In this document: in pieces, positions 1 through 64,000 of the stretch
Layout of the letters: each line of letters opens with the position of its first letter
Position numbering within the stretch: the first letter of the stretch is position 1
Source of the DNA: Cellulosimicrobium cellulans
Lineage (GTDB): Bacteria; Actinomycetota; Actinomycetes; Actinomycetales; Cellulomonadaceae
Assembly (NCBI RefSeq): GCF_016921195.1
Contig: NZ_JAFGYF010000003.1
Span: 1-64,000 of the forward strand
Length of the DNA stretch: 64,000 nucleotides
Direction: 5' to 3'
Program-made: the position numbers and the translations under genes
Notes under the pieces: generated by a model
Databases searched by the model: none
Seen by the model: the letters and a program-made list of their open reading frames with translations, nothing else
Told to the model about the DNA's origin: nothing

Positions 1-109
1 CGCGTCGTGGTCGGGCCTGGCGGGAGCCGCGAGGAACGAGCGGCGGATGGTAGACGCGGCACCACCACCCACCCCGCCCACCCCACCCGACCACACGCCG
101 TCGCACCCA

Positions 110-175
110 AGAACCACGGTTCTACCTCGCGGAACCGCGGTTCTACCTCGCGCGACCGGGGTTGCTTCTCGGTCG
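110..175. repeat. Tandem palindromic repeat and possible malQ terminator
   Basis: Two copies of a 21-bp unit lie head to tail (110-130 and 131-151). Each contains an inverted repeat of the form GAACC-NN-GGTTC; the second copy, GAACCGCGGTTC at 132-143, is a perfect palindrome. Just after them CGACCG (153-158) can pair with CGGTCG (170-175). The block lies immediately downstream of the malQ stop, so it may terminate malQ transcripts. Nothing else was recognised in bases 1-176. Confidence 0.5.
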
Positions 176-176
176 G

Positions 177-2360
177 TCAGAGGGCGTCGTTCATGGCCTT
201 CGCGAGGGAACGCAGGCGGGCGGAGTCGAAGAGGTCCTCCAGAAGGACGACGTTGCCCGACGAGTCCCCGAGCGGCACCTTCCAGTTGGGGTACTCCTGG
301 TCCGTGCCGGGCTGGTTCTGCGAGCGGCGCTCCCCCACGGCGTCGGCGAGCGAGACGCCGAGCAGGACGGCGGGTGTGCCGCGGATCAGGCGGTGCAGCG
401 CCTCGACGAGCTCGCGCTCGGACGGGTCGTCGCCCACGAGCCCGCGCTCGCGCAGGAACGCGACCATGGCGTCGCGCTCGGCGCGGGCCGCGCGCCGCAC
501 GTCGGCGACGTCCTCCGTGAGGACGCGCAGGCGGTCCCGCAGCTCGACGTGCTCGCCCGCGAGGTACCCGGCCGTGGGCGGCAGGTCGTGGGTCGTGACG
601 GTCGCGAGCGCGAGGCGCCGGTAGTCCTCCGGGGGCAGCGGCCGGCCGTCGTCGGTCTTCTCGAACCACAGGACGGACGTGCCGAGGACGCCCCGGTCCG
701 CGAGGTAGTCACGGACCCAGGGCTCGAACACGCCGAGGTCCTCGCCGATGACCATCGCGCCCGCGCGGTGCGCCTCGAGGCACAGGATGCCGACGAGGGC
801 CTCGTGGTCGTAGCGGACGTAGGCGCCGGCGTCGGCGCGCGCGCCGCCGGGGATCCACCACAGGCGGAAGAGCCCGATGACGTGGTCGATGCGGATCGCG
901 CCCGCGTGCCGCAGGACGGTCCGCAGCATGTCGCGGTAGGGCGCGTACCCGGCGCGGGCGAGCGCGCGCGGGTGCCAGGGTGGCTGGGACCAGTTCTGGC
1001 CCTGCTGGTTGTACATGTCTGGCGGCGCGCCGACCGAGACCCCGGTGGCGAGCACGCCGCGGTGCGCCCAGACGTCGGCGCCCTCGGGGTGCACCCCGAC
1101 CGCGAGGTCGTGCATGATCCCGACCGACATCCCCGCCTCGCGCGCGGTGCGCTGGGCGGCCCGGAGCTGCTCGTCGGCGACCCACTGGAGCCAGCAGTAG
1201 AACTCGACGCGGTCGGCGAGCTGCTCGCGCAGCGCCGCGACGGTCGGGCCGTTCGGGTCGTACGCGCCGGGCGGCCAGTCGCGGTCGCCGTAGTGGTCGG
1301 CGAGCGCGCACCACGTCGCGAAGTCCTCGAGGCCCCGACCCTGCTCGGCACGGAAGGCGTCGAGCGACGCCTGTCGTGCGGTCGAGCGCGGCGCGGCGAA
1401 GACGACCTCGAGCGCCGCCTTCTTGGCGTCCCAGGCCGCGTCGCGGTCGATCGGGCCCGGGTCGGTGTCGAGATCGCGCACGGGGTCGAACGCCCACTCC
1501 ACGAGCGAGCGGTCCGCCGCGGACAGGTAGCCGGTCTCGCGGATGTCCTCGACGCGGATGTAGATCGGGTTGACGAAGCGCCGGCTCGTCGGCAGGTAGG
1601 GCGACGGCGTCATGGGGGTGCGCGGCTCGGCGGCGTGCAGCGGGTTGACGAGCACGAAGTCGGCCCCCGCCTCGCGCGCGGACAGCCACGCGAGGTCGGC
1701 CAGGTCGGCCAGGTCGCCGACGCCCCACGACGCCCGCGAGCGCACCGAGTAGAGCTGGGTCATGAAGCCCCACGCACGCCGCTCGGCGACCGCGGCCGGC
1801 AGCTCGAGCCGCTGCGGCGTCACGACGAGCGTCGCGCGCGCCTGCGTGCCGTCGCTCTCGGCGTGCAGGTCGTGCCACCCGAGGGGCAGGTCGGCCGGGA
1901 TCTCGAACGTCGCGCGTCCCACGCGCCGGCCGTCCACCGTGCGCGGCTCGACGAACACGTCGAGCTGGCCGAGGTCGCGACGCTCGCGCGGGGCCCGGGC
2001 GGCGTGGTGCCCGGACGCCTGCCCCCCGTGGCGCGACGGCTCCGCCTCGAGCTCGACCCAGACCTCGACGGCGGACCCGTCCGCGACGTGGACGGGGAGC
2101 GGGACGGCGTCACCCTGTCGCACGACGACGGTCGGCGGGAGCATCTGGCGCCACGCGTCGTCGCGCGAGTGCTCGAGGCTGACCGCCACCTTCTCGGGCG
2201 ACGACGCCGGGACCCCGAGCGCCTCGAGCACGGCGACGAGCGTCGAGGCGCGGACCTGCCGCCTCGTCCCGTCGAAGTCCCAGAAGTCGGACGCGACGCC
2301 GTGGGCGTCGGCCAGCTGCACCAACGGCTCGGGCAGGTCCGTCTGCGGGGGTTCGCTCAC
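177..2360 (-). CDS. malQ: 4-alpha-glucanotransferase (amylomaltase, GH77)
   Basis: A 727-residue protein of the GH77 disproportionating enzyme family. It transfers maltosyl and longer glucan units between malto-oligosaccharides in the cytoplasm during maltodextrin and glycogen metabolism. The N-terminal ~170 residues are the extra domain typical of actinobacterial MalQ. The barrel follows, with the nucleophile Asp at about residue 491 in RIDHVIGLFR, the acid/base Glu at about 539 in IGEDLG, and the transition-state Asp at about 591 in TTHDLP. Sequence such as MTQLYSVRS and VNPLHA is also typical of the family. The GTG start (VSEPPQTDLP) was chosen because the longer frame upstream only shadows the divergent mscS gene. 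Length agrees with other long MalQ proteins. It stands alone, with no maltose transporter beside it. Confidence 0.93.
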   Translation of the reverse strand: MSEPPQTDLPEPLVQLADAHGVASDFWDFDGTRRQVRASTLVAVLEALGVPASSPEKVAVSLEHSRDDAWRQMLPPTVVVRQGDAVPLPVHVADGSAVEVWVELEAEPSRHGGQASGHHAARAPRERRDLGQLDVFVEPRTVDGRRVGRATFEIPADLPLGWHDLHAESDGTQARATLVVTPQRLELPAAVAERRAWGFMTQLYSVRSRASWGVGDLADLADLAWLSAREAGADFVLVNPLHAAEPRTPMTPSPYLPTSRRFVNPIYIRVEDIRETGYLSAADRSLVEWAFDPVRDLDTDPGPIDRDAAWDAKKAALEVVFAAPRSTARQASLDAFRAEQGRGLEDFATWCALADHYGDRDWPPGAYDPNGPTVAALREQLADRVEFYCWLQWVADEQLRAAQRTAREAGMSVGIMHDLAVGVHPEGADVWAHRGVLATGVSVGAPPDMYNQQGQNWSQPPWHPRALARAGYAPYRDMLRTVLRHAGAIRIDHVIGLFRLWWIPGGARADAGAYVRYDHEALVGILCLEAHRAGAMVIGEDLGVFEPWVRDYLADRGVLGTSVLWFEKTDDGRPLPPEDYRRLALATVTTHDLPPTAGYLAGEHVELRDRLRVLTEDVADVRRAARAERDAMVAFLRERGLVGDDPSERELVEALHRLIRGTPAVLLGVSLADAVGERRSQNQPGTDQEYPNWKVPLGDSSGNVVLLEDLFDSARLRSLAKAMNDAL

Positions 2361-2450
2361 GCCTGCATCCTGCCAGAACGCGGGCCCGCGAGCAGCGCGT
2401 TCGCTCGGCGCGCCCAGGGACCGCCCAACGCGTCCGGGTACCCTGCGCTC

Positions 2451-3575
2451 ATGTCCCACCCCGTCCTCGCCCCCGTCCTCGGCCTGCCCGCGGACGCACC
2501 GCCAGAGGTGCGCAACGGTTTCGACCCGAGCAACCCCGACGACTGGTTCGAGTGGTTCGTCGGGGTCCCGCTGCGCGTCCTGCTCATCATCGGCGTCGGC
2601 GCGATCGCGCTCGCGCTCGTGCGCCGCCTCATCCGCAGGATCACCGAGCACATCGCCGAGGGCACACCCGCCCTGCGCAGCAAGCGGCTGAAGGGCGTCG
2701 CCGAGTCCGGGGTCGGCAGCGTCCTGCTGCGCGCGAACCCGCTGGCGTCCGCCCGACGGGCCCAGCGCGCGCGGACGGTCGGCTCGGTGCTGCGGTCCGT
2801 CGCCAACATCGTCATCGGGGCGACGATCGTGCTCCTCGTGCTGAGCGAGCTGGGCGTGAACATCGCACCGTTCCTCGCCTCGGCGGGCATCGCCGGCGTC
2901 GCCCTCGGCTTCGGCGCGCAGAGCCTCGTGAAGGACTTCCTGTCCGGGACGTTCATGCTGCTCGAGGACCAGTACGGCGTCGGCGACACCGTCGACTTCG
3001 GCGAGGTGACGGGCACCGTCGAGGAGGTCGCGCTGCGCGTCACCAAGGTGCGCGACGGCAACGGGACCCTGTGGTTCGTGCGTAACGGGGAGATCCTGCG
3101 CACCGGGAACAAGACCCAGGAGTGGGGTCGCGCCGTCGTCGACGTGCGCGTGGCGTACTGGGCGGACGTCGAGGCGGTGCGCGCGGCGCTGCTCGCCGCG
3201 GCAGAGGACGTCGGGGCCGACCCCGTGCTCGGCACGTACTTCCTGGAACCCCCGGAGGTCACGGGCATCGAGTCGATGACGGCCGAGGCGCTCCAGCTCA
3301 AGGTGCAGGTCAAGACGCAGGCCGCGATGCAGTGGGAGGTGGCGCGCGCGCTGCGCGCCCGCGTCCGGCAAGGGCTGTCCGACGCGCGGATCCCCCTCGC
3401 CGGGGCGCAGCAGGTGGTCGTCCTCGACCACTCCCCGTCCGTGCCCGACGACCGGCCCGACGACGGTCCCGGCGCCTCGGCGCGGGACGAGCAGGCGGCG
3501 CGCGACCGCCGCGGCGCCGCGGCGGCGGCCGTCGTGCAGGACCGCACCGGCGGCACGGCCGGACCGACCACCTGA
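2451..3575 (+). CDS. Mechanosensitive ion channel family protein (MscS-type)
   Basis: A 374-residue membrane protein. A first hydrophobic helix lies at about residues 35-58 (VPLRVLLIIGVGAIALALV), followed by a basic loop and a second pair of helices at about 110-160. The pore-lining MscS helix is recognisable in FLASAGIAGVALGFGAQSLVKDF. The beta domain that follows (SGTFMLLEDQYGVGDTV, EVTGTVEEVALRVTKVRDGNG, VRNGEI) is typical MscS family. The last ~45 residues are hydrophilic and low complexity. It probably opens on hypo-osmotic shock to release solutes; substrate preference cannot be told. ATG is 90 bp from the divergent malQ start. A strong hairpin follows the gene. Confidence 0.9.
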   Translation: MSHPVLAPVLGLPADAPPEVRNGFDPSNPDDWFEWFVGVPLRVLLIIGVGAIALALVRRLIRRITEHIAEGTPALRSKRLKGVAESGVGSVLLRANPLASARRAQRARTVGSVLRSVANIVIGATIVLLVLSELGVNIAPFLASAGIAGVALGFGAQSLVKDFLSGTFMLLEDQYGVGDTVDFGEVTGTVEEVALRVTKVRDGNGTLWFVRNGEILRTGNKTQEWGRAVVDVRVAYWADVEAVRAALLAAAEDVGADPVLGTYFLEPPEVTGIESMTAEALQLKVQVKTQAAMQWEVARALRARVRQGLSDARIPLAGAQQVVVLDHSPSVPDDRPDDGPGASARDEQAARDRRGAAAAAVVQDRTGGTAGPTT

Positions 3576-3582
3576 GGCGGGT

Positions 3583-3635
3583 GGCGCCGTCGGGCACGGG
3601 GTCCGACGGCGCCGGCCCTCCGCTCCGGGAGGGCC
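3583..3635. terminator. Bidirectional double-hairpin terminator
   Basis: Two adjacent hairpins separate the convergent mscS and EIIB genes. GGCGCCGTCGG (3583-3593) pairs perfectly with CCGACGGCGCC (3603-3613). GGCCCTCC (3614-3621) pairs with GGAGGGCC (3628-3635). There is no U-tract, as is common in high-GC actinobacteria. Confidence 0.6.
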
Positions 3636-3642
3636 GCCGGGG

Positions 3643-3888
3643 TCAGCGCAGTCCGTCGAGCTCCGCCGCGAGGTTGTCGGCCTCCGGGCCGACGATGACC
3701 TGGACGACACGGCCGGAGCGCACGACGCCGAACGCGCCGGTCGCCTTGAGGCGCGCCTCGTCGACGAGCTGCGGGTCGGTCACCTCGACGCGCAGGCGCG
3801 TGATGCACGGCTCCAGGTCGACCACGTTGCCCTGGCCCCCGAGGGCTTCGAGGATCTGCTGTGCCTTCTGGTCCGAGGGGGTGCTCAT
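3643..3888 (-). CDS. PTS EIIB domain protein (glucose/N-acetylglucosamine type)
   Basis: An 81-residue stand-alone EIIB domain of the glucose family. The phospho-accepting Cys lies in the signature DLEPCITRLRVEV, followed by the family-typical GAFGVV and VIVGPEA segments. It would relay phosphate from an EIIA/HPr chain to a membrane EIIC. Neither EIIC nor HPr is encoded in this window. ATG was chosen because GGAGACAC precedes it at good spacing; longer in-frame starts have no such site. It is divergent from the enzyme I gene (244 bp apart), so the two may share regulation. The sugar specificity cannot be decided from an EIIB alone. Confidence 0.88.
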   Translation of the reverse strand: MSTPSDQKAQQILEALGGQGNVVDLEPCITRLRVEVTDPQLVDEARLKATGAFGVVRSGRVVQVIVGPEADNLAAELDGLR

Positions 3889-4132
3889 CGAAAGTGTCTC
3901 CTGAGGCGAGTCGCGAGTGGGATCCGCGCGGGGGATCCGGGGTGTCGGGGTGCCGTGCACCCGGTATCAGCCTAGTCTCCTCGCGAGGTTGTCACCGGAT
4001 CGACGCGGGCCCGCAACCGCGGCGCAACAGACGTGTGCCGGGTGCGTGCGACGGTCGGGACGGTGGCGGGCACGCGTGCGCACCGGCCCGGGCACCCGGG
4101 TCGCACGCCCGAGGCGGACAGGAGCGAGGGTC

Positions 4133-5836
4133 GTGACGGGCGGACTTCAGGACGAGGCACGGCAGGTCATCACGGGCATCGGTGTGTGCCCCGGGACGGT
4201 GGTCGGGCCGGTGGTGCTGATGCCGGAGCCGATCGCGGAGCCCGCTCCCGGGCTGCGGATGGGACCGCGCGAGGACCACGAGGCGCAGGCCCGGCGCGTC
4301 GACGCCGCGGCCGCGCAGGTCGCGACCGACCTCCAGCGCGCGGCGGACGCCGCCGACGGCGAGACGCGCGACGTGCTGGAGGCGACCGCCGCGATGGCGG
4401 GCGACCCCACCCTGGCGGCGGACGCGCGACGCCGCGTCCTCGAGGAGCACCTGGTGCCCGAGCGCGCGGTGTGGGAGGCCGCCGAGGAGGTCGTGCGGCA
4501 GTTCACGGAGCTCGGCGGCTACTTCGCCGAGCGTGCGCGCGACGTCGCGGACGTGCGCGACCGCCTCGTCGCGGCGCTGACGGACCGCCCGGCGCCCGGC
4601 GTGCCCGAGCACGCGGAGCCGTTCGTGCTCGTCGCGCCCGACCTCGCGCCGTCGGCCACCGCCGCGCTCGACCCCGCGCGCGTGCTCGCGATCGTCACCG
4701 ACGGCGCCGGCCCGACGTCGCACACCGCGATCGTCGCGAACGCCAAGGGCATCCCCGCGGTCGTGGCGGCGACCGGCGCGAGCGCCGCGCTCGCGCCGGA
4801 GGACGTCGTCCTCGTCGACGGCGCTGCCGGGACCGTGGTCGTGCACCCGTCCGAGGAGCAGATCGCCACGGCGCGCGCACGGGCGCAGCAGGTGCGCACG
4901 TTCGACGGCACCGGCCGGACGCGCGACGGGCACCGCGTCCAGCTCCTCGCGAACGTCGGCGACCCCGCGGGCGCGGCGCCCGCGGCCGCGGCGGGCGCGG
5001 AGGGCGTCGGGCTGTTCCGCTCCGAGTTCTGCTTCCTCGACCGCGAGCAGCCCCCGACCGTCGAGGAGCAGGTCACCGCCTACCGCACGGTCTTCCGCGC
5101 GTTCGGCGGGCGCAAGGTCGTCATCCGGACGCTCGACTCCGGGGCGGACAAGCCGCTGCACTTCCTCACCGTCGACGACGAGGAGAACCCGGCGCTCGGC
5201 GTGCGCGGGCTGCGCACCGCCGCGCGGTGGCCAGAGCTGCTCGAGCAGCAGCTCGACGCGATCGCCCGGGCCGCCGCGGCCGAGGAGGCCGAGGTGTGGG
5301 TCATGGCGCCCATGGTCTCGACCGTCAGCGAGACCGAGTGGTTCGTCGAGCGCTGCCGCGCCCACGGCCTCGACGTCGCGGGCGTCATGGTCGAGGTCCC
5401 GAGCGCAGCGCTGCTCGCCGGGCCGATCCTCGCGCGCGCCGCCTTCGCCTCGATCGGCACGAACGACCTCACGCAGTACACGATGGCCGCGGACCGGCTC
5501 CTCGGGTCGCTCGCGGAGCTGAGCGACCCGTGGCAGCCCGCCGTGCTGCGGCTCGTCGAGGCGACGTGCGCCGGCGGCGCGCAGCAGGGCCGACCCGTGG
5601 GCGTGTGCGGCGAGGCGGCCTCGCAGCCCGTGCTGGCCGTCGTGCTCGTGGGCCTCGGGGTGTCGTCGCTGTCCATGACGGCCCGCGCGATCCCGGACGT
5701 CGCCGCGCTGCTGCGCGAGGTCGACCTCGACGAGTGCCGCCGCCTCGCACGGCTCGCGGTCGAGGCGGAGAGCGCGGCGGAGGCCCGCGCCGTCGTCCGC
5801 GAGAACCTCCCGGTGCTCACCGCGCTCGGCCTCTGA
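4133..5836 (+). CDS. ptsI: PTS enzyme I (phosphoenolpyruvate-protein phosphotransferase)
   Basis: A 567-residue enzyme I, the usual length. It takes phosphate from PEP and hands it to HPr at the top of the sugar PTS. The active-site His lies in GPTSHTAIVA near residue 200. The PEP-binding barrel follows, with GLFRSEFCFL, IRTLDSGADKPL, and FASIGTNDLTQYTMAADR, plus the catalytic Cys near the C-terminus in VGVCGEAAS. The GTG start follows AGGAGCGAGG and gives the expected N-terminus (ITGIGVCPGTVVGPV). It is divergent from the EIIB gene; a CCTCGCGAGG palindrome at 3979-3988 lies between them but its role is unknown. Confidence 0.95.
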   Translation: MTGGLQDEARQVITGIGVCPGTVVGPVVLMPEPIAEPAPGLRMGPREDHEAQARRVDAAAAQVATDLQRAADAADGETRDVLEATAAMAGDPTLAADARRRVLEEHLVPERAVWEAAEEVVRQFTELGGYFAERARDVADVRDRLVAALTDRPAPGVPEHAEPFVLVAPDLAPSATAALDPARVLAIVTDGAGPTSHTAIVANAKGIPAVVAATGASAALAPEDVVLVDGAAGTVVVHPSEEQIATARARAQQVRTFDGTGRTRDGHRVQLLANVGDPAGAAPAAAAGAEGVGLFRSEFCFLDREQPPTVEEQVTAYRTVFRAFGGRKVVIRTLDSGADKPLHFLTVDDEENPALGVRGLRTAARWPELLEQQLDAIARAAAAEEAEVWVMAPMVSTVSETEWFVERCRAHGLDVAGVMVEVPSAALLAGPILARAAFASIGTNDLTQYTMAADRLLGSLAELSDPWQPAVLRLVEATCAGGAQQGRPVGVCGEAASQPVLAVVLVGLGVSSLSMTARAIPDVAALLREVDLDECRRLARLAVEAESAAEARAVVRENLPVLTALGL

Positions 5837-5951
5837 CGCGGAGCGCGTGGCGCGACGTTCGTCGCCGCGAGCGCGGCGCGTCCCGTGTGACGTGCGCCGC
5901 GGTCCCCGTGCTCGGGCCGGACAGCACCGCGCCCGGTGCGATGATGGGCCG

Positions 5952-6464
5952 GTGACGACCGAGCCCAGCCCCCGCACGTCGCTGCCCGTCGCCGGCACGT
6001 CCGACGGCACGTCCGACGGCACGGCGACCAGCGCGACGAGCGGCACGACGACCGGCACGACGAACGACGCAGCGCCGGTGCGCCCGAGCCGCACGTTCTA
6101 CGACGAGGTCGGCGGCCACGAGACGTTCGTCCGCCTCGTCGACGCGTTCTACGAGGGCGTCGCCGACGACCCGGTCATGCGCCCGATGTATCCCGAGCAG
6201 GACCTCGGGCCGGCGCGCTGGCGCCTCACCGCGTTCCTCGAGCAGTACTGGGGCGGCCCGACGACGTACAGCGAGCAGCGCGGGCACCCGCGACTGCGCA
6301 TGCGGCACGCCCCGTTCAAGGTCAACCCCGACGCGCGCGACCGCTGGCTCGCCCACATGCGTGCCGCCGTCGACACCCTCGGCCTGCCGCCGATCCAGGA
6401 GGCGACGCTGTGGGACTATCTGGAGCGCGCGGCGCACTCGCTCCTCAACACCTTCGAGGACTGA
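5952..6464 (+). CDS. Group II truncated haemoglobin (HbO/GlbO-like)
   Basis: A 170-residue protein whose last ~125 residues form a 2-over-2 globin. Seen are FYDEVGGHETFVRLVDAFYEGV at the start, the group-II Tyr/Trp region (LEQYWGG), the proximal haem His in LRMRHAPFKV, and the conserved Trp in DRWLAHM. Group II globins are linked to oxygen and NO chemistry and are common in actinobacteria (GlbO). The first ~45 residues are an unusual Thr/Ser/Gly-rich tail with repeated GTSDGT/GTTTGTT, absent from typical GlbO. The start is therefore uncertain: GTG at 5952 was chosen, but a downstream start closer to the globin is possible. A tesB-type gene follows after 34 bp. Confidence 0.88.
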   Translation: MTTEPSPRTSLPVAGTSDGTSDGTATSATSGTTTGTTNDAAPVRPSRTFYDEVGGHETFVRLVDAFYEGVADDPVMRPMYPEQDLGPARWRLTAFLEQYWGGPTTYSEQRGHPRLRMRHAPFKVNPDARDRWLAHMRAAVDTLGLPPIQEATLWDYLERAAHSLLNTFED

Positions 6465-6498
6465 CCGACCCGCCGCCCGAGCGAAGGAGCCCCCACCC

Positions 6499-7455
6499 GT
6501 GACCCCCGAGCCCACGCCGCCGTCGACCTCCTCGGCCTCCCCCGGCCCGACGTCGGACGCCGCCCCGCGCGAGCAGGTCCCCAACCCGCTGAACCACCTC
6601 CTCGACGTGCTGCGCCTCGAGCGGGTCGGGGACGGCGACGGGTCGGCCGCCGACCCCGAGCACTTCCGCGGGGTCTCCGTGCACCAGCCGACGGGACGCG
6701 TCTACGGCGGTCAGGTGCTCGCGCAGGCGGTCCTCGCGGCCGGCCGGACGGTCCCGGGGGGTCGGCTGCCCCACTCGCTGCACGGCTACTTCCTGCGGCC
6801 CGGCGGTCTCGACGTGCCCATCGACTTCGCGGTCGAGCGGCTGCGGGACGGGCGCTCGTTCAGCGCGCGCCGCACGCACGCGATCCAGCACGGCAAGCCG
6901 ATCCTGTCGATGATCGCCTCGTTCCAGGAGGACCAGGGCGGCATCGAGCACTCGTCGCCGATGCCCGACGCCCCCGCCCCGGAGGAGGTGCCGTCCGCGC
7001 TCGACGTGCTCGGCGGCATCGACCACCCGATCGCACGGTTCTGGTCGCACCACTCGGCGTTCGAGCTGCGCCACGTGGGCGGCTCGCTCTACCTCGGTCC
7101 CGACCACGAGCCCAAGGACCACCAGATGGTGTGGATGCGGGCGCGCGGCGACGTCGGGGACGACCAGCTGCTGCACCGCGCACTCATGGCCTACGCGTGC
7201 GACCAGGTGATGCTCGAGCCGATCCTGCGCCAGTCCGGCACGAGCTGGGTCACGCCCGACATCTCGATCGCGAGCCTCGACCACGCCATGTGGTGGCACC
7301 GCGACGCGCGCGTCGACGAGTGGCTGCTCTACGTGCAGTCGGCGTCGAGCGCCCAGGGCGGCCGCGGGCTCGGCGCCGCGCGCGTGTTCGCGCAGGACGG
7401 GACGCTCGTCGCGTCCATCGCGCAGGAGGGCATGGTCCGCCTCCCGGCGCTGTGA
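6499..7455 (+). CDS. tesB: Acyl-CoA thioesterase II (TesB family)
   Basis: A 318-residue double-hotdog thioesterase. The first hotdog shows the family-typical GRVYGGQVLAQAVLAA and the SLHGYFLRPG stretch, then FSARRTHAIQHGKPILSMIASFQ. The second contains LMAYACDQVMLEPIL, ISIASLDHAMWWHRD and the C-terminal GRGLGAARVFAQDGTLVASIAQEG. It hydrolyses medium- to long-chain acyl-CoA to free acid and CoA. The GTG start follows GAAGGAGC. It probably forms a transcription unit with the haemoglobin gene upstream. A small hairpin follows the stop. Confidence 0.93.
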   Translation: MTPEPTPPSTSSASPGPTSDAAPREQVPNPLNHLLDVLRLERVGDGDGSAADPEHFRGVSVHQPTGRVYGGQVLAQAVLAAGRTVPGGRLPHSLHGYFLRPGGLDVPIDFAVERLRDGRSFSARRTHAIQHGKPILSMIASFQEDQGGIEHSSPMPDAPAPEEVPSALDVLGGIDHPIARFWSHHSAFELRHVGGSLYLGPDHEPKDHQMVWMRARGDVGDDQLLHRALMAYACDQVMLEPILRQSGTSWVTPDISIASLDHAMWWHRDARVDEWLLYVQSASSAQGGRGLGAARVFAQDGTLVASIAQEGMVRLPAL

Positions 7456-7460
7456 GCACC

Positions 7461-7476
7461 GGGAGGCGGACCTCCC
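7461..7476. terminator. Hairpin between convergent tesB and GH48 genes
   Basis: GGGAGG (7461-7466) pairs with CCTCCC (7471-7476) across a 4-nt loop. An alternative pairing uses CTCCCGG (7441-7447) with CCGGGAG (7459-7465). Three direct copies of GTGTCAGCCG follow at about 7486-7515, up to the GH48 stop. Confidence 0.45.
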
Positions 7477-7508
7477 TCACCGCTGTGTCAGCCGGGTGTC
7501 AGCCGGTG

Positions 7509-10229
7509 TCAGCCGCACGCGACCGTCGGTGACGACGGCGGCGCGCCCGTGCCGATGAACCCGAACGACGTCGAGCCCCCGGCGGCGAGCGTGCCGTTCC
7601 AGCCGACGTTCGTCGCGGTCAGGACGCTCCCGCTCACGCTCGTCGTCGCGTTCCAGGCCTGCGACAGACCTCCGGGCGCGAGGTCGAGCGAGACGGTCCA
7701 GCCGGAGAGGCCGGAGGTGCCGGCCGTGACCGTGACCTCGCCCTGGTACCCGCCCTGCCACGACCCGCGCGTCGCGTAGGTCGCGGTGCACGCGCCGGGC
7801 TCCGGCCCGCCGTCGTCCGCGAGCGTGGTCGCCTCGGCGGCGAGGGACGCGGGCGAGACGTTCCCCGCCGCGTCGCGCGCCCGCACGGTGTACCGGTACG
7901 TGGTCTCGGGAGCGAGGTCCTCGTCGGTGTACGAGGTGCCCGACGCCGTGCCGACCTTCACCCCGTCGCGCAGCACGTCGTAGCCCACCACGCGCACGTC
8001 GTCCGTCGACGCCGTCCACGACAGCGACGCGGTCGTCGCCGTCGTCCCCGTCACCGCGAGACCGGTCGGCGTGGTCGGCGGCTCGGTGTCCGGCTCCGTC
8101 GGGACGTCCTCGCCGAACAGCCGGTCGTAGTCGGCGAGCGCCGTCGCGACCGCGGTCTGGGCCCAGAACCGGTGGTAGGTGAACTCGGGGGCGGGCCCGC
8201 CGTCGAGGTGCGCCTGGACCTTCGACCACTGCGGGTCGTCGAGGTAGAACGACCGCAGGTCGAGGAACGACACGCCGGGCTCGATCACGTCACCGTTCGG
8301 CATGGTGCCCGACCACCCGGCCGGCACGTACGTCCCGTCCCCGGTGCTCGACGTCAGGACGTCGTCGAAGCGCGCGTAGTCCGCGCGGGTCTCGGTCGTC
8401 GCGACGCCGAGCGGGTCGCTGTTCTGCTCCCAGATCGCGTCGAGCAGGTCGCGCGCGACCTGCTGCGCCGCGTCGTGCTGCGGTCCCTCGCCGCCCGCCG
8501 CGTAGTACATGAGCGAGCGGGCGAGCGCGCCGGCGACGCCGACGTCCTGGCCGTAGCCCGTCACCTCGACGCTCAGGCCGGCGTTGTCGCCCGGGTTCTC
8601 GGGGTCCCAGTCGTCCGGCTGGCCCGACCACGCGAGGTTCGAGGGGATCTGCCACGAGTCGTCCGTGACCGTGACGTGGTCGATCACCCACGGCACCCAC
8701 CTGTCCAGGATCGCCTCGGCGCGCTCGTCACCGGTCTCCTCGTAGAGCTGCGCGATCCGCTCGACCCCCCAGCCCTGCATGCCCATCCACGAGTTGGACG
8801 GCGGGTCGTGGTACACGGGCGCCTCGGTGTACGCCATCCCGTAGAACGTCGCGACGTCGTCGGGGCGGTCCGCGTAGTGGCCGTCCCACGAGTTCGTGCT
8901 GCCGCCCGCGATCCCGCCCTCGGGCGACTGGAGCCACTGGAAGAGCTCGATCTGGCGGTCGAGGCTCGTGCCCCAGTCGTCGCTCGCCGTGGGCGAGGCC
9001 GGCTGGAGCGCGGGGTCGTTCGCGAGCGCCCAGGCCGCCATCGGGTTCTGGTACCCGAAGTGCGCGTGGCTCGACCCGATGCGCCAGGCCCACGGGCCGG
9101 AGGTGTCGAGCGCACCGCCCCACGCGTAGTACCAGGAGAGCAGGTAGTGCGCGCTGCTGCGGCCCGACCCCGCGGCGCACGACGTGGACTCGCAGCCCGG
9201 CGTCTTGAAGTACTTGTCGAACAGCGCGTAGCGCAGGTAGTCGCCCATCTTCGAGGCCTTGCCGACCGTGTCGGCGACGGCCTCGGGCTGGCCCTGCTCG
9301 GTCGCGAACTTGTTCGCCCAGTAGGCGGCCTCGACGGCGCGTGCGTCGGCGTCGGGCGCGTTGGTGTACTTCCACTGCTTCGCGTACGACGCGTCGCCCG
9401 TGAAGAGGTCGAGGTAGCCGTTCTCGCCGCCGTAGCTGAAGTCGTCGATCGACGGCTGGGGCACCGTCTCCCAGACGGACTCCTGGGGCCCGCGCTGGAA
9501 CGTGTTGATGTACGACGTGCCCTCGTGGTCCGGCCCGAGCAGCCTCGACGAGCCGGGGGCGGCGCCGAAGCCGTACACGTTGTCGACGTCGGCGAGCCAG
9601 TGCATGCCGTAGACCTCGGGCGTGCCGTACGTCGACCGCAGCTCGGCCGCGATCGGGTCGGAGCCGACGGACACCGACGTGTCGAGCCGCGACGGGTACT
9701 GGCTCGGGTGGTCGAACTCCGGCGCGTACGTCGCGGGCTTGGCCGGGTCGTACGCCCCGTTGGTGGGCTGGTTCTCCGTGGTGGGGATCATGTACGCCTC
9801 GAGCGTGTCCCACGCGTGGTTGAACGGCTCCCAGTCGCCGGTCACCTGGCCGTACGACGTCTCGAGCCACAGCCAGAAGGAGTACGCCTCCGACGTCGTC
9901 TCGTGGCCGTAGTCCGGCGCCTCGACCATGAGCGTCTCGACCGCGTGGTACGGGATGCCCTGGGGCGAGAAGTACCCGTTCGCGGGGTCGTGGATCTTGG
10001 CGTACAGCTCCAGGAAGCGCTGCGTGTACTCGCCGTCGACGAGCGCCGCGGTCGTGCCTGCCGTCGTCGACCGGGACCCCGCGGGGTCGGCGCTCGCCGG
10101 GGGGACGGTGGCGAGCGCAGTGAGCGCGACGCCCGCGGCGAGCGCGGCCGCCGTCGTGCGCCGGCCCCGCGCGGCTCGCGCGTGCGGGGCGGTGGGTGGT
10201 GGCGCTGCGCGCCGGGACGTGCGTGGCAT
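7509..10229 (-). CDS. Secreted GH48 cellobiohydrolase with FnIII and CBM2
   Basis: A 906-residue exported cellulase. The signal peptide has a long twin-Arg-poor basic N-region and a hydrophobic core (AAALAAGVALTALA), with cleavage expected after about residue 47. A GH48 catalytic module fills about residues 65-700, with the conserved MVEAPDYGHETTSEAYSF stretch; Glu114 aligns by eye with the general acid of clostridial Cel48F. A fibronectin III module follows (about 715-795, PTGLAVTG...), then a CBM2 (about 805-906, from CTATYATRGSW). GH48 enzymes are processive exocellulases acting from the reducing end and are key to crystalline cellulose breakdown. ATG follows GAGGGAGC. A perfect CGAAACGTTTCG palindrome lies about 117 bp upstream. 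The layout resembles CbhB of Cellulomonas fimi. Confidence 0.95.
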   Translation of the reverse strand: MPRTSRRAAPPPTAPHARAARGRRTTAAALAAGVALTALATVPPASADPAGSRSTTAGTTAALVDGEYTQRFLELYAKIHDPANGYFSPQGIPYHAVETLMVEAPDYGHETTSEAYSFWLWLETSYGQVTGDWEPFNHAWDTLEAYMIPTTENQPTNGAYDPAKPATYAPEFDHPSQYPSRLDTSVSVGSDPIAAELRSTYGTPEVYGMHWLADVDNVYGFGAAPGSSRLLGPDHEGTSYINTFQRGPQESVWETVPQPSIDDFSYGGENGYLDLFTGDASYAKQWKYTNAPDADARAVEAAYWANKFATEQGQPEAVADTVGKASKMGDYLRYALFDKYFKTPGCESTSCAAGSGRSSAHYLLSWYYAWGGALDTSGPWAWRIGSSHAHFGYQNPMAAWALANDPALQPASPTASDDWGTSLDRQIELFQWLQSPEGGIAGGSTNSWDGHYADRPDDVATFYGMAYTEAPVYHDPPSNSWMGMQGWGVERIAQLYEETGDERAEAILDRWVPWVIDHVTVTDDSWQIPSNLAWSGQPDDWDPENPGDNAGLSVEVTGYGQDVGVAGALARSLMYYAAGGEGPQHDAAQQVARDLLDAIWEQNSDPLGVATTETRADYARFDDVLTSSTGDGTYVPAGWSGTMPNGDVIEPGVSFLDLRSFYLDDPQWSKVQAHLDGGPAPEFTYHRFWAQTAVATALADYDRLFGEDVPTEPDTEPPTTPTGLAVTGTTATTASLSWTASTDDVRVVGYDVLRDGVKVGTASGTSYTDEDLAPETTYRYTVRARDAAGNVSPASLAAEATTLADDGGPEPGACTATYATRGSWQGGYQGEVTVTAGTSGLSGWTVSLDLAPGGLSQAWNATTSVSGSVLTATNVGWNGTLAAGGSTSFGFIGTGAPPSSPTVACG

Positions 10230-10311
10230 CGTGCTCCCTCTCGTCGTCGAGCCCCGCGGCGGCGGTCGCGGGGGCGCCGCCGTCGGCTCCCCCACCCCCA
10301 CGGGTCGATCG

Positions 10312-10341
10312 ACTCTCGGCGGGCGCGACCGGCCGTCACAA
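10312..10341 (-). promoter_or_regulatory. Putative promoter of the GH48 gene
   Basis: On the minus strand TTGTGA (10341-10336) and GAGAGT (10317-10312) are 18 nt apart, starting 4 nt downstream of the CGAAACGTTTCG palindrome. The -35-like hexamer coincides with the last two codons (TTG TGA) of the preceding sensor gene. A GTCGATCGAC palindrome (10304-10313) overlaps the -10. This is inference from spacing only. Confidence 0.35.
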
Positions 10342-13104
10342 CGCACGAAACGTTTCGGACGACGCCGACCACGGCACGACGGTGCCGTGCGCACGCGCCC
10401 GGCGCCGCGCGAGCGCGGCCCCGGCACGGCGCAGCACCTCGATCGCGTCGGGCGCGCCGGTGACGTCGCCGAGGTGCTCGACGAGGGCCGACCCGCACGC
10501 CCCCGCCGCGCGAACCGCGGCGTGGCGGGCCGCGTCGTCCGACACGCCGTCGAGGAGCACGACGAGGTCCGTCGGGGCCAGCGCGCACAAGGAGCCCGCC
10601 GGGCCCAGCGCGTCGCCGAGCCGGTGCAGCGCCGGGACCGTCGGCGGTGCGTCGAGCCCGACGGCGAGCACGTGCGCGCCGTAGCCCGCGACCCGGCCGC
10701 CGCGCCCGATCGCCTGCTCGAGCCGGTCCACGAACAGGGCCCGGTGCAGCACGCCCGAGTCGGGGTCGACGAGCGCCCGCTCGCGCAGCTCGCTGCGGTA
10801 CCGCTCGACGTCGGACAGGACGGCCAGGGCGCCCACCATGCGGGCCGGGCGTCCGCCGGCGTCGTGCACGGTCACCGCGCGGCACCGGACCCGCACGTGC
10901 TCGCCGTCCGCGCACCGCAGCCGGTGCTCGACGTCGAGCGGCTCGGTCGTCCCGGCGAGCTGGGCGGCGACGGCGGCGTGCACCGCCTGCACGTCGTCGG
11001 GGTGCACGCGGCCGAGCCACTCCTCGGGGTCGTCCCGGAGGTCGGCCACGTCGCAGCCCACGATGCGCGCCCACGCCGGCGACCAGCGCACGGTGCCCGT
11101 CTCGACGTCCCAGTCCCACGTGCCGTCGTGGGACGCGATGGACACGAGCGCGGCCCGCTCGGCCCCCGCCTCGACCTCGAGCGCCAGCTCGCGGACGCGG
11201 TCGGCCGCGTCGGCGAGCGCGTGGCGCTGCTCCTGCAGCGAGCTGACCAGGGTCTCCCGGTCGAGCGCGACGGCGAGCATCGCGGCCCAGTGGTTGTACC
11301 GCTCCCGGGTGCTCGTCGTCCGCGTGTCCACGAGGCCGCCCACGACGAGGAAGCCCCAGTCCGAGCGACCGAACGCGACGGGCGCGACGACCGTGAGCGA
11401 CCGCGGGTCGAGGAGCTCGCGCGGCGGGAACTGCGCGGTCGGGAAGACCGACCCGACGAGCCGCTCGACGGCCGTCCCGCCGCCGCGCACGCCCACCACC
11501 CGCAGCACACGGCGGCCGGAGCCGTCGCCGACGTCCTCCCACAGCGCGAGGGCGGCCGTCCCGCCCACGCCCCGCGGGAGCCAGTCGAGGCGCCGCAGCC
11601 CTGCCTCGTCGCCGCGCAGGAGGCCCAGGTCGACCTCGTACAGGTCCACCAGGTCCTGCTCGAGCCGCCCCGTGCGCGCGACCGTCCCGTGCGCGCACCC
11701 GCGGGCGACGGCGACGACCACCTCGGCCGCGGTCGCCCGGACCGCCGCGGCGCGTGCCGCGGCAGAGCTCGCCGGGGGGTCGCGGTGGGTGCCGCGCGAC
11801 AGGACGTTCCGGCCGAGCTGGGACGCACGCGCACCCGGGCGTCGCCGCCGCACGTCGCGCACGAGCGCGGCGACCTCGGTCTCCAGGGCGGGCACGATCT
11901 GCTCGAGCGCCTCCTGCGACGGGCGCAGGGCCGCCGTCCGGTCCGCGAGCGAGCGCAACGCCGCGGCCGGCGGGACGGCACCCGTCTCCGCGGCGCCCCG
12001 GAGCAGGTGGCGGAGCACCAGGAGCCACGCGTCGACCGGCGCGGGACGCTGGCCACCGTCCGGCCCGCGCCGGCGCAGGACGCCGCGCGCGTCCGACCGT
12101 TCGAGGACGGAGGCGAAGACGACGCGGGCGACGTCGTCGAGGGGCCGGTCCGGGTCGGACGGCACCGGCACGGCCGCGGACCGGGCGGCCGGTGCGCCGA
12201 TGAGCTCGCCCTGCGTCCCCTCGAGGCACCCGCACGACTCGCGCCGGATGAGTGCCGCACGCCCCAACCGGTTCTCGCGCCCGACGCTCTCCCCCCGGGC
12301 CCGTGCGACGAGCAGCTCCGCCACGCGCTCGCCGACCTGGTCGTGCAGGGGGTCGACCGTCGACAGCCGCGGACGCGAGCGCGCGCCCGAGTCGGCGTGG
12401 TCGAACCCGACCACCGCCTGCTCCGCGGGGAGCTCGAACCCGCTGGCCTGGAGGCCACGCATGAAGCCGATGGCGTTGCGGTCGGTGGCGGCGAGCGTCG
12501 CCGTCGTCGGCAGGCCCCGGGCCGCGAGCCGCCGCGCGACGGCCTCGGCGCTCGCCTCCTGGTTGTCGCGCGTGCGGTACACCCACGACGGTGACCACGC
12601 GAGGTCGTGCGCCGCGAGCGCCGCGCGGTAGGCGTCGTAGCGCTCGAGCGTGTCGCGCTGCTCGGTGTTGCCGACGAAGCCGATGCGCCGGTGGCCGTGC
12701 TCGACGAGGTGGTCGACGGCGGCGCGCACGCCGCCCGCGTTGTCCGGCGACACCGTCGGAGCACGCAGCCCCTCGGCCCGCACGCCCAGGAGCACCAGCG
12801 GGACGCCCGAGGCGTCGAGCTCGCGGAGCTCGGCGTCCGCGAGCGCCGTCGTCATGACGACGAACCCGTCGAACGACGAGCGCCCGAGCAGGGGGCGCCG
12901 GCCCGGAGGGCCCGGGAACTCGTCACGGTCGAGGTCCGGCGGGTACGTCTGGAGGGCGACCACCCGGTGCCCGTGCGCCCGCAGGACCCGGGCGATCCCC
13001 GCCAGGGACCGCCCGAAGTAGAAGCCTCCGACCACGGGGCACAGCACACCGAACGTCAGGTGCTCCCCCGCCTGTCTCGGGCGCCTCGTCGCGTCCGTCG
13101 ACAT
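10336..13104 (-). CDS. LacI-type sugar sensor without HTH, with PAS and degenerate GGDEF-like domain
   Basis: A 922-residue multidomain cytoplasmic protein. Residues ~15-310 are a LacI/periplasmic-binding fold (TFGVLCPVVGGFYFGRSLAGIARVL, HLVEHGHRRIGFVGN, VVGFDHADSGARSRPRLSTVD) but there is no helix-turn-helix in front. A middle region (~310-650) is Arg-rich and then GAF-like. A PAS fold follows (~665-790; GTWDWDVETGTVRWSPAWARIVG, GRVHPDDV). The C-terminal ~130 residues have the outline of a GGDEF domain (LVDPDSGVLHRALFVDRLEQAI) but no GGDEF active-site motif, so diguanylate cyclase activity is unlikely. It probably senses a sugar and signals by protein contact. ATG at 13104 was chosen; GTG at 13113 and ATG at 13134 are alternatives. 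It is divergent from the lacI gene and its 3' end carries the GH48 operator. Confidence 0.82.
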   Translation of the reverse strand: MSTDATRRPRQAGEHLTFGVLCPVVGGFYFGRSLAGIARVLRAHGHRVVALQTYPPDLDRDEFPGPPGRRPLLGRSSFDGFVVMTTALADAELRELDASGVPLVLLGVRAEGLRAPTVSPDNAGGVRAAVDHLVEHGHRRIGFVGNTEQRDTLERYDAYRAALAAHDLAWSPSWVYRTRDNQEASAEAVARRLAARGLPTTATLAATDRNAIGFMRGLQASGFELPAEQAVVGFDHADSGARSRPRLSTVDPLHDQVGERVAELLVARARGESVGRENRLGRAALIRRESCGCLEGTQGELIGAPAARSAAVPVPSDPDRPLDDVARVVFASVLERSDARGVLRRRGPDGGQRPAPVDAWLLVLRHLLRGAAETGAVPPAAALRSLADRTAALRPSQEALEQIVPALETEVAALVRDVRRRRPGARASQLGRNVLSRGTHRDPPASSAAARAAAVRATAAEVVVAVARGCAHGTVARTGRLEQDLVDLYEVDLGLLRGDEAGLRRLDWLPRGVGGTAALALWEDVGDGSGRRVLRVVGVRGGGTAVERLVGSVFPTAQFPPRELLDPRSLTVVAPVAFGRSDWGFLVVGGLVDTRTTSTRERYNHWAAMLAVALDRETLVSSLQEQRHALADAADRVRELALEVEAGAERAALVSIASHDGTWDWDVETGTVRWSPAWARIVGCDVADLRDDPEEWLGRVHPDDVQAVHAAVAAQLAGTTEPLDVEHRLRCADGEHVRVRCRAVTVHDAGGRPARMVGALAVLSDVERYRSELRERALVDPDSGVLHRALFVDRLEQAIGRGGRVAGYGAHVLAVGLDAPPTVPALHRLGDALGPAGSLCALAPTDLVVLLDGVSDDAARHAAVRAAGACGSALVEHLGDVTGAPDAIEVLRRAGAALARRRARAHGTVVPWSASSETFRAL
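10346..10357. promoter_or_regulatory. LacI-type operator palindrome upstream of GH48
   Basis: CGAAACGTTTCG is a perfect 12-bp palindrome inside the last codons (Glu-Thr-Phe) of the sensor gene. The same AAACGTTT core with flanking C/T and C occurs before the GH6 and GH9 genes. This pattern fits the 8-12 bp CG-centred operators of LacI-family repressors; the repressor at 13186 is the obvious candidate binder. Confidence 0.7.
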
Positions 13105-13185
13105 CCTCGTCACCGTCCCCCGCCACGTCATCGTCACCGAGTCCTGGTAGGCATCATGCACCCAAACCGGGCACAGTGTGGGAGC

Positions 13186-14301
13186 GTGACCACCAATTCC
13201 CCGGGCGGGATACCCACGCCACGCGCCGCCGGCCCCGCCGAGCGGCGCATCACGATCACCGACGTCGCGCGCGCGGCGGGGGTCTCGATCGCCGTCGTCT
13301 CCTACGCGCTCAACGGCCGGCCGGGCGTCTCCGAGCGGACCCGTCGGCACGTCCTGCGCACGGCGGCCGACCTCGGCTGGCGCCCGAGCGCGGCCGCGCG
13401 CTCGCTGCGTGCCAGCGCGCGCAGCGTGGCGCTCCAGGTCGTGCACGCGGCGGAGGGAGCCGCCGGGCCCGCCCGCGCCCTCGCGCTCGGCGCCGGCATG
13501 CGCGCCGTCCTCGCGGAGCACGACCTCTCGCTCGGCCTGGAGGTGGTCGGCGACCGCGACGAGGGGGCGCGCGAGCTCGAGGCGGGCTGGTCCGAGCGGA
13601 GGCACGCGGCGTTCGTCGTGGTCGACGCCCACGCGCACGACCCCCGGCGCCGGGTCGCGCACGATGCCGCGATCCCGCTCGTCGAGGTCGCGCCCGGCGC
13701 ACCCGGCGCACCCGGCGCCGACGCTCCGGGCGCGCGGACCTGGTTCGCGGGCGACGCGGACGCCCGTGCCGCCCGGTACCTCGTCGAGCTCGGCCACCGC
13801 CGGATCGCGGTCCTCGTCTCCGACGCGCAGGACGAGGTCGCCCGCGCACTGGTCGGGGCGGCGCGTGACGCGGGCGGCCCGGAGGCGCGGGTCGACGTCG
13901 TCGAGTGCCGCACGTGGGAGGAGACGCGTTCGCGCGCCGCGCGGCTCGTGGCCCACGACTCGCGGCCCACCGCCGTGCTCACGGACACGGACGTCGCGGC
14001 GCTCGCCGTGCTCGAGGCGGGCCGCAGCCACGGGTTCGAGGTGCCCTGGGACCTGTCGGTGCTGTCCGGTGAGGACTCCGCGACGTGCCGCCTCGTCGCC
14101 CCCGCCCTCACGGCCGTGCACCGCCCGTTCGAGCGGCTCGGAGCGCACGTGGCGGACGTCGTCGTCGCGCGGCTCGGCCTCGGGCGCCCGGTCGCGCGGC
14201 CCGACGCCGACCCTGCCTCGGCGCGCCCCGCCGTCGACCGCGACCGCCCGGCGTCGCGCCTGCTGCTGCGCGGGACGACCGCGCCACCGCGGAGCGCCTA
14301 A
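13186..14301 (+). CDS. LacI-family transcriptional regulator (likely cellulase repressor)
   Basis: A 371-residue LacI/GalR protein. The N-terminal HTH is clear (ITITDVARAAGVSIAVVSYALNG, then RTAADLGWRPSAAARSLR as hinge helix). The effector-binding domain includes VALQVVHAAEG, ARYLVELGHRRIAVLVSD and WDLSVLSGEDSATCRLVAPALTAVHRPFERLG. It sits between the GH48/sensor and GH6/GH10 genes and ends on the operator before GH6, so control of these cellulases by a cello-oligosaccharide is inferred. The GTG at 13186 follows GTGGGAGC; an in-frame ATG at 13156 would add 10 residues. A low-complexity APGAPGAPGADAPGA stretch lies in the sensor domain. The TAA stop is part of the AAACGTTT palindrome. Confidence 0.9.
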   Translation: MTTNSPGGIPTPRAAGPAERRITITDVARAAGVSIAVVSYALNGRPGVSERTRRHVLRTAADLGWRPSAAARSLRASARSVALQVVHAAEGAAGPARALALGAGMRAVLAEHDLSLGLEVVGDRDEGARELEAGWSERRHAAFVVVDAHAHDPRRRVAHDAAIPLVEVAPGAPGAPGADAPGARTWFAGDADARAARYLVELGHRRIAVLVSDAQDEVARALVGAARDAGGPEARVDVVECRTWEETRSRAARLVAHDSRPTAVLTDTDVAALAVLEAGRSHGFEVPWDLSVLSGEDSATCRLVAPALTAVHRPFERLGAHVADVVVARLGLGRPVARPDADPASARPAVDRDRPASRLLLRGTTAPPRSA

Positions 14302-14310
14302 ACGTTTCAG
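14298..14310. promoter_or_regulatory. LacI-type operator upstream of GH6
   Basis: CTAAACGTTTCAG holds the AAACGTTT core (14300-14307) seen before GH48 and GH9. It overlaps the TAA stop of the lacI gene (14299-14301) and lies about 100 bp before the GH6 start. Binding by the adjacent LacI protein is inferred. Confidence 0.65.
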
Positions 14311-14410
14311 GCGGTGGCCGACGTCGCCTCCCGTTCGTCACGTTGTCCCCGCCGGGCAGAGCCGCCCGGTGCGCGGACCCGTCCGCGCCCCAGGACCCTT
14401 GGAGGACCAC

Positions 14411-16708
14411 GTGCCATCCCGATCCAGCCGACCGCGCAGGGGCGCGGCCGTCGCCGCGTCGCTCGCGCTGCTCGCCGCCCCGCTCGTCGCGACCGCCGCG
14501 CCGGCGAACGCCGCCGAACCGCGCGTGAGCAACCCGTTCGCGGGTGCCACGCAGTACGTCAACGACTTCTGGTCCGCCAACGTCGAGGCCGCCGCCGACC
14601 GCGCCGGCGGCGACCTCGGGTCCCGCATGCGGGCGATCGCCGACGAGCCCACCGCGGTCTGGATGGACCGCATCAGCGCGATCGAGGGCAACGCCGACGG
14701 CCCCGGTCTGCGGTACCACCTCGACGCCGCGATCGCGCAGAAGCAGCCCGGTGTGCCGATGGTGTTCAACCTCGTGATCTACGACCTGCCCGGCCGCGAC
14801 TGCTACGCGCTCGCGTCCAACGGCGAGCTCAAGCCGAACGCCACCGACATGGCGAGGTACAAGACCGAGTACATCGACGTCATCGCCGACATCCTCGACG
14901 ACCCCGCCTACGAGGACCTGCGCATCGTCGCGACGATCGAGCCGGACTCGCTGCCGAACCTCATCACGAACATCAGCACCCCCGACTGCCAGGCCTCCGC
15001 GCCCTACTACCGCGAGGGCGTGAAGTACGCGCTGGACGCGCTCCACGACGTCGGCAACGTGTACTCCTACATCGACGCGGCGCACGCCGGCTGGCTCGGC
15101 TGGCCGAGCAACGCGGGCCCGGCGGCGAAGCTCTTCAAGGAGGTCGTGCTCTCCACCGAGGCGGGCTACGCGTCCGTCGCGGGCTTCGTCACGAACACCG
15201 CCAACTCGACGCCGCTGCACGAGCCGTTCCTCGAGGACGTCCAGCTCGGCAGCACGCCGGTCCGCTCGGCGACCTTCTACGAGTGGAACGCCGACTTCGA
15301 CGAGGCCGACTGGACGGCGCACCTGTACGACCTGCTGGTCGCCGAGGGCTTCCCGTCGTCGATCGGCATGCTCATCGACACGTCGCGCAACGGCTGGGGC
15401 GGCGAGGACCGCCCGACGGCGGTGAGCACGTCGACGGACGTCAACACCTACGTGAACGAGTCGCGCGTCGACAAGCGCATCCACCGCGGCGCGTGGTGCA
15501 ACCCGGCGGGCGCCGGGATCGGCGAGCGTCCGCAGGCCTCGCCGGCCGGCTTCCCCGAGTCGCACCTGCACGCGTACGTGTGGGTCAAGCCTCCGGGCGA
15601 GTCCGACGGCGCGTCGTCCGACATCCCGAACGACCAGGGCAAGCGGTTCGACCGCATGTGCGACCCGACCTTCGTCTCGCCGAAGCTCGCCAACCAGCTG
15701 ACGGGCGCCCTGCCCGACGCCCCGCTCGCGGGCCAGTGGTTCGAGTCCCAGTTCCGGATGCTCGTCGAGAACGCGTACCCGGCGATCGAGGGTGACGGCA
15801 GCGGCGGCCCCGCGGACACGACCCCGCCGTCGGTCCCGACCGGCCTCACGGTCGGGGCGACCACGACGTCGTCGGCGAGCGTGAGCTGGACCGCGTCCAC
15901 CGACGACCGTGCCGTCACCGGCTACACCGTGCTCGTCGACGGCGTCGCGGTGGCCACGACGGCCGCGACCTCGTTCACGATCACCGGCCTCGACGCGGGC
16001 ACCTCCTACGCCGTGACCGTCCGGGCGCGCGACGCCGCGGGCAACGTGTCGGCCGCGTCCGCGCCGCTCACCGTGACCACGGACGAGGGCGGCGGCGGGG
16101 ACGACCAGGCACCGTCCGCCCCGACGGGGCTGCGGGTCTCGGGCGTGACGACCTCCACGGTCGCGCTCGCGTGGAACGCGTCCACCGACGACACCGGCGT
16201 GACGGGCTACCGCGTGTTCCGCGACGGGACGCAGGTCGCCGAGGTCTCGACGACGTCGTTCACCGACACGGGCCTCGCGGCGGGCACGGCGCACGTCTAC
16301 GCGGTGCGCGCGGTCGACGCGGCGGGCAACGTGTCCGCGACCTCCGGCACGGTGACCGGGACGACCGAGGACGACACCCCCACCCCGGTGGGGGCCTGCA
16401 CGGTCGCGTACACGGCCAGCTCGTGGAACACCGGGTTCACCGGGTCGCTGCGGATCACCAACGACTCCGCCACCGCCCTGCAGAACTGGACCCTGACGTT
16501 CGCCTTCGCGAACGGCCAGACGATCACCCAGGGCTGGTCCGCGCAGTACGCGCAGTCCGGCTCGACCGTCACCGTGACCCCCGCGGCGTGGAACACCACC
16601 CTCGGCGCGGGCGCGAGCATCGAGGTCGGCTTCAACGGCTCCCACTCCGGGACCAACACCGAGCCGACGTCCTTCACCCTGAACGGCGCGAGCTGCACCG
16701 TCGCGTGA
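14411..16708 (+). CDS. Secreted GH6 cellobiohydrolase with two FnIII and CBM2
   Basis: A 765-residue exported cellulase. The signal peptide ends at about residue 36 (VATAAPANA). The GH6 module (about 38-460) shows YDLPGRDCYALASNGEL, where Asp130 corresponds to the pKa-modulating Asp175 of Trichoderma Cel6A. IEPDSLPNLITN contains the general acid Asp179. IDAAHAGWLGWP and HAYVWVKPPGESDGASS are also typical. Two FnIII modules follow (about 475-560 and 570-655), then a CBM2 (about 665-765, from [10 protein letters not shown]). GH6 enzymes with closed loops release cellobiose from the non-reducing end, complementing GH48. GTG follows TTGGAGGACCAC. The CBM2 is about 80% identical to that of the next gene. 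Confidence 0.95.
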   Translation: MPSRSSRPRRGAAVAASLALLAAPLVATAAPANAAEPRVSNPFAGATQYVNDFWSANVEAAADRAGGDLGSRMRAIADEPTAVWMDRISAIEGNADGPGLRYHLDAAIAQKQPGVPMVFNLVIYDLPGRDCYALASNGELKPNATDMARYKTEYIDVIADILDDPAYEDLRIVATIEPDSLPNLITNISTPDCQASAPYYREGVKYALDALHDVGNVYSYIDAAHAGWLGWPSNAGPAAKLFKEVVLSTEAGYASVAGFVTNTANSTPLHEPFLEDVQLGSTPVRSATFYEWNADFDEADWTAHLYDLLVAEGFPSSIGMLIDTSRNGWGGEDRPTAVSTSTDVNTYVNESRVDKRIHRGAWCNPAGAGIGERPQASPAGFPESHLHAYVWVKPPGESDGASSDIPNDQGKRFDRMCDPTFVSPKLANQLTGALPDAPLAGQWFESQFRMLVENAYPAIEGDGSGGPADTTPPSVPTGLTVGATTTSSASVSWTASTDDRAVTGYTVLVDGVAVATTAATSFTITGLDAGTSYAVTVRARDAAGNVSAASAPLTVTTDEGGGGDDQAPSAPTGLRVSGVTTSTVALAWNASTDDTGVTGYRVFRDGTQVAEVSTTSFTDTGLAAGTAHVYAVRAVDAAGNVSATSGTVTGTTEDDTPTPVGACTVAYTASSWNTGFTGSLRITNDSATALQNWTLTFAFANGQTITQGWSAQYAQSGSTVTVTPAAWNTTLGAGASIEVGFNGSHSGTNTEPTSFTLNGASCTVA

Positions 16709-16712
16709 CCTG

Positions 16713-16752
16713 ACGGCCGGCGGTCGGGGCGCTGCGCCCGGCCGCCGGCCGT
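16713..16752. terminator. Terminator hairpin after GH6
   Basis: ACGGCCGGCGG (16713-16723) pairs perfectly with CCGCCGGCCGT (16742-16752), and the stem extends five further pairs inwards with one G-T wobble. It begins 5 bp after the GH6 stop, so GH10 is probably transcribed on its own. Confidence 0.65.
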
Positions 16753-16803
16753 TCTCGGGTGGGCCGCCCCCCGGGAACGAGAACCACCGACGTCCGGCGA
16801 GCG

Positions 16804-16823
16804 GTTCGATATCGATATCGAAC
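16804..16823. promoter_or_regulatory. 20-bp perfect palindrome upstream of GH10
   Basis: GTTCGATATCGATATCGAAC reads the same on both strands and ends 70 bp before the GH10 start. It is AT-rich against its surroundings and does not match the AAACGTTT element of the cellulase genes. It is probably the operator of a separate xylan-responsive regulator not encoded here. Confidence 0.6.
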
Positions 16824-16893
16824 GCCGGCTCCCGCGCGTCGGACCCGATCACGACAGAGGGTCGCGACGTCGGCCCGGACTGGAGAGTGCACC

Positions 16894-18285
16894 ATGCGCA
16901 GGACCAGCCCCAGACGATCTCTCGCGACGACGCTGGCGACGGCGGCGCTCGTCGCCGCGGCGGTCGTCCCGGCCGGCACGTCCGCGACCGCCGCCACGGA
17001 GCCGCTCGGCGACGCCGCCGCCCGGCACGGCAGGACCGTCGGCTTCGCGCTCGACCCGAACCGGCTGTCCGAGACCGCGTACCGGACCATCGCCGAGCGC
17101 GAGTTCTCCCTGGTCGTCGCCGAGAACGCGATGAAGTGGGACGCGACGGAACCGCAGCGCGGGACCTTCCGCTGGGGCGGGGCCGACCAGGTCGCGGACT
17201 GGGCCGACGCGCAGGGCGCGGACCTCTACGGGCACACCCTCGTGTGGCACAGCCAGCTGCCCGGCTGGGTCGAGGGCCTGTCGGGTTCCGCGCTCCGCTC
17301 CGCGATGGTCGACCACGTCACCGCGGTCGCCGGCCGGTACGCGGGCCGGGTGGACGCGTGGGACGTCGTCAACGAGGCGTTCGAGGACGACGGCTCGCGG
17401 CGCCAGAGCGTCTTCCAGCGGCAGCTCGGCGACGGGTACATCGAGGACGCGTTCCGCGCCGCGCGGGCCGCCGACCCGGACGCCGACCTGTGCATCAACG
17501 ACTACAGCACCGACGGGATCAACGCGAAGAGCACCGCGATCTACGACCTCGTCGCCGACTTCAAGGCCCGCGGGGTGCCGATCGACTGCGTCGGGTTCCA
17601 GGCCCACCTGATCCTCGGGCAGGTCCCGTCGACGATGACGCAGAACCTCCAGCGGTTCGCCGACCTGGGCGTCGACGTGCGCATCACCGAGCTCGACATC
17701 CGGATGTCCACGCCCGCCGACGCGTCGAGGCTGGCCCAGCAGGCGTCCGACTACGCGAAGGTCTTCCGGGCGTGCCTCGACGTCGACCGCTGCACGGGCG
17801 TCACCCTCTGGGGCATCACCGACCGGTACTCGTGGATCCCCGGCGTCTTCCCCGGGCAGGGCGCCGCCCTCGTCTGGGACGACGCGTACGCGCCCAAGCC
17901 CGCGTACGCGGCGATCGCCGAGGTCCTCGGCGCCCGGGACGACGGGCCGGGCGGCGGCGAGCCCGCCGCGGCCTGCACCGTCGCTTACACGGCGAGCTCC
18001 TGGGACACGGGCTTCACCGGGTCCGTCAGGATCACCAACGACTCGGCGGCCGCGCTGCACGGCTGGACCCTGACGTTCGCCTTCCCCGACGGGCAGACCG
18101 TCACGCAGGGCTGGTCCGCGCAGTACGCCCAGCAGGGCGCGACCGTGACCGTCACGCCGGCGCCGTGGAACACCACGCTCGGTGCGGGCGCGAGCGTGGA
18201 CATCGGCTTCAACGGCGCCCACTCCGGGATCAACTCCGAGCCGGCCTCCTTCACGCTGAACGGCGCCGCCTGCGACGTCGCCTGA
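16894..18285 (+). CDS. Secreted GH10 endo-beta-1,4-xylanase with CBM2
   Basis: A 463-residue exported enzyme. The signal peptide ends at about residue 34 (SATAATEP). The GH10 barrel spans about 36-345, with [11 protein letters not shown] and [13 protein letters not shown], acid/base Glu161 in DVVNEAFED, nucleophile Glu266 in ITELDIR, and [13 protein letters not shown] short Gly/Pro linker leads to a CBM2 from about residue 362. It cleaves internal xylan bonds; some GH10 enzymes of this group also act on aryl cellobiosides. ATG follows GGAGAG. It sits between two putative terminators and has its own palindrome, so it is probably monocistronic and regulated separately from the cellulases. Confidence 0.95.
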
Positions 18286-18365
18286 ACGACGAGCGACGTC
18301 CGGGGCGCGCAGGGGTCGAGGCGCTCGGCTGAGCGGGACCACCCCCCCGGCAGGGCGGGTCGTCC
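18274..18365. terminator. Possible terminator hairpins after GH10
   Basis: GACGTCGC (18274-18281) pairs with GCGACGTC (18293-18300) around the GH10 stop. A second imperfect hairpin lies at 18336-18365. They sit between convergent genes; nothing else was seen in the 180-bp gap. Confidence 0.35.
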
Positions 18366-18465
18366 GGCGGCGCGTGCCACCGGTCTGACGCTGTCCCCCT
18401 CCGCTCGGCGCGCACGTCGTTCGACGTCCGCGGTCCTCTCCAGCCGTCGCCCGAGCCCGGATCGG

Positions 18466-19089
18466 CTACCGCGCTAGCACGGCACCTTCCAGTCGGGTCG
18501 CGACGTCGTCGGCGAGCCCCATCCGGTAGAGCGCCGCTCGCGGGCCGCTGGAGAACTGCTCTCCGACGAGGACCTGTCTGCCTGCGGTCCCGACGAGGTA
18601 GTCTCCGCCGCTCCCTCCCTCCAGGACCTGCTGAGCCTGCTGCAGCAGCGGAGCCAACGCCGCGAGCGCGAGATCCTGGTAGCCGGGCTGGGCCCAGACC
18701 GCCGTCGTCGTGCCGAAGGGGCGTCGCGCGACGGTGAGTCCCTCCGCCCACGGCATCGGGAAGACGGAGGCGCGGAACCGGCTGCGGTCGAGCAGGACGA
18801 AGGTGGTGGGCAGATCGGTGGTCGCCGCGACGCCCGAGATCCTGCCGTAGCGCACCTGTGCGCGCACCTCGGCCCGCAGCAGCGGGAGCGGTCGGTCGTG
18901 CGCGAAGGCCGGACGGCCGGCGTAGCGGCCGCGGATCTCGCCCTGGACCTGCGTCGCACGGTCGCGCTCGCCGGGACCCCGCCAGGAGAGCTGACCGAAC
19001 AGATCGGGCTGGATCGTGCGCCGCGCCTCGTAGACCCAGCCGTTCTCACGGGCCCAGGAGAGCCGCTCCTCGGGGAACCCCACGATCAC
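18466..19089 (-). CDS. Hypothetical protein, paralogue of the next gene
   Basis: A 207-residue protein of unknown function with no clear signal peptide or membrane segment. It begins near a SWARENGWVYEARR motif that recurs as AWARSRGWAYEAS in the upstream neighbour (19164-19967). Both continue with a similar order of Trp-, Gly- and Val-rich strands, so the two look like tandem paralogues. This copy lacks the neighbour's N-terminal membrane helices. The GTG start overlaps the GGAGG site almost directly (one base between), so initiation may be weak or further in. It carries more A/T-rich codons than most neighbours but no sign of transfer is evident. Confidence 0.7.
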   Translation of the reverse strand: MIVGFPEERLSWARENGWVYEARRTIQPDLFGQLSWRGPGERDRATQVQGEIRGRYAGRPAFAHDRPLPLLRAEVRAQVRYGRISGVAATTDLPTTFVLLDRSRFRASVFPMPWAEGLTVARRPFGTTTAVWAQPGYQDLALAALAPLLQQAQQVLEGGSGGDYLVGTAGRQVLVGEQFSSGPRAALYRMGLADDVATRLEGAVLAR

Positions 19090-19163
19090 TCCTCCGGTGT
19101 CGATCTGTCGTGCGGGAGCCGCTGCTCGCCTTCACGGAGCACGGCTCGGGATCGGTCTCGTCG

Positions 19164-19967
19164 CTAGACGGACGTCGCGCCCGTGGCCGGCGCGGTGCCG
19201 GCGACGACCGAGGCGACGCTCGCGGCGAGCGCCAGCCTCCTGACGGCTGTCTCGGGTCGTGGGTCGTCCATCGCGGCGATCACGACGCGGTCGCCCCCGA
19301 CGCACACGAGGAGCGGGAGATCCGCATGACCGGCGACGACCTCGACGACCTGCGGCACCCAGTCCGGCTCGGGGCCCGGGCCGGCCCACTGGCTCACCCC
19401 GTGCCGGGAGCCGCGGAGGCGAACGGGTTCGGCCTCGTCCATCCAGGCCGGTCGGAGGCCGGTCGGGTCGACTCCCACGGCCGTGACCATGCCGAACCGC
19501 CCTGCACCGGTGGGCGCCGCGACCGAGACGACCTCACGGCGGCTCCGGCCGAGCCGCGAGGCCACCATCCCCTTGAGCTCCCACGTCTCGACGCGTCCGT
19601 GCTCCGTGGTCGTGCGATGCCGGACACCCACGACGTGCCAGCTCCGCGAGACGACGAGCCCGGCCTCGGCGTCGTCCCACTGCGCGCTCGCCTCGTACGC
19701 CCAGCCGCGCGACCGGGCCCACGCCGCGCGCGCCCGCCCGATACGACGATCCACGACGTCTGCGCCGGTCCGCGCCCGCAGCACGAAGAACGCGGCGACG
19801 AAGACGGCGATGATCCCGGCCATCGCGAACGTCGGAATCGGAGGCTCGAGGTCCTGGAGCAGGGGGACGCTCGCGATCACCGCGACGACGCAGAGGCCGG
19901 GCAACAGCCTCGTGACTCCAGCGGCCCGGAGCCATGACCGACGGCGCAAGCCGTGGTCCTGCTCCAC
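19164..19967 (-). CDS. Hypothetical membrane protein, paralogue of the preceding gene
   Basis: A 267-residue protein of unknown function. Two hydrophobic helices lie near the N-terminus (about 18-38, RLLPGLCVVAVIASVPLL, and about 45-65, FAMAGIIAVFVAAFFVL). A soluble domain follows, starting with ARAAWARSRGWAYEAS and including RSWHVVGVRHRTTTEHGRVETWELKG. The C-terminus is again mildly hydrophobic. The soluble part resembles the smaller protein downstream (18466-19089). GTG at 19967 is the assumed start, but the ribosome-binding site is poor. It is divergent from the topoisomerase gene across 228 bp in which I recognise no element. Confidence 0.68.
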   Translation of the reverse strand: MEQDHGLRRRSWLRAAGVTRLLPGLCVVAVIASVPLLQDLEPPIPTFAMAGIIAVFVAAFFVLRARTGADVVDRRIGRARAAWARSRGWAYEASAQWDDAEAGLVVSRSWHVVGVRHRTTTEHGRVETWELKGMVASRLGRSRREVVSVAAPTGAGRFGMVTAVGVDPTGLRPAWMDEAEPVRLRGSRHGVSQWAGPGPEPDWVPQVVEVVAGHADLPLLVCVGGDRVVIAAMDDPRPETAVRRLALAASVASVVAGTAPATGATSV

Positions 19968-20195
19968 CCCCGCCGCCCTCGAGCCGGTACTACCGGGGTC
20001 TGCCCTCAGGTGCACGGGGGAAACCGTAGCAGCGGGTCCGATGCTCGTCGCCGCGCGCTCGCCGGGGGTCGGGACCGCGTCCCGCAGGGTTCCCGCACGG
20101 CTCCGTGACGATCGGGCCGCACGACGGTTCCCCCCTGAGGACGGCGGTGGCCGGGCCGGGCTGCGACCGCGGCCCCGCCACCCCACACTGACCGG

Positions 20196-21178
20196 GTGCG
20201 ACTGCGCCGCGTGTCCGTGAGCTCCCCCGGGTACACCCGCCGCCCGAAGGGCGACGGGTGGCTCTTCCTCGACGTCGAGGGCCTGCCCCTCGCCGACGAG
20301 GAGGAGGTCGCGCGGTGCACGCGCCTCGCGGTCCCGCCCGCCTGGACCGACGTCTGGATCTGCCGCTACCCGAACGGGCACATCCAGGCGTTCGGGCGCG
20401 ACGTCGCCGGCCGCGGCCAGTACCTGTACCACGAGCAGTGGCGGGCGCGGCGCTCGCGGCGCAAGCACGACCACGTGCTCGACGTCGGCCGGCGCCTGCC
20501 GGCGGCCCGGCGCCGCGTCGCGCGCGACCTCGCCCAGCCCGGGATGGGCCGCGACAAGGTGCTCGCCCTCGCGTTCCGGCTGCTGGACCTCGCGTACTTC
20601 CGCGCGGGCGGCGAGATCTACGCGAAGCAGAACAACAGCTACGGCCTGGCGACGATCCGCAAGGAGCACGCGCGGGTCCGGCGCGACGGGAGCGTGCACT
20701 TCCACTACCCCGCGAAGTCGGGCCAGGTGCGCGACGTCGTCGTGGACGACCCCGTGGTCGCCGAGCTCGTCACGACGCTCAAGCGGCGCCGCGGCGGCGT
20801 CGAGCTGCTCGCGTGGCGCGAGGACGGCCCCGGCGGGCGTGCCGTGTGGCACGACGTCACGAGCGCCGACGTCCAGGCGGGCATCAAGGAACGGCTCGGC
20901 GACGACGCGACGCCCAAGGACTTCCGCACGTGGCACGCGACGGTCCTCGCGGCCCGCGCGCTCGCCGACGCCGGGGCCGCGCCCGCTTCCGAGCGCGCGC
21001 GGCGCAGGATCGTCACGGGGATCGTCAAGGACGTCGCGGAGGAGCTCGGGAACACGCCCGCCGTCGCGCGGTCCTCGTACATCGACCCGCGCCTGTTCGA
21101 CCTGTGGGAGCGCGGCGAGACCATCGGGTCCACGCGGTCGCAGACGCGCGCGGAGCGCGAGCTCCTGGAGCTCCTCTC

Positions 21179-21182
<4 letters not shown>
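20196..21182 (+). CDS. DNA topoisomerase IB
   Basis: A 328-residue bacterial/poxvirus-like type IB topoisomerase. It relaxes supercoils by nicking one strand through a 3'-phosphotyrosine link and needs no ATP. Family segments seen are GYTRRPKGDGWLFLD, PPAWTDVWICRYPNGHIQAFGRD, GRGQYLYHEQWRARRS, the catalytic Arg/Lys region around YGLATIRKEHARV, DFRTWHATVLAARAL with the catalytic Arg, and the C-terminal VARSSYIDPRLF containing the nucleophile Tyr. The length is normal. GTG overlaps nothing upstream; the gene ends in a 4-nt GTGA overlap with the following SDR gene, so the two are translationally coupled, a pairing with no obvious functional reason. Confidence 0.93.
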
Positions 21183-25427
<4,245 letters not shown>

Positions 25428-25441
25428 GACCGACCGACCGC

Positions 25442-25493
25442 GGTGACCGCGGCCCGCGCCGGGTGCTGCTCCCCGGCGCGGGCCGCGGTCACC
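25442..25493. terminator. 22-bp perfect inverted repeat, bidirectional terminator
   Basis: The arms 25442-25463 and 25472-25493 are perfectly complementary over 22 bp with an 8-nt loop. The right arm covers the stop codon of the thioesterase gene, and the left begins 15 bp after the GH9 stop. It should stop transcription from both convergent genes. Confidence 0.8.
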
Positions 25494-25986
25494 TCCGGCG
25501 GCGGAAGGCCAACGGCTCCTCGACGAACGGCTCCCACGCCGCCCGCTCGACCTCGGTGATGCGGCGGGGCGCCCCGGTCGCCGCGTCGACCACGACGATC
25601 GTGGTCGACGCCTTCGCGTAGGGCGCACCGCCCGAGGTGGGACCGGTGCGCTCGAAGCGGGCGGCGCCGTCGTGCACCTCGTAGCAGACCTCGAGGCTCG
25701 CGCCGCCCAGGTGCCCGATCCACAGCTCGACCCGCACGGGCGTGCGCGTGAAGCCGAGCGGGCGCAGGTACTCGATCTCCTGCCGCGCGACGAGCGTGTG
25801 GCTCGTCGCGGCCGGCCCGGTCTCCAGGACCGCCGTCGGCCAGGCGTCCTCGCCGGCCTCGGGGTGGGTCCAGAACGCCGTGATGCGCGCGTCCTCCAGC
25901 AGGCGGAACATCTCGACGTTGTTCACGTGCGCGTACGCGTCGAGGTCCGACCACCGCAGGGAGACGGGGACGTGCAGACGGGTCAT
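25489..25986 (-). CDS. Acyl-CoA thioesterase (4-hydroxybenzoyl-CoA thioesterase-like hotdog)
   Basis: A 165-residue single-hotdog protein. The hallmark RWSDLDAYAHVNNVEMFRLLEDAR contains the catalytic Asp and the long hotdog helix, and ARQEIEYLRPLGFTRTPVRVELW follows. It should hydrolyse short or aromatic acyl-CoA esters in the cytoplasm; the physiological substrate is unknown. It is the last gene of a minus-strand run that begins with the dynamin-like pair upstream, 55 bp away. The second thioesterase in the window (6499) is of the unrelated double-hotdog type. Confidence 0.88.
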   Translation of the reverse strand: MTRLHVPVSLRWSDLDAYAHVNNVEMFRLLEDARITAFWTHPEAGEDAWPTAVLETGPAATSHTLVARQEIEYLRPLGFTRTPVRVELWIGHLGGASLEVCYEVHDGAARFERTGPTSGGAPYAKASTTIVVVDAATGAPRRITEVERAAWEPFVEEPLAFRRRR

Positions 25987-26041
25987 TCGGAGGTCCTCTC
26001 GCTCGACGGGGCGCGGCTGACGTTACCTTGTGACCGGCGGG

Positions 26042-27784
26042 TCAGGAGGCCGCCACGAGGGCCGCGGCGCGACAGCTCGCGAGCGCGGACAGCTCCTCGC
26101 CCACCGGGAGCCGCACGAGGCGGTCCGCGACCTGCCCGACGGCGTCGCGCAGCCGGCGTCGGGCCCGCGCCGCCCGGCGACGCCCGCCCACGGACGCGGC
26201 GGCGCGCGAGAGCAGGGCGACGAGGACGCCGACGACGACCCCGCCGAGCGCGAGCAGGGTCGGCCACGGCAGCTCCGGGGCGCCCGGTCCGCCGAGCGTC
26301 AGCACGGGCGTCGGCGGCTCGGGCAGGCGCAGGTAGGTGAAGCCCCACAGCGCGGCGAGCCACAGCAGCCCGGCGACGAGCGCCGCGAGCACGAGCCACT
26401 GGACCGCGCCCACGACGCGCCACCACACGGGGCGGCGCGACGCCTCGAGCTCGGTCCCGGCGACCGCCTGGTCGAGCGCGTCGGCGAGGTCCGCGGCGCC
26501 CTCGGAGGCCCGACGGCGCACGGCGAGCGCCCAGTCGCCCGGAAGGCCCGCGGTGGCCTCGGCCGCGTAGTCGCGCACGGCCGTCTGCGCGCCGGCGCGC
26601 AGGGCCGCGCCGACCGCGGGGAGCGACGTCCGGGCGAGCTCGGGGCGCACCTCCGCCTCGCCTGCCCCGAGCTCCTTCGCGGCGCGTGCCCGGGCCGAGC
26701 CCGGCGCGGGACCGGTCCGCAGCCCGATGCGCCGCAGCGGGTCGGGCCGGAACCGCCCCACCCAGCGCGTGACGGGCCAGCCGGTCGCGGCGCGCGCGTC
26801 GCGGACCGCCGAGCCCCGCACGGCCGCGACCACCGTCGGCACGCCCGCGGCGGCCTCGAGCGCGTCCACGAGGCCGTCGCGCGCCCGTCGCGCGGCGCGC
26901 TCCGGGACGGGTTCGCCGCACGCGGCGGCGACGCGCCGGGCCACGCCGCGGACGTCGGCGGCGAGCCGGTCGTTCGCCGCACGCCGTCGGGCCGCGGCGT
27001 CCGCGAGCAGCCCGCGCAGCTCGTCCAGACCCTGCCCCGTGCGCGCCGAGACCCCGAGGACGCGCGCGTCGCCGAGCCCGTCCTCCGCGGCGAGCCGGCG
27101 CAGGTCGGCGAGGCACGCGTCCGCGTCGGCGGGCGTCAGCCGGTCGACCTGGTTGAGCACGAGCACGACGACCGAGCCGTGCCCCGCGAGCGGACGCAGG
27201 TAGCGCTCGTGCAGCGCGGCGTCCGCGTACTTCTGCGGGTCGACGACCCACACGAGCAGATCGGCCCGCTCGACGAGCCGCTCCGCGCGGACGCGGTGCT
27301 CGACGACGACCGAGTCGTGGTCGGGCAGGTCGAGCAGCACGAGGCCGCTCGTGACCTCTGCGGCGCGCCGGCCCTTGAGGAGCGCGCGGAGCCCGCCTCC
27401 CGGCCGCGCGTCGCCCGGGTCGCCCGACGTGAGGGGCGTCCCCATCTCGTGCCGACGGCGTACCTCGAGCCAGTCGAGCAGCGCTCCCGCCTCGGGCGAC
27501 CCGGCGGGTCCCCACACGGCCGCGATCGGGTGCGACGTCGTCGGCCGCTGCACCCCGACCGTCGCGAGGTCGTCCCCGGCCAGCGCGTTGAAGACCGACG
27601 ACTTGCCCGAGCCCGTCGCGCCGGCGAGCGCGACGACGGTGTGGTCGGCCGAGAGGCCCGCCCGCTCGCGGGCACGCGCGACGACGGTGCGCGCGTCGGC
27701 GAGCAGGTCGGCGTCCACGCGCCCTTCGCCCGCGCGGACGGCGGTCTCGAGGGCGGTCGTGCGCGCGGCGAGGTCGATCGTCAT
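26042..27784 (-). CDS. Dynamin-like GTPase with two C-terminal membrane helices (pair 1, B subunit)
   Basis: A 580-residue protein. The P-loop lies in VVALAGATGSGKSSVFNALAG (about residue 52), switch region RPTTSHP follows, the G3 segment is LLDLPDHDSV and G4 is VLNQVD. A helical region follows, then two hydrophobic helices at about 455-480 (WLVLAALVAGLLWLAALWG) and 498-520 (LLALGGVVVGVLVALL), and an Arg-rich tail. This outline fits bacterial dynamin-like or YfjP-type membrane GTPases that remodel or tether membranes. The start overlaps the partner's stop by 4 nt (ATGA), so both subunits are made together. A paralogous pair lies at 33588-36853. Function in this organism is unknown; Streptomyces DynA/DynB, which act at sporulation septa, are a precedent for paired dynamins. 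Confidence 0.85.
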   Translation of the reverse strand: MTIDLAARTTALETAVRAGEGRVDADLLADARTVVARARERAGLSADHTVVALAGATGSGKSSVFNALAGDDLATVGVQRPTTSHPIAAVWGPAGSPEAGALLDWLEVRRRHEMGTPLTSGDPGDARPGGGLRALLKGRRAAEVTSGLVLLDLPDHDSVVVEHRVRAERLVERADLLVWVVDPQKYADAALHERYLRPLAGHGSVVVLVLNQVDRLTPADADACLADLRRLAAEDGLGDARVLGVSARTGQGLDELRGLLADAAARRRAANDRLAADVRGVARRVAAACGEPVPERAARRARDGLVDALEAAAGVPTVVAAVRGSAVRDARAATGWPVTRWVGRFRPDPLRRIGLRTGPAPGSARARAAKELGAGEAEVRPELARTSLPAVGAALRAGAQTAVRDYAAEATAGLPGDWALAVRRRASEGAADLADALDQAVAGTELEASRRPVWWRVVGAVQWLVLAALVAGLLWLAALWGFTYLRLPEPPTPVLTLGGPGAPELPWPTLLALGGVVVGVLVALLSRAAASVGGRRRAARARRRLRDAVGQVADRLVRLPVGEELSALASCRAAALVAAS

Positions 27785-29811
27785 GCGCGCTCACCGCCCA
27801 GCAGCCGCCGCCAGAACCCGGGGCGCGACGTGGGCTTCGAGCTCTCCTCGCCCGGCCCCGCGACCGGCTCGTCCTCCGGCGCCGCACGCCACCCCGCGCC
27901 GCGCAGGAGCCGCGCGGCGTGCCGCCCGACCGCGACGCGTCCCGCGTCGGGGCCGGTGCCTCGCGCGGAGCGCTCGACGCGCGCCGCCGCCTCGACCGCC
28001 CGCGCGGCCTCGCGCACCGAGCGCGCCGTCTCGTCCGCGTCGGCGGTGCCGAGCGCGTCGAGCTGGGCCGTGTAGCGCCGGGCCTCGTCGTCGAGCACGG
28101 CCCGCACCCGCTCGGCGAGACGCTCGCGCGCGGTCCGCGTGAGGCGCCGCACGGCGTCGTCTCCGAACACGGCCTCGAGCAGCTTCTGCGCGAGGATCGC
28201 CGTCCCTCCGGCGATGCCGACCTCGGCGCCCGTGAGGCCACCGGTCGACGCGAACACCACGACCATGAGGCTCAGCCCGAGCCCGTTGATCCCGAACGAC
28301 AGCGCGCGTGCTGCCCCGCGCTTGCCCGCGCCCTGCTCGCGCACGAGGTCGAGCACGTCCGACTGCCAGCCCCGGATCTCCTCGGCGACCCGGGCCCGCA
28401 CGCCTGCCGACGAGCGCGACAGGTCGAGCCCGTCCAGCAGCGCCGTGCCGGCAGGGTCGGCGCGCCACCCGCCGTACGCGCGCTCGGCGGCCGCGTCGGC
28501 CGCGTCGAGCACGACGGCCTCCAGCCCGTGCGCGATCGCCTGCTCCACCTGCGGCGCCTGCGCCGGGCGCCCACGGAAGAACGCCGCGACCGCGTCCCGC
28601 ACGCGCCCCACGCCCTGCTCCACGGACCGGAACAGCTCGCTCGTCCCGACGAAGTCCTGCCAGCGCGCGAGCACCTCGCCGCGCAGCAGCGCCCCGTCGC
28701 TCGTCGCGGCGTCCACGGTCGCCGCCGCCTCGTCGTACGCACGCCCGACGACGGCCCGCAGCCGCGCGTCGGACGTCGCCTGGGCGTCGGCCGCGCCCGC
28801 CACGAGCACGGCCCGGCGCACGAGGTCGTCCACGACGCCGTCACGCGTCGCGGTCGCGACCCGGTCGCGCGCGTCGCCGTCGGCGCCGAGCGCGGACAGC
28901 CACGACGCGACCTCCGCGACGGAGGGCTCCGGGAGGAAGCCGTCCACCAGCTCGGACTCCCCCACCGCGAACAGCGGCGCGGCGTCCAGGCCGTTCTCGT
29001 CCATCATGCGGCGCAGGTCGTGGGCCACGGCCTCGGCGCCCGGGTCGACCCGGTCGAGCACGATCGCGACCTGCGCACGACGCTCGGCCGCGCGGTGCAG
29101 CAGGTCCCACGGGACGGCGTCGGCGTAGCGCGCGGCCGTCGTGACGAAGAGCCACAGGTCCGCGGCCGCGAGGAGCTGGGCGGCGAGCTCGCGGTTCGCC
29201 GTCTCCACGGAGTCGACGTCGGGCGCGTCCACGAGCGCGAGGCCCTGCGGCAGCGCGTCGCTCGCCACGAGCCGCAGCGTGCGCGTCGGGTCGGGCTGCG
29301 CCGCGGGAGCGGTCCCGCCCGGGGTCGCGTCGCCGCCCGGGCGCGGCCCGTGCTCGCTCACGCGCGCGAGGCCCGGCAGGACGCGGTCGGTCGAGAACCA
29401 CCGCTCGTCGAGCGGGTGGTGGACCAGGACGGGCGCGCGCGTCGTCGGGCGCAGCACGCCGGGCGCCGACACGTGCTCGCCGAGCAGGGAGTTCACGAGC
29501 GTCGACTTCCCCGCGCCGGTCGACCCGCCGACGACGACGAGCAGGGGCGCGGCGTGCGAGCGCAGGCGCGGCAGCAGGTAGTCGTCGAGCTGGTGCACCG
29601 CGAGGTCGAGGTCCTCGCGCGCGGCGCCCGCTCCCGGCAGGTCCAGCGGCAGCCGCGCGGCCGCGAGCCGGCCGCGCAGGATCTCCAGGGACTCCACCAG
29701 CCCGGCCGTCGCCCCGGCGCCCGCCGCGACCCCGCCGGGGCGCGGGCCGTCGGCCATCGGCTCGGGGACGCCGCGGACCGCGTCGTCTCCGGGGTCACCG
29801 CTGGCCGTCAT
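27781..29811 (-). CDS. Dynamin-like GTPase (pair 1, A subunit)
   Basis: A 676-residue GTPase encoded first in the pair. After a ~40-residue low-complexity tail comes LDDYLLPRLRSHAAPLLVVVGGSTGAGKSTLVNSLLGE with the P-loop, RPTTRAPVLVHHP as switch I, LVDAPDVDS as G3 and IVLDRVD as G4. The long C-terminal part is helical, with a hydrophobic segment at about 500-545 (GLGLSLMVVVFASTGGLTG...GIAGGTAILAQKLLEAVFG) that may insert into the membrane like a dynamin paddle. Arg/Ala-rich coils follow. It is the counterpart of the protein at 35171-36853. ATG lacks a strong Shine-Dalgarno sequence. A small overlapping ORF and the phosphotransferase lie just upstream on the same strand. Confidence 0.85.
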   Translation of the reverse strand: MTASGDPGDDAVRGVPEPMADGPRPGGVAAGAGATAGLVESLEILRGRLAAARLPLDLPGAGAAREDLDLAVHQLDDYLLPRLRSHAAPLLVVVGGSTGAGKSTLVNSLLGEHVSAPGVLRPTTRAPVLVHHPLDERWFSTDRVLPGLARVSEHGPRPGGDATPGGTAPAAQPDPTRTLRLVASDALPQGLALVDAPDVDSVETANRELAAQLLAAADLWLFVTTAARYADAVPWDLLHRAAERRAQVAIVLDRVDPGAEAVAHDLRRMMDENGLDAAPLFAVGESELVDGFLPEPSVAEVASWLSALGADGDARDRVATATRDGVVDDLVRRAVLVAGAADAQATSDARLRAVVGRAYDEAAATVDAATSDGALLRGEVLARWQDFVGTSELFRSVEQGVGRVRDAVAAFFRGRPAQAPQVEQAIAHGLEAVVLDAADAAAERAYGGWRADPAGTALLDGLDLSRSSAGVRARVAEEIRGWQSDVLDLVREQGAGKRGAARALSFGINGLGLSLMVVVFASTGGLTGAEVGIAGGTAILAQKLLEAVFGDDAVRRLTRTARERLAERVRAVLDDEARRYTAQLDALGTADADETARSVREAARAVEAAARVERSARGTGPDAGRVAVGRHAARLLRGAGWRAAPEDEPVAGPGEESSKPTSRPGFWRRLLGGERA

Positions 29812-29838
29812 GCCGCCAGTCTGCCGGAACGCCGCTGG

Positions 29839-29973
29839 TCAGGCCCGGCGGGACACGGTCAGGTCTCCGCCGGCGCGCCCGAGGCCGACCCGCCGGCACC
29901 AGATCGGCCCGCCCGGCACGGCGTCGAAGCGTCGGTCGGGGCCGCACGGGTCGCTCTCGCGGCTGCGGCTCAC
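29839..29973 (-). CDS. Possible small protein, 44 residues
   Basis: The frame starts with GTG overlapping the stop of the phosphotransferase gene by 4 nt (GTGA) and runs 44 codons (VSRSRESDPCGPDRRFDAV...). Such overlaps join many true gene pairs in this window, which is the main support. The composition is Arg/Gly-rich and no family was recognised. It could also be chance. Confidence 0.3.
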   Translation of the reverse strand: MSRSRESDPCGPDRRFDAVPGGPIWCRRVGLGRAGGDLTVSRRA

Positions 29974-30950
29974 TCCCCCAGGCGGCGCCGGAGCCACGCG
30001 ACCCCGACCTCGGCCTGCGTCCGCTGGAACGCCCGCACGTGCGGGATCCCCGGGGGCGCAGGGTCGAGCGAGGACGCGAGGAAGTACCCCGTGAGCGCGG
30101 CGAGGTAGCAGGTCACGGCGTCGGGCTCGACGTCCCGCGGCAACGGGTGGCGCCGCAGCACCTCCTCGGGCGGCGGCCCGCCCTCGACCTGCACGGCCGG
30201 GAGCATGCCGACCGCGTCGCAGAACGCGGCGCCGCGCGCGGCGTACGGCCAGTCGACGGCGACCGCGACGGACCCGTCGTCGGGCCCGAACGCGGCCCGG
30301 TCCACGAGCAGGGCGTTGTCGCCCCGGAGGTCGCCGTGGACGAGGTGGTCGCCCGCCGTGGCCTCGGGCCACGGCTCGGCGAGCGCCGCGAGGCGGTCGA
30401 GCCGGGCCGTGACCCACGGGTCGTACGTGCTCAGGCCCCGCGGACGGCGGTCCGCGAGGTCCTCCCACTCGCGCCACCCGACGGTCTCGGCGAAGCGTGG
30501 GAGCGGCGAGTCCGCAGGGACCTCCACCTCCGCGACACGGCGCGCGAGGTCGGCCACCGCGGCGAGCTCGTCGTCCCGCCACGGCGTCGCGACGGCCCGT
30601 CCCGGGACGGCGTCGAACGCGAGCGCGACCCACTCGCCGGCCCCGTCGAGGGTGCCGTCGAGGACCCACCGGAGCGCGGGCGCCGGGGTGCCCGCGGGCA
30701 GCGCCGCGGCGACGCGCGCCTCGAGCCGGTACAGGTCGCGGGTGAACGCGTGCTCGGGCCCGACGGCCTTGACGAACACGGCGCCGTCGCTCGTCCGGAG
30801 CGTCGACGCGAGGCCCTGCGAGTAGCCCCCGTCGTGGCTCGTCCACCCCGAGACGTCGGTACCGAGCCGGGCCTCGACGGCAGCGCGCACCTCCGGCGGG
30901 AGGTCTGTCCAGGACGGCCGCACGCGCGACGGAGCGAGGTCGAGGGTCAT
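29970..30950 (-). CDS. Aminoglycoside phosphotransferase-family (APH) kinase
   Basis: A 326-residue protein with the APH/choline kinase fold. The N-lobe has GGYSQGLASTLRTSDGAVFVKAVG, with the ATP-binding Lys in VFVKAV. The catalytic loop is DHLVHGDLRGDNALLV, carrying the Brenner motif HGD...N, and the metal-binding Asp is in VAVDWPYAARGAAFCDAV. The substrate is not predictable: this family includes antibiotic, homoserine, choline and sugar kinases, and no resistance role should be assumed. ATG is the first plausible start. It lies 143 bp downstream of ettA, with a terminator hairpin between. Confidence 0.88.
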   Translation of the reverse strand: MTLDLAPSRVRPSWTDLPPEVRAAVEARLGTDVSGWTSHDGGYSQGLASTLRTSDGAVFVKAVGPEHAFTRDLYRLEARVAAALPAGTPAPALRWVLDGTLDGAGEWVALAFDAVPGRAVATPWRDDELAAVADLARRVAEVEVPADSPLPRFAETVGWREWEDLADRRPRGLSTYDPWVTARLDRLAALAEPWPEATAGDHLVHGDLRGDNALLVDRAAFGPDDGSVAVAVDWPYAARGAAFCDAVGMLPAVQVEGGPPPEEVLRRHPLPRDVEPDAVTCYLAALTGYFLASSLDPAPPGIPHVRAFQRTQAEVGVAWLRRRLGE

Positions 30951-31039
30951 GCGACCCGATCCTGGCGAGGGTTCGAGCGTGCCGTCAACGCGTTTCCACG
31001 CCTCTGCGCCGCCCGGCCGCAAAGACCCACGGACGCACG

Positions 31040-31071
31040 GACGCCGGGCGGGACGAGTCCCGCCCGGCGTC
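31040..31071. terminator. Terminator hairpin after ettA
   Basis: GACGCCGGGCGGGA (31040-31053) pairs perfectly with TCCCGCCCGGCGTC (31058-31071) across a 4-nt loop. It lies 22 bp after the ettA stop on the minus strand. Confidence 0.7.
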
Positions 31072-31093
31072 GTGGTCGATCGAGGTCGCGGCG

Positions 31094-32776
31094 TCAGTCG
31101 CGCGTGAGCTTGCGGTACGTCACGCGGTGCGGGCGGGCCGCCTCCGCGCCGAGACGCTCCACCTTGTTCTCCTCGTAGGACGCGAAGTTCCCCTCGAACC
31201 AGTACCAGCTCGCCGGGTCCTCCTCCGTGCCCTCGTACGCGAGGATGTGGGTCGCGACCCGGTCGAGGAACCACCGGTCGTGGGACACGACGACGGCGCA
31301 GCCGGGGAACTCGAGCAGCGCGTTCTCGAGCGAGCCCAGGGTCTCGACGTCGAGGTCGTTCGTCGGCTCGTCGAGCAGCAGGAGGTTGCCGCCCTGCTTG
31401 AGCGTGAGCGCGAGGTTGAGACGGTTGCGCTCGCCGCCGGACAGCACGCCCGCGGGCTTCTGCTGGTCCGGACCCTTGAACCCGAACGACGCCACGTAGG
31501 CGCGCGACGGGATCTCGACGTTGCCGACCTTGATGAAGTCGAGGCCGTCGGACACGACCTCCCACAGCGTCTTCTTGGGGTCGATGCCGCCGCGCGACTG
31601 GTCGACGTAGGAGATCGACACGGTCTCGCCGACCTTGAGCTCTCCGCCGTCGAGCGGCTCGAGCCCGACGATCGTCTTGAACAACGTCGTCTTGCCGACG
31701 CCGTTCGGGCCGATGACGCCGACGATGCCGTTGCGCGGCAGCGTGAAGCTCAGGCCGTCGATGAGCTGACGCCCGTCGAAGCCCTTCTGCAGGTTCGACG
31801 CCTCGAGGACCACGTTGCCCAGGCGCGGGCCCGGCGGGATCTGGATCTCCTCGAAGTCGAGCTTCCTCGTGCGCTCGGCCTCGGCGGCCATCTCCTCGTA
31901 CCGGGCGAGACGAGCCTTCGACTTGGTCTGGCGGCCCTTCGCGTTGGAGCGGACCCACTCGAGCTCGTCCTTGAGGCGCTTGGCGAGCTTCGCGTCCTTC
32001 TTGCCCTGGACCTGGAGGCGCTCCTGCTTCTTCTCCAGGTACGTGGAGTAGTTGCCCTCGTACGGGTAGAGACGCCCGCGGTCGACCTCGCAGATCCACT
32101 CTGCGACGTGGTCGAGGAAGTAGCGGTCGTGCGTGACGGCGAGGATCGCGCCCGGGTACGTCGCGAGGTGCTGCTCGAGCCACAGCACGGACTCGGCGTC
32201 CAGGTGGTTCGTGGGCTCGTCGAGCAGCAGCAGGTCCGGCTTCTCGAGCAAGAGCTTGCACAGCGCGACGCGGCGGCGCTCACCACCGGAGAGCACCGAC
32301 ACGTCGGCGTCCGGCGGCGGGCAGCGCAGCGCGTCCATCGCCTGCTCGAGCTGGGAGTCCAGGTCCCACGCGTCCGCGGCGTCGATCGCCTCCTGGAGCG
32401 TGCCCATCTCCGCGAGGAGCGCGTCGAAGTCCGCGTCGGGCTCCGCCATGAGCGCGGAGATCTCGTCGAAGCGCTGCTTCTTGGCGAGGATGTCCGCGAC
32501 GGCCTCCTGCACGTTGCCGAGCACCGTCTTCTCCTCGTTGAGCGGCGGCTCCTGGAGCAGGATGCCGACGCTGTAGCCCGGGGAGAGACGCGCCTCGCCG
32601 TTCGACGGCGTGTCCAGGCCGGCCATGATCTTGAGGATCGTGGACTTCCCGGCGCCGTTGGGGCCCACGACGCCGATCTTGGCGCCGGGCAGGAAGTTCA
32701 GGGAGACGTCGTCGAGGATGACCTTGTCTCCGTGCGCCTTGCGCGCCTTGTACATGGAGTAGATGAACTCAGCCAC
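31094..32776 (-). CDS. ettA: Energy-dependent translational throttle protein EttA (ABC-F)
   Basis: A 560-residue ABC-F protein with two ATP-binding domains and no membrane part. Seen are the starting segment AEFIYSMYKARKAHGDKVILDDV, Walker A GPNGAGKST and GPNGVGKTT, the signatures LSGGERRRVAL and LSGGERNRLNLAL, Walker B LLLLDEPTN in both halves, and the positively charged interdomain linker (RLKDELEWVRSNAKGRQTKSKARLARYEE). EttA binds the ribosomal E site and couples translation start to energy charge. GTG at 32776 gives the family N-terminus; a GTG five codons earlier is possible. The neighbouring 137 bp upstream shows no clear element. Confidence 0.95.
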   Translation of the reverse strand: MAEFIYSMYKARKAHGDKVILDDVSLNFLPGAKIGVVGPNGAGKSTILKIMAGLDTPSNGEARLSPGYSVGILLQEPPLNEEKTVLGNVQEAVADILAKKQRFDEISALMAEPDADFDALLAEMGTLQEAIDAADAWDLDSQLEQAMDALRCPPPDADVSVLSGGERRRVALCKLLLEKPDLLLLDEPTNHLDAESVLWLEQHLATYPGAILAVTHDRYFLDHVAEWICEVDRGRLYPYEGNYSTYLEKKQERLQVQGKKDAKLAKRLKDELEWVRSNAKGRQTKSKARLARYEEMAAEAERTRKLDFEEIQIPPGPRLGNVVLEASNLQKGFDGRQLIDGLSFTLPRNGIVGVIGPNGVGKTTLFKTIVGLEPLDGGELKVGETVSISYVDQSRGGIDPKKTLWEVVSDGLDFIKVGNVEIPSRAYVASFGFKGPDQQKPAGVLSGGERNRLNLALTLKQGGNLLLLDEPTNDLDVETLGSLENALLEFPGCAVVVSHDRWFLDRVATHILAYEGTEEDPASWYWFEGNFASYEENKVERLGAEAARPHRVTYRKLTRD

Positions 32777-32913
32777 AGCCTGTCGTTCCACCGTTTCGGT
32801 CGGGAGAGGTACGGGATTCGTCGACCACTCAGCCTACGCGGTCGGGCCGCCGGGGACGCGCCCGACGGCACCGCGACCCCACAAGATCCCGGCACCGCCC
32901 GCGCGACCCCGTC

Positions 32914-33543
32914 TCAGACCGCTGCCGGCTCCTCGGCGTCGACGTCCTCCCCCTCCGTCGCGGCGCGGGCCGCGGCGTCCGCCGCGGAGCTCTCCCCCGA
33001 CGGCTCCCCGGCCTCGCCCGCGAGCGCCGCGCCGACGTCCGCGAGCGTCCACGGGTCGTCGAGCGCCGGCGCGTCGTGCGCCGCGAGGCCGGGGTCGTCG
33101 GCCCGGCGGTCCGGAGCGTGGGCGCCGTCGGCGGTGGCACCGGTCGCGTCACCACGCCGCGCGCCGTCGTCCTCGCGCCGGTGGACCGTGCGCGCGAACC
33201 GGGCCTCCCCGAGGGACAGGTCGGGTCCGAGCGCCGTGGCCTCCACGACGAGGCTCGTGCGCGGGCCGTCGGGGCCGTCCCACTCGTCCAGCGAGAGGCG
33301 TCCCGTGACGACCACGGGGTCGCCCTTGTGGAGGGACAGCGCGACGTTGCGCGCGACGTGCTTCCACGCCTTGACCGTGAACCACAGCGTGCGGCCGTCG
33401 ACCCACTCGCCGCGCTCGCGGTCGAGGTAGCGGCGCGTCTGGGCGATGCGGAAGCTCGTGAAGTCGTTGCCGGACTGCGAGCGGAAGAGCGTGGGCGTGG
33501 TCGCGACGAAGCCGGACAGCGTGACCGTGACGTCACCGGGCAT
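32914..33543 (-). CDS. Single-stranded DNA-binding protein (SSB paralogue)
   Basis: A 209-residue protein. Residues ~1-110 are an OB fold of the bacterial SSB family (VTLSGFVATTPTLFRSQSGNDFTSFRIAQTRRYLDRERGEWVDGRTLWFTVKAW, then VVVTGRLSLDEWDGPDGPRTSLVVEA). The C-terminal half is acidic and low complexity. It ends EEPAAV and lacks the DDIPF tip by which the housekeeping SSB recruits partners, so it is probably a secondary SSB. ATG follows a strong AGGAGGAACC site. It lies 44 bp downstream of the second dynamin-like pair, on the same strand, and is likely co-transcribed with it. Confidence 0.9.
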   Translation of the reverse strand: MPGDVTVTLSGFVATTPTLFRSQSGNDFTSFRIAQTRRYLDRERGEWVDGRTLWFTVKAWKHVARNVALSLHKGDPVVVTGRLSLDEWDGPDGPRTSLVVEATALGPDLSLGEARFARTVHRREDDGARRGDATGATADGAHAPDRRADDPGLAAHDAPALDDPWTLADVGAALAGEAGEPSGESSAADAAARAATEGEDVDAEEPAAV

Positions 33544-33587
33544 GGTTCCTCCTGAGGTCGGCGGCCGGGCTGGTCCCGGCCACCGCC

Positions 33588-35174
33588 TCAGGGTGCGGTG
33601 GGGGCGGCGGCGCCGTCCGTCGTCGTGCCACCGTCTGTGGACGGGCCCGTGACCTCCGGGCCTGTGGGTAGCCGTAGAGCCCCGGTGAGCGGTGCCGCGG
33701 GGGCCTTGTCCCGAGCGGACTGTGCCAGCTCGCGCACCTGGCGGTGGGTGTCGAGCAGCGCCTGGGTCGGTGTGCCCATCGCGTCCTGCACGACCCGCTC
33801 GATCGCTCCCCGGCCGGAGGCGAGCACCTGCTGCTCGCGGCGTCGCGCGAGCGTGCGGCGCACCTGGAGCGCCACGAGGAACGCGACCACCGCGCCGAGC
33901 ACCGCGACCGCGGCCACGACCGCGCACACCGTGACGAGGGTCCTGCCGAGGTCGAGCACGCGCAGCGAGCCCAGCACGGCGAGCACGCCCGCGACGACCC
34001 CGATGCCCAGCGCCGTCCACGCCGCGCGCCGCGTCGGCCGCGAGGACGACGGACCGCGCGTGTCGAGGGGGATCTTCGCGAGCGACGAACGCGTCGCCTC
34101 GGCCACCTTGGGCGCCGGCGCGACGGCGTCGTCGAGGGCCTTCTGCCAGCCGGGCCGCAGCGACCGCCCCGCGCGCGCGAGCCAGCGCGAGCGCGAGAGC
34201 GCGACGGCGTCCGGCTGCGGCGGCGAGAACTCGGGCCGCCCGTACCCGTTGCGCACCGCGGCGCCGACCTGGCCGGCGACCGCGGCGAGGCCCGTCGCGT
34301 CGGCGAGCGCGTCGACCTCCTCCTCGACCGCCGTGCTCATGGTCCACGGGACGTCGCCCGGGAGCTGCTCCAGCAGGAGCGCGCCCGCCCGGTCGAGCTC
34401 ACCCGCGACGCGGCTGGCGGCGACGCTGCGCCGCGCGACCGCCTGCTCGAGCAGCGAGCGCAGCTCGTCGAGCCCCTCGCCCGTGCGCGCGGAGACGGTC
34501 GTGACGTAGACGCCTTCGAGACCGTCCTCCTCGAGCAGACGGCCCATGTCCTCGACGAGCGCCGCGCGGCGCGCCTCGGGGACGGTGTCGATCTGGTTGA
34601 GCGCGACGACCATCGATCCCTCGAGCCCCGTGGACTTCTGGAGGTAGCCCGAGTGCAGCGCGTCGTCCGCGTACTTCTGCGGGTCCACGACCCACACGAG
34701 CAGGTCGACGAGCGGGAGCACCCGGTCGACGACGTCGCGGTGAGCCGGCTCGATCGAGTCGTGGTCCGGCAGGTCGAGCAGGACGAGGCCGCCGAGGGCC
34801 GACTCGTCCTCGGCGTCGAGCTCGCCGTCGCGCGTGATGCGGCGCTCCGGGTCCACGGCGAGCCAGTCGAGCAGCGCCGTCGCGGCGTCGCTCCACGAGC
34901 ACGCGGTGACGCGCGCCGTCGTGGGGCGCTTCACGCCCACGTCCGCGAAGTCGAGGCGCGACACGCGGTTGAACAGGCTCGACTTGCCCGACCCGGTGCC
35001 GCCCGCGAGCGCGACGACCGTGTGGTCGACGCCGAGCGCGAGGCGCTCGCGCACGCCGCCGATCGCGTCGCGCACCTGGGCCGCGACCGCGGGGTCGAGG
35101 CGGTCCCCCGCGAGGTCCACCGCGCGCGCGAGGTCGTCGACCCGGGCACGCAGCTGGGCATCGTGGGACGTCAC
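33588..35174 (-). CDS. Dynamin-like GTPase with two C-terminal membrane helices (pair 2, B subunit)
   Basis: A 528-residue paralogue of the protein at 26042-27784. G1 is VVALAGGTGSGKSSLFNRVS, switch I KRPTTARV, G3 LLDLPDHDSIEP and G4 ALNQIDTV; VVDPQKYADDALH matches pair 1 closely. Two membrane helices lie at about 410-430 (ALGIGVVAGVLAVLGSL) and 440-465 (TVCAVVAAVAVLGAVVAFLVAL), followed by a coil and a Thr/Pro/Gly tail. GTG overlaps the partner's stop by 4 nt. The identical gene order and overlap in both pairs indicate duplication of the whole two-gene unit. Confidence 0.85.
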   Translation of the reverse strand: MTSHDAQLRARVDDLARAVDLAGDRLDPAVAAQVRDAIGGVRERLALGVDHTVVALAGGTGSGKSSLFNRVSRLDFADVGVKRPTTARVTACSWSDAATALLDWLAVDPERRITRDGELDAEDESALGGLVLLDLPDHDSIEPAHRDVVDRVLPLVDLLVWVVDPQKYADDALHSGYLQKSTGLEGSMVVALNQIDTVPEARRAALVEDMGRLLEEDGLEGVYVTTVSARTGEGLDELRSLLEQAVARRSVAASRVAGELDRAGALLLEQLPGDVPWTMSTAVEEEVDALADATGLAAVAGQVGAAVRNGYGRPEFSPPQPDAVALSRSRWLARAGRSLRPGWQKALDDAVAPAPKVAEATRSSLAKIPLDTRGPSSSRPTRRAAWTALGIGVVAGVLAVLGSLRVLDLGRTLVTVCAVVAAVAVLGAVVAFLVALQVRRTLARRREQQVLASGRGAIERVVQDAMGTPTQALLDTHRQVRELAQSARDKAPAAPLTGALRLPTGPEVTGPSTDGGTTTDGAAAPTAP

Positions 35175-36853
35175 ATGAGCCTCCTCAGCTCGGCGAGTCG
35201 TAGGCGCAGCCCGACGGCCGCGTCGGCGGCGAGCGCCGGGTCGGCGAGCGCCGTGAGGACGGGTTCGGCCTCGCGCTCGACCATGGTCGCGGCCCGGTCT
35301 GCCAGGTCGTCGCGCAGCGCCGTGAGCGCGTCGTCGCCCGTGTCGGCCAGGACGGTCCGCACGAGGCGTGCTGCGTCGTCGCTCCCGGCGGCGCCCGCGA
35401 GCAGGAGGGCCGCGAGACCTGTCTCGCCGAACGCCTTCACCGCGCCGCGCGCGGCCTCGGTCGCCGTCGGCGCCGCGAGCTCGGCGACGACCTGCTCGGC
35501 ACGCCTGGACCACTGGAGCGCCTGGGTCGTGGCCGCGGCCTCGCGCCGCGCCGCGGCGTCCTCCTCGGTCGGCAGGACTTCGGCCGCACCCGGCAGCGGA
35601 CGGTCGCCGTCGACGGCCGCGCGCAGTGCGTCGTGGGCGAGGACGCCGTCCGCGGCGAGCGTCCGGCGCGCGGCCTCGCGCGTCTCTTCGAGGAGCGGGG
35701 CGAGCACGAGGTCGCGCGCCCGGCCCCGGCGCTTGGACGACCGAGCGACGCCGCCGCGCACCTTGACACGGTCCACGCGCTCGGCGCCGGTCACCTGGGC
35801 CCACCGCGCCTCGAGCGACCCGTGCGCGACCGCCCCGTCCAGGGCCGCCTGCCGGGCGGCGTCGCGCACCGGCGGGATCGCCTTCTCGACGGCCGAGCGC
35901 AGGTCCGCGGCCGCCTCGACCTGCTGCTCGACGGCGTCGGACACGCCGGTGACCCAGTCGGGCAGCGCACCGAGCGCCCCCTTGAGCGTGCGCACGATCA
36001 CCGCACGCGAGCGGTCGGGTCCCGCGAGCATCGTCAGCCACCGCGCGACCGGCGCGACGACCGAGCGGTCGAGCAGACCCTCGTGCGGGCCGACGTCCGG
36101 CACGACGAACAGCGGGGTGCCGTCCATGCCGTGGTCGCGCAGGCGCTGCAGCAGGTCGCCGCGGATCGTCGTGAGCGTCTCGCGCGGGACGCGGTTGAGC
36201 ACCATCGCGACGCTCGCCCCGCGCTCCTTCGCGCGCGAGAGCGCCTGCCAGGGCAGCGCGTCCCCGTAGCGCGAGGCGGTCGTGACGAACAGCCACAGGT
36301 CGGCCGCCTCGAGCAGCAGGCCCGCGGTGTCGCGGTTCTCCGACAGCAGCGAGTCGAGGTCCGGGGCGTCGAGCAGCCCCGTGCCGCGCGGGACGCCGTC
36401 GTGGTCGACGACGCGCGCCACGCGCGTCACCGGTCCCTCGACGATGACGTCCGCGTCGAGCGGGTTGAACGCGAGCACCGGCTCGCGCGTGGTGGGCCGC
36501 AGGACGCCCGCCTGCGACACCTCCTCGCCGAGCAGCGAGTTGTACAACGTCGACTTGCCCGCGCCCGTCGAGCCCGCGATGACGACGATCGCGGGCGACG
36601 ACAGCTCGCGCAGCCGCGGCAGCAGGTGCTCGTCGAGCTGCGTGAGGAGCCGGCGCCGCGAGGCGTCCGACTCCGCGGCGCCGTCGATGGCGAGCGGGAG
36701 GCGCACGTCCGCGACGTCGCGGCGCAGGTCGCGCGCGACGTCGTAGACGGTGACACCGAGCTCCTCGGTCGCCTGCGCGGGCCTCCACGAGCCCGGCGAC
36801 CGGCCGGGCGCGGACGGGCTCACGTCGCTCGTGGCGGCGTCTGGGGTTCTCAC
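35171..36853 (-). CDS. Dynamin-like GTPase (pair 2, A subunit)
   Basis: A 560-residue paralogue of the protein at 27781-29811. It has LDEHLLPRLRELSSPAIVVIAGSTGAGKSTLYNSLLGEEVS (G1), RPTTREPVLAFNP (switch I), LLDAPDLDSLLSENRD (G3) and VLNRVP (G4). Unlike the pair-1 A subunit it shows no convincing membrane segment, only a short hydrophobic stretch near GLAALLLAGAAG. The C-terminal ~200 residues are helical. GTG at 36853 is the most upstream start that fits, but no ribosome-binding site precedes it; leaderless translation or a start further in is possible. The tRNA-Arg gene lies divergently 130 bp away. Confidence 0.8.
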   Translation of the reverse strand: MRTPDAATSDVSPSAPGRSPGSWRPAQATEELGVTVYDVARDLRRDVADVRLPLAIDGAAESDASRRRLLTQLDEHLLPRLRELSSPAIVVIAGSTGAGKSTLYNSLLGEEVSQAGVLRPTTREPVLAFNPLDADVIVEGPVTRVARVVDHDGVPRGTGLLDAPDLDSLLSENRDTAGLLLEAADLWLFVTTASRYGDALPWQALSRAKERGASVAMVLNRVPRETLTTIRGDLLQRLRDHGMDGTPLFVVPDVGPHEGLLDRSVVAPVARWLTMLAGPDRSRAVIVRTLKGALGALPDWVTGVSDAVEQQVEAAADLRSAVEKAIPPVRDAARQAALDGAVAHGSLEARWAQVTGAERVDRVKVRGGVARSSKRRGRARDLVLAPLLEETREAARRTLAADGVLAHDALRAAVDGDRPLPGAAEVLPTEEDAAARREAAATTQALQWSRRAEQVVAELAAPTATEAARGAVKAFGETGLAALLLAGAAGSDDAARLVRTVLADTGDDALTALRDDLADRAATMVEREAEPVLTALADPALAADAAVGLRLRLAELRRLM

Positions 36854-36985
36854 TGGTTCATAGTGACGGCTGCCGAGGGCCCCGCCAAACGCACGCGCCG
36901 GACGACGCGCAACCACCCGACCTGCGGCTCCACCGCCGCGGCCCCGCCTCCCGAGGACGCCCGGCTCCCACTACGATGGTCGCGC

Positions 36986-37061
<76 letters not shown>

Positions 37062-37062
37062 C

Positions 37063-37281
37063 TCACGCGTCCGGTTCGACGGTGAAACCCGCGCGCTCGG
37101 CGGCGGCGAGGAACGCCGCGAGGTCGGGCGCCTCCCGCAGCAGCGACCCGAGCACGCCCTCATGCTCCGGCGCGGAGAAGCTGCCAGTGGCGAAGGGGTG
37201 CGTGACCAGCCGGACACCGGGCAGCGGGGCCGGCACCGAGACGCTCACGAGAGTCCCCGGCTCGCTGCGCACGACGAGCAC
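37063..37281 (-). CDS. Possible small hypothetical protein, 72 residues
   Basis: The frame encodes LVVRSEPGTLVSVSVPAPLPGVRLVTHPF and a helical C-terminal half (LGSLLREAPDLAAFLAAAERAG). It begins 2 bp from the 3' end of tRNA-Arg on the opposite strand. Coding-like sequence continues about 30 codons upstream in the same frame (including VPRYRVLRDGRVVLVVRS) to a TGA, but no ATG/GTG is available there, so either the start is unusual or the gene is decayed. No family recognised. Confidence 0.45.
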   Translation of the reverse strand: MLVVRSEPGTLVSVSVPAPLPGVRLVTHPFATGSFSAPEHEGVLGSLLREAPDLAAFLAAAERAGFTVEPDA

Positions 37282-37693
37282 GACCCGCCCGTCCCGCAGG
37301 ACGCGGTACCGCGGGACCGTCTCGTCCGTCCTCTCGTCGCGGACCCGCCCACGGTACGGCCCGGCCGGCGCTCAGACGATCGCCCCGCACGCTGACGCCC
37401 CTTCCCCCGATGGCGGCACGCACGTCCGCGGAGGTCGTGCGCAGCGAGCTCTCGCAGACGGACGACGGTGCGCGGGCGGAACTCGTCGGCCGCCCGGACG
37501 TTGGGCCCGACATGGGGAGTTCTCACCCTCTCGATCCCCGGAAAGGGTAAAGATCGAGCCACCCGCCGTAGATATACTCGCCCGACCGGCGCAAGCCGGT
37601 TCCGCCCGGTTCGCCCGGGTCGAGGGGTGGCTCGCGAGGGCGCCCCGACCGCCACCGACGGCGTCCGACGGCACGCACGAGCGAAGGACAGAC
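37282..37693. promoter_or_regulatory. Gene-free region upstream of telA with promoter-like box and hairpin
   Basis: This 412-bp stretch holds no convincing gene apart from the possible 5' extension of the small minus-strand ORF. TATACT at 37573-37578 is the best -10 box seen, with no good -35. Just after it ACCGGC-GCAA-GCCGGT (37585-37600) forms a perfect hairpin with a GNRA tetraloop. A C/G-rich leader of about 100 nt then runs to the telA start, which follows GAAGGACAG. Confidence 0.45.
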
Positions 37694-38911
37694 ATGACCG
37701 AGGCAGCACCGCTCCAGCCCCCCGCACCGACGGAGACCCTCACGCTCAGCGCCCCGGAGCCCGTCAAGCCCGTCGCCGCCACGCAGGCGCCCGCGCTCGC
37801 GCCGCGCATCGACGAGGCGGCGATCCCGGGCCTCGAGTCGAAGGTCTCCTCCTACCTCGACCAGCTCCTGTCGACGGACACGCGCTCGCCGGAGTTCGCG
37901 GCGAAGGCCGACGACGTCCGCAAGATGGGAGACAAGGACATCCGCGCCGCGGCCGACGTCTCCAACCGCATGCTCGAGATGCCGGTCAAGGAGCTGCGCG
38001 AGGGCGGCGTCTCCGAGAGCTCCAAGGTGAGCAAGTCGCTGCTCGAGCTGCGCCGCACGGTCGAGGACCTCGACCCGAGCGAGGCGAGCGTGGGCAAGAA
38101 GTTCCTGGGCCTCATCCCGTTCGGCGGCAAGATCCAGGACTACTTCCGCCGCTACGAGAGCTCGCAGAAGCAGCTCAACGCGATCGTCCAGTCGCTCTAC
38201 AACGGCCAGGACGAGCTTCGCAAGGACAACGCCGCCCTCAACCTCGAGAAGCAGAACCTCTGGGACTCGATGGCGCGCCTCAACCAGTACATCTTCATCG
38301 CGGAGCGCCTCGACACCGAGCTCTCGACGAAGATCGCGGAGCTCGAGCCGAGCGACCCGGAGCGCGCCCAGGCTCTGCGCGAGGACGTGCTGTTCTACGT
38401 CCGCCAGAAGCACCAGGACCTGCTCACGCAGCTCGCGGTGTCCATCCAGGGCTACCTCGCGATGGACATCATCATGAAGAACAACGTCGAGCTCATCAAG
38501 GGCGTCGACCGCGCGACGACCACGACGGTCTCCGCGCTGCGCACCGCCGTGATCGTGGCGCAGGCGCTCGCGAACCAGAAGCTCGTGCTCGACCAGATCA
38601 CGGCGCTCAACACGACGACGTCGAACATGATCGCCTCGACCTCGAAGATGCTGGCCGACCAGTCGGCGAGCATCCAGCAGCAGGCGGCGAGCGCGACGGT
38701 CGGTCTCCCGCAGCTCCAGCAGGCGTTCGCCAACATCTACGCGACGCTCGACTCGATCTCGACGTTCAAGACGCAGGCGCTCGACTCCATGGCGCAGACC
38801 ATCGGCGTCCTGGAGACCGAGACGACGAAGGCGAACGAGTACCTGGACCGCGCCCGCCGCTCCGACCAGTCGCAGGCGGGCAGCGGCTCGCTCGACATCG
38901 GTCGGCTGTGA
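37694..38911 (+). CDS. telA: TelA/KlaA-family toxic anion resistance protein
   Basis: A 405-residue cytoplasmic, almost wholly helical protein of the TelA family. The Ala/Pro-rich first ~45 residues are followed by conserved segments FLGLIPFGGKIQDYFRRYESSQKQLNAIVQSLYNGQDELRKDN, LNQYIFIAERLD, VLFYVRQKHQDLLTQLAVSIQGYLAMDIIMKNN and LIKGVDRATTTTVSALRTAVIVAQALANQKLVLDQI. TelA proteins are associated with tellurite and other stress resistance and with Ter-type stress systems, but their biochemistry is unsettled. It opens a ten-gene plus-strand run ending with the FHA gene. ATG follows GAAGGACAG. Confidence 0.92.
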   Translation: MTEAAPLQPPAPTETLTLSAPEPVKPVAATQAPALAPRIDEAAIPGLESKVSSYLDQLLSTDTRSPEFAAKADDVRKMGDKDIRAAADVSNRMLEMPVKELREGGVSESSKVSKSLLELRRTVEDLDPSEASVGKKFLGLIPFGGKIQDYFRRYESSQKQLNAIVQSLYNGQDELRKDNAALNLEKQNLWDSMARLNQYIFIAERLDTELSTKIAELEPSDPERAQALREDVLFYVRQKHQDLLTQLAVSIQGYLAMDIIMKNNVELIKGVDRATTTTVSALRTAVIVAQALANQKLVLDQITALNTTTSNMIASTSKMLADQSASIQQQAASATVGLPQLQQAFANIYATLDSISTFKTQALDSMAQTIGVLETETTKANEYLDRARRSDQSQAGSGSLDIGRL

Positions 38912-38964
38912 CGCGCCGTCCCCCGACCACCCCGCCCCGCACCACAGATCGGACCCCGAGCTAG

Positions 38965-39537
38965 ATGGGCTGGTTCTCCGACGTGATCGGCCGCCTCGGC
39001 GGCCGGTCCCCCGCGCCCGAGCCCGCGCTCGAGCTGCCCGCCCCGCCGACGTCGGCCGAGATCCTCGCCTCGGTCGAGCGGGTCGAGCAGCAGATCGAGG
39101 GACGCGTGCCGCCGGCCGTCACGGCGCGCGTGCACCGCATCACCGGCACGGTCGAGGAGATGGTGCCGCGCCTCGACCGCCTCGGCGGCGGGTCGCAGCA
39201 GGCGCACACCGTCGTCGCGACGGCCACGAGCTACCTGCCCGAGTCCGTCGGGGCGTACCTGCGCCTGCCGCGCGACTTCGCCGACCGGCGGGTCGTCGCG
39301 CAGGGCAAGACGTCGCTCATGCTGCTGTGCGACCAGCTCGACCTACTCGGCGTCACGCTCGACAAGATCTCCGACGCGGTCTCGCGCGCCGACGCCGCGG
39401 CGCTCGTCGCGCACGGCGCGTTCCTCGCGGAGAAGTTCCGCGACTCGTCGATCGCGCTCGACCCCGGGGCGGGCCAGGGCACGCCCCAGCCGCCGAGCGG
39501 CCCGCCCGCGGAGCCCGGACGACTGGAGGCACCATGA
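38965..39537 (+). CDS. Hypothetical helical protein of the telA cluster
   Basis: A 190-residue soluble protein of unknown function. After a short amphipathic start (MGWFSDVIGRLGG) and a Pro-rich linker, residues ~30-155 are helical, including TARVHRITGTVEEMVPRLDRL and SYLPESVGAYLRLPRDFADRRVVAQGKTSLMLLCDQLDLLGVTLDKI. The arrangement recalls small partner proteins of TelA (XpaC-like), but I cannot confirm that family. The C-terminus is Pro/Gly-rich. It lies 53 bp after telA and overlaps the next gene by ATGA. Confidence 0.8.
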   Translation: MGWFSDVIGRLGGRSPAPEPALELPAPPTSAEILASVERVEQQIEGRVPPAVTARVHRITGTVEEMVPRLDRLGGGSQQAHTVVATATSYLPESVGAYLRLPRDFADRRVVAQGKTSLMLLCDQLDLLGVTLDKISDAVSRADAAALVAHGAFLAEKFRDSSIALDPGAGQGTPQPPSGPPAEPGRLEAP

Positions 39538-41234
39538 CCGGCCCGGTGACCCCGAGCCTCGCGGCGTCGCTCGACGCGCTGGAGGCTGCCGCGCGCGCCG
39601 CGGGCGTGGAGGAGGAGGCGGCACGCGACGAGGGCGCCCGGCTCGCGGCGGCCGTCGCCGAGTCCTCCCCCGGAGCCCCCGCCGCGTGGCTCGCCGCGCT
39701 CGGGCACGACCCCGCCGCGACGGGCGCGTTCTTCACCGCCGCGTCGAGCGCTCGGCGCTGGCGCACGTCGCCGACGGACGTCCTCGCCGCCCTCGGCGCG
39801 GCGCGCTCGAAGCACGCCGCGGCCTACGGGCGGGCGCTCGCCGACGTCGCACGCGCGGCCGGGCACCTCGGCTCGCCCGGCCCGCACGTGGCCGGGGCCG
39901 CGGCGGCCACGGCGGCCGTCCAGCAGTCGGGCACCTCCCCGGTGCCGGCCCCGGCCGCCGCTCCGGGCGTCGGCCGGGCCTCGTCGGGCCCGACGGCGGC
40001 GCCCGCCGCGGGAGGACCGGTCGCCGCGCGCCCGGCGACCGGCGGCGTGGACCCGTTCGACCTCGGCGACCTGCTCGCCGGGCAGGGCTCGCTCGAGGCC
40101 CTGCGACGCCCGGCGCCCGAGGTCCCGTCCGTCGAGTCGATCCTCGACGCGCTCGGCGCACGCCCGACGGCGGCGCCGCCCGGGCCGACGCCCGCCTCGT
40201 CGTCGAGCACGACGACGTCGGGCAGTCAGACCGGCACGCCCGCGGGAGGCGCCTACGCCACGGCCGCGCGCGCCGAGGCGGCGACGACGACCGAGGTCGC
40301 GGCCGAGGAGGAGCCGCCCCGCTCGATCGAGGAGCTGCTCGCCGAGCTCGACGCGCTCACGGGGCTCACCCGCGTGAAGGACGAGATCCACCGCCAGACC
40401 GAGCTGCTCCGCGTCGAGAAGCTGCGCACCGAGGCGGGGCTGACCCGCCCCACACTGACGCGCCACCTCGTATTCCTGGGAAACCCCGGTACGGGCAAGA
40501 CGACGGTCGCGCGCCTCGTCGCGGGGATCTACCGCGCGCTCGGGCTGCTCGAGAAGGGCCACCTCGTCGAGGTCGACCGCTCCGAGCTCGTCGCCGGCTA
40601 CCTGGGCCAGACCGCGGTGAAGACGTCCGAGGTCGTCGCGACCGCGCTCGGCGGCGTGCTGTTCGTCGACGAGGCGTACGGGCTCGCGGAGGACCAGTAC
40701 GGCGCCGAGGCCATCAACACGCTCGTCAAGGACATGGAGGACCACCGCGACGAGCTCGTCGTCATCGTGGCGGGCTACCCCGGGCCGATGGCCGACTTCC
40801 TCGCCACGAACCCCGGCCTCGAGTCGCGGTTCTCCACGACCATCACGTTCGAGGACTACGCCGACGCCGAGCTGCGCGACATCTTCGCGGGCATGGCGGC
40901 GAAGGCCGACTTCGAGCCCACGCCCGAGGCGCTCGAGGTGTTCGCGCGCCTCGCCGCCGCGCAGCCGCGCACCGAGGGTTTCGGCAACGCGCGCTGGGCC
41001 CGCAACGTGCTGGACGCCGCGATCGCGCGGCACGCGTGGCGGCTCAAGGACACCGAGGCGCCGACGATCGACGAGCTCCGCCTCCTGCTGCCCGTCGACG
41101 TCGTCGACGGCGAGGGCGCCCCCGCGCTCCTCGCCACGCTCGACCCGCCGAAGACCGAGGACACCCCGACCGCGGACGCGCCCACCGACGACGCACCCGA
41201 GTCCGCCCCCTCCACCGCCGAGGAGAACGCATGA
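39534..41234 (+). CDS. AAA+ ATPase of the CbbX/SpoVK/EccA type
   Basis: A 566-residue ATPase. Residues 1-110 are helical, 110-260 an Ala/Pro/Thr-rich linker, and 265-530 the AAA module: LTGLTRVKDEIHRQTELLRVEKLR, Walker A FLGNPGTGKTT, pore segment GYLGQTAVKT, Walker B GGVLFVDEAYGL, sensor 1 VIVAGYPGPM, arginine finger region NPGLESRF, and a C-terminal lid (GNARWARNVLDAAI). Relatives are the rubisco activase CbbX, SpoVK and EccA of type VII secretion, all acting as remodellers. The substrate may be a partner in the same operon. Start and stop overlap both neighbours by ATGA. Confidence 0.9.
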   Translation: MTGPVTPSLAASLDALEAAARAAGVEEEAARDEGARLAAAVAESSPGAPAAWLAALGHDPAATGAFFTAASSARRWRTSPTDVLAALGAARSKHAAAYGRALADVARAAGHLGSPGPHVAGAAAATAAVQQSGTSPVPAPAAAPGVGRASSGPTAAPAAGGPVAARPATGGVDPFDLGDLLAGQGSLEALRRPAPEVPSVESILDALGARPTAAPPGPTPASSSSTTTSGSQTGTPAGGAYATAARAEAATTTEVAAEEEPPRSIEELLAELDALTGLTRVKDEIHRQTELLRVEKLRTEAGLTRPTLTRHLVFLGNPGTGKTTVARLVAGIYRALGLLEKGHLVEVDRSELVAGYLGQTAVKTSEVVATALGGVLFVDEAYGLAEDQYGAEAINTLVKDMEDHRDELVVIVAGYPGPMADFLATNPGLESRFSTTITFEDYADAELRDIFAGMAAKADFEPTPEALEVFARLAAAQPRTEGFGNARWARNVLDAAIARHAWRLKDTEAPTIDELRLLLPVDVVDGEGAPALLATLDPPKTEDTPTADAPTDDAPESAPSTAEENA

Positions 41235-42580
41235 CGACCACCCCGGTCCGCCCGGCGGGCCAGCAGATCGTCCCCGCGGGCGGCCCCGCGCCGGGCGGCC
41301 CCGCGGCCGCCCCGCCCGGGGCTCCCGCCGGTGCGCCGAACGCCACCGTGTCCCGCGCCCGGGGCGCCCTGCGCCGCACGCCCGGCAAGCTGCGGCTCGT
41401 CATGGCCCTGTGCGTGCTCGCCGCCGTCGCGCTCGGCGTGCTCGGCTTCCAGGCGGGCAGCGTCCAGTCGCGAGCGCTCGGTGCCGCGAGCGAGGACACC
41501 GCGCAGCTCGTCGGCGTGCAGGAGGTGCGCAACGCGCTCGTCGCGGCCGACGCGACGGCGACCGGCGCGTTCCTCGTGGGTGGTCTCGAGCCCGCCGACC
41601 AGCGCGCCCGGTACGACGACCTCGTGGACCAGGCGGCGAACGGCCTCGCCACGCTCTCCGGGAGCAACGAGGGCGACGCGGAGCTGCTCGGCCAGGTCGC
41701 GGCCGACCTCACGGTCTACACGGGCCTCGTCGAGCAGGCGCGCGCCAACAACCGGCAGGGCTTCCCGGTCGGCTCGGCGTACCTCGACCAGGCGTCGACG
41801 ATCCTGCGCGAGCAGATGCTCCCGGCGCTCGACGAGGTCGTGCTCGACGACGCCGACCGCGTCGCCGCCGACTTCTCGGGTGTCCGCAACGCGCTGTGGG
41901 TGCTCGCGGGCGGGCTCGTCGCGCTGGCCGTGCTCGTCGTCAGCCAGGTCTGGCTCGCGCGTCGCACGCACCGCGTGCTCAACGTCGGGCTAGCGGTCGC
42001 GACCGCCGTCGTGCTCGTCGTCGGCATCGTGTCCACGGTCCTGCTCGCCCAGGCGAGCTCGCGCGCGCAGGACGTGCGCACCGGACCCTACGCCGCGACG
42101 CTCGCCGCGTCGCAGGCGTACTCGCTCGCGAACGACGCGAAGTCGATGGAGGCGTTCACGCTCATCAAGCGGGGGTCGGGGCAGGCGTACGAGGAGGCGT
42201 TCGTCACCGCGACGGACGACGCCGCGGCGCGGCTCGACACCGCGACGTCGGAGGGGATCCTCGACGGGTCGACCGCCCAGGCCCTCGACGCCTGGGTCAC
42301 CCGGCACGCGGACATCCGCGCGCTCGACGACGCGGGCCAGTGGGACGAGGCGGTCGCGCTGGCGACGGCGACGGACCCCGAGAGCCCCAACGCCGCGTTC
42401 GACGCGTTCTCCGCGTCCGCGCGCGGCGACATCGAGACGAACGCGGCCGCCACGAGCGAGCGCCTGGACGGTGCGGCGACGACCGCGACCGTGGCGGGCT
42501 GGCTCCTGCTGGCCGCGGGCCTCGTCGCAGCGCTGCTCGCGTGGCGCGGCGTGACCGCACGACTGGAGGAGTACCGGTGA
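41231..42580 (+). CDS. glnX: GlnX-like membrane sensor protein
   Basis: A 449-residue membrane protein. After a Pro/Ala/Gly-rich cytoplasmic tail, four membrane helices are seen: about 57-75 (LVMALCVLAAVALGVLGF), 217-238 (ALWVLAGGLVALAVLVVSQVWL), 246-268 (VGLAVATAVVLVVGIVSTVLLA) and 421-440 (VAGWLLLAAGLVAALLAWRG). Two extracytoplasmic helical segments (about 80-215 and 270-418) lie between. This topology, followed directly by a glutamate-binding lipoprotein and a PknG kinase, matches mycobacterial GlnX (Rv0412c), which passes the ligand state of GlnH to PknG. Assignment rests on topology and context. Overlaps are ATGA upstream and GTGA downstream. Confidence 0.82.
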   Translation: MTTTPVRPAGQQIVPAGGPAPGGPAAAPPGAPAGAPNATVSRARGALRRTPGKLRLVMALCVLAAVALGVLGFQAGSVQSRALGAASEDTAQLVGVQEVRNALVAADATATGAFLVGGLEPADQRARYDDLVDQAANGLATLSGSNEGDAELLGQVAADLTVYTGLVEQARANNRQGFPVGSAYLDQASTILREQMLPALDEVVLDDADRVAADFSGVRNALWVLAGGLVALAVLVVSQVWLARRTHRVLNVGLAVATAVVLVVGIVSTVLLAQASSRAQDVRTGPYAATLAASQAYSLANDAKSMEAFTLIKRGSGQAYEEAFVTATDDAAARLDTATSEGILDGSTAQALDAWVTRHADIRALDDAGQWDEAVALATATDPESPNAAFDAFSASARGDIETNAAATSERLDGAATTATVAGWLLLAAGLVAALLAWRGVTARLEEYR

Positions 42581-43608
42581 CCACGACGCCCGCCACCCCC
42601 GACCGGAGCCGTCGCGCCGGTGCCCGCCGGCGCCGCAGCGGCGTCGTGACGACCGGACTCGCCTCGGCGCTGGCCGCGGTGCTCGCGCTGGCCGCGTGCT
42701 CGGGACCGTCCGGCGCGGACGACCTCCGCCTCACCGAGGCACCGCAGGACGAAGCGGCCGAGGAGGCGCCGGCCGCGCCGGCCGCTCCCGCGGAGTGCGC
42801 CGACCCGCTCGCCTCGTACGCGCCCGAGGGCGCGCTGCCCGGACCCGACGCTTTGCCCGGCGGCAGCACCATGGCCGCGATCCGCGACCGCGGCTCGCTG
42901 ATCGTGGGCGTCTCGGCCGACACGTTGCTCATGGGCGCGCGCAACCCGTTGTCCGGCCAGATCGAGGGCTTCGACATCGACGTGCTGCACGAGATCTCGC
43001 GCGCGATCTTCGGCGACCCCGACCGGCTCACGTTCCGGGTCATCACGTCGGGTCAGCGCCTGGAGGTGCTCGAGAACGGCGAGGTCGACCTCGTCGCGCG
43101 CGCGTTCACCATCACCTGCGAGCGCTGGGAGTCCATCGCGTTCTCGGCGGAGTACTACCACGCCGGCCAGAAGGTGCTCGTCACGCGCGACTCGACCGCG
43201 AGCGGCATCGCGGACCTGGAGGGCCAGCGCGTGTGCGCGCCGGAGGGCACGACGACCCTCACGCGCCTTGAGCAGTTCTCCGGCATCGAGCCCGTCCCCG
43301 CCACGACCCACACCCAGTGCCTCGTGCTGTTCCAGCAGGGCAAGGTCGACGCGATCACGGGCGACGACACGATCCTCGCCGGCTTCGCGGCGCAGGACCC
43401 GTACGCGAAGGTCGTCGGCGAGGCGATCAGCGACGAGCCGTACGGCATCGGCGTCCCTGCGCAGAACGTCGACATGGTCCGCTTCGTCAACGGCGTGCTC
43501 GAGCAGATGAAGTCCGACGGGCGCTGGGCCGCGATCTACGGCGAGTGGCTCGGCGGGCTCGGCCCCGCCCCGGCCCCGCCGACCGCGGTGTACGGCCGCA
43601 CGCCGTGA
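42577..43608 (+). CDS. glnH: GlnH-like amino-acid-binding lipoprotein
   Basis: A 343-residue type-3 solute-binding protein. The signal peptide ends in a lipobox (ALAACSG, Cys at about 41), so it is anchored outside the membrane. Binding-fold segments include AAIRDRGSLIVGVSADTLLMGARNPLSGQIEGFDIDVLHEISRAIFG, VDLVARAFTITCERWESIAFS, and CLVLFQQGKVDAITGDDTILAGFAA. It resembles glutamate/aspartate-binding GluB/GlnH proteins. No ABC permease or ATPase is nearby; instead it is wedged between GlnX-like and PknG-containing genes, so a sensing rather than uptake role is likely. GTGA overlaps on both sides. Confidence 0.9.
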   Translation: MTTTPATPDRSRRAGARRRRSGVVTTGLASALAAVLALAACSGPSGADDLRLTEAPQDEAAEEAPAAPAAPAECADPLASYAPEGALPGPDALPGGSTMAAIRDRGSLIVGVSADTLLMGARNPLSGQIEGFDIDVLHEISRAIFGDPDRLTFRVITSGQRLEVLENGEVDLVARAFTITCERWESIAFSAEYYHAGQKVLVTRDSTASGIADLEGQRVCAPEGTTTLTRLEQFSGIEPVPATTHTQCLVLFQQGKVDAITGDDTILAGFAAQDPYAKVVGEAISDEPYGIGVPAQNVDMVRFVNGVLEQMKSDGRWAAIYGEWLGGLGPAPAPPTAVYGRTP

Positions 43609-44711
43609 CGCGCACGACGGCACCCGAGGCGCCGGGACGGCTCGGCGAGGCGATCCCCGCCGCCGACCTCCTGGCGTACCTCGCCGCGCTCGAGACCTGG
43701 CTCGACGAGCGGCGCACGGAGCTCGACCGGCTCGACGCCGCCGCGCAGGCCGCCGCGACGCCCGACGCCTACACGGCCGACCTCGTGCTCGCGCTCTCGC
43801 TCTGGCAGGCGATCCGCACGCGCGCGGACGAGATCCGGCCGGTCTGGGACTCGGGCCGGGCGGACGCCGTCGCCCGCGAGAAGATCTCCCAGCTCGTCTG
43901 GGGGCGCCTCGACTCCGGGTCGGGTGCCGCGCTCGTCTCGCTCGTGGAGGCGGTCAAGCTGTGCGACGCGCTCGTCGTGCAGCTGCGCACGCGACTGTCC
44001 TTCGACCCGCACACCGCCGACCAGGTCGCGCGGCTGCGCGGCGTGCGCGCCGAGCTCGTGCGCTGCGAGGACCTCGCCGGCTCGGACGCCGACGCGCGCG
44101 GGCGCGTCGAGACGCTGCGCGGGCGCCTCGACCACCTCGTCGCGCAGGCCGCGCGCGGGGCCGACGTCTCGGGCCCGCTCGCGGAGCTCGAGACCGAGGT
44201 CGCGCGGGCCGAGCGCGACCTCATCGTGGCGTCGGCGCAGCGCCGTGAGCTGCGCCGCGACCGCGCACGGACCGAGGAGCAGCGCGCCGCGCTGGAGGCC
44301 CGCGAGCCCGCGCTGCGCGAGCTCGTCGCACGCTGCCGGCGCGAGATCGCGCACCCGCCCCGGCTCGCCGTCCCCGACGTCTCGCGACTCGGCCCCGTCC
44401 CCGACTCGCGGTTCGAGCTCGACGCCTACGCGGCGCGGCTCGCGACCGTGGCCCGCGCCGTCGAGACCGTCGAGGACGCCTACACCCGGCCCCTGCGCGA
44501 GCGCGCCGAGCTGCGCTACAGCCTCGAGCGGCTCGCCGCGAAGGCCGAGGCCAACGGGCGCGCGGCGTCGCCCACGGTGCGCTCCGGCCACGCCGAGGCG
44601 CGCGAGGCCGTCGAGGCGGTCCCGTGCGACGTGACGCTCGCGCGCTTCCTCGTCGAGCAGTACCAGTTCCTCACCCGCGACCTGCCCACCCCGGAAGGAG
44701 CGTCGTCGTGA
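43605..44711 (+). CDS. Coiled-coil hypothetical protein between glnH and pknG
   Basis: A 368-residue soluble, highly helical protein with Arg/Glu/Ala/Leu heptads over most of residues 130-245 (LAELETEVARAERDLIVASAQRRELRRDRARTEEQRAALEARE). No known domain was recognised. The C-terminal part contains VETVEDAYTRPLRERAELRYSLERLAAKAEANGRA. It has no counterpart in the three-gene mycobacterial glnX-glnH-pknG unit. GTGA overlaps at both ends put it firmly in the operon; it may act as a scaffold or adaptor. Confidence 0.82.
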   Translation: MTRTTAPEAPGRLGEAIPAADLLAYLAALETWLDERRTELDRLDAAAQAAATPDAYTADLVLALSLWQAIRTRADEIRPVWDSGRADAVAREKISQLVWGRLDSGSGAALVSLVEAVKLCDALVVQLRTRLSFDPHTADQVARLRGVRAELVRCEDLAGSDADARGRVETLRGRLDHLVAQAARGADVSGPLAELETEVARAERDLIVASAQRRELRRDRARTEEQRAALEAREPALRELVARCRREIAHPPRLAVPDVSRLGPVPDSRFELDAYAARLATVARAVETVEDAYTRPLRERAELRYSLERLAAKAEANGRAASPTVRSGHAEAREAVEAVPCDVTLARFLVEQYQFLTRDLPTPEGASS

Positions 44712-47062
44712 CCACCACCGCGACCGTCCCGTGCTCGGAGCCCGGCTGCCCGGGCACCATCGAGGACGGCTACTGCAACGTCTGCGGCGCGCCCGCGGGC
44801 GGCTCCGGCGGCACGCCGACGGGGACCTCGTCCGGCACCGCCGGGGCACCCGCCCCGGGGAGCGCCGCGGCCGCCTCGCCGTCGGCGATGCTCGGCACCG
44901 GCTTCGTCCAGGGGCGCCCCGGGGCGTCCACCGGCGGAGCAGACCCCGACGCCGAGCGCTCCACGCGCACGGGCCGCACGAGCTCGAGCCGCCTGGCGTC
45001 CACGGCGCTCGGCTCGGCGCGCACCGCGGCGACCGGCTCGAAGGCGACGCGGCGCGTCGGGACGTCCTCGACGCGACTGCGCGGGCGCGGCCTCGGCGCC
45101 GGGCTGACGACCGTGCCGTCCGTCCCCGCGCGCGACCCGCTGCAGTCCGTCATGGCGGTGCCCGAGGTCGCCGAGCGCAAGCGGTTCTGCCCCGCGTGCG
45201 GCGAGAAGGTCGGCCGCGGACGCGACGGCCAGCCCGGCCGCACGTCCGGCTTCTGCCCGCACTGCGGCAACCGGTTCGACTTCACGCCGCAGCTCCAGCC
45301 GGGCGACCTCGTCGGCGGGCAGTACGAGGTCGTCGGCTGCCTCGCGCACGGCGGCCTCGGCTGGATCTACCTGGCGCGCGACCAGAACGTGTCCGGCCGG
45401 TGGGTCGTGCTCAAGGGCCTGCTCAACTCGGGCGACCCGGACGCGTACGCGGCCGCGATCTCCGAGCGGCAGTTCCTCGCGGAGGTCGAGCACCCGCTCA
45501 TCGTCGAGATCTACAACTTCGCGATGCACGACGGCGCGGGCTACACCGTCATGGAGTACGTCGGCGGCGAGTCGCTCAAGGAGATCCTCCAGGCGCGCCG
45601 CGAGGCCAACAACGGGGTCATCGACCCCATGCCCGTGGACCAGGCGCTCGCCTACGTGCTCGCGATCCTGCCCGCGTTCGCCTACCTGCACGACCACAAC
45701 CTGCTGTTCTGCGACTTCAAGCCGGAGAACGTCATCCAGCAGGGCGACGGCGTCAAGCTCATCGACCTCGGCGGCGTGCGGCGCGCCGACGACATGACGT
45801 CGGCGATCTTCGGGACGGTCGGGTACCAGGCGCCCGAGGTGGCGGAGGTCGGTCCCTCGATCGCGTCGGACATCTACACGATCGGCCGCACGCTCGCGAC
45901 GCTCGTGCTCGACTTCCGCGGCAACACGACGACCTACGTCGCGTCGCTCCCGCCGGTCGCCGACACGCCCGTGTTCCAGCAGTACGACTCGTTCTACCGT
46001 CTGCTCGCCAAGGCGTGCGCGCTCGATCCCGCGGACCGCTTCGCGACCGCCGACGAGATGCGCACCCAGCTCCTCGGTGTGCTGCGCGAGGTCGTCGCGG
46101 CGGACGCGGGCCCGGGCAACCCGGCGCTGCACTCGGCCGCGTCCGTGCTGTTCGAGGCCCCGGTCGCCGACGTGGCGGCCCGGCCGCTCGCGTGGGACGA
46201 GCTCCCCACGCTGCGCCGCGACGACCACGACCCGATGGCGAGCTGGCTCGCCGGGGTCAACGTCGTCGACCCGGACGCGCGCCTCGCCGCGCTCGCCGAC
46301 GCGCCCGAGGACACCGTCGAGGTGCGCCTCGCGCGCGCCCGCGCGGCGATCGAGGCGGGCCGCTTCGACGTGCTGCGCGACACGATCGGCACGATCCTCG
46401 CCGACGACCCGTGGGAGTGGCGCGCGGCGTGGCTCGGCGGCCTCGGCGAGCTCGCCCAGGGCGACCCGGTCGCTGCGCGCGCGTCCTTCAACGCGGTCTA
46501 CGGCCAGGTGCCCGGTGAGCTCGCGCCCAAGCTCGCGCTCGCGGCGGCGTGCGAGCTGAGCGGCGAGCCGGACATCGCGGAGTCGCTCTACGTGATCTGC
46601 GCGCGCACCGACGCCAACTACACCGCGCCCGCCGCGTTCGGTCTCATGCGCATCCGGGAGGCGCGCGGCGACCTCGACGGCGCCCTGCACGCGCTCGACC
46701 TCGTCGGCCCGACGCGCGGGTCGTACGTCGAGTCCCGCACGCTGCGCGCGCACCTGCTCGCCGAGTCGGGGCGCGGCCTGCCCGCGCTCGCGGACGCCAT
46801 GGCGAGCGTCGCCGCGGTGTCGATCGCGCCGCGCGAGCGCGCCGAGCTCTCCGTCGGCGTGCTGCGCTCCGCGCTCGAGACCGTCACGCGCTCCGGGCCC
46901 GAGCCGACGACGCGGATCGCGGGCGTGCCCGCGGACGAGCCCGCGCTGCGCGACGCCCTCGAGGGCGCGTACCGCGAGCTCGCGTCGCTCACGGACTCGC
47001 GCGACGAGCGGATCACGCTCGTCGACCGTGCGAACGAGGTGCGCCGGTGGACGATCCGATGA
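44708..47062 (+). CDS. pknG: PknG-type serine/threonine protein kinase with zinc ribbons and TPR
   Basis: A 784-residue soluble kinase. The N-terminus begins with a Cys motif (CSEPGCPGTIEDGYCNVCG), then a ~120-residue disordered linker. A rubredoxin-like pair of Cys knuckles follows (CPACGEKV...CPHCGNRF, about 160-195). The kinase spans about 205-455 and closely follows PknG: GCLAHGGLGWIYLARDQN, Lys236 in VVLKG, VMEYVGGESLKE, catalytic Asp336 in CDFKPEN, DLGGV in place of DFG, and YQAPEV. TPR-like helices fill the rest. In mycobacteria PknG phosphorylates the FHA protein GarA (OdhI in corynebacteria) to control 2-oxoglutarate use. Here an FHA protein, a phosphatase and the presumed sensors are in the same operon. 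GTGA upstream, ATGA downstream. Confidence 0.94.
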   Translation: MTTTATVPCSEPGCPGTIEDGYCNVCGAPAGGSGGTPTGTSSGTAGAPAPGSAAAASPSAMLGTGFVQGRPGASTGGADPDAERSTRTGRTSSSRLASTALGSARTAATGSKATRRVGTSSTRLRGRGLGAGLTTVPSVPARDPLQSVMAVPEVAERKRFCPACGEKVGRGRDGQPGRTSGFCPHCGNRFDFTPQLQPGDLVGGQYEVVGCLAHGGLGWIYLARDQNVSGRWVVLKGLLNSGDPDAYAAAISERQFLAEVEHPLIVEIYNFAMHDGAGYTVMEYVGGESLKEILQARREANNGVIDPMPVDQALAYVLAILPAFAYLHDHNLLFCDFKPENVIQQGDGVKLIDLGGVRRADDMTSAIFGTVGYQAPEVAEVGPSIASDIYTIGRTLATLVLDFRGNTTTYVASLPPVADTPVFQQYDSFYRLLAKACALDPADRFATADEMRTQLLGVLREVVAADAGPGNPALHSAASVLFEAPVADVAARPLAWDELPTLRRDDHDPMASWLAGVNVVDPDARLAALADAPEDTVEVRLARARAAIEAGRFDVLRDTIGTILADDPWEWRAAWLGGLGELAQGDPVAARASFNAVYGQVPGELAPKLALAAACELSGEPDIAESLYVICARTDANYTAPAAFGLMRIREARGDLDGALHALDLVGPTRGSYVESRTLRAHLLAESGRGLPALADAMASVAAVSIAPRERAELSVGVLRSALETVTRSGPEPTTRIAGVPADEPALRDALEGAYRELASLTDSRDERITLVDRANEVRRWTIR

Positions 47063-48282
47063 GCGAGTCCCCGGCCGCCTCCCCCGGCGGCGCGGTCGCG
47101 GAGCCGTCCGACGTGCTCGCTTGCCCCGCGTGCGGGGAGCCGTCGCCCGACGGCGCCCGGTTCTGCGAGGCGTGCGGCACGCCGCTCGCGGCGCTCCCGC
47201 CGGCGGGCGAGACGCCCGACGCCGCCCCCGACGGCGGCGCGCCGTCCGAGGCCACGCCCTCGGACGCGGCGACGTCGGACCCCGGGGACGGGGAGCCGTC
47301 GGCTCCCGCCGCGCGACCGTGCGTGCGCTGCGGTGGCCGCGTCGCCGAGGACGGGTACTGCACCGAGTGCGGCGAGCCCGCAGCCTCGGAGCGCGACCAC
47401 TGGGCCGAGCGGCCCGCGGCGTGGGTCGCCGGCGTGTGCGACCGCGGCGTGCGGCACTCGCGCAACGAGGACGCGATGGCGCTCGCCGCGAGCGCGTCGG
47501 CGACCGCCGAGCGCGCGTTCGCCGCGCTCGTCGTGTGCGACGGCGTCTCCTCCGCCCCCGACTCCGACGTCGCGAGCCTCGCGGCCGCGCGCGCGGCACG
47601 CGACGTCCTCGCCGCCGGTGCTCCGGAGGGTGCCTCCCCCGTCGTCGGCGAGCCGACGGCGCGGGTCGCCGCCTGGTCCGCGCTCGTCGGGGACGCCTCG
47701 CGCGCCGCGCAGGACGCGATCCTCGCGACCGTGGGCGCGATGGCCGACCGCGAGAACCCGCCGTCGTGCACGTTCGTCGCGGCGGTCGTGGACGGCCCGC
47801 TCGTGGTGACGGGCTGGGTGGGCGACTCGCGCGCCTACTGGATCCCCGACGACGGGGAGGCGCACCAGCTCAGCGTCGACGACTCGTGGGCGCAGGAGAT
47901 GATGGCGCAGGGCATCCCCCGCGCCCAGGCGGAGAGCTCGCCCCAGGCTCACGCGATCACGCGCTGGCTCGGCCCCGACGCGCCGGACCCCGTCGCCCGG
48001 ACGGCCGCGACCTTCCCCGACCGTGACGGCTGGGTGCTCGTGTGCTCGGACGGACTGTGGAACTACTGCTCCCCGGCCGCCGACCTCGCCGCGCTGCTCC
48101 ACGACACCCAGAGGCGGGTCGGCGACGAGCCCCGCACCGTCGCCGGCGCTCTCGTGGACTGGGCGAACGCCCAGGGCGGCCGGGACAACATCACGGCGAC
48201 GCTCGCGCGCTTCGTCCGGTCGTCGACCGCGGCCCCCGCGGAGCTCGACCCGGACCTCGAGACGACGATCCCGAGGACCTGA
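47059..48282 (+). CDS. PP2C-family serine/threonine phosphatase with two N-terminal zinc ribbons
   Basis: A 407-residue protein. Two zinc ribbons (CPACGEPSPDGARFCEACG at about 21-39, CVRCGGRVAEDGYCTECGEP at about 88-107) precede a PP2C domain (about 118-395). Metal-binding and catalytic motifs are present: GVCDRGVRHSRNEDA, VVCDGVSS, GWVGDSRAYW, CSDGLWNY and GRDNITATLARF. It should dephosphorylate Ser/Thr on proteins, most likely the products of the adjacent kinase. It has no membrane helix, unlike PstP. ATG overlaps the pknG stop by 4 nt. An 82-bp gap follows before the VWA gene, which has its own GAAGGAGCC site. Confidence 0.92.
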   Translation: MSESPAASPGGAVAEPSDVLACPACGEPSPDGARFCEACGTPLAALPPAGETPDAAPDGGAPSEATPSDAATSDPGDGEPSAPAARPCVRCGGRVAEDGYCTECGEPAASERDHWAERPAAWVAGVCDRGVRHSRNEDAMALAASASATAERAFAALVVCDGVSSAPDSDVASLAAARAARDVLAAGAPEGASPVVGEPTARVAAWSALVGDASRAAQDAILATVGAMADRENPPSCTFVAAVVDGPLVVTGWVGDSRAYWIPDDGEAHQLSVDDSWAQEMMAQGIPRAQAESSPQAHAITRWLGPDAPDPVARTAATFPDRDGWVLVCSDGLWNYCSPAADLAALLHDTQRRVGDEPRTVAGALVDWANAQGGRDNITATLARFVRSSTAAPAELDPDLETTIPRT

Positions 48283-48364
48283 CCCGGCCGTTCCCCACCG
48301 TCCGGCACGACCCGCCCACGACCCGATAGCCTGCACGAACACCCGCACCACCGAAGGAGCCCCC

Positions 48365-49648
48365 ATGGCCGAGTTCGCCGCCGAGGTCTACCAGAACGAG
48401 TTCCTGTCCGAGGGCGCCACGGACGTCCACGCGATCGTCACCGTGACGTGCACGGGTGCCGGCAGCGCGGGGAGCGCCAGCGGTGCGGGCGGGGTCGCCG
48501 AGATCATCATGGTCGACACGTCCGGGTCGATGTCCGGCCGCAACATGGAGGCCGCCAAGCACGCCGCCCAGGTCGCCGTGGACCAGATCCTCGACGGGAC
48601 GTGGTTCGCGATCGTGGGCGGCAGCCACGTCGCGAACCGCATCTTCCCGTACCCCAACGCGCGCATGGCGATGGTCCAGATGGAGCCGGGCGCGCGCGCC
48701 GAGGCGAAGCGCGCGATCTCGATGCTCACGCCCGGCGGCGGCACGGCGATGAGCACGTGGCTGCGCCTCGCGGACCAGCTCTTCGCGACCGTCCCGCAGG
48801 CCACCCAGCGGCACGCGATCCTCCTCACCGACGGCAAGAACGAGTCGGAGCCGCGCGCGAACCTGTCCGCGGCGGTCCGCGACGTCACGGGCCACTTCCA
48901 GTGCGACGCGCGCGGCGTCGGCTCGCGGTGGCAGGTCGACGAGCTGCGCGAGATCTCGACCGCTCTCCTCGGCACGGTGGACCTCATCGCGGACCCGAAC
49001 GAGATCGCGGCCGACTTCGAGAAGCTCATGCAGGCGTCCATGGCCCGCGGCGTGGCCTCGGCCGACCTCCGCGTGTGGGCCCCGCAGGGCTCCCAGGTGC
49101 TGTTCGTGCGCCAGGTCGCGCCGACCGTCGAGGACCTCACCCACCGCCGCTCCGAGGTCAACCCGCTCACGGGCGCCTACCCGACCGGCTCGTGGGGCGA
49201 CGAGTCGCGCGACTACCACGTCGCCGTGCGCGTCGCGTCGAAGCCGGTCGGGTCGGAGCAGCTCGCGGCGCGCGTGCAGCTCGCGGTGAACGGCGAGGTC
49301 GTCTCGTCGGGCCTGGTCAAGGCCAAGTGGTCCGACGACGAGTCGCTCACCACGCGCATCAACCCCGAGGTCGCGCACTACACGGGCCAGACCGAGCTCG
49401 CCGCGGCCATCCAGGAGGGCCTCGCCGCCAAGGCGGCGGGCGACGAGGCGACGGCGACCGTCAAGCTCGGGCGCGCCGTGCAGCTCGCCCAGCAGACCGG
49501 CAACGACGAGGCGACGTCGCGGCTGCGCAAGGTCGTCGACATCGACAACGAGGAGCAGGGGACGGTGCGCCTCAAGCGCAACACCTCGACCCTGGACGAG
49601 ATGGCGCTCGACACCGCCTCGACGAAGACGACCCGGGTCCGCCGGTGA
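48365..49648 (+). CDS. VWA domain protein of the pknG cluster
   Basis: A 427-residue soluble protein. A von Willebrand factor A domain covers about residues 40-235. The metal-ion-dependent adhesion site is complete in outline: IIMVDTSGSMSG (DxSxS), the Thr in GGGTAMST, and Asp in LLTDGKNES. The C-terminal half is beta-rich, then ends in a helical repeat (AIQEGLAAKAAGDEATATVKLGRAVQLAQQTGN) and a short DNEEQGTVRLKRNTSTLDEMALDT tail. That tail contains Thr residues in an acidic setting that could be kinase targets; this is speculation. VWA proteins accompany kinases and TelA/TerD in stress systems. It has a GAAGGAGCC site and is joined by GTGA to the FHA gene. Confidence 0.9.
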   Translation: MAEFAAEVYQNEFLSEGATDVHAIVTVTCTGAGSAGSASGAGGVAEIIMVDTSGSMSGRNMEAAKHAAQVAVDQILDGTWFAIVGGSHVANRIFPYPNARMAMVQMEPGARAEAKRAISMLTPGGGTAMSTWLRLADQLFATVPQATQRHAILLTDGKNESEPRANLSAAVRDVTGHFQCDARGVGSRWQVDELREISTALLGTVDLIADPNEIAADFEKLMQASMARGVASADLRVWAPQGSQVLFVRQVAPTVEDLTHRRSEVNPLTGAYPTGSWGDESRDYHVAVRVASKPVGSEQLAARVQLAVNGEVVSSGLVKAKWSDDESLTTRINPEVAHYTGQTELAAAIQEGLAAKAAGDEATATVKLGRAVQLAQQTGNDEATSRLRKVVDIDNEEQGTVRLKRNTSTLDEMALDTASTKTTRVRR

Positions 49649-50565
49649 GCGCCGTCGTCTGCCCCAACGGGCACCCGTCCGAGTCGACCGACTACTGCGA
49701 CGTGTGCGGCGAGCCGATCGGCGCCGCGTCGGCACCCGTCGCGTCCGCCCCGAGCGGCTCGGCGCCCGCGCCGGGCGGCGCCGCGACCGCGCCCGCGACG
49801 ACGTGCCCGAACTGCGGGTCCCCGGCCCCCGACGGCGCGCTGTTCTGCGAGAACTGCGGCTACGACTTCACGACGGGCGCCCTGCCCGACCCGGTCGAGC
49901 CCCCGTCCGCGCTCTCGCTCGACCCGCCGTCGCGCCCGACACCGCCCGCACCCGCGGCACCCGCGGGAGGCACGGCCTCGGGGTCCACCCCGCCCGCGCC
50001 GTCGGCCTCCGGCGCGACCCCGGCGTCGTCGTCGACCCCGCCCCCGCTGCCCGCCCCGACGACGCCCACCGCTCCCGAGGCGGGTGCCGCAGGCGAGCCG
50101 GCCGACCCGGGCGTCCCCGCGACGTCGGGCACCCACCTGCCCACGCCCCCGGTCCCGGGACCGGACCAGTGGGTCGTCGAGATCTGGATCGACCCCGACT
50201 GGTACACGGCCCAGCAGCCCGAGGACCCGATGCCCTCCGCGGGACTGCCCGGTCTCGTCGTGCTGCGCGAGCGGAGCGTGCTCGTCGGGCGGCCGTCGGT
50301 GTCGCGGGGCATCCACCCGCAGGTCGACTGCGGCGCGGACACCGGCGTCTCGCGTCGGCACTGCCAGCTCAGCACCGACGGCCAGCGGTGGTGGGTCGAG
50401 GACCTGCAGTCGTCGAACGGGACCTACGTGAGCCCCGCGGGCGAGCCGCTCCCGACGGACCCGATCCCCGCCGGCCAGCGCCGCGAGCTGGCCGACGGGG
50501 ACCGGATCTACCTCGGCGCCTGGACGCGGCTCGTCGTCCGCAAGGCGCTCCCGGGCGAGGTCTGA
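49645..50565 (+). CDS. FHA domain protein with two zinc ribbons
   Basis: A 306-residue protein. Two N-terminal zinc ribbons (CPNGHPSESTDYCDVCGEP and CPNCGSPAPDGALFCENCGYDF) are followed by ~115 Pro/Ala/Ser-rich residues and a C-terminal FHA domain (about 205-300). The phosphothreonine-binding motifs are intact: SVLVGRPS, GVSRRHCQL and SSNGTYV. FHA domains bind pThr peptides, so this is the likely reader of the PknG-type kinase, in the place GarA/OdhI holds elsewhere. It differs from GarA in having ribbons and no recognised N-terminal ETTS motif. Gene ends 7 bp from the convergent hsp20 stop. Confidence 0.92.
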   Translation: MSAVVCPNGHPSESTDYCDVCGEPIGAASAPVASAPSGSAPAPGGAATAPATTCPNCGSPAPDGALFCENCGYDFTTGALPDPVEPPSALSLDPPSRPTPPAPAAPAGGTASGSTPPAPSASGATPASSSTPPPLPAPTTPTAPEAGAAGEPADPGVPATSGTHLPTPPVPGPDQWVVEIWIDPDWYTAQQPEDPMPSAGLPGLVVLRERSVLVGRPSVSRGIHPQVDCGADTGVSRRHCQLSTDGQRWWVEDLQSSNGTYVSPAGEPLPTDPIPAGQRRELADGDRIYLGAWTRLVVRKALPGEV

Positions 50566-50576
50566 GCCGCGCTCAG
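50562..50576. terminator. Short hairpin between FHA gene and hsp20
   Basis: CTGAGC (50562-50567) pairs with GCTCAG (50571-50576) and includes the stop codons of both convergent genes. The stem is only 6 bp with a 3-nt loop, so terminator function is tentative. Confidence 0.35.
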
Positions 50577-51058
50577 CCCTCGCTCGCCAGAGGCTCGGCC
50601 TCGGCCGTGATCTGCGTCGCCGCACCGCCGCCCGCGCGGTGCGCGACCTCGATCCGGCGGGGCCGGGCCTCCTCGGCGACCGGGATCGTCAGCGACAGCA
50701 CGCCGTCCTCGTACGACGCCGAGATCTTGTCGAGGGCGAGCCCGCGCCCCACCGTGAGCTGGCGCGCGTAGGTGCCCGAGGGCCGCTCGCGCGCGAGCCA
50801 CTGGACGTCGGGGTCGGTCCGCGGGCTGCGCTCGGCGCGGATCGTCAGCGTGCGGTCCTCGACGGACACGTCGATCGTCCCCGGGTCGACGCCGGGAAGG
50901 TCCACGGTCAGGACGTAGTGGTCACCCGCCCGGAACAGGTCGAGCGGCATGCCGCCCGACGCCGACGCGGCGGTCGCGCGAGCCCCGGACGCGAGCTGGC
51001 CGACCAGCCGGTCCATCGCGTCGAAGGTGCTCGTGAACGGGTCGATCATCGCAGCCAC
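50573..51058 (-). CDS. Hsp20/alpha-crystallin small heat-shock protein
   Basis: A 161-residue small heat-shock protein that holds unfolding proteins until refolded. The alpha-crystallin domain (about 40-140) includes FRAGDHYVLTVDLPGVDPGTIDVSVEDRTLTIRAERS and KISASYEDGVLSLTIPVAE. GTG at 51058 was chosen because AGGAGG lies 8 nt upstream; the ATG three codons later is an alternative. A near-perfect CIRCE element overlapping a promoter lies about 95 bp upstream, so HrcA repression and heat induction are expected. It is monocistronic. Confidence 0.93.
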   Translation of the reverse strand: MAAMIDPFTSTFDAMDRLVGQLASGARATAASASGGMPLDLFRAGDHYVLTVDLPGVDPGTIDVSVEDRTLTIRAERSPRTDPDVQWLARERPSGTYARQLTVGRGLALDKISASYEDGVLSLTIPVAEEARPRRIEVAHRAGGGAATQITAEAEPLASEG

Positions 51059-51151
51059 ACCTCTCACCTCCTCGTCGGTCGGCCCCGGACCGTCCGGGAC
51101 CGGTCGGTGCTCCCGCGAGGTAGGCACCTCGCGGGCGGCTACACGTCTGTT

Positions 51152-51178
51152 TTAGCACTCGGGCCCCGAGAGTGCCAA
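51152..51178 (-). promoter_or_regulatory. CIRCE element (HrcA operator) over the hsp20 promoter
   Basis: TTAGCACTC (51152-51160), nine bases, then GAGTGCCAA (51170-51178) matches the CIRCE consensus TTAGCACTC-N9-GAGTGCTAA with one mismatch. On the minus strand the half-sites coincide with a -35 TTGGCA (51178-51173) and a -10 TAAAAC (51154-51149) 18 nt apart, so HrcA binding would block the promoter. Confidence 0.9.
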
Positions 51179-51260
51179 GAGGTCCTCGTGGCTCTCCGCA
51201 CCCGGCGCACGGGACCGCGGTTGTCGACATCCTCCGAGGCCGCTCCCCGTCGGCGCGGTG

Positions 51261-51283
51261 GGGTTGGCGGAACCCTCCAACCC
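51261..51283. promoter_or_regulatory. Inverted repeat upstream of bioY
   Basis: GGGTTGG (51261-51267) and CCAACCC (51277-51283) are perfect complements around a 9-nt spacer, 135 bp before bioY. It could be an operator or a leader hairpin. It does not match the BioQ or BirA sites I remember. Confidence 0.35.
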
Positions 51284-51417
51284 GTTGTGCGATCCGTGCA
51301 CGCGGAGCCACCGCCGTCGTCCGTGGCCCCGTCGCTGCGCACGGCCGTCGCCGGGGAGAGTGGACCTGGCCACGACGGGTCGAGCACGGGCCCGCGACGA
51401 CGACGCAGGGAGCGCCC

Positions 51418-52098
51418 ATGACCGACACCTCGACCGGGACGACCACCGGGACACCGCGGACCGCCACGACGACGCCCGGCCCGGTCGCCGTGGCCCGCGG
51501 ACCGCTCGCGCTCGACGCGGGCGACGCGGCGCGCGTCGCGACGTTCGCAGCGCTGGTCGCGGTGCTCGGGATGCCGGGATCGATCGCGCTGTTCGGCAAC
51601 GCGGTCCCGATCACGCTCCAGACGCTCGGCGTCATGCTCGCGGGCGCGCTCCTCGGCGCGTGGCGCGGGTCGCTCGCCGCCGCGACCTTCCTCGCGCTCG
51701 CGGCCGCCGGGCTCCCGGTCCTCGCGGGCGGGCGCGGCGGCCTCGGCGCGTTCGTCGGCCCGTCGGCGGGCTACCTGGTCGGCTTCCTCGCGGGGGCGGC
51801 GGTCGTGGGCTGGCTCGTCGACCGGCTCGGCCGGGTGACGTTCGGCCGCGTTCTCGTGGCGTGCCTGGTCGGCGGGGTCGGGGTCGTCTACGCGTTCGGC
51901 GTCCCGGTCCAGTCGCTCGTCACGGGGGTGCCGCTCCCGACGACGGCCCAGCTCTCGCTCGCGTTCCTGCCCGGCGACGTCCTCAAGGCGCTGGCCGCCG
52001 CGGCGATCACCGTCGGCGTCGTGCGGGCCTACCCGGCCGCCCGCCGGAGCGGACGCACCGCCGGCCGCCGCGCGACCGCCGGCCCCGCCTCGTCCTGA
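51418..52098 (+). CDS. bioY: BioY biotin transporter S component
   Basis: A 226-residue membrane protein with about six helices, the substrate-binding subunit of a biotin ECF transporter. After a Thr/Pro/Gly-rich tail, the family core is seen in GNAVPITLQTLGVMLAGALLGAWRGSLAAATFLALAAAGLPVLAGGRGGLGAFVGPSAGYLVGFLAGA, with the conserved VPITLQTL and GPSAGYL segments. ATG was chosen at the end of a GGGAGCGCCC stretch. It heads a five-gene operon containing its own energising subunits BioM and BioN and two acyl-CoA enzymes. Confidence 0.94.
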   Translation: MTDTSTGTTTGTPRTATTTPGPVAVARGPLALDAGDAARVATFAALVAVLGMPGSIALFGNAVPITLQTLGVMLAGALLGAWRGSLAAATFLALAAAGLPVLAGGRGGLGAFVGPSAGYLVGFLAGAAVVGWLVDRLGRVTFGRVLVACLVGGVGVVYAFGVPVQSLVTGVPLPTTAQLSLAFLPGDVLKALAAAAITVGVVRAYPAARRSGRTAGRRATAGPASS

Positions 52099-52117
52099 CA
52101 CCTGCGAGAGTGTCCGC

Positions 52118-53614
52118 GTGCCCGTCGCCCACCAGGTCCTGACGCACGCCGCCGACCCGGCGGTGCGCGACCGTGCCGCCCTGCGCACGCCCGAGCGGTC
52201 GCGCACCTATGCCGCGCTCGCCGCGGACCTTCGCGCGGGCGCGACGCACCTCGCGGCGACGGGCACGCGCCCCGGCGACCTCGTCGCCGTCTCCCTTCCC
52301 GACCCCCTGGACCTGCTCACGGCGGTCCTGGCCGCCGACCACCTCGGCGCCACGCCCCTCGTCTGCGACCCGGCGTGGCCGCGCGCCCACCGTGCCGAGG
52401 TCCTGCGCACGCTCGCGCCCCGCACGTTCGTCGAGGTGCCGCTGCCGCGCGGGACCAGCGCGGTCCTGGACCCCGTGCCGGGGACCGCCCCGCAGGGGGG
52501 AGCGAGCCCCGGCACGGGCCACGTGCCCGCCCCGGACGACCTCGCGTGGGCGGGCTTCTCCTCGGGCAGCACGGGCCGGCCGCGCGCGGTCGTGCGCACG
52601 CGCGCGTCGTGGGCAGGGTCGTTCGACGACGTCACGCGGCTCCTCGGCCTCCGTCCTGCGGACACGGTGCTCGTCCCGGGTCCGCTCGCGTCGTCCCTCT
52701 ACTGCTTCGCCGCCGTGCACACGCTCGCGGTCGGCGCGTGCGCGTACCTCACGCGCACGCCCGCGGCCACGACGTCCGCGCTCGCGAGCAGCGACGTCGT
52801 CCACCTCGTGCCGCAGGTCCTCGACGACGTGCTCGACGCCGTCGCGGCGGGCGCGCCGTCGAGGCTGCGGCACGCGGTCGTCGGCGGCGCGTCCCTCGCC
52901 CCGGGGGCGCGGTCGCGCGCGGCGGCCCTCGGCATCGACGTGCTCGCCTACTACGGCGCGGTCGAGCTGTCGTTCGTCGCCTACGACCCGGACGGGTCGG
53001 GGCTGCGCGCCTTCCCGGGCGTCGAGCTCGCGGTGCGGCCGCTGCCCCGCGCGAGCGTCGGCGAGGTCTGGGTGCGCTCCCCCTGGGTCTCGCAGGGGTA
53101 CCTCGCGCACGCCACGGGTCCGCTGCGGCGCGACGGCGCGTGGAGCACCGTCGGCGACCTCGCCGACCCCCTGCCCGAGCCCCCGACGAGAGCCGCGCCC
53201 TCGTCGGCGTCGGTGCCGGCGGCGACGCCCGGCGGGGCCGCGCGCGGCGGGCTCGTGCTCCGCGGACGCGGTGACGGCGCGATCCTCACCGGCGGGTCGA
53301 CCGTCGTGCCCGAGGACGTCGAGGTCGTGCTGCGCGCGGTGCCCGGGGTGCGAGACGTCGTCGTGCTCGGGACCTCGCACCGTCGCCTCGGTGCGGTCGT
53401 GAGCGCCGTCGTGGAGTGCGACGACCGCCCGGGCCTGCGCGCCCACCTCGAGCGTGTGGCGCGCGCGGCGCTCGCCCCGGCGCAACGGCCGCGGCGCTGG
53501 TACGGCACGCGCGCCCTCCCGCGGACCCCGTCCGGCAAGCCCGCGCGCGGGGCCGTGAGCGAGGCGCTCGGGGCGACCGAGCTCGGGCGGTCGGGCCTGG
53601 AGCCGCTGCGATGA
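52118..53614 (+). CDS. AMP-binding acyl-CoA synthetase-like protein in the bioY operon
   Basis: A 498-residue member of the ANL adenylating enzymes. The phosphate loop is FSSGSTGRPRAVVRT, the A5-like motif is AYYGAVELSF (usually YGxTE), the hinge region is around VGDLAD and the C-terminal catalytic Lys is in RTPSGKPARG. It would activate a carboxylic acid as acyl-AMP and then probably acyl-CoA. Its place between bioY and bioMN suggests an acid linked to biotin precursors, such as pimelate or a fatty acid, but this is inference. GTG starts 19 bp after bioY; the stop overlaps the thiolase ATG. Confidence 0.85.
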   Translation: MPVAHQVLTHAADPAVRDRAALRTPERSRTYAALAADLRAGATHLAATGTRPGDLVAVSLPDPLDLLTAVLAADHLGATPLVCDPAWPRAHRAEVLRTLAPRTFVEVPLPRGTSAVLDPVPGTAPQGGASPGTGHVPAPDDLAWAGFSSGSTGRPRAVVRTRASWAGSFDDVTRLLGLRPADTVLVPGPLASSLYCFAAVHTLAVGACAYLTRTPAATTSALASSDVVHLVPQVLDDVLDAVAAGAPSRLRHAVVGGASLAPGARSRAAALGIDVLAYYGAVELSFVAYDPDGSGLRAFPGVELAVRPLPRASVGEVWVRSPWVSQGYLAHATGPLRRDGAWSTVGDLADPLPEPPTRAAPSSASVPAATPGGAARGGLVLRGRGDGAILTGGSTVVPEDVEVVLRAVPGVRDVVVLGTSHRRLGAVVSAVVECDDRPGLRAHLERVARAALAPAQRPRRWYGTRALPRTPSGKPARGAVSEALGATELGRSGLEPLR

Positions 53615-54801
53615 GCGCGCGCGGTGGGTGGGACGCGCCCGTGGTCGTGGCCGCGCGACGCACGTGGCTGGGGACGGCCGGGCACGGGCACCGGTCGCTG
53701 TCCGAGGTCGACCTCGCAGCCGGGGCCCTCGGCGCGACGCTCGGCGACGCGCGCGCCTTCGGGATCGAGGCCGACGTCGCGGACGTCGTGCTGGGCTGCT
53801 GCAGGGGGCCGGGCGGGAACGTCGCCCGGGTCGCGGCGCTCGCCGCGGGCCTGGGCGTCGCCGTCCCCGGCCTCACCGTCGACCGCCAGTGCGCCTCCGG
53901 CCTCGCGGCGGTGCTCCTCGCTGCGCAGCAGGTCCGCGCGGGCGAGGCCCGCCTCGTCCTCGCGGGCGGGACCGAGAGCGCGTCGCGCTCCCCCGCGAGC
54001 GCGCACCGCACGGCGTGGGGCGACGTGCCGTTCGCGCGCGCCGCGTTCGCCCCGACGCCGTGGGCCGACCCCGGCATGGGGGCGGCCGCCGACGAGCTCG
54101 CGCGCCGCCGCGGCGTGACCCGTGAGCGCCAGGAGGCGTACGCGGTGCGCAGCCACGCGCGTGCCCTCGCGGCGCACGCGGGCGGGCGGTTCGCGGCCGA
54201 GACCGTCCGGGTCGGCGTCCCGGGTCGCGCGCTCGCGCGCGACGAGCGCGCACGCCGCCTCGACCCTGCCGTGCTCGCCCGGCTCTCCCCGGCCTTCACG
54301 CCCGGCGGCACCGTCACCGCCGCCACCGCGAGCCCGGTCAGCGACGGCGCTGCGACCGTCGCCGTCGTGCCCGAGGACGTCCGGCGCGGCCTCGGGGTCC
54401 CCGGCCTGCGCGTGCTCGCGTCCGCGACCGTCGGCTGCGACCCCGCGGTGCCCGGCTGGGGACCCGTCCCGGCCGTGCGTGCCGTGCTCGACCGCGCAGG
54501 TGTCGGCGTCGAGGACCTCGCGGCGGTCGAGGTCGTCGAGGCGTTCGCCGCACAGGCCCTCGCGATCACCGACGCGCTCGGCCTGGACCCTCTGGGCGAC
54601 CCGGACGACGACGTGCGCGTGTGCGCCGACGGCGGCGCGCTCGCGCTCGGGCACCCGTGGGGCGCGAGCGGGGCGGTGTCCGTCGTGCGGCTGTTCTCCC
54701 GGCTCGTGCGCGAGGGCGCGCCGGCCGGGACGCTGGGTCTCGCGACGGCCGCGGTCGGGGGCGGGCTGGGCGTCGCGGCCCTCCTGGAGGTCGTCCGGTG
54801 A
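53611..54801 (+). CDS. Thiolase-family protein lacking the second catalytic Cys
   Basis: A 396-residue thiolase-fold protein. The nucleophile Cys is present (TVDRQCASGL), as is the His of GGALALGHPWGASG. The C-terminal active-site Cys, normally in a C-x-GG-x-G motif, is Ala (LATAAVGGGLG), and the Asn of NEAFA is Val (VVEAFA). Without these, Claisen condensation or thiolysis should be crippled, so it may do acyl transfer, bind acyl-CoA or have another role. It overlaps the ligase upstream (ATGA) and bioM downstream (GTGA), so it is firmly part of the biotin operon. Confidence 0.88.
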   Translation: MSARGGWDAPVVVAARRTWLGTAGHGHRSLSEVDLAAGALGATLGDARAFGIEADVADVVLGCCRGPGGNVARVAALAAGLGVAVPGLTVDRQCASGLAAVLLAAQQVRAGEARLVLAGGTESASRSPASAHRTAWGDVPFARAAFAPTPWADPGMGAAADELARRRGVTRERQEAYAVRSHARALAAHAGGRFAAETVRVGVPGRALARDERARRLDPAVLARLSPAFTPGGTVTAATASPVSDGAATVAVVPEDVRRGLGVPGLRVLASATVGCDPAVPGWGPVPAVRAVLDRAGVGVEDLAAVEVVEAFAAQALAITDALGLDPLGDPDDDVRVCADGGALALGHPWGASGAVSVVRLFSRLVREGAPAGTLGLATAAVGGGLGVAALLEVVR

Positions 54802-55487
54802 TCGGCTGCACCGTCCGGCTCGCGGACGTGCACGTGCGACTCGGCGAGCGGGAGGTGCTGCGCGGGATCGACCTCGAGCTGCGCGAGCGGCGCGTGGGGA
54901 TCGTCGGGGCGAACGGCTCCGGCAAGAGCACGCTCGCGCGCCTGCTCAACGGGTTGGTCGTGCCGACGTCGGGCCGCGTCCTGGTCGACGGGCTCGACAC
55001 CCGGCGCGACGGCGCCGCGGTCCGGCGGCGCGTCGGCTTCGTGTTCACGGACCCGGACGCGCAGATCGTCATGCCCACCGTCGCGGAGGACGTGGCGTAC
55101 TCGCTGCGTCGTGTCCCCGCGGCCGAGCGCGACGCGCTCGTGCGGACGGCCCTCGCCGCGCGCGGCCTGGCGGGCCACGCGGACCACCCCGCGCACCTGC
55201 TCTCGGGCGGGCAGAAGCAGCTCCTCGCGCTGACGTCGGTGCTCGCCGCCGAGCCGCGGCTCGTCGTCGCCGACGAGCCGACGACGCTCCTCGACCTGCG
55301 CAACACGCGGCGGTTCGCCGCGGAGCTCGCCGGGCTCCCCCAGCAGGTCGTGCTCGTCTCGCACGACCTGTCCCTCATGGACGCGATGGACCGCGTGCTC
55401 GTGGTCGACGACGGGCGGGTCGTCGCGGACGACGCGCCGGGGCCCGCCGTCGCGCACTACCGGCGCCTCGTCGAGGGGGCGTCGTGA
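54798..55487 (+). CDS. bioM: BioM/EcfA-type ABC ATPase of the biotin ECF transporter
   Basis: A 229-residue ABC ATPase. Walker A is GANGSGKST, the Q-loop VFTDPDAQIVMPTVAEDVAYSL is typical of ECF ATPases, the signature is LSGGQKQLLAL, Walker B VVADEPTTLLD, and the H-loop SHD. It energises BioY through the T component. A single ATPase, as in BioMNY systems, probably forms a homodimer. GTGA overlaps with thiolase and bioN. Confidence 0.92.
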   Translation: MIGCTVRLADVHVRLGEREVLRGIDLELRERRVGIVGANGSGKSTLARLLNGLVVPTSGRVLVDGLDTRRDGAAVRRRVGFVFTDPDAQIVMPTVAEDVAYSLRRVPAAERDALVRTALAARGLAGHADHPAHLLSGGQKQLLALTSVLAAEPRLVVADEPTTLLDLRNTRRFAAELAGLPQQVVLVSHDLSLMDAMDRVLVVDDGRVVADDAPGPAVAHYRRLVEGAS

Positions 55488-56083
55488 CGGCGGGGACGTA
55501 CCGACCGGGGGCGTCGGTGCTGCACCGGGCGCCCGCCGGGGCGAAGCTCGTGGGGCTGGCCGTGACGTCCGCCGTCGTGCTGCTGGCGTCCTCGCCCCCG
55601 GCGGTCGCCGGGGTCGTCCTCGGCGTCGGCGTGCTCTACGCGGTCGCCGGCGTGGGGTGGAGCGCGGCGTGGGAGCAGGTCCGCCCGCTGCGCCTCGTCG
55701 TACCCGTGCTCCTCGTCGTCCAGTGGCTCGCCCTCGGGCCGGTGCCCGCGGTCGTCCTCACGACCCGGCTCGTCGCGCTCGTCGCCCTCGCCGGGCTCGT
55801 GCTGCTGACGACCCGGACCTCCGCCGTCCTCGCGGCGATCGAGCGCGGCCTGCGGCCGCTGCGGCGCCTCGGGGTCGACGTCGACCGCGCCGCCCTCGTC
55901 CTCGCGCTCGCCGTGCGCTGCGTCCCCGTCGTCGCCGCGCTCGCGCAGCGCGTGCGCGACGCGTGCCGCGCACGTGGCCGCGAGCACGACGTCCGCGCGT
56001 ACGCCGTCCCCCTCGTCGTCGGAGCGCTGCGCCAGGCCGACGCGCTCGGCGACGCCCTGCGCGCTCGCGGGCTCGACGACTGA
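55484..56083 (+). CDS. bioN: BioN/EcfT transmembrane component of the biotin ECF transporter
   Basis: A 199-residue membrane protein with four to five helices (for example LVGLAVTSAVVLLASS and VVPVLLVVQWLALGPV). The C-terminal cytoplasmic part holds the two coupling motifs of T components, ARGREHDVR and ARGLDD, which contact the ATPase. It is shorter than general EcfT proteins, as usual for BioN. It is the last gene of the operon; its stop lies 18 bp from the convergent MFS gene stop. Confidence 0.92.
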   Translation: MTAGTYRPGASVLHRAPAGAKLVGLAVTSAVVLLASSPPAVAGVVLGVGVLYAVAGVGWSAAWEQVRPLRLVVPVLLVVQWLALGPVPAVVLTTRLVALVALAGLVLLTTRTSAVLAAIERGLRPLRRLGVDVDRAALVLALAVRCVPVVAALAQRVRDACRARGREHDVRAYAVPLVVGALRQADALGDALRARGLDD

Positions 56084-56101
56084 CGACCTCCCGTCGAGGC
56101 T

Positions 56102-57448
56102 CTACCTCGGCGGGGCGGTGGCGCGGTGACCGCGCAGGGCGACGGCGGCCGCGAGGACGATGCCGACGACCGTCACGACGAGCAGCAGGCGGTAGTCGAC
56201 CGCTCCGACGAGGGCGGCGCCGACCACGGTGAGCACGAGCTGCGGGACGTTGACGAGCAGCAGGCTCGCGGCAGCGACGCGCCCCTGGAGACCGGGGGGC
56301 GTGCGCAGCTGACGCTCGGTGACGAAGCCGACGATCGACCACGTGGCCCCCAGCCCGACCGCGCCCAGCCCGAGCACGATCGCCACGACGTTCGAGCCCG
56401 TCGCGGGCACGATGCCGAGCGCGAGCACGAGCAGGCCCAGCGCGACGAGCCGCTGCGCGCCCCAGCGCGCGGCGAGGCGCGCGGCCGTGAGCCCGGCGAC
56501 GATCGCGGTGAGGGCCTGGACCGAGGAGATGGGGCCCAGGAGCGCCGGCGGCAGCCCGAGCCCGTCCTCGACGATCGCGAGGCTGACCGCGTTGAGGAGC
56601 CCGACGCCCGCAAACGCGACGAGCATGGCGAGCGTGAGCACGCCGAGCGGCGACGTGCGCACGAGGTGGCGGAAGCCGGCCAGCATCTCCGCGAGGTACG
56701 GCTCGCGCTCGGCGGCAGGGGGCGGCGGCGTCTCGACGAGCCGGACCCGGCCGATCACCGCGCCGGCGACGGCGAACGCGACGGAGGCCGCGACCACGAG
56801 CGGCCACGCGCCGGCGAGCGCGTAGGCCCCGGCGCCGACGACCGGCATGAGGAGCCGGAACACCTGGTCGATCGTCGTGAGGCGGCCGTTCGCCGGCGCG
56901 ATCGCGTCGTCCGGGAGCATGTCCCGCACGAGGCCGGCCTGCGCGGCGGCGGTCGCGAACCCGACGCCCGAGTAGACCACGGTCACGACGTACACGACCC
57001 ACACCTGCTCGGGCCCGCGGACCGCGAGGAGGGCGAGGAGGCTCACCGCGCCGACCAGGTACGTGACGACGAGCATCCGCCGACGCGACACCCGGTCGGC
57101 GAGCTGGCCGAGGAGCGGCGACGCGAGCGCCGGCAGGCCGAGCGCCGCGAACACGAGCCCGGCGGCACCGTTGGAGCCGGTGAGGTCCTTCACCCAGACG
57201 GCGAGGATGATCGCGAGCACGGAGTCGGCGAAGTTCGTGAACCCCCACGCGACGGACAGGAGACGAAACGGGCGGCCGCGCAGCGCGGCGCGGGTGCCGG
57301 GTGCGGGAGCCACCTCCCCGGCGGTCCCGGGCACCGCGGCCCCGGGCACCGCGGCCCCGGGCACCGCGGCCCCGGGCACGGCCGTCTCGGCCACGGCAGT
57401 CCCGCGTGTCGCCGTGGCGGCGCCGGTCGGCTCACGGGCCGCGCTCAT
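56102..57448 (-). CDS. MFS transporter
   Basis: A 448-residue major facilitator with 12 predicted helices. The loop 2-3 motif QLADRVSRRRMLV and SLIAVEDGL-type middle segments place it among drug/macrolide-type (EntS/MefA-like) exporters; the substrate is unknown. The N-terminal tail contains a tandem AVPGA repeat from four copies of a 15-bp unit. ATG overlaps the stop of the ArsR-type regulator (ATGA), which probably controls it. Confidence 0.88.
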   Translation of the reverse strand: MSAAREPTGAATATRGTAVAETAVPGAAVPGAAVPGAAVPGTAGEVAPAPGTRAALRGRPFRLLSVAWGFTNFADSVLAIILAVWVKDLTGSNGAAGLVFAALGLPALASPLLGQLADRVSRRRMLVVTYLVGAVSLLALLAVRGPEQVWVVYVVTVVYSGVGFATAAAQAGLVRDMLPDDAIAPANGRLTTIDQVFRLLMPVVGAGAYALAGAWPLVVAASVAFAVAGAVIGRVRLVETPPPPAAEREPYLAEMLAGFRHLVRTSPLGVLTLAMLVAFAGVGLLNAVSLAIVEDGLGLPPALLGPISSVQALTAIVAGLTAARLAARWGAQRLVALGLLVLALGIVPATGSNVVAIVLGLGAVGLGATWSIVGFVTERQLRTPPGLQGRVAAASLLLVNVPQLVLTVVGAALVGAVDYRLLLVVTVVGIVLAAAVALRGHRATAPPR

Positions 57449-58122
57449 CGGGGGGTGTCCGGGGGGTCGGCGTTGACGACGGAGAAGAGGCGCGCGCGGC
57501 GCGCTCCCGGGGGGCGGAGCGACGGGTCGTCCCAGCGCCCCCGGAAGCGGTCCGTGAGGGCCTCGACCTCGCGCGCGAGCGCGTCCAGCTCCTCGCGCGT
57601 CGCGTAGAAGGACGCGCCGGTCATCGTCGAGGCGAGGAGCCACTGCGGGTCGTCGGCGGCGGACCCGGCGAGCCACGCCCGGACGCGCGCCGCCTCCTGC
57701 TCCAGCATGAGGGTCGCGACCGCCCCCGCGGCGTGCAGGGACTCCGGGACGTCGGGGTCGAACGTCGTCTGCCGACCGCGCCCGACGGAGCGCCAGGGAC
57801 GCTCCTTGCCGCGCCGCTCCGCGGGCTCGACGTACCCGTACTTGGCGAGCATGCGCAGGTGGAACGAGCAGCTCGCGACGGACTCGCCCGTGACCTCGGC
57901 GCAGCGCGTCGCGGTGACCTCGCCCTCGTCGTCGAGCAGCGCGAGGATCCGCAGGCGCAACGGGTGGGCGAGCGCCCGGATGGTCGCCGGGTCGCTCGCG
58001 ACGACCTGCCCGGGCCCGGGCCTCGGGCCGCGCGGGAGGCGTCCCGCCGGCGTCAGGTCGGGGCCGACCGGTGCGACCGGGACGTCCGGCGGGCCGGCGT
58101 GCGGGTCTGGTGGCGTGCTCAT
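57445..58122 (-). CDS. ArsR-type winged-helix transcriptional regulator
   Basis: A 225-residue regulator. The HTH lies at about residues 45-100 (IRALAHPLRLRILALLDDEGEVTATRCAEVTGESVASCSFHLRMLAKYGYVEP). A longer C-terminal helical region follows (AVATLMLEQEAARVRAWLAG...TREELDALAREVEALTDRF), as in PadR/ArsR-like regulators of MFS pumps. No metal-binding Cys motif is seen. The ATG lies 7 nt after a TACGGT box that pairs with TTGCGC at 18 nt, so the mRNA may be leaderless. Two palindromes overlap this promoter, suggesting autoregulation. Confidence 0.88.
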   Translation of the reverse strand: MSTPPDPHAGPPDVPVAPVGPDLTPAGRLPRGPRPGPGQVVASDPATIRALAHPLRLRILALLDDEGEVTATRCAEVTGESVASCSFHLRMLAKYGYVEPAERRGKERPWRSVGRGRQTTFDPDVPESLHAAGAVATLMLEQEAARVRAWLAGSAADDPQWLLASTMTGASFYATREELDALAREVEALTDRFRGRWDDPSLRPPGARRARLFSVVNADPPDTPR

Positions 58123-58135
58123 GCCGACCACCGTA

Positions 58136-58160
58136 TTTCGCGAAAGACTTCTTGCGCAAG
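58136..58160. promoter_or_regulatory. Twin palindromes over the ArsR/MFS promoter
   Basis: TTTCGCGAAA (58136-58145) and CTTGCGCAAG (58151-58160) are perfect 10-bp palindromes separated by 5 bp, between PAP2 and the regulator gene. They overlap a minus-strand promoter TTGCGC-N18-TACGGT and are probably the regulator's operator. Confidence 0.6.
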
Positions 58161-58166
58161 AGTCCT

Positions 58167-58904
58167 TTAGCGAGAGTCGACGGCCGCGCCGGGAGCCGCT
58201 TGACGCGCGACCACGAGGTCGCGGACGCGGCTCACCGCGACCACGACGCCGAGCACCGCCACGGCGAGCGACAGCCCCGCCAGGACGTCGGTGAGGAAGT
58301 GGTACCCGAGGTAGAGCCGGCTCAGCGCCACGGCGCCGGTCACCACCACCGACGCGGCCGCCCAGACCGCCAGGACGCGGCCGTCATGGTGGCGGTGCCA
58401 CACCAGGTAGCCGCCGACGAGGACGAGCGTCGCCGCCCCGATCGTGTGCCCGGACGGGAAGGAGAACGACCGCTCCACCCCGGCGACCACCATCGACACG
58501 TCGGGCGGACGCGGCCGCGCGATCAGCGCCTTGAGCACGGTCGAGACGAGCGTCGCGAGCACCATGGCCCCCGCGAGCAGCCCGGGTTCCCACCAGGTGC
58601 CCGCGCGCCGCGCCCACACCACGCACCCGAACGCGACGAGGACGGGCAGCACGAACGGCCCGGACACGGTCGTCACGACCGTGAGGACGCCCGTCGCGAC
58701 CGGCGTGCGGTGCGCGACCATCCACGCGAGCAGGGGGTCGTCGAGCCGCCACAGGTCCTCCTGGTCGCGGACCGCGTCGAGGAGGAGCGCGAATCCCGCG
58801 ACGCCGACGAGCACCAGGAGCAGGCCCGGCCACACGCGCGCGAGGACCGCTCGCGCGGACCCGCCGCTCGTCGTCGCGCGCTCCACCTCGCCCCTGCGTC
58901 CCAT
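58167..58904 (-). CDS. PAP2-family phosphatase
   Basis: A 245-residue membrane protein with six helices. The three-part phosphatase signature is complete: KALIARPRPP, then FSFPSGHTIG, then SRLYLGYHFLTDV. It probably removes phosphate from a lipid such as undecaprenyl pyrophosphate or phosphatidate, on the outer face of the membrane. ATG is the first in-frame start. It has no linked gene; the ArsR regulator downstream has its own promoter. Confidence 0.93.
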   Translation of the reverse strand: MGRRGEVERATTSGGSARAVLARVWPGLLLVLVGVAGFALLLDAVRDQEDLWRLDDPLLAWMVAHRTPVATGVLTVVTTVSGPFVLPVLVAFGCVVWARRAGTWWEPGLLAGAMVLATLVSTVLKALIARPRPPDVSMVVAGVERSFSFPSGHTIGAATLVLVGGYLVWHRHHDGRVLAVWAAASVVVTGAVALSRLYLGYHFLTDVLAGLSLAVAVLGVVVAVSRVRDLVVARQAAPGAAVDSR

Positions 58905-59116
58905 CCCCGGAGGCTACGCACGGCGGGCCGACGGCGCAGCGCGGCCGACCGCCGTCGCCCACCGGGCACCGCCCGACGCCCGTGGCGAAAAAGGAGTGCA
59001 CCACCCGCCACGACCGTGGTCGTATGGACCCACACCGCGGTGACGTCCGTCCGGTCCGTACCGGGCGGTGGAGGGTCCGGCCAGACCCACGAGCCCAACG
59101 TCACGAGAGCAGCACC

Positions 59117-59266
59117 ATGCATCCCTTGATCACGTACGACGTGGCGGCCCTCAGCCGTCGCGAGCAGCTGCAGGAGCAGACCCTGCGCCGGTCGCAGCTG
59201 CGCCGCACCACCACCCGCGTCCCGGCGCACACCCGGCAGGCCCGCCTGCCGCGTCGCACCGCATGA
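59117..59266 (+). CDS. Possible small Arg-rich protein, 49 residues
   Basis: [30 protein letters not shown] begins the frame: a helical, basic small protein resembling short actinobacterial hypotheticals of similar start. The ATG follows CGAGAGCAGCACC. A strong hairpin follows the stop, consistent with an independent transcript. No function is known. The 212 bp upstream (58905-59116) hold no other gene that I can support. Confidence 0.5.
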
Positions 59267-59326
59267 CGCGCACCGACCGTTCGCCGGGCCGGGGACCCTC
59301 CCCGTCAGGCGACGGCGCACCTCGCC

Positions 59327-59375
59327 GAAGGCCCCGACCGTCCGGACCCGTGTGGAACGGACAGTCGGGGCCTTC
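59327..59375. terminator. Strong terminator hairpin before orn
   Basis: GAAGGCCCCGAC (59327-59338) pairs perfectly with GTCGGGGCCTTC (59364-59375), and after one mismatch GTCCG (59340-59344) pairs with CGGAC (59358-59362). It sits 30 bp before the orn start, after the small ORF. Confidence 0.65.
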
Positions 59376-59405
59376 GTCGTGTGCACCACGGATAGGCTGG
59401 GCGCC

Positions 59406-60098
59406 GTGAGTCCTGTGAACGCGAACGAACGCATCGTCTGGATCGACTGCGAGATGACCGGGCTCGACCTGGGCGCCGACGCCCTCGTCGAGGTCGCCGC
59501 CGTGGTCACCGACTCCGAGCTCAACGTGCTCGGCGACGGGGTCGACGTCCTCGTCCGGCCCCCGGCCGAGGCGCTCGCGCAGATGGGCGACTTCGTCCGC
59601 CAGATGCACACGACCTCCGGCCTGCTCGACGAGCTCGACGAGGGCCTGACGCTCGCCGAGGCGGAGCAGCAGGTCCTCGACTACGTCCGCACCTGGGTCC
59701 CCGAGCCGGGCAAGGCCCCGCTGGCCGGCAACTCCGTCGGCACCGACAAGGGCTTCCTCGACCGTGACATGCCCGCGCTCATGGGCCACCTGCACTACCG
59801 GATCATCGACGTGTCCTCCGTCAAGGAGCTCTCGCGCCGCTGGTACCCGCGCGCCTACTTCTCGTCGCCCGAGAAGCACGGGGGGCACCGCGCGCTCGCG
59901 GACATCCTCGAGAGCATCGACGAGCTGCGCTACTACCGGGCCGCCGTGTTCGTCCCCCAGCCCGGCCCGGACTCCGCCACGGCCCGCAAGGTCGCCGAGC
60001 AGGTCGTCGCGACGAGCGTCGCGCGCGGCCTGACCCGGCCCGCGGACGACGACGCCGGGACCTCCGTGGCCACCGTCACAGGGTCCGCCGACTCCTGA
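59406..60098 (+). CDS. orn: Oligoribonuclease
   Basis: A 230-residue DEDDh 3'-5' exonuclease that degrades 2-5 nt RNAs to mononucleotides; in actinobacteria it is essential or nearly so and also clears pGpG. Exo motifs are [12 protein letters not shown] (Exo I), [18 protein letters not shown] (Exo II) and the His/Asp of [15 protein letters not shown] (Exo III). The C-terminal ~45 residues are an extra tail. GTG at 59406 and another at 59415 are both possible starts. The gene follows a strong hairpin and is itself followed by one before tRNA-His. Confidence 0.95.
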
Positions 60099-60109
60099 CC
60101 TCGAAAAGC

Positions 60110-60132
60110 GGTCCGGGAGCCCCTCCGGGACC
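60110..60132. terminator. Hairpin after orn
   Basis: GGTCC (60110-60114) pairs with GGACC (60128-60132), and after one mismatch GGAG pairs with CTCC at the top. It lies 12 bp after the orn stop and before tRNA-His. Confidence 0.4.
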
Positions 60133-60172
60133 AGGTACACTTTTCGACGGCCGGTGCTTCACGCCCGGTCAT

Positions 60173-60249
60173 GGTGGGTATAGCTCAGCTGGTAGAGCAC
60201 CTGGTTGTGGTCCAGGGGGTCGCGGGTTCAAGTCCCGTTACTCACCCCA
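60173..60249 (+). tRNA. tRNA-His (anticodon GTG)
   Basis: A complete cloverleaf with encoded CCA and the His-specific extra G at position -1 (60173) facing C73. The acceptor GTGGGTA pairs with TACTCAC, the anticodon stem CCTGG/CCAGG holds GTG at 60207-60209, and the T arm is GCGGG-TTCAAGT-CCCGT. Confidence 0.96.
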
Positions 60250-60358
60250 GACGGACGAGGCCCCGGCCGCACGACGACGAACGCGGGACGCGGGGCACGG
60301 ACATCTCCCCCGGCGGTGCGACGGCACCGGGGCCGACCGTAGCCGACGCCCCGGGTGC

Positions 60359-61000
60359 TCAGGTCGTGCGGTGCGAGGCGACGGCGAGCACGCCTCCCAG
60401 GCCGATCATCATGCCCCCGCCCGTCGCGCGGACCGCGCTCAGGCGCCGCGGCGAGGAGGCGAACCACGACCGTGCGGCTCCCGCCGCGAGCGCCCACGCG
60501 CTGTCGCAGACGAACGCGATCAGCGTGAAGACCAGCCCGAGCACCATCATCTGGGCCGGGACGCGCCCGGCGTGGAAGTCCGTGAACTGCGGGAGGACGG
60601 CGACGAAGAACACGATGGTCTTCGGGTTCGTCACCCCGACGACGTAGCCCTGCCGCACGACGCGCCACCGCGGCTCGCGCACGGGCGCGACCGCGACGTC
60701 GACGGCGCCCTCCCGCCGGTGCCGGACCGCCTGGACGCCGAGGTAGACGAGGTAGGCAGCGCCGACGAGCTTGACGACCGTGAACACGGCGACGGACGTC
60801 GCGACGACCGTGCCGACACCGAGCGCCACGGCCGCGGCCAGCGTCAGAGCACCGAGCTCGTTGCCGAGGACGCTCAGCACCCCGCCCCGGTGCCCGAGCG
60901 CGAGCGAGCGGCCGACGACGAAGAGCACGCTCGGCCCGGGGACGACGACGAGCACGAGCGAGGCCAGCGCGAAGGCGAGCAAGGAGTCGAGGTGCGGCAC
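60359..61000 (-). CDS. LysE/RhtB-family amino acid exporter
   Basis: A 213-residue membrane protein with about six helices. The family N-terminus FALASLVLVVVPGPSVLFVVGRSLALGHRGG and the motif GVTNPKTIVFFVAVLPQF are clear. It probably exports an amino acid or a related metabolite; substrate unknown. The GTG start (VPHLDSLLAFAL) was taken because upstream sequence is not coding in character. It is divergent from the osmoprotectant operon over 217 bp. The gap to tRNA-His (60250-60358) holds only weak hairpins. Confidence 0.92.
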   Translation of the reverse strand: MPHLDSLLAFALASLVLVVVPGPSVLFVVGRSLALGHRGGVLSVLGNELGALTLAAAVALGVGTVVATSVAVFTVVKLVGAAYLVYLGVQAVRHRREGAVDVAVAPVREPRWRVVRQGYVVGVTNPKTIVFFVAVLPQFTDFHAGRVPAQMMVLGLVFTLIAFVCDSAWALAAGAARSWFASSPRRLSAVRATGGGMMIGLGGVLAVASHRTT

Positions 61001-61116
61001 AGCGCCACGATAGGGCCGCAGCGTGACGCGCGTCACGGGAGATTCCGCCGTGGCGTGCGACGGCCCCCGACGGCGCGAAGCCGACGTACCGGTGCGAGTG
61101 CGGCGTGTCGGTGGTC

Positions 61117-61137
61117 CGTCGTACCGTCGGTACGACG
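61117..61137. promoter_or_regulatory. 21-bp inverted repeat upstream of the osmoprotectant operon
   Basis: CGTCGTACCG and CGGTACGACG form perfect 10-bp arms around one central T, about 80 bp before the ATPase start. The location between divergent genes suggests an operator for the ABC operon or the LysE gene. Confidence 0.55.
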
Positions 61138-61217
61138 CGTGGCACTGCGCTCGCTGGCCGCACCGCGGTCGTGGTTGGGTGAGAGGCCGTACACCGACTG
61201 TCGGGAGGCAGCGCCCC

Positions 61218-62051
61218 ATGATCGAGTTCCGATCGGTCACCAAGACGTACCCGGACGGCACGGCAGCGGTCGCGGACTTCGACCTGGTGATCCCACCGCA
61301 CCGCACGACCGTGCTCGTCGGGTCGTCCGGGAGCGGCAAGACGACGCTCCTGCGCATGATCAACCGCATGGTGGAGCCCACGTCGGGCACGATCGAGATC
61401 GACGGCGCCTCCATCCTCGACCGGGACCCCGTGAAGCTGCGCCGCAGCATCGGGTACGTCCTGCAGAACGGCGGGCTGCTCCCCCACCACAAGGTCGTCG
61501 ACAACGTCACGACGGTCCTGCGTCTCGAGGGCACGCCGCGGCGCCAGGCGCGCGAGCGCGCGCTCGATCTCCTCGACACCGTGGGTCTCGACCGGGCGCT
61601 CGCGGACCGCTACCCGAGCCAGCTCTCCGGGGGCCAGCAGCAGCGGGTCGGGGTGGCGCGCGCGCTCGCCGCGGACCCGAACATCCTGCTCATGGACGAG
61701 CCGTTCGGTGCCGTCGACCCGATCGTGCGCGCAGAGCTCCAGACCGAGACCATCCGGCTGCAGCGCGAGCTGGAGAAGACCGTCGTCTTCGTCACGCACG
61801 ACGTCGACGAGGCGTTCCTCCTCGGGGACCAGGTCGTGATCCTCGAGAAGGGGGCGCAGGTCGCGCAGATCGGGTCTCCGAGCGAGATCCTGGAGAACCC
61901 CGCGAGCGACTTCGTGGCGAGCTTCATCGGGGCGGAGCGCGGCACGCGGGCGCTGCACACCAAGCGCACGGACCGCGGGACCGTGCTCGTGGACGGCGCC
62001 GGCCGCACGCAGGGCGTCCTGGTCGACGACCTCGTCGAGGGCAGCGCATGA
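61218..62051 (+). CDS. Osmoprotectant ABC transporter ATPase (OpuCA/ProV-like)
   Basis: A 277-residue ABC ATPase. Walker A is GSSGSGKTT with the family-typical LLRMINRMVEPTSGTI following, the Q-loop is VLQNGGLLPHHKV, the signature LSGGQQQRVGVARAL, Walker B ILLMDEPFGAVDP, and the switch His VTHD. The order ATPase, permease, permease, binding protein is the OpuC/ProU-type uptake system for glycine betaine, choline or carnitine. The CBS domains of many OpuCA proteins are absent; only a short tail follows. ATG follows GGGAGGCAGC. Confidence 0.93.
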   Translation: MIEFRSVTKTYPDGTAAVADFDLVIPPHRTTVLVGSSGSGKTTLLRMINRMVEPTSGTIEIDGASILDRDPVKLRRSIGYVLQNGGLLPHHKVVDNVTTVLRLEGTPRRQARERALDLLDTVGLDRALADRYPSQLSGGQQQRVGVARALAADPNILLMDEPFGAVDPIVRAELQTETIRLQRELEKTVVFVTHDVDEAFLLGDQVVILEKGAQVAQIGSPSEILENPASDFVASFIGAERGTRALHTKRTDRGTVLVDGAGRTQGVLVDDLVEGSA

Positions 62052-62689
62052 CCTGGGTCCTGGACAACCTCGACCTCATCGGCCGCCTCACCGTCGAGCA
62101 CCTGCGCCAGTGCGTCGTGCCCGTCGTGCTGGGGTTCCTCGTCTCGATCCCGCTGGGCTGGCTCGCGTTCCGGTTCCGCCTCACGCGGGGGCTCGTGCTC
62201 ACCCTCGTCGGGCTGCTCTACACGATCCCGTCGCTCGCGCTGTTCGCGCTGCTCCCGCCTCTGCTCGGCATCAGCTTCCTGTCCGAGGTGAACCTGGTCG
62301 TCGCGCTGACGGTCTACGCCGTGGCGATCATGACGCGGTTCGTCGCCGACGCCCTGGCGTCGGTCGACCCGACGGTCCGGCAGGCGGCCCTCGCCGTGGG
62401 GTACGGGCCGTGGCGGCGCTTCTGGCAGGTCGACCTGCCGCTCGCCGGCCCGGTCGTGCTCGCCGGGCTGCGCGTCACCGCCGTCTCGACCATCTCGCTC
62501 GCGACGGTCGGCATCCTCATCGGGATCGACAACCTCGGCTACCTCTTCACCAACGGCTACCAGCGGCAGATCGTCGCGGAGATCCTCGCCGGCGTCGTCG
62601 CGGTCGTCGTCATCGCCCTGCTGGTCGACCTGCTGCTCGTGCTCGCCGGGCGAGCGGTCATGCCCTGGTCTCGGAAGGCGCGCGCATGA
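62048..62689 (+). CDS. Osmoprotectant ABC transporter permease (OpuCB-like)
   Basis: A 213-residue inner-membrane permease with about six helices. The first part HLRQCVVPVVLGFLVSIPLGWLAFR and the TIPSLALFALLPPLLGI segment are typical of OpuCB. The coupling loop is VDPTVRQAALAVGYGPWRRFWQVDLPLAGPVVLAGLR. It forms the channel with the second permease downstream. ATGA overlaps with both neighbours. Confidence 0.93.
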   Translation: MTWVLDNLDLIGRLTVEHLRQCVVPVVLGFLVSIPLGWLAFRFRLTRGLVLTLVGLLYTIPSLALFALLPPLLGISFLSEVNLVVALTVYAVAIMTRFVADALASVDPTVRQAALAVGYGPWRRFWQVDLPLAGPVVLAGLRVTAVSTISLATVGILIGIDNLGYLFTNGYQRQIVAEILAGVVAVVVIALLVDLLLVLAGRAVMPWSRKARA

Positions 62690-63420
62690 ACCTCTTCTCC
62701 GACGCGATCGCCTGGATCTTCTCGCCCGACCGGCTGACCGGCGCGCTCCCGCTCCCGGAGGCGATCTGGACCCACCTCGCGTTCACGTTCGTCTCGGTGC
62801 TCATCGCCGCGGTGATCGCGATCCCGGCGGGCTGGGTCATCGGCCACACGGGGCGGGGCCGGGAGCTCGCGGTCGCCCTCTCGGGCGCGGCCCGCGCCGT
62901 GCCGTCGTTCGGGCTCGTCCTGCTCCTCGTCCTCCTCCTCGGCGTGACGCACAAGGTCGCCGCGTCCACGACGGCGTTCGTCCTCCTCGCGATCCCGCCG
63001 ATCCTCGCGGGCGCGTACGCGGGCGTGGAGGCCGTCGAGCGGCGCGTGGTCGACGGCGCCCGCTCCGTCGGCATGACCGGGTGGCAGGTGCTCTTCCAGG
63101 CCGAGGTGCCGCTCGGGCTCCCGCTGCTCATCGGCGGGCTGCGCTCCGCGACGCTCCAGGTCGTCGCGACCGTGACCCTCGCGGGGTACGTCGGCAACTG
63201 GGGCCTGGGCTTCTACATCGTGCAGGGCATCCAGATCCGCGACTTCTCCCAGATCCTCGGCGCCGCCCTCGTGATCGTCGTCCTGGCCGTCGTGCTCGAC
63301 GCGCTCTTCGCGATCCTCCAGCGCGTCGTCGTGCCGCGCGGGGTGACTGCCGGCCGCTCCCCGGACGACGACCCTGCCCGGCGACGGCGTCGCCGAGCGC
63401 CCGAACCGACCACCGCCTGA
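62686..63420 (+). CDS. Osmoprotectant ABC transporter permease (OpuCD-like)
   Basis: A 244-residue permease with six helices. Family segments are HLAFTFVSVLIAAVIAIPAGWVIGHTGRG, ARAVPSFGLVLLLVLLLG, and the coupling loop VVDGARSVGMTGWQVLFQAEVPLGLPLLIGGLRSATLQVVATVTLAGYVG. The last ~30 residues are a basic tail of unknown role. It overlaps the first permease (ATGA). A 90-bp gap precedes the binding protein gene, which may allow extra expression of that subunit. Confidence 0.93.
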   Translation: MNLFSDAIAWIFSPDRLTGALPLPEAIWTHLAFTFVSVLIAAVIAIPAGWVIGHTGRGRELAVALSGAARAVPSFGLVLLLVLLLGVTHKVAASTTAFVLLAIPPILAGAYAGVEAVERRVVDGARSVGMTGWQVLFQAEVPLGLPLLIGGLRSATLQVVATVTLAGYVGNWGLGFYIVQGIQIRDFSQILGAALVIVVLAVVLDALFAILQRVVVPRGVTAGRSPDDDPARRRRRRAPEPTTA

Positions 63421-63510
63421 CACGCGCGGAGCCCCGACCGCACCGCCCTGCCCCAGCAGACCCACCCAGAACCTCCCGGCCCCCGGGACGGCCCTCAGAA
63501 AGGCAGACAC

Positions 63511-64000
63511 ATGCGCACCACCCGACGCACCGCCGCCCTCGTCGCCGCCGCGGCGACCGCCGTCCTCACGCTCACCGCCTGCGGCGGCGGGTCCGACCCG
63601 CTCGACGCGGGCACCGGGACGTCCGACGGCGGCGCCTCGTCCGACACCATCGTCGTCGGCTCCCAGGCCTACTACTCGAACGAGATCATCGCCGAGATCT
63701 ACGCCCAGGCCCTGGAGGCCGAGGGCTTCACGGTCGAGCGCAACTTCTCGATCGGCCAGCGCGACGCCTACATGCCCGCCCTGGAGAGCGGCGAGGTGCA
63801 GCTCTTCCCCGAGTACACGGGCAACCTGCTGCAGTTCTTCGACCCGGAGACCACGGCGACGTCGCCCGACGACGTGTACGCCGCCCTCCAGGAGGCGCTG
63901 CCCGACGGGCTCACGGTCCTCGACCAGTCGAGCGCGACGGACCAGGACTCCTACAACGTCACCGAGGCGTTCGCGACGGAGAACGACCTGACGAGCATCG
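63511..64000 (+). CDS. Osmoprotectant-binding lipoprotein, OpuCC/ProX-like (partial, cut by window end)
   Basis: The first 163 codons of a solute-binding lipoprotein; the rest lies beyond the window. The signal peptide ends in the lipobox LTACGG (Cys at about 24). After a Ser/Gly/Asp-rich linker the mature fold starts with IVVGSQAYYSNEIIAEIYAQALEAEGFTVERNFSIGQRDAYMPALESGEVQLFPEYTGNLLQFF, typical of the glycine betaine/carnitine/choline-binding OpuAC family. ATG follows AAAGGCAGACAC. It should deliver the solute to the two permeases encoded upstream. Confidence 0.92.
   Translation, partial: MRTTRRTAALVAAAATAVLTLTACGGGSDPLDAGTGTSDGGASSDTIVVGSQAYYSNEIIAEIYAQALEAEGFTVERNFSIGQRDAYMPALESGEVQLFPEYTGNLLQFFDPETTATSPDDVYAALQEALPDGLTVLDQSSATDQDSYNVTEAFATENDLTSI

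Follow-up and report, generated by a model that had tools for sequence, protein, structure and literature searches.

Gene Content of the Locus

The window analyzed here is a 64,000-nucleotide stretch of DNA from Cellulosimicrobium cellulans (contig NZ_JAFGYF010000003.1). Ten genes on the plus strand, together spanning positions 37694–50565, were predicted in it by a codon-usage gene finder (Table 1). They follow the order TelA, Hel26, CbbX/EccA-type AAA ATPase, GlnX, GlnH, CC30, PknG, PP2C phosphatase, VWA protein, and zinc-ribbon/FHA protein, with distances at the nine junctions of +53, -4, -4, +65, -4, -4, -4, +82, and -4 nt. Thus, 4-nt overlaps are found at six of the nine junctions, and the gene finder gave the same outer coordinates as an earlier note on this DNA, which had read ten plus-strand genes with mostly 4-nt overlaps. 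Hel26 and CC30 are the labels used herein for two helical proteins, the second and the sixth of the operon; neither of them matched a Pfam family at E 0.1.

Table 1. Features of the ten-gene operon (positions in the window).
Feature	Position	Strand	Evidence
TelA family protein, 405 aa	37694..38911	+	PF05816, 316 bits (cut-off 30), E 3e-94
Hel26, all-helical putative TelA partner, 190 aa	38965..39537	+	AF2 pLDDT 86, helical
AAA ATPase, CbbX/SpoVK/EccA type, AAA_lid_6	39534..41234	+	AAA and AAA_lid_6 family matches
GlnX-family membrane signal transducer	41231..42580	+	NF058618, 315 bits (cut-off 250)
GlnH-like solute-binding protein, lipoprotein by eye	42646..43608	+	SBP_bac_3; MtGlnH 6h1u, E 3e-71
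CC30, all-helical, between GlnH and PknG	43605..44711	+	AF2 pLDDT 94
PknG: Cys-rich N-terminus, rubredoxin, kinase, TPR	44708..47062	+	PF16919, PF00069, PF16918; MtPknG 2pzi, E 2e-136
PP2C phosphatase with N-terminal double zinc ribbon	47059..48282	+	PF13672 (PP2C_2), PF12773
VWA protein related to 4FX5, DxSxS motif present	48365..49648	+	PF13768 (VWA_3), PF18571 (VWA_3_C)
VWA C-terminal tail, residues 411-427, S419-T420-K421-T422, candidate phospho-acceptor	49595..49645	+	Near-invariance
Zinc-ribbon and FHA protein, ArnA-like	49645..50565	+	PF00498, PF12773

Conservation of the Operon

Of 40 PknG loci sampled within the same taxonomic order and family, 30 have the full ten-gene order, as do 50 of 80 named loci. 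The five genes flanking the operon in the window each recur in 2 to 11 of the 92 loci having TelA, PknG, and FHA (window included; the two upstream flank genes can be seen outside the named loci only, since the named loci end there). Against these flanking genes, the ten-gene order is therefore kept beyond chance. The proposal that sensor, kinase, phosphatase, and FHA reader stand together is borne out as one conserved operon.

Among 297 genomes of the order, the PknG rubredoxin domain was found in 34, VWA_3_C in 30, and close Hel26 homologs in 30. The genomes with the VWA protein and those with close Hel26 form an identical set of 30, all inside the PknG set. Among 296 genomes of the class, PknG_TPR was found in 110, VWA_3_C in 76, and both in 72. 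Four of these 76 VWA genomes have no PknG match, three of the four at 23–26 bits. The VWA protein is absent from 38 of the 110 PknG genomes, and PknG therefore works without it. In other families, the operon has a seven-gene form (GlnX-GlnH-CC30-PknG-PP2C-VWA-FHA), i.e., the core without TelA-Hel26-AAA. Mycobacteria-like loci contain three genes, GlnX-GlnH-PknG.

In total, 141 VWA loci were collected, 80 fetched by the VWA protein and 61 fetched by PknG (or being the window itself), so that nearness of PknG is built in for these 61. VWA matches below 300 bits, including L288 and L296, were excluded. A PknG above 400 bits is located within 8 kb in 67 of the 80 VWA-fetched loci.

Sensor and Kinase

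The rubredoxin, kinase, and TPR domains of PknG all score over their Pfam cut-offs. GlnX passes the NCBIfam family model; with the equivalog model for the kinase-G-activating protein (NF041460) it scores 112.7 bits, under the cut-off of 780. In GlnX the membrane helices, and in GlnH the lipoprotein signal, were read by eye. For CC30, weak homologs were found at the equivalent position in 8 of 11 f6 loci, the remaining three being second PknG copies.

In MtGlnH, side-chain contacts to the ligand are made by R147, T162, and W232 (PMC6069109). By alignment, the window GlnH has R, A, and H at these positions, R147 alone being kept. Among 94 ten-gene-type loci, the position of W232 holds His in 76 and Trp in none, while the equivalents of R147, R169, and D250 are each kept in 93. 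Judged from the alignment, GlnH is without part of the Asp/Glu pocket, and sensing of the Asp/Glu type is not established.

VWA Protein, FHA Protein, and Phosphatase

In profile searches, the VWA protein matched 4fx5 over its full length (E 4e-164) and ArnB (8s05 chain A) in the vWA domain alone (E 2e-6). The animal vWA proteins 4cn8 and 9c4f outscore ArnB, so the direct match to ArnB is unspecific and the link goes via 4FX5, whose three-part architecture is that of an ArnB paralog (PMC6509490). The C-terminal tail of the VWA protein is nearly invariant: S419 is kept in 139, T420 in 138, and T422 in 140 of the 141 sequences. The STKT motif is absent from the two VWA-like matches below 300 bits that adjoin PknG (L288 and L296).

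In 132 of the 141 loci, a gene for an FHA protein lies within 1.5 kb after the VWA gene and has the same orientation. FHA also remains with VWA where the operon is broken up (L157, L173, L177, and L186); in L157, PP2C-VWA-FHA is kept, with no PknG in the 10 kb upstream. The best solved-structure match of the FHA protein is Sulfolobus ArnA (5a8i, E 4e-9, 51 residues, 217–267), followed by GarA with E 3e-6. It is not GarA/OdhI itself, scoring 30 bits with the OdhI model (cut-off 200) and having zinc ribbons rather than an ETTS-type motif at its N-terminus. On sequence alone, a vWA protein of ArnB/4FX5 architecture is thus located beside a zinc-binding FHA protein.

TelA, Hel26, and AAA ATPase

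TelA is located directly upstream of distant Hel26 homologs in 12 of 14 chosen loci. In 3 of 6 inspected loci, Ter-like operons of relatives, the TelA-Hel26 pair stands beside genes read as TerD and TerC; no TerD match was found in the genome of C. cellulans itself. The earlier note's reading of tellurite/Ter parts therefore agrees with the pair in three relatives and disagrees with the lack of a TerD match. The pair is common to this operon and to Ter operons; here, in contrast, it stands with PknG signaling genes and an AAA gene. The AAA ATPase matches CbbX (3syk, E 3e-59) better than EccA1 (9lur, E 4e-50).

Proposed Signaling Circuit

It appears somewhat probable that the operon encodes a transmembrane Ser/Thr phospho-signaling circuit, in which a switch in the VWA tail controls TelA-Hel26 and the AAA ATPase. 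GlnH would bind an extracellular amino-acid-like ligand, and the signal would pass via GlnX to PknG, as in the mycobacterial and corynebacterial module. In the VWA protein, PknG would phosphorylate the conserved S-T-K-T tail, which in its phosphorylated state would be bound by the zinc-ribbon/FHA protein of the next gene, as phosphorylated ArnB is by ArnA. PP2C would erase the phosphate and reset the switch, and the VWA-FHA complex would control the output, i.e., the TelA-Hel26 pair and the CbbX/EccA-type remodeler. The circuit is based on homology of the parts, gene order, co-occurrence, tail conservation, and VWA-FHA pairing; TelA and AAA are suggested as the output by gene order and co-occurrence. 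The near-invariant tail could instead dock the kinase, the phosphatase, or the AAA ATPase, and the GarA-like protein from the other locus may be a further target of PknG.

In Sulfolobus, the C-terminus of ArnB is phosphorylated by ArnC and bound by ArnA, and this is reversed by PP2A (PMC6509490; PMC7472852; PMC12852372). As in the ArnA-ArnB-ArnC/PP2A system, a zinc-binding FHA protein adjoins a vWA protein with a Thr-rich C-terminus, together with a kinase and a phosphatase (PMC6509490). The operon differs in being bacterial, in having PknG for ArnC and PP2C for PP2A, in its Thr motif, and in possessing a transmembrane sensor of its own. The known phosphosites of ArnB are in a helical bundle, and none is known as a counterpart of STKT. 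Because the phosphatase is PP2C rather than PP2A, the operon is likened to ArnAB and not classed as a member.

Alternative Explanations

One alternative is an ordinary PknG-GarA metabolic module, the extra genes being co-transcribed helpers (a dedicated phosphatase and a second FHA protein acting like GarA on metabolic enzymes) with no VWA-tail switch. PknG, GlnX, and GlnH are clearly related to their mycobacterial counterparts, and another locus of the genome encodes a GarA/OdhI-like protein whose N-terminus carries a DTT motif (156 bits; model cut-off 200). However, the low OdhI score of the operon FHA protein, its zinc ribbons, its better match to ArnA than to GarA, and the near-invariance of the VWA tail speak against such a module, which we regard as unlikely. 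Still less probable is a Ter-like stress or defense system whose working parts are TelA, Hel26, AAA, and VWA, with PknG recruited as the kinase. For comparison, the TerY-P triad comprises a VWA protein, a PP2C phosphatase, and a kinase. The pairs beside TerD and TerC genes fit this explanation; a kinase-PP2C-vWA neighborhood has also been described for one type of conflict system (PMC7159879). Against it are the lack of a TerD match in the genome and the core operon without TelA-Hel26-AAA in other families. Moreover, VWA and PP2C have no PADLOC match at E 0.001, in a model set that may or may not include the triad.

Control of an envelope or secretion machine, with the AAA ATPase as an EccA-like remodeler, seems the most improbable of these explanations. 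The type VI threonine phosphorylation pathway shares with the operon the logic of kinase, PP2C-type phosphatase, and FHA protein, and the EccA1 match points the same way. The same logic is common to type VII variants, which contain kinases, PPM phosphatases, vWA, and FHA proteins (PMC11217815). In contrast to both systems, the ten genes include no secretion apparatus gene if the EccA likeness of the AAA ATPase is set aside, with neither another secretion ATPase nor a WXG100 family match, and CbbX is the better match of that ATPase. The TagH model gives 29 bits, under its cut-off of 120.

Relation to the Mycobacterial Pathway

The GlnX-GlnH-PknG-GarA/OdhI pathway of Mycobacterium and Corynebacterium shares its sensor protein, membrane relay, and kinase with the operon analyzed here, and in both cases the three are encoded together. 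The ten-gene operon differs from it by the additional CC30, PP2C, VWA, FHA, and TelA-Hel26-AAA, by the altered side-chain pocket of GlnH, and by an FHA protein that is zinc-ribbon ArnA-like instead of GarA. The contrast drawn in the earlier note with pathways whose GarA is encoded elsewhere is not a strict one, because this genome too encodes a GarA/OdhI-like protein outside the operon.

PP2C-VWA-FHA is present in distant lineages, and the PknG tree (pieces shorter than 350 aa excluded) suggests that the mycobacterial form is reduced. PP2C-VWA-FHA thus looks old and TelA-Hel26-AAA looks like a later addition, so that the description of the operon as expanded holds for the latter three genes and not for the former. 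The three genes seen in mycobacteria may be what is left of a larger signaling circuit. More tentatively, the ancestral actinobacterial client of PknG was possibly an ArnB-like vWA protein and not GarA, with PknG as the writer of its STKT tail, an ArnA-like FHA protein as the reader, and PP2C as the eraser. In one lineage this switch would have been connected to a TelA-AAA machine, and mycobacteria would have lost it, keeping GlnX-GlnH-PknG. If true, the archaeal ArnAB switch would have in that ancestral circuit a bacterial relative, equipped with a transmembrane sensor of its own.

In the literature consulted, PknG was studied via GarA/OdhI in mycobacteria and corynebacteria, and the arrangement of the pknG operon is stated to be conserved across Actinomycetales and further PknG-bearing Actinobacteria (PMC6069109). 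No published description of the ten-gene operon was found in the literature search, although Fig. 2B of PMC6069109 may show more genes. If PknG in many other actinobacteria acts on a pair of vWA and FHA proteins that has a dedicated phosphatase, the GarA/OdhI pathway would be a reduced case. Likewise, the role of the solved but unexplained structure 4FX5 would become testable, and the archaeal phosphorylation switch would have a counterpart in bacteria whose sensor is defined. The operon would also place TelA, a family without a clear function, in a signaling context.

Structure and Conservation of the Ten-Gene Operon

All ten genes listed in the earlier note (TelA, the all-helical Hel26, a CbbX/EccA-type AAA ATPase, GlnX, GlnH, the helical CC30, PknG, PP2C, VWA, and a zinc-ribbon FHA protein) were confirmed by a gene finder at the positions read from the sequence. 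Six of the nine gene junctions are 4-nt overlaps; the remaining gaps are 53, 65, and 82 nt. Near its N-terminus, PknG has a TRRVGTSSTRLR stretch; many ten-gene loci show a similar one, and it is a possible site of autophosphorylation and FHA docking.

Features within and next to the operon
Feature	Position	Strand	Remark
tRNA-Arg	36986-37061		upstream of the operon
PknG N-terminus	44708-45100	+	carries the TRRVGTSSTRLR stretch
Hsp20-like gene	start 7 nt past the FHA stop	opposite	downstream; name read from sequence

Searches for the PknG rubredoxin domain matched 30 of 296 genomes at the phylum level (23 over the cut-off), 34 of 297 in the order (33 over the cut-off), and 62 of 150 in the family. 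For genus spread, 60 stretches were picked: 40 from the order and family (39 genomes) and 20 from the class and phylum. The neighborhood comparison around PknG proposed in the earlier note showed that the gene order recurs: the full set was found in the window's order in 30 of the 40 order and family loci and in 50 of the 80 named loci fetched with the VWA profile (best 80 of 530 matches). The ten-gene run is thus a conserved unit, and this operon form is real and widespread, undescribed as far as the literature searched showed. Ten-gene named loci include those of Cellulosimicrobium, Oerskovia, Cellulomonas, Promicromonospora, Agreia, Kineosporia, Kribbella, Nocardioides, and Terrabacter, and the closest among the best 80 of 530 are from Cellulosimicrobium (VWA identity 98, 93, and 91%), pointing to this genus as the window's probable source. 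Of the 30 other named loci, several run into contig ends and some show rearrangement.

At one of the ten exceptions among the 40 loci (L131), the calls for TelA and Hel26 come in reverse order. The examined stretch stops inside the operon at L113, and the contig starts inside it at L093. PP2C of L117 and GlnH of L094 were missed in gene-order calling, yet scored 390 and 246 bits, respectively, in a separate search; at L108, GlnH was found in neither. Reduced gene sets were found at L104, L114, L118, and L121.

Co-occurrence of the Operon Genes

Since the genomes are related, the following co-occurrence counts are non-independent events: in the order, VWA_3_C and close Hel26 (>190 bits) were both found in the same 30 of 297 genomes, all of them among the 34 with PknG. 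By match coordinates, each of the 30 VWA matches is less than 5 kb from PknG. Four of the genomes with PknG lack VWA: G326 (a weak and broken match), G397, G430, and G555. Distant Hel26 was found in 32 more genomes of the order, 62 in all. Among 296 genomes of the class, PknG_TPR was found in 110 (108 over the cut-off), VWA_3_C in 76 (74), and both in 72. PknG without VWA was found in 38 class genomes, including 26 of family f7. The PknG and GlnH of this family look nearest to those of M. tuberculosis, and it is therefore taken for mycobacteria and their relatives. Of its 27 genomes with PknG, G916 alone has VWA, and there (G916:C144) an extra PknG adjoins the VWA match.

VWA–FHA Pair

An FHA gene was found within 1.5 kb downstream of VWA, on the same strand, in 132 of 141 VWA loci; 130 of the 141 have PP2C no more than 3 kb away. 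The stretch or contig ends at three loci without an FHA call (L113, L183, and L191); at L169 and L232, FHA was not called despite 10 kb of room. The remaining four (L134, L140, L142, and L293) are second PknG copies. At the first three of these, all from family f6, the second PknG-like kinase adjoins a VWA protein with a D-S-T-K/R-T motif ahead of a C-terminal zinc ribbon, and separate FHA, GlnX, and GlnH were not detected beside it.

PknG (>400 bits) was found within 8 kb in 67 of the 80 VWA-fetched loci (best 80 of 530). Seven of the other 13 have less than 3.2 kb upstream, L162 has an N run there, and at L157, L173, L177, L179, and L186 no PknG was found by these thresholds. VWA and FHA remain paired in the broken operons of Rathayibacter (L173, L177), Enemella (L186), and Oerskovia rustica (L157). 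In Rathayibacter, the pair is separate from both PknG and PP2C, and the gene it faces, on the opposite strand, encodes a different kinase of PknB type.

A VWA profile built from 15 sequences matched the solved structure 4FX5 over its full length (E 4e-164). It also matched chain A of 8S05, the ArnAB entry, in the vWA domain only (E 2e-6), behind two animal vWA proteins; this chain is taken for ArnB by length, because chain C matches the operon FHA. The best match of the operon FHA alone was ArnA (5a8i, E 4e-9; 8s05 chain C, E 5e-9; 51 residues), followed by GarA (E 3e-6). In published work, 4FX5 and the ArnB paralogue have a common three-part architecture (Hoffmann et al., 2019, PMC6509490), ArnC phosphorylates the C-terminal helices of ArnB, which are bound by the ArnA FHA, and a zinc finger holds the unphosphorylated ArnA–ArnB complex (2026, PMC12852372). 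PMC12852372 also places this architecture elsewhere mostly outside such processes; the actinobacterial operon context speaks for the opposite.

Across 141 sequences, the VWA protein ends in an almost unvarying tail, D-E-M-x-L-D-T-x-S-T-K-T-x-R-V/I (S419 kept in 139, T420 in 138, T422 in 140). The motif is missing from the weaker VWA-like matches at L288 and L296 (65 and 98 bits), which counts against tail conservation. The operon is best read as a putative phosphoswitch of ArnAB type that PknG would drive and that brings a sensor and an eraser of its own.

GlnH Sensor and GarA-Like Protein

GlnH of the window is clearly related to M. tuberculosis GlnH (E 3e-71), and an amino-acid-like ligand is likely. 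Of the residues named in PMC6069109, R147, R169, and D250 each have their equivalent in 93 of the 94 loci of the ten-gene type, and the S164 position is S or T in 93. The W232 position holds Trp in none of the 94 and His in 76, the T162 position holds Thr in 23, and Trp is found at the W232 position in all seven f7 loci with GlnH. Asp/Glu is at most a candidate ligand.

An OdhI-like FHA protein (156 bits, model cut-off 200) is encoded on another contig of the same genome. It has an SDTTVSF stretch at the N-terminus, and its gene adjoins a MerR-like gene, presumably resembling the Rv1827–Rv1829 neighborhood. A GarA-like FHA protein encoded elsewhere, as noted for mycobacteria, is therefore present here too, and the contrast is not exclusive.

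Reduced Forms and the PknG Tree

The order GlnX-GlnH-CC30-PknG-PP2C-VWA-FHA was found in 8 of 11 f6 loci (the remaining three are second PknG copies) and in 3 of 5 f94 loci. In f7, GlnX-GlnH-PknG stands by itself at six of eight loci, and the other two have PknG without GlnX and GlnH; the three-gene form was also found at L305 (f110) and L306 (f7). Among 20 further class loci, which include those of f93 and f94 as well as L305 and L306, TelA-Hel26-AAA is present at L287, L302, L303, and L304, the first two without a GlnH call. Four f93 loci (L290, L292, L294, and L295) have the order PknG-PP2C-VWA-FHA-GlnX-GlnH. At L152, which belongs to another class, the run is CC30-PknG-PP2C-VWA-FHA, and GlnH and GlnX are divergent.

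In a quick PknG tree of 68 rows, 27 rows with TelA or AAA lie inside one starred 32-row group. All nine f7 rows fall together in a starred group nested in a larger 18-row group (support 93, unstarred), which also takes in eight f93 rows labelled PP2C or VWA, plus L305, and where the branching order is not firm. On this tree, the three-gene label changes at least five times. Most simply, TelA-Hel26-AAA would have been gained once and the three-gene form would be reduced; because the root was not inferred, this is a reading and not proof.

TelA–Hel26 and Ter Genes

Neighbors were inspected at 14 places with distant Hel26, and genes were listed at six. TelA is directly upstream in 12 of the 14. 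The Ter-type character suggested in the earlier note holds in part: no TerD match was found in the window's genome, and neighbors read by eye as TerD and TerC adjoin TelA-Hel26 at L243, L244, and L247. By the same reading, L251 has TelA-Hel26 without such neighbors. At L246 and L248, TelA was not found by eye among the listed genes, and their Hel26-like stretch may be a different helical family; that of L248 adjoins genes read as histidine biosynthesis. At L243, L244, L247, and L256, TelA is followed by one to three tandem Hel26-like stretches.
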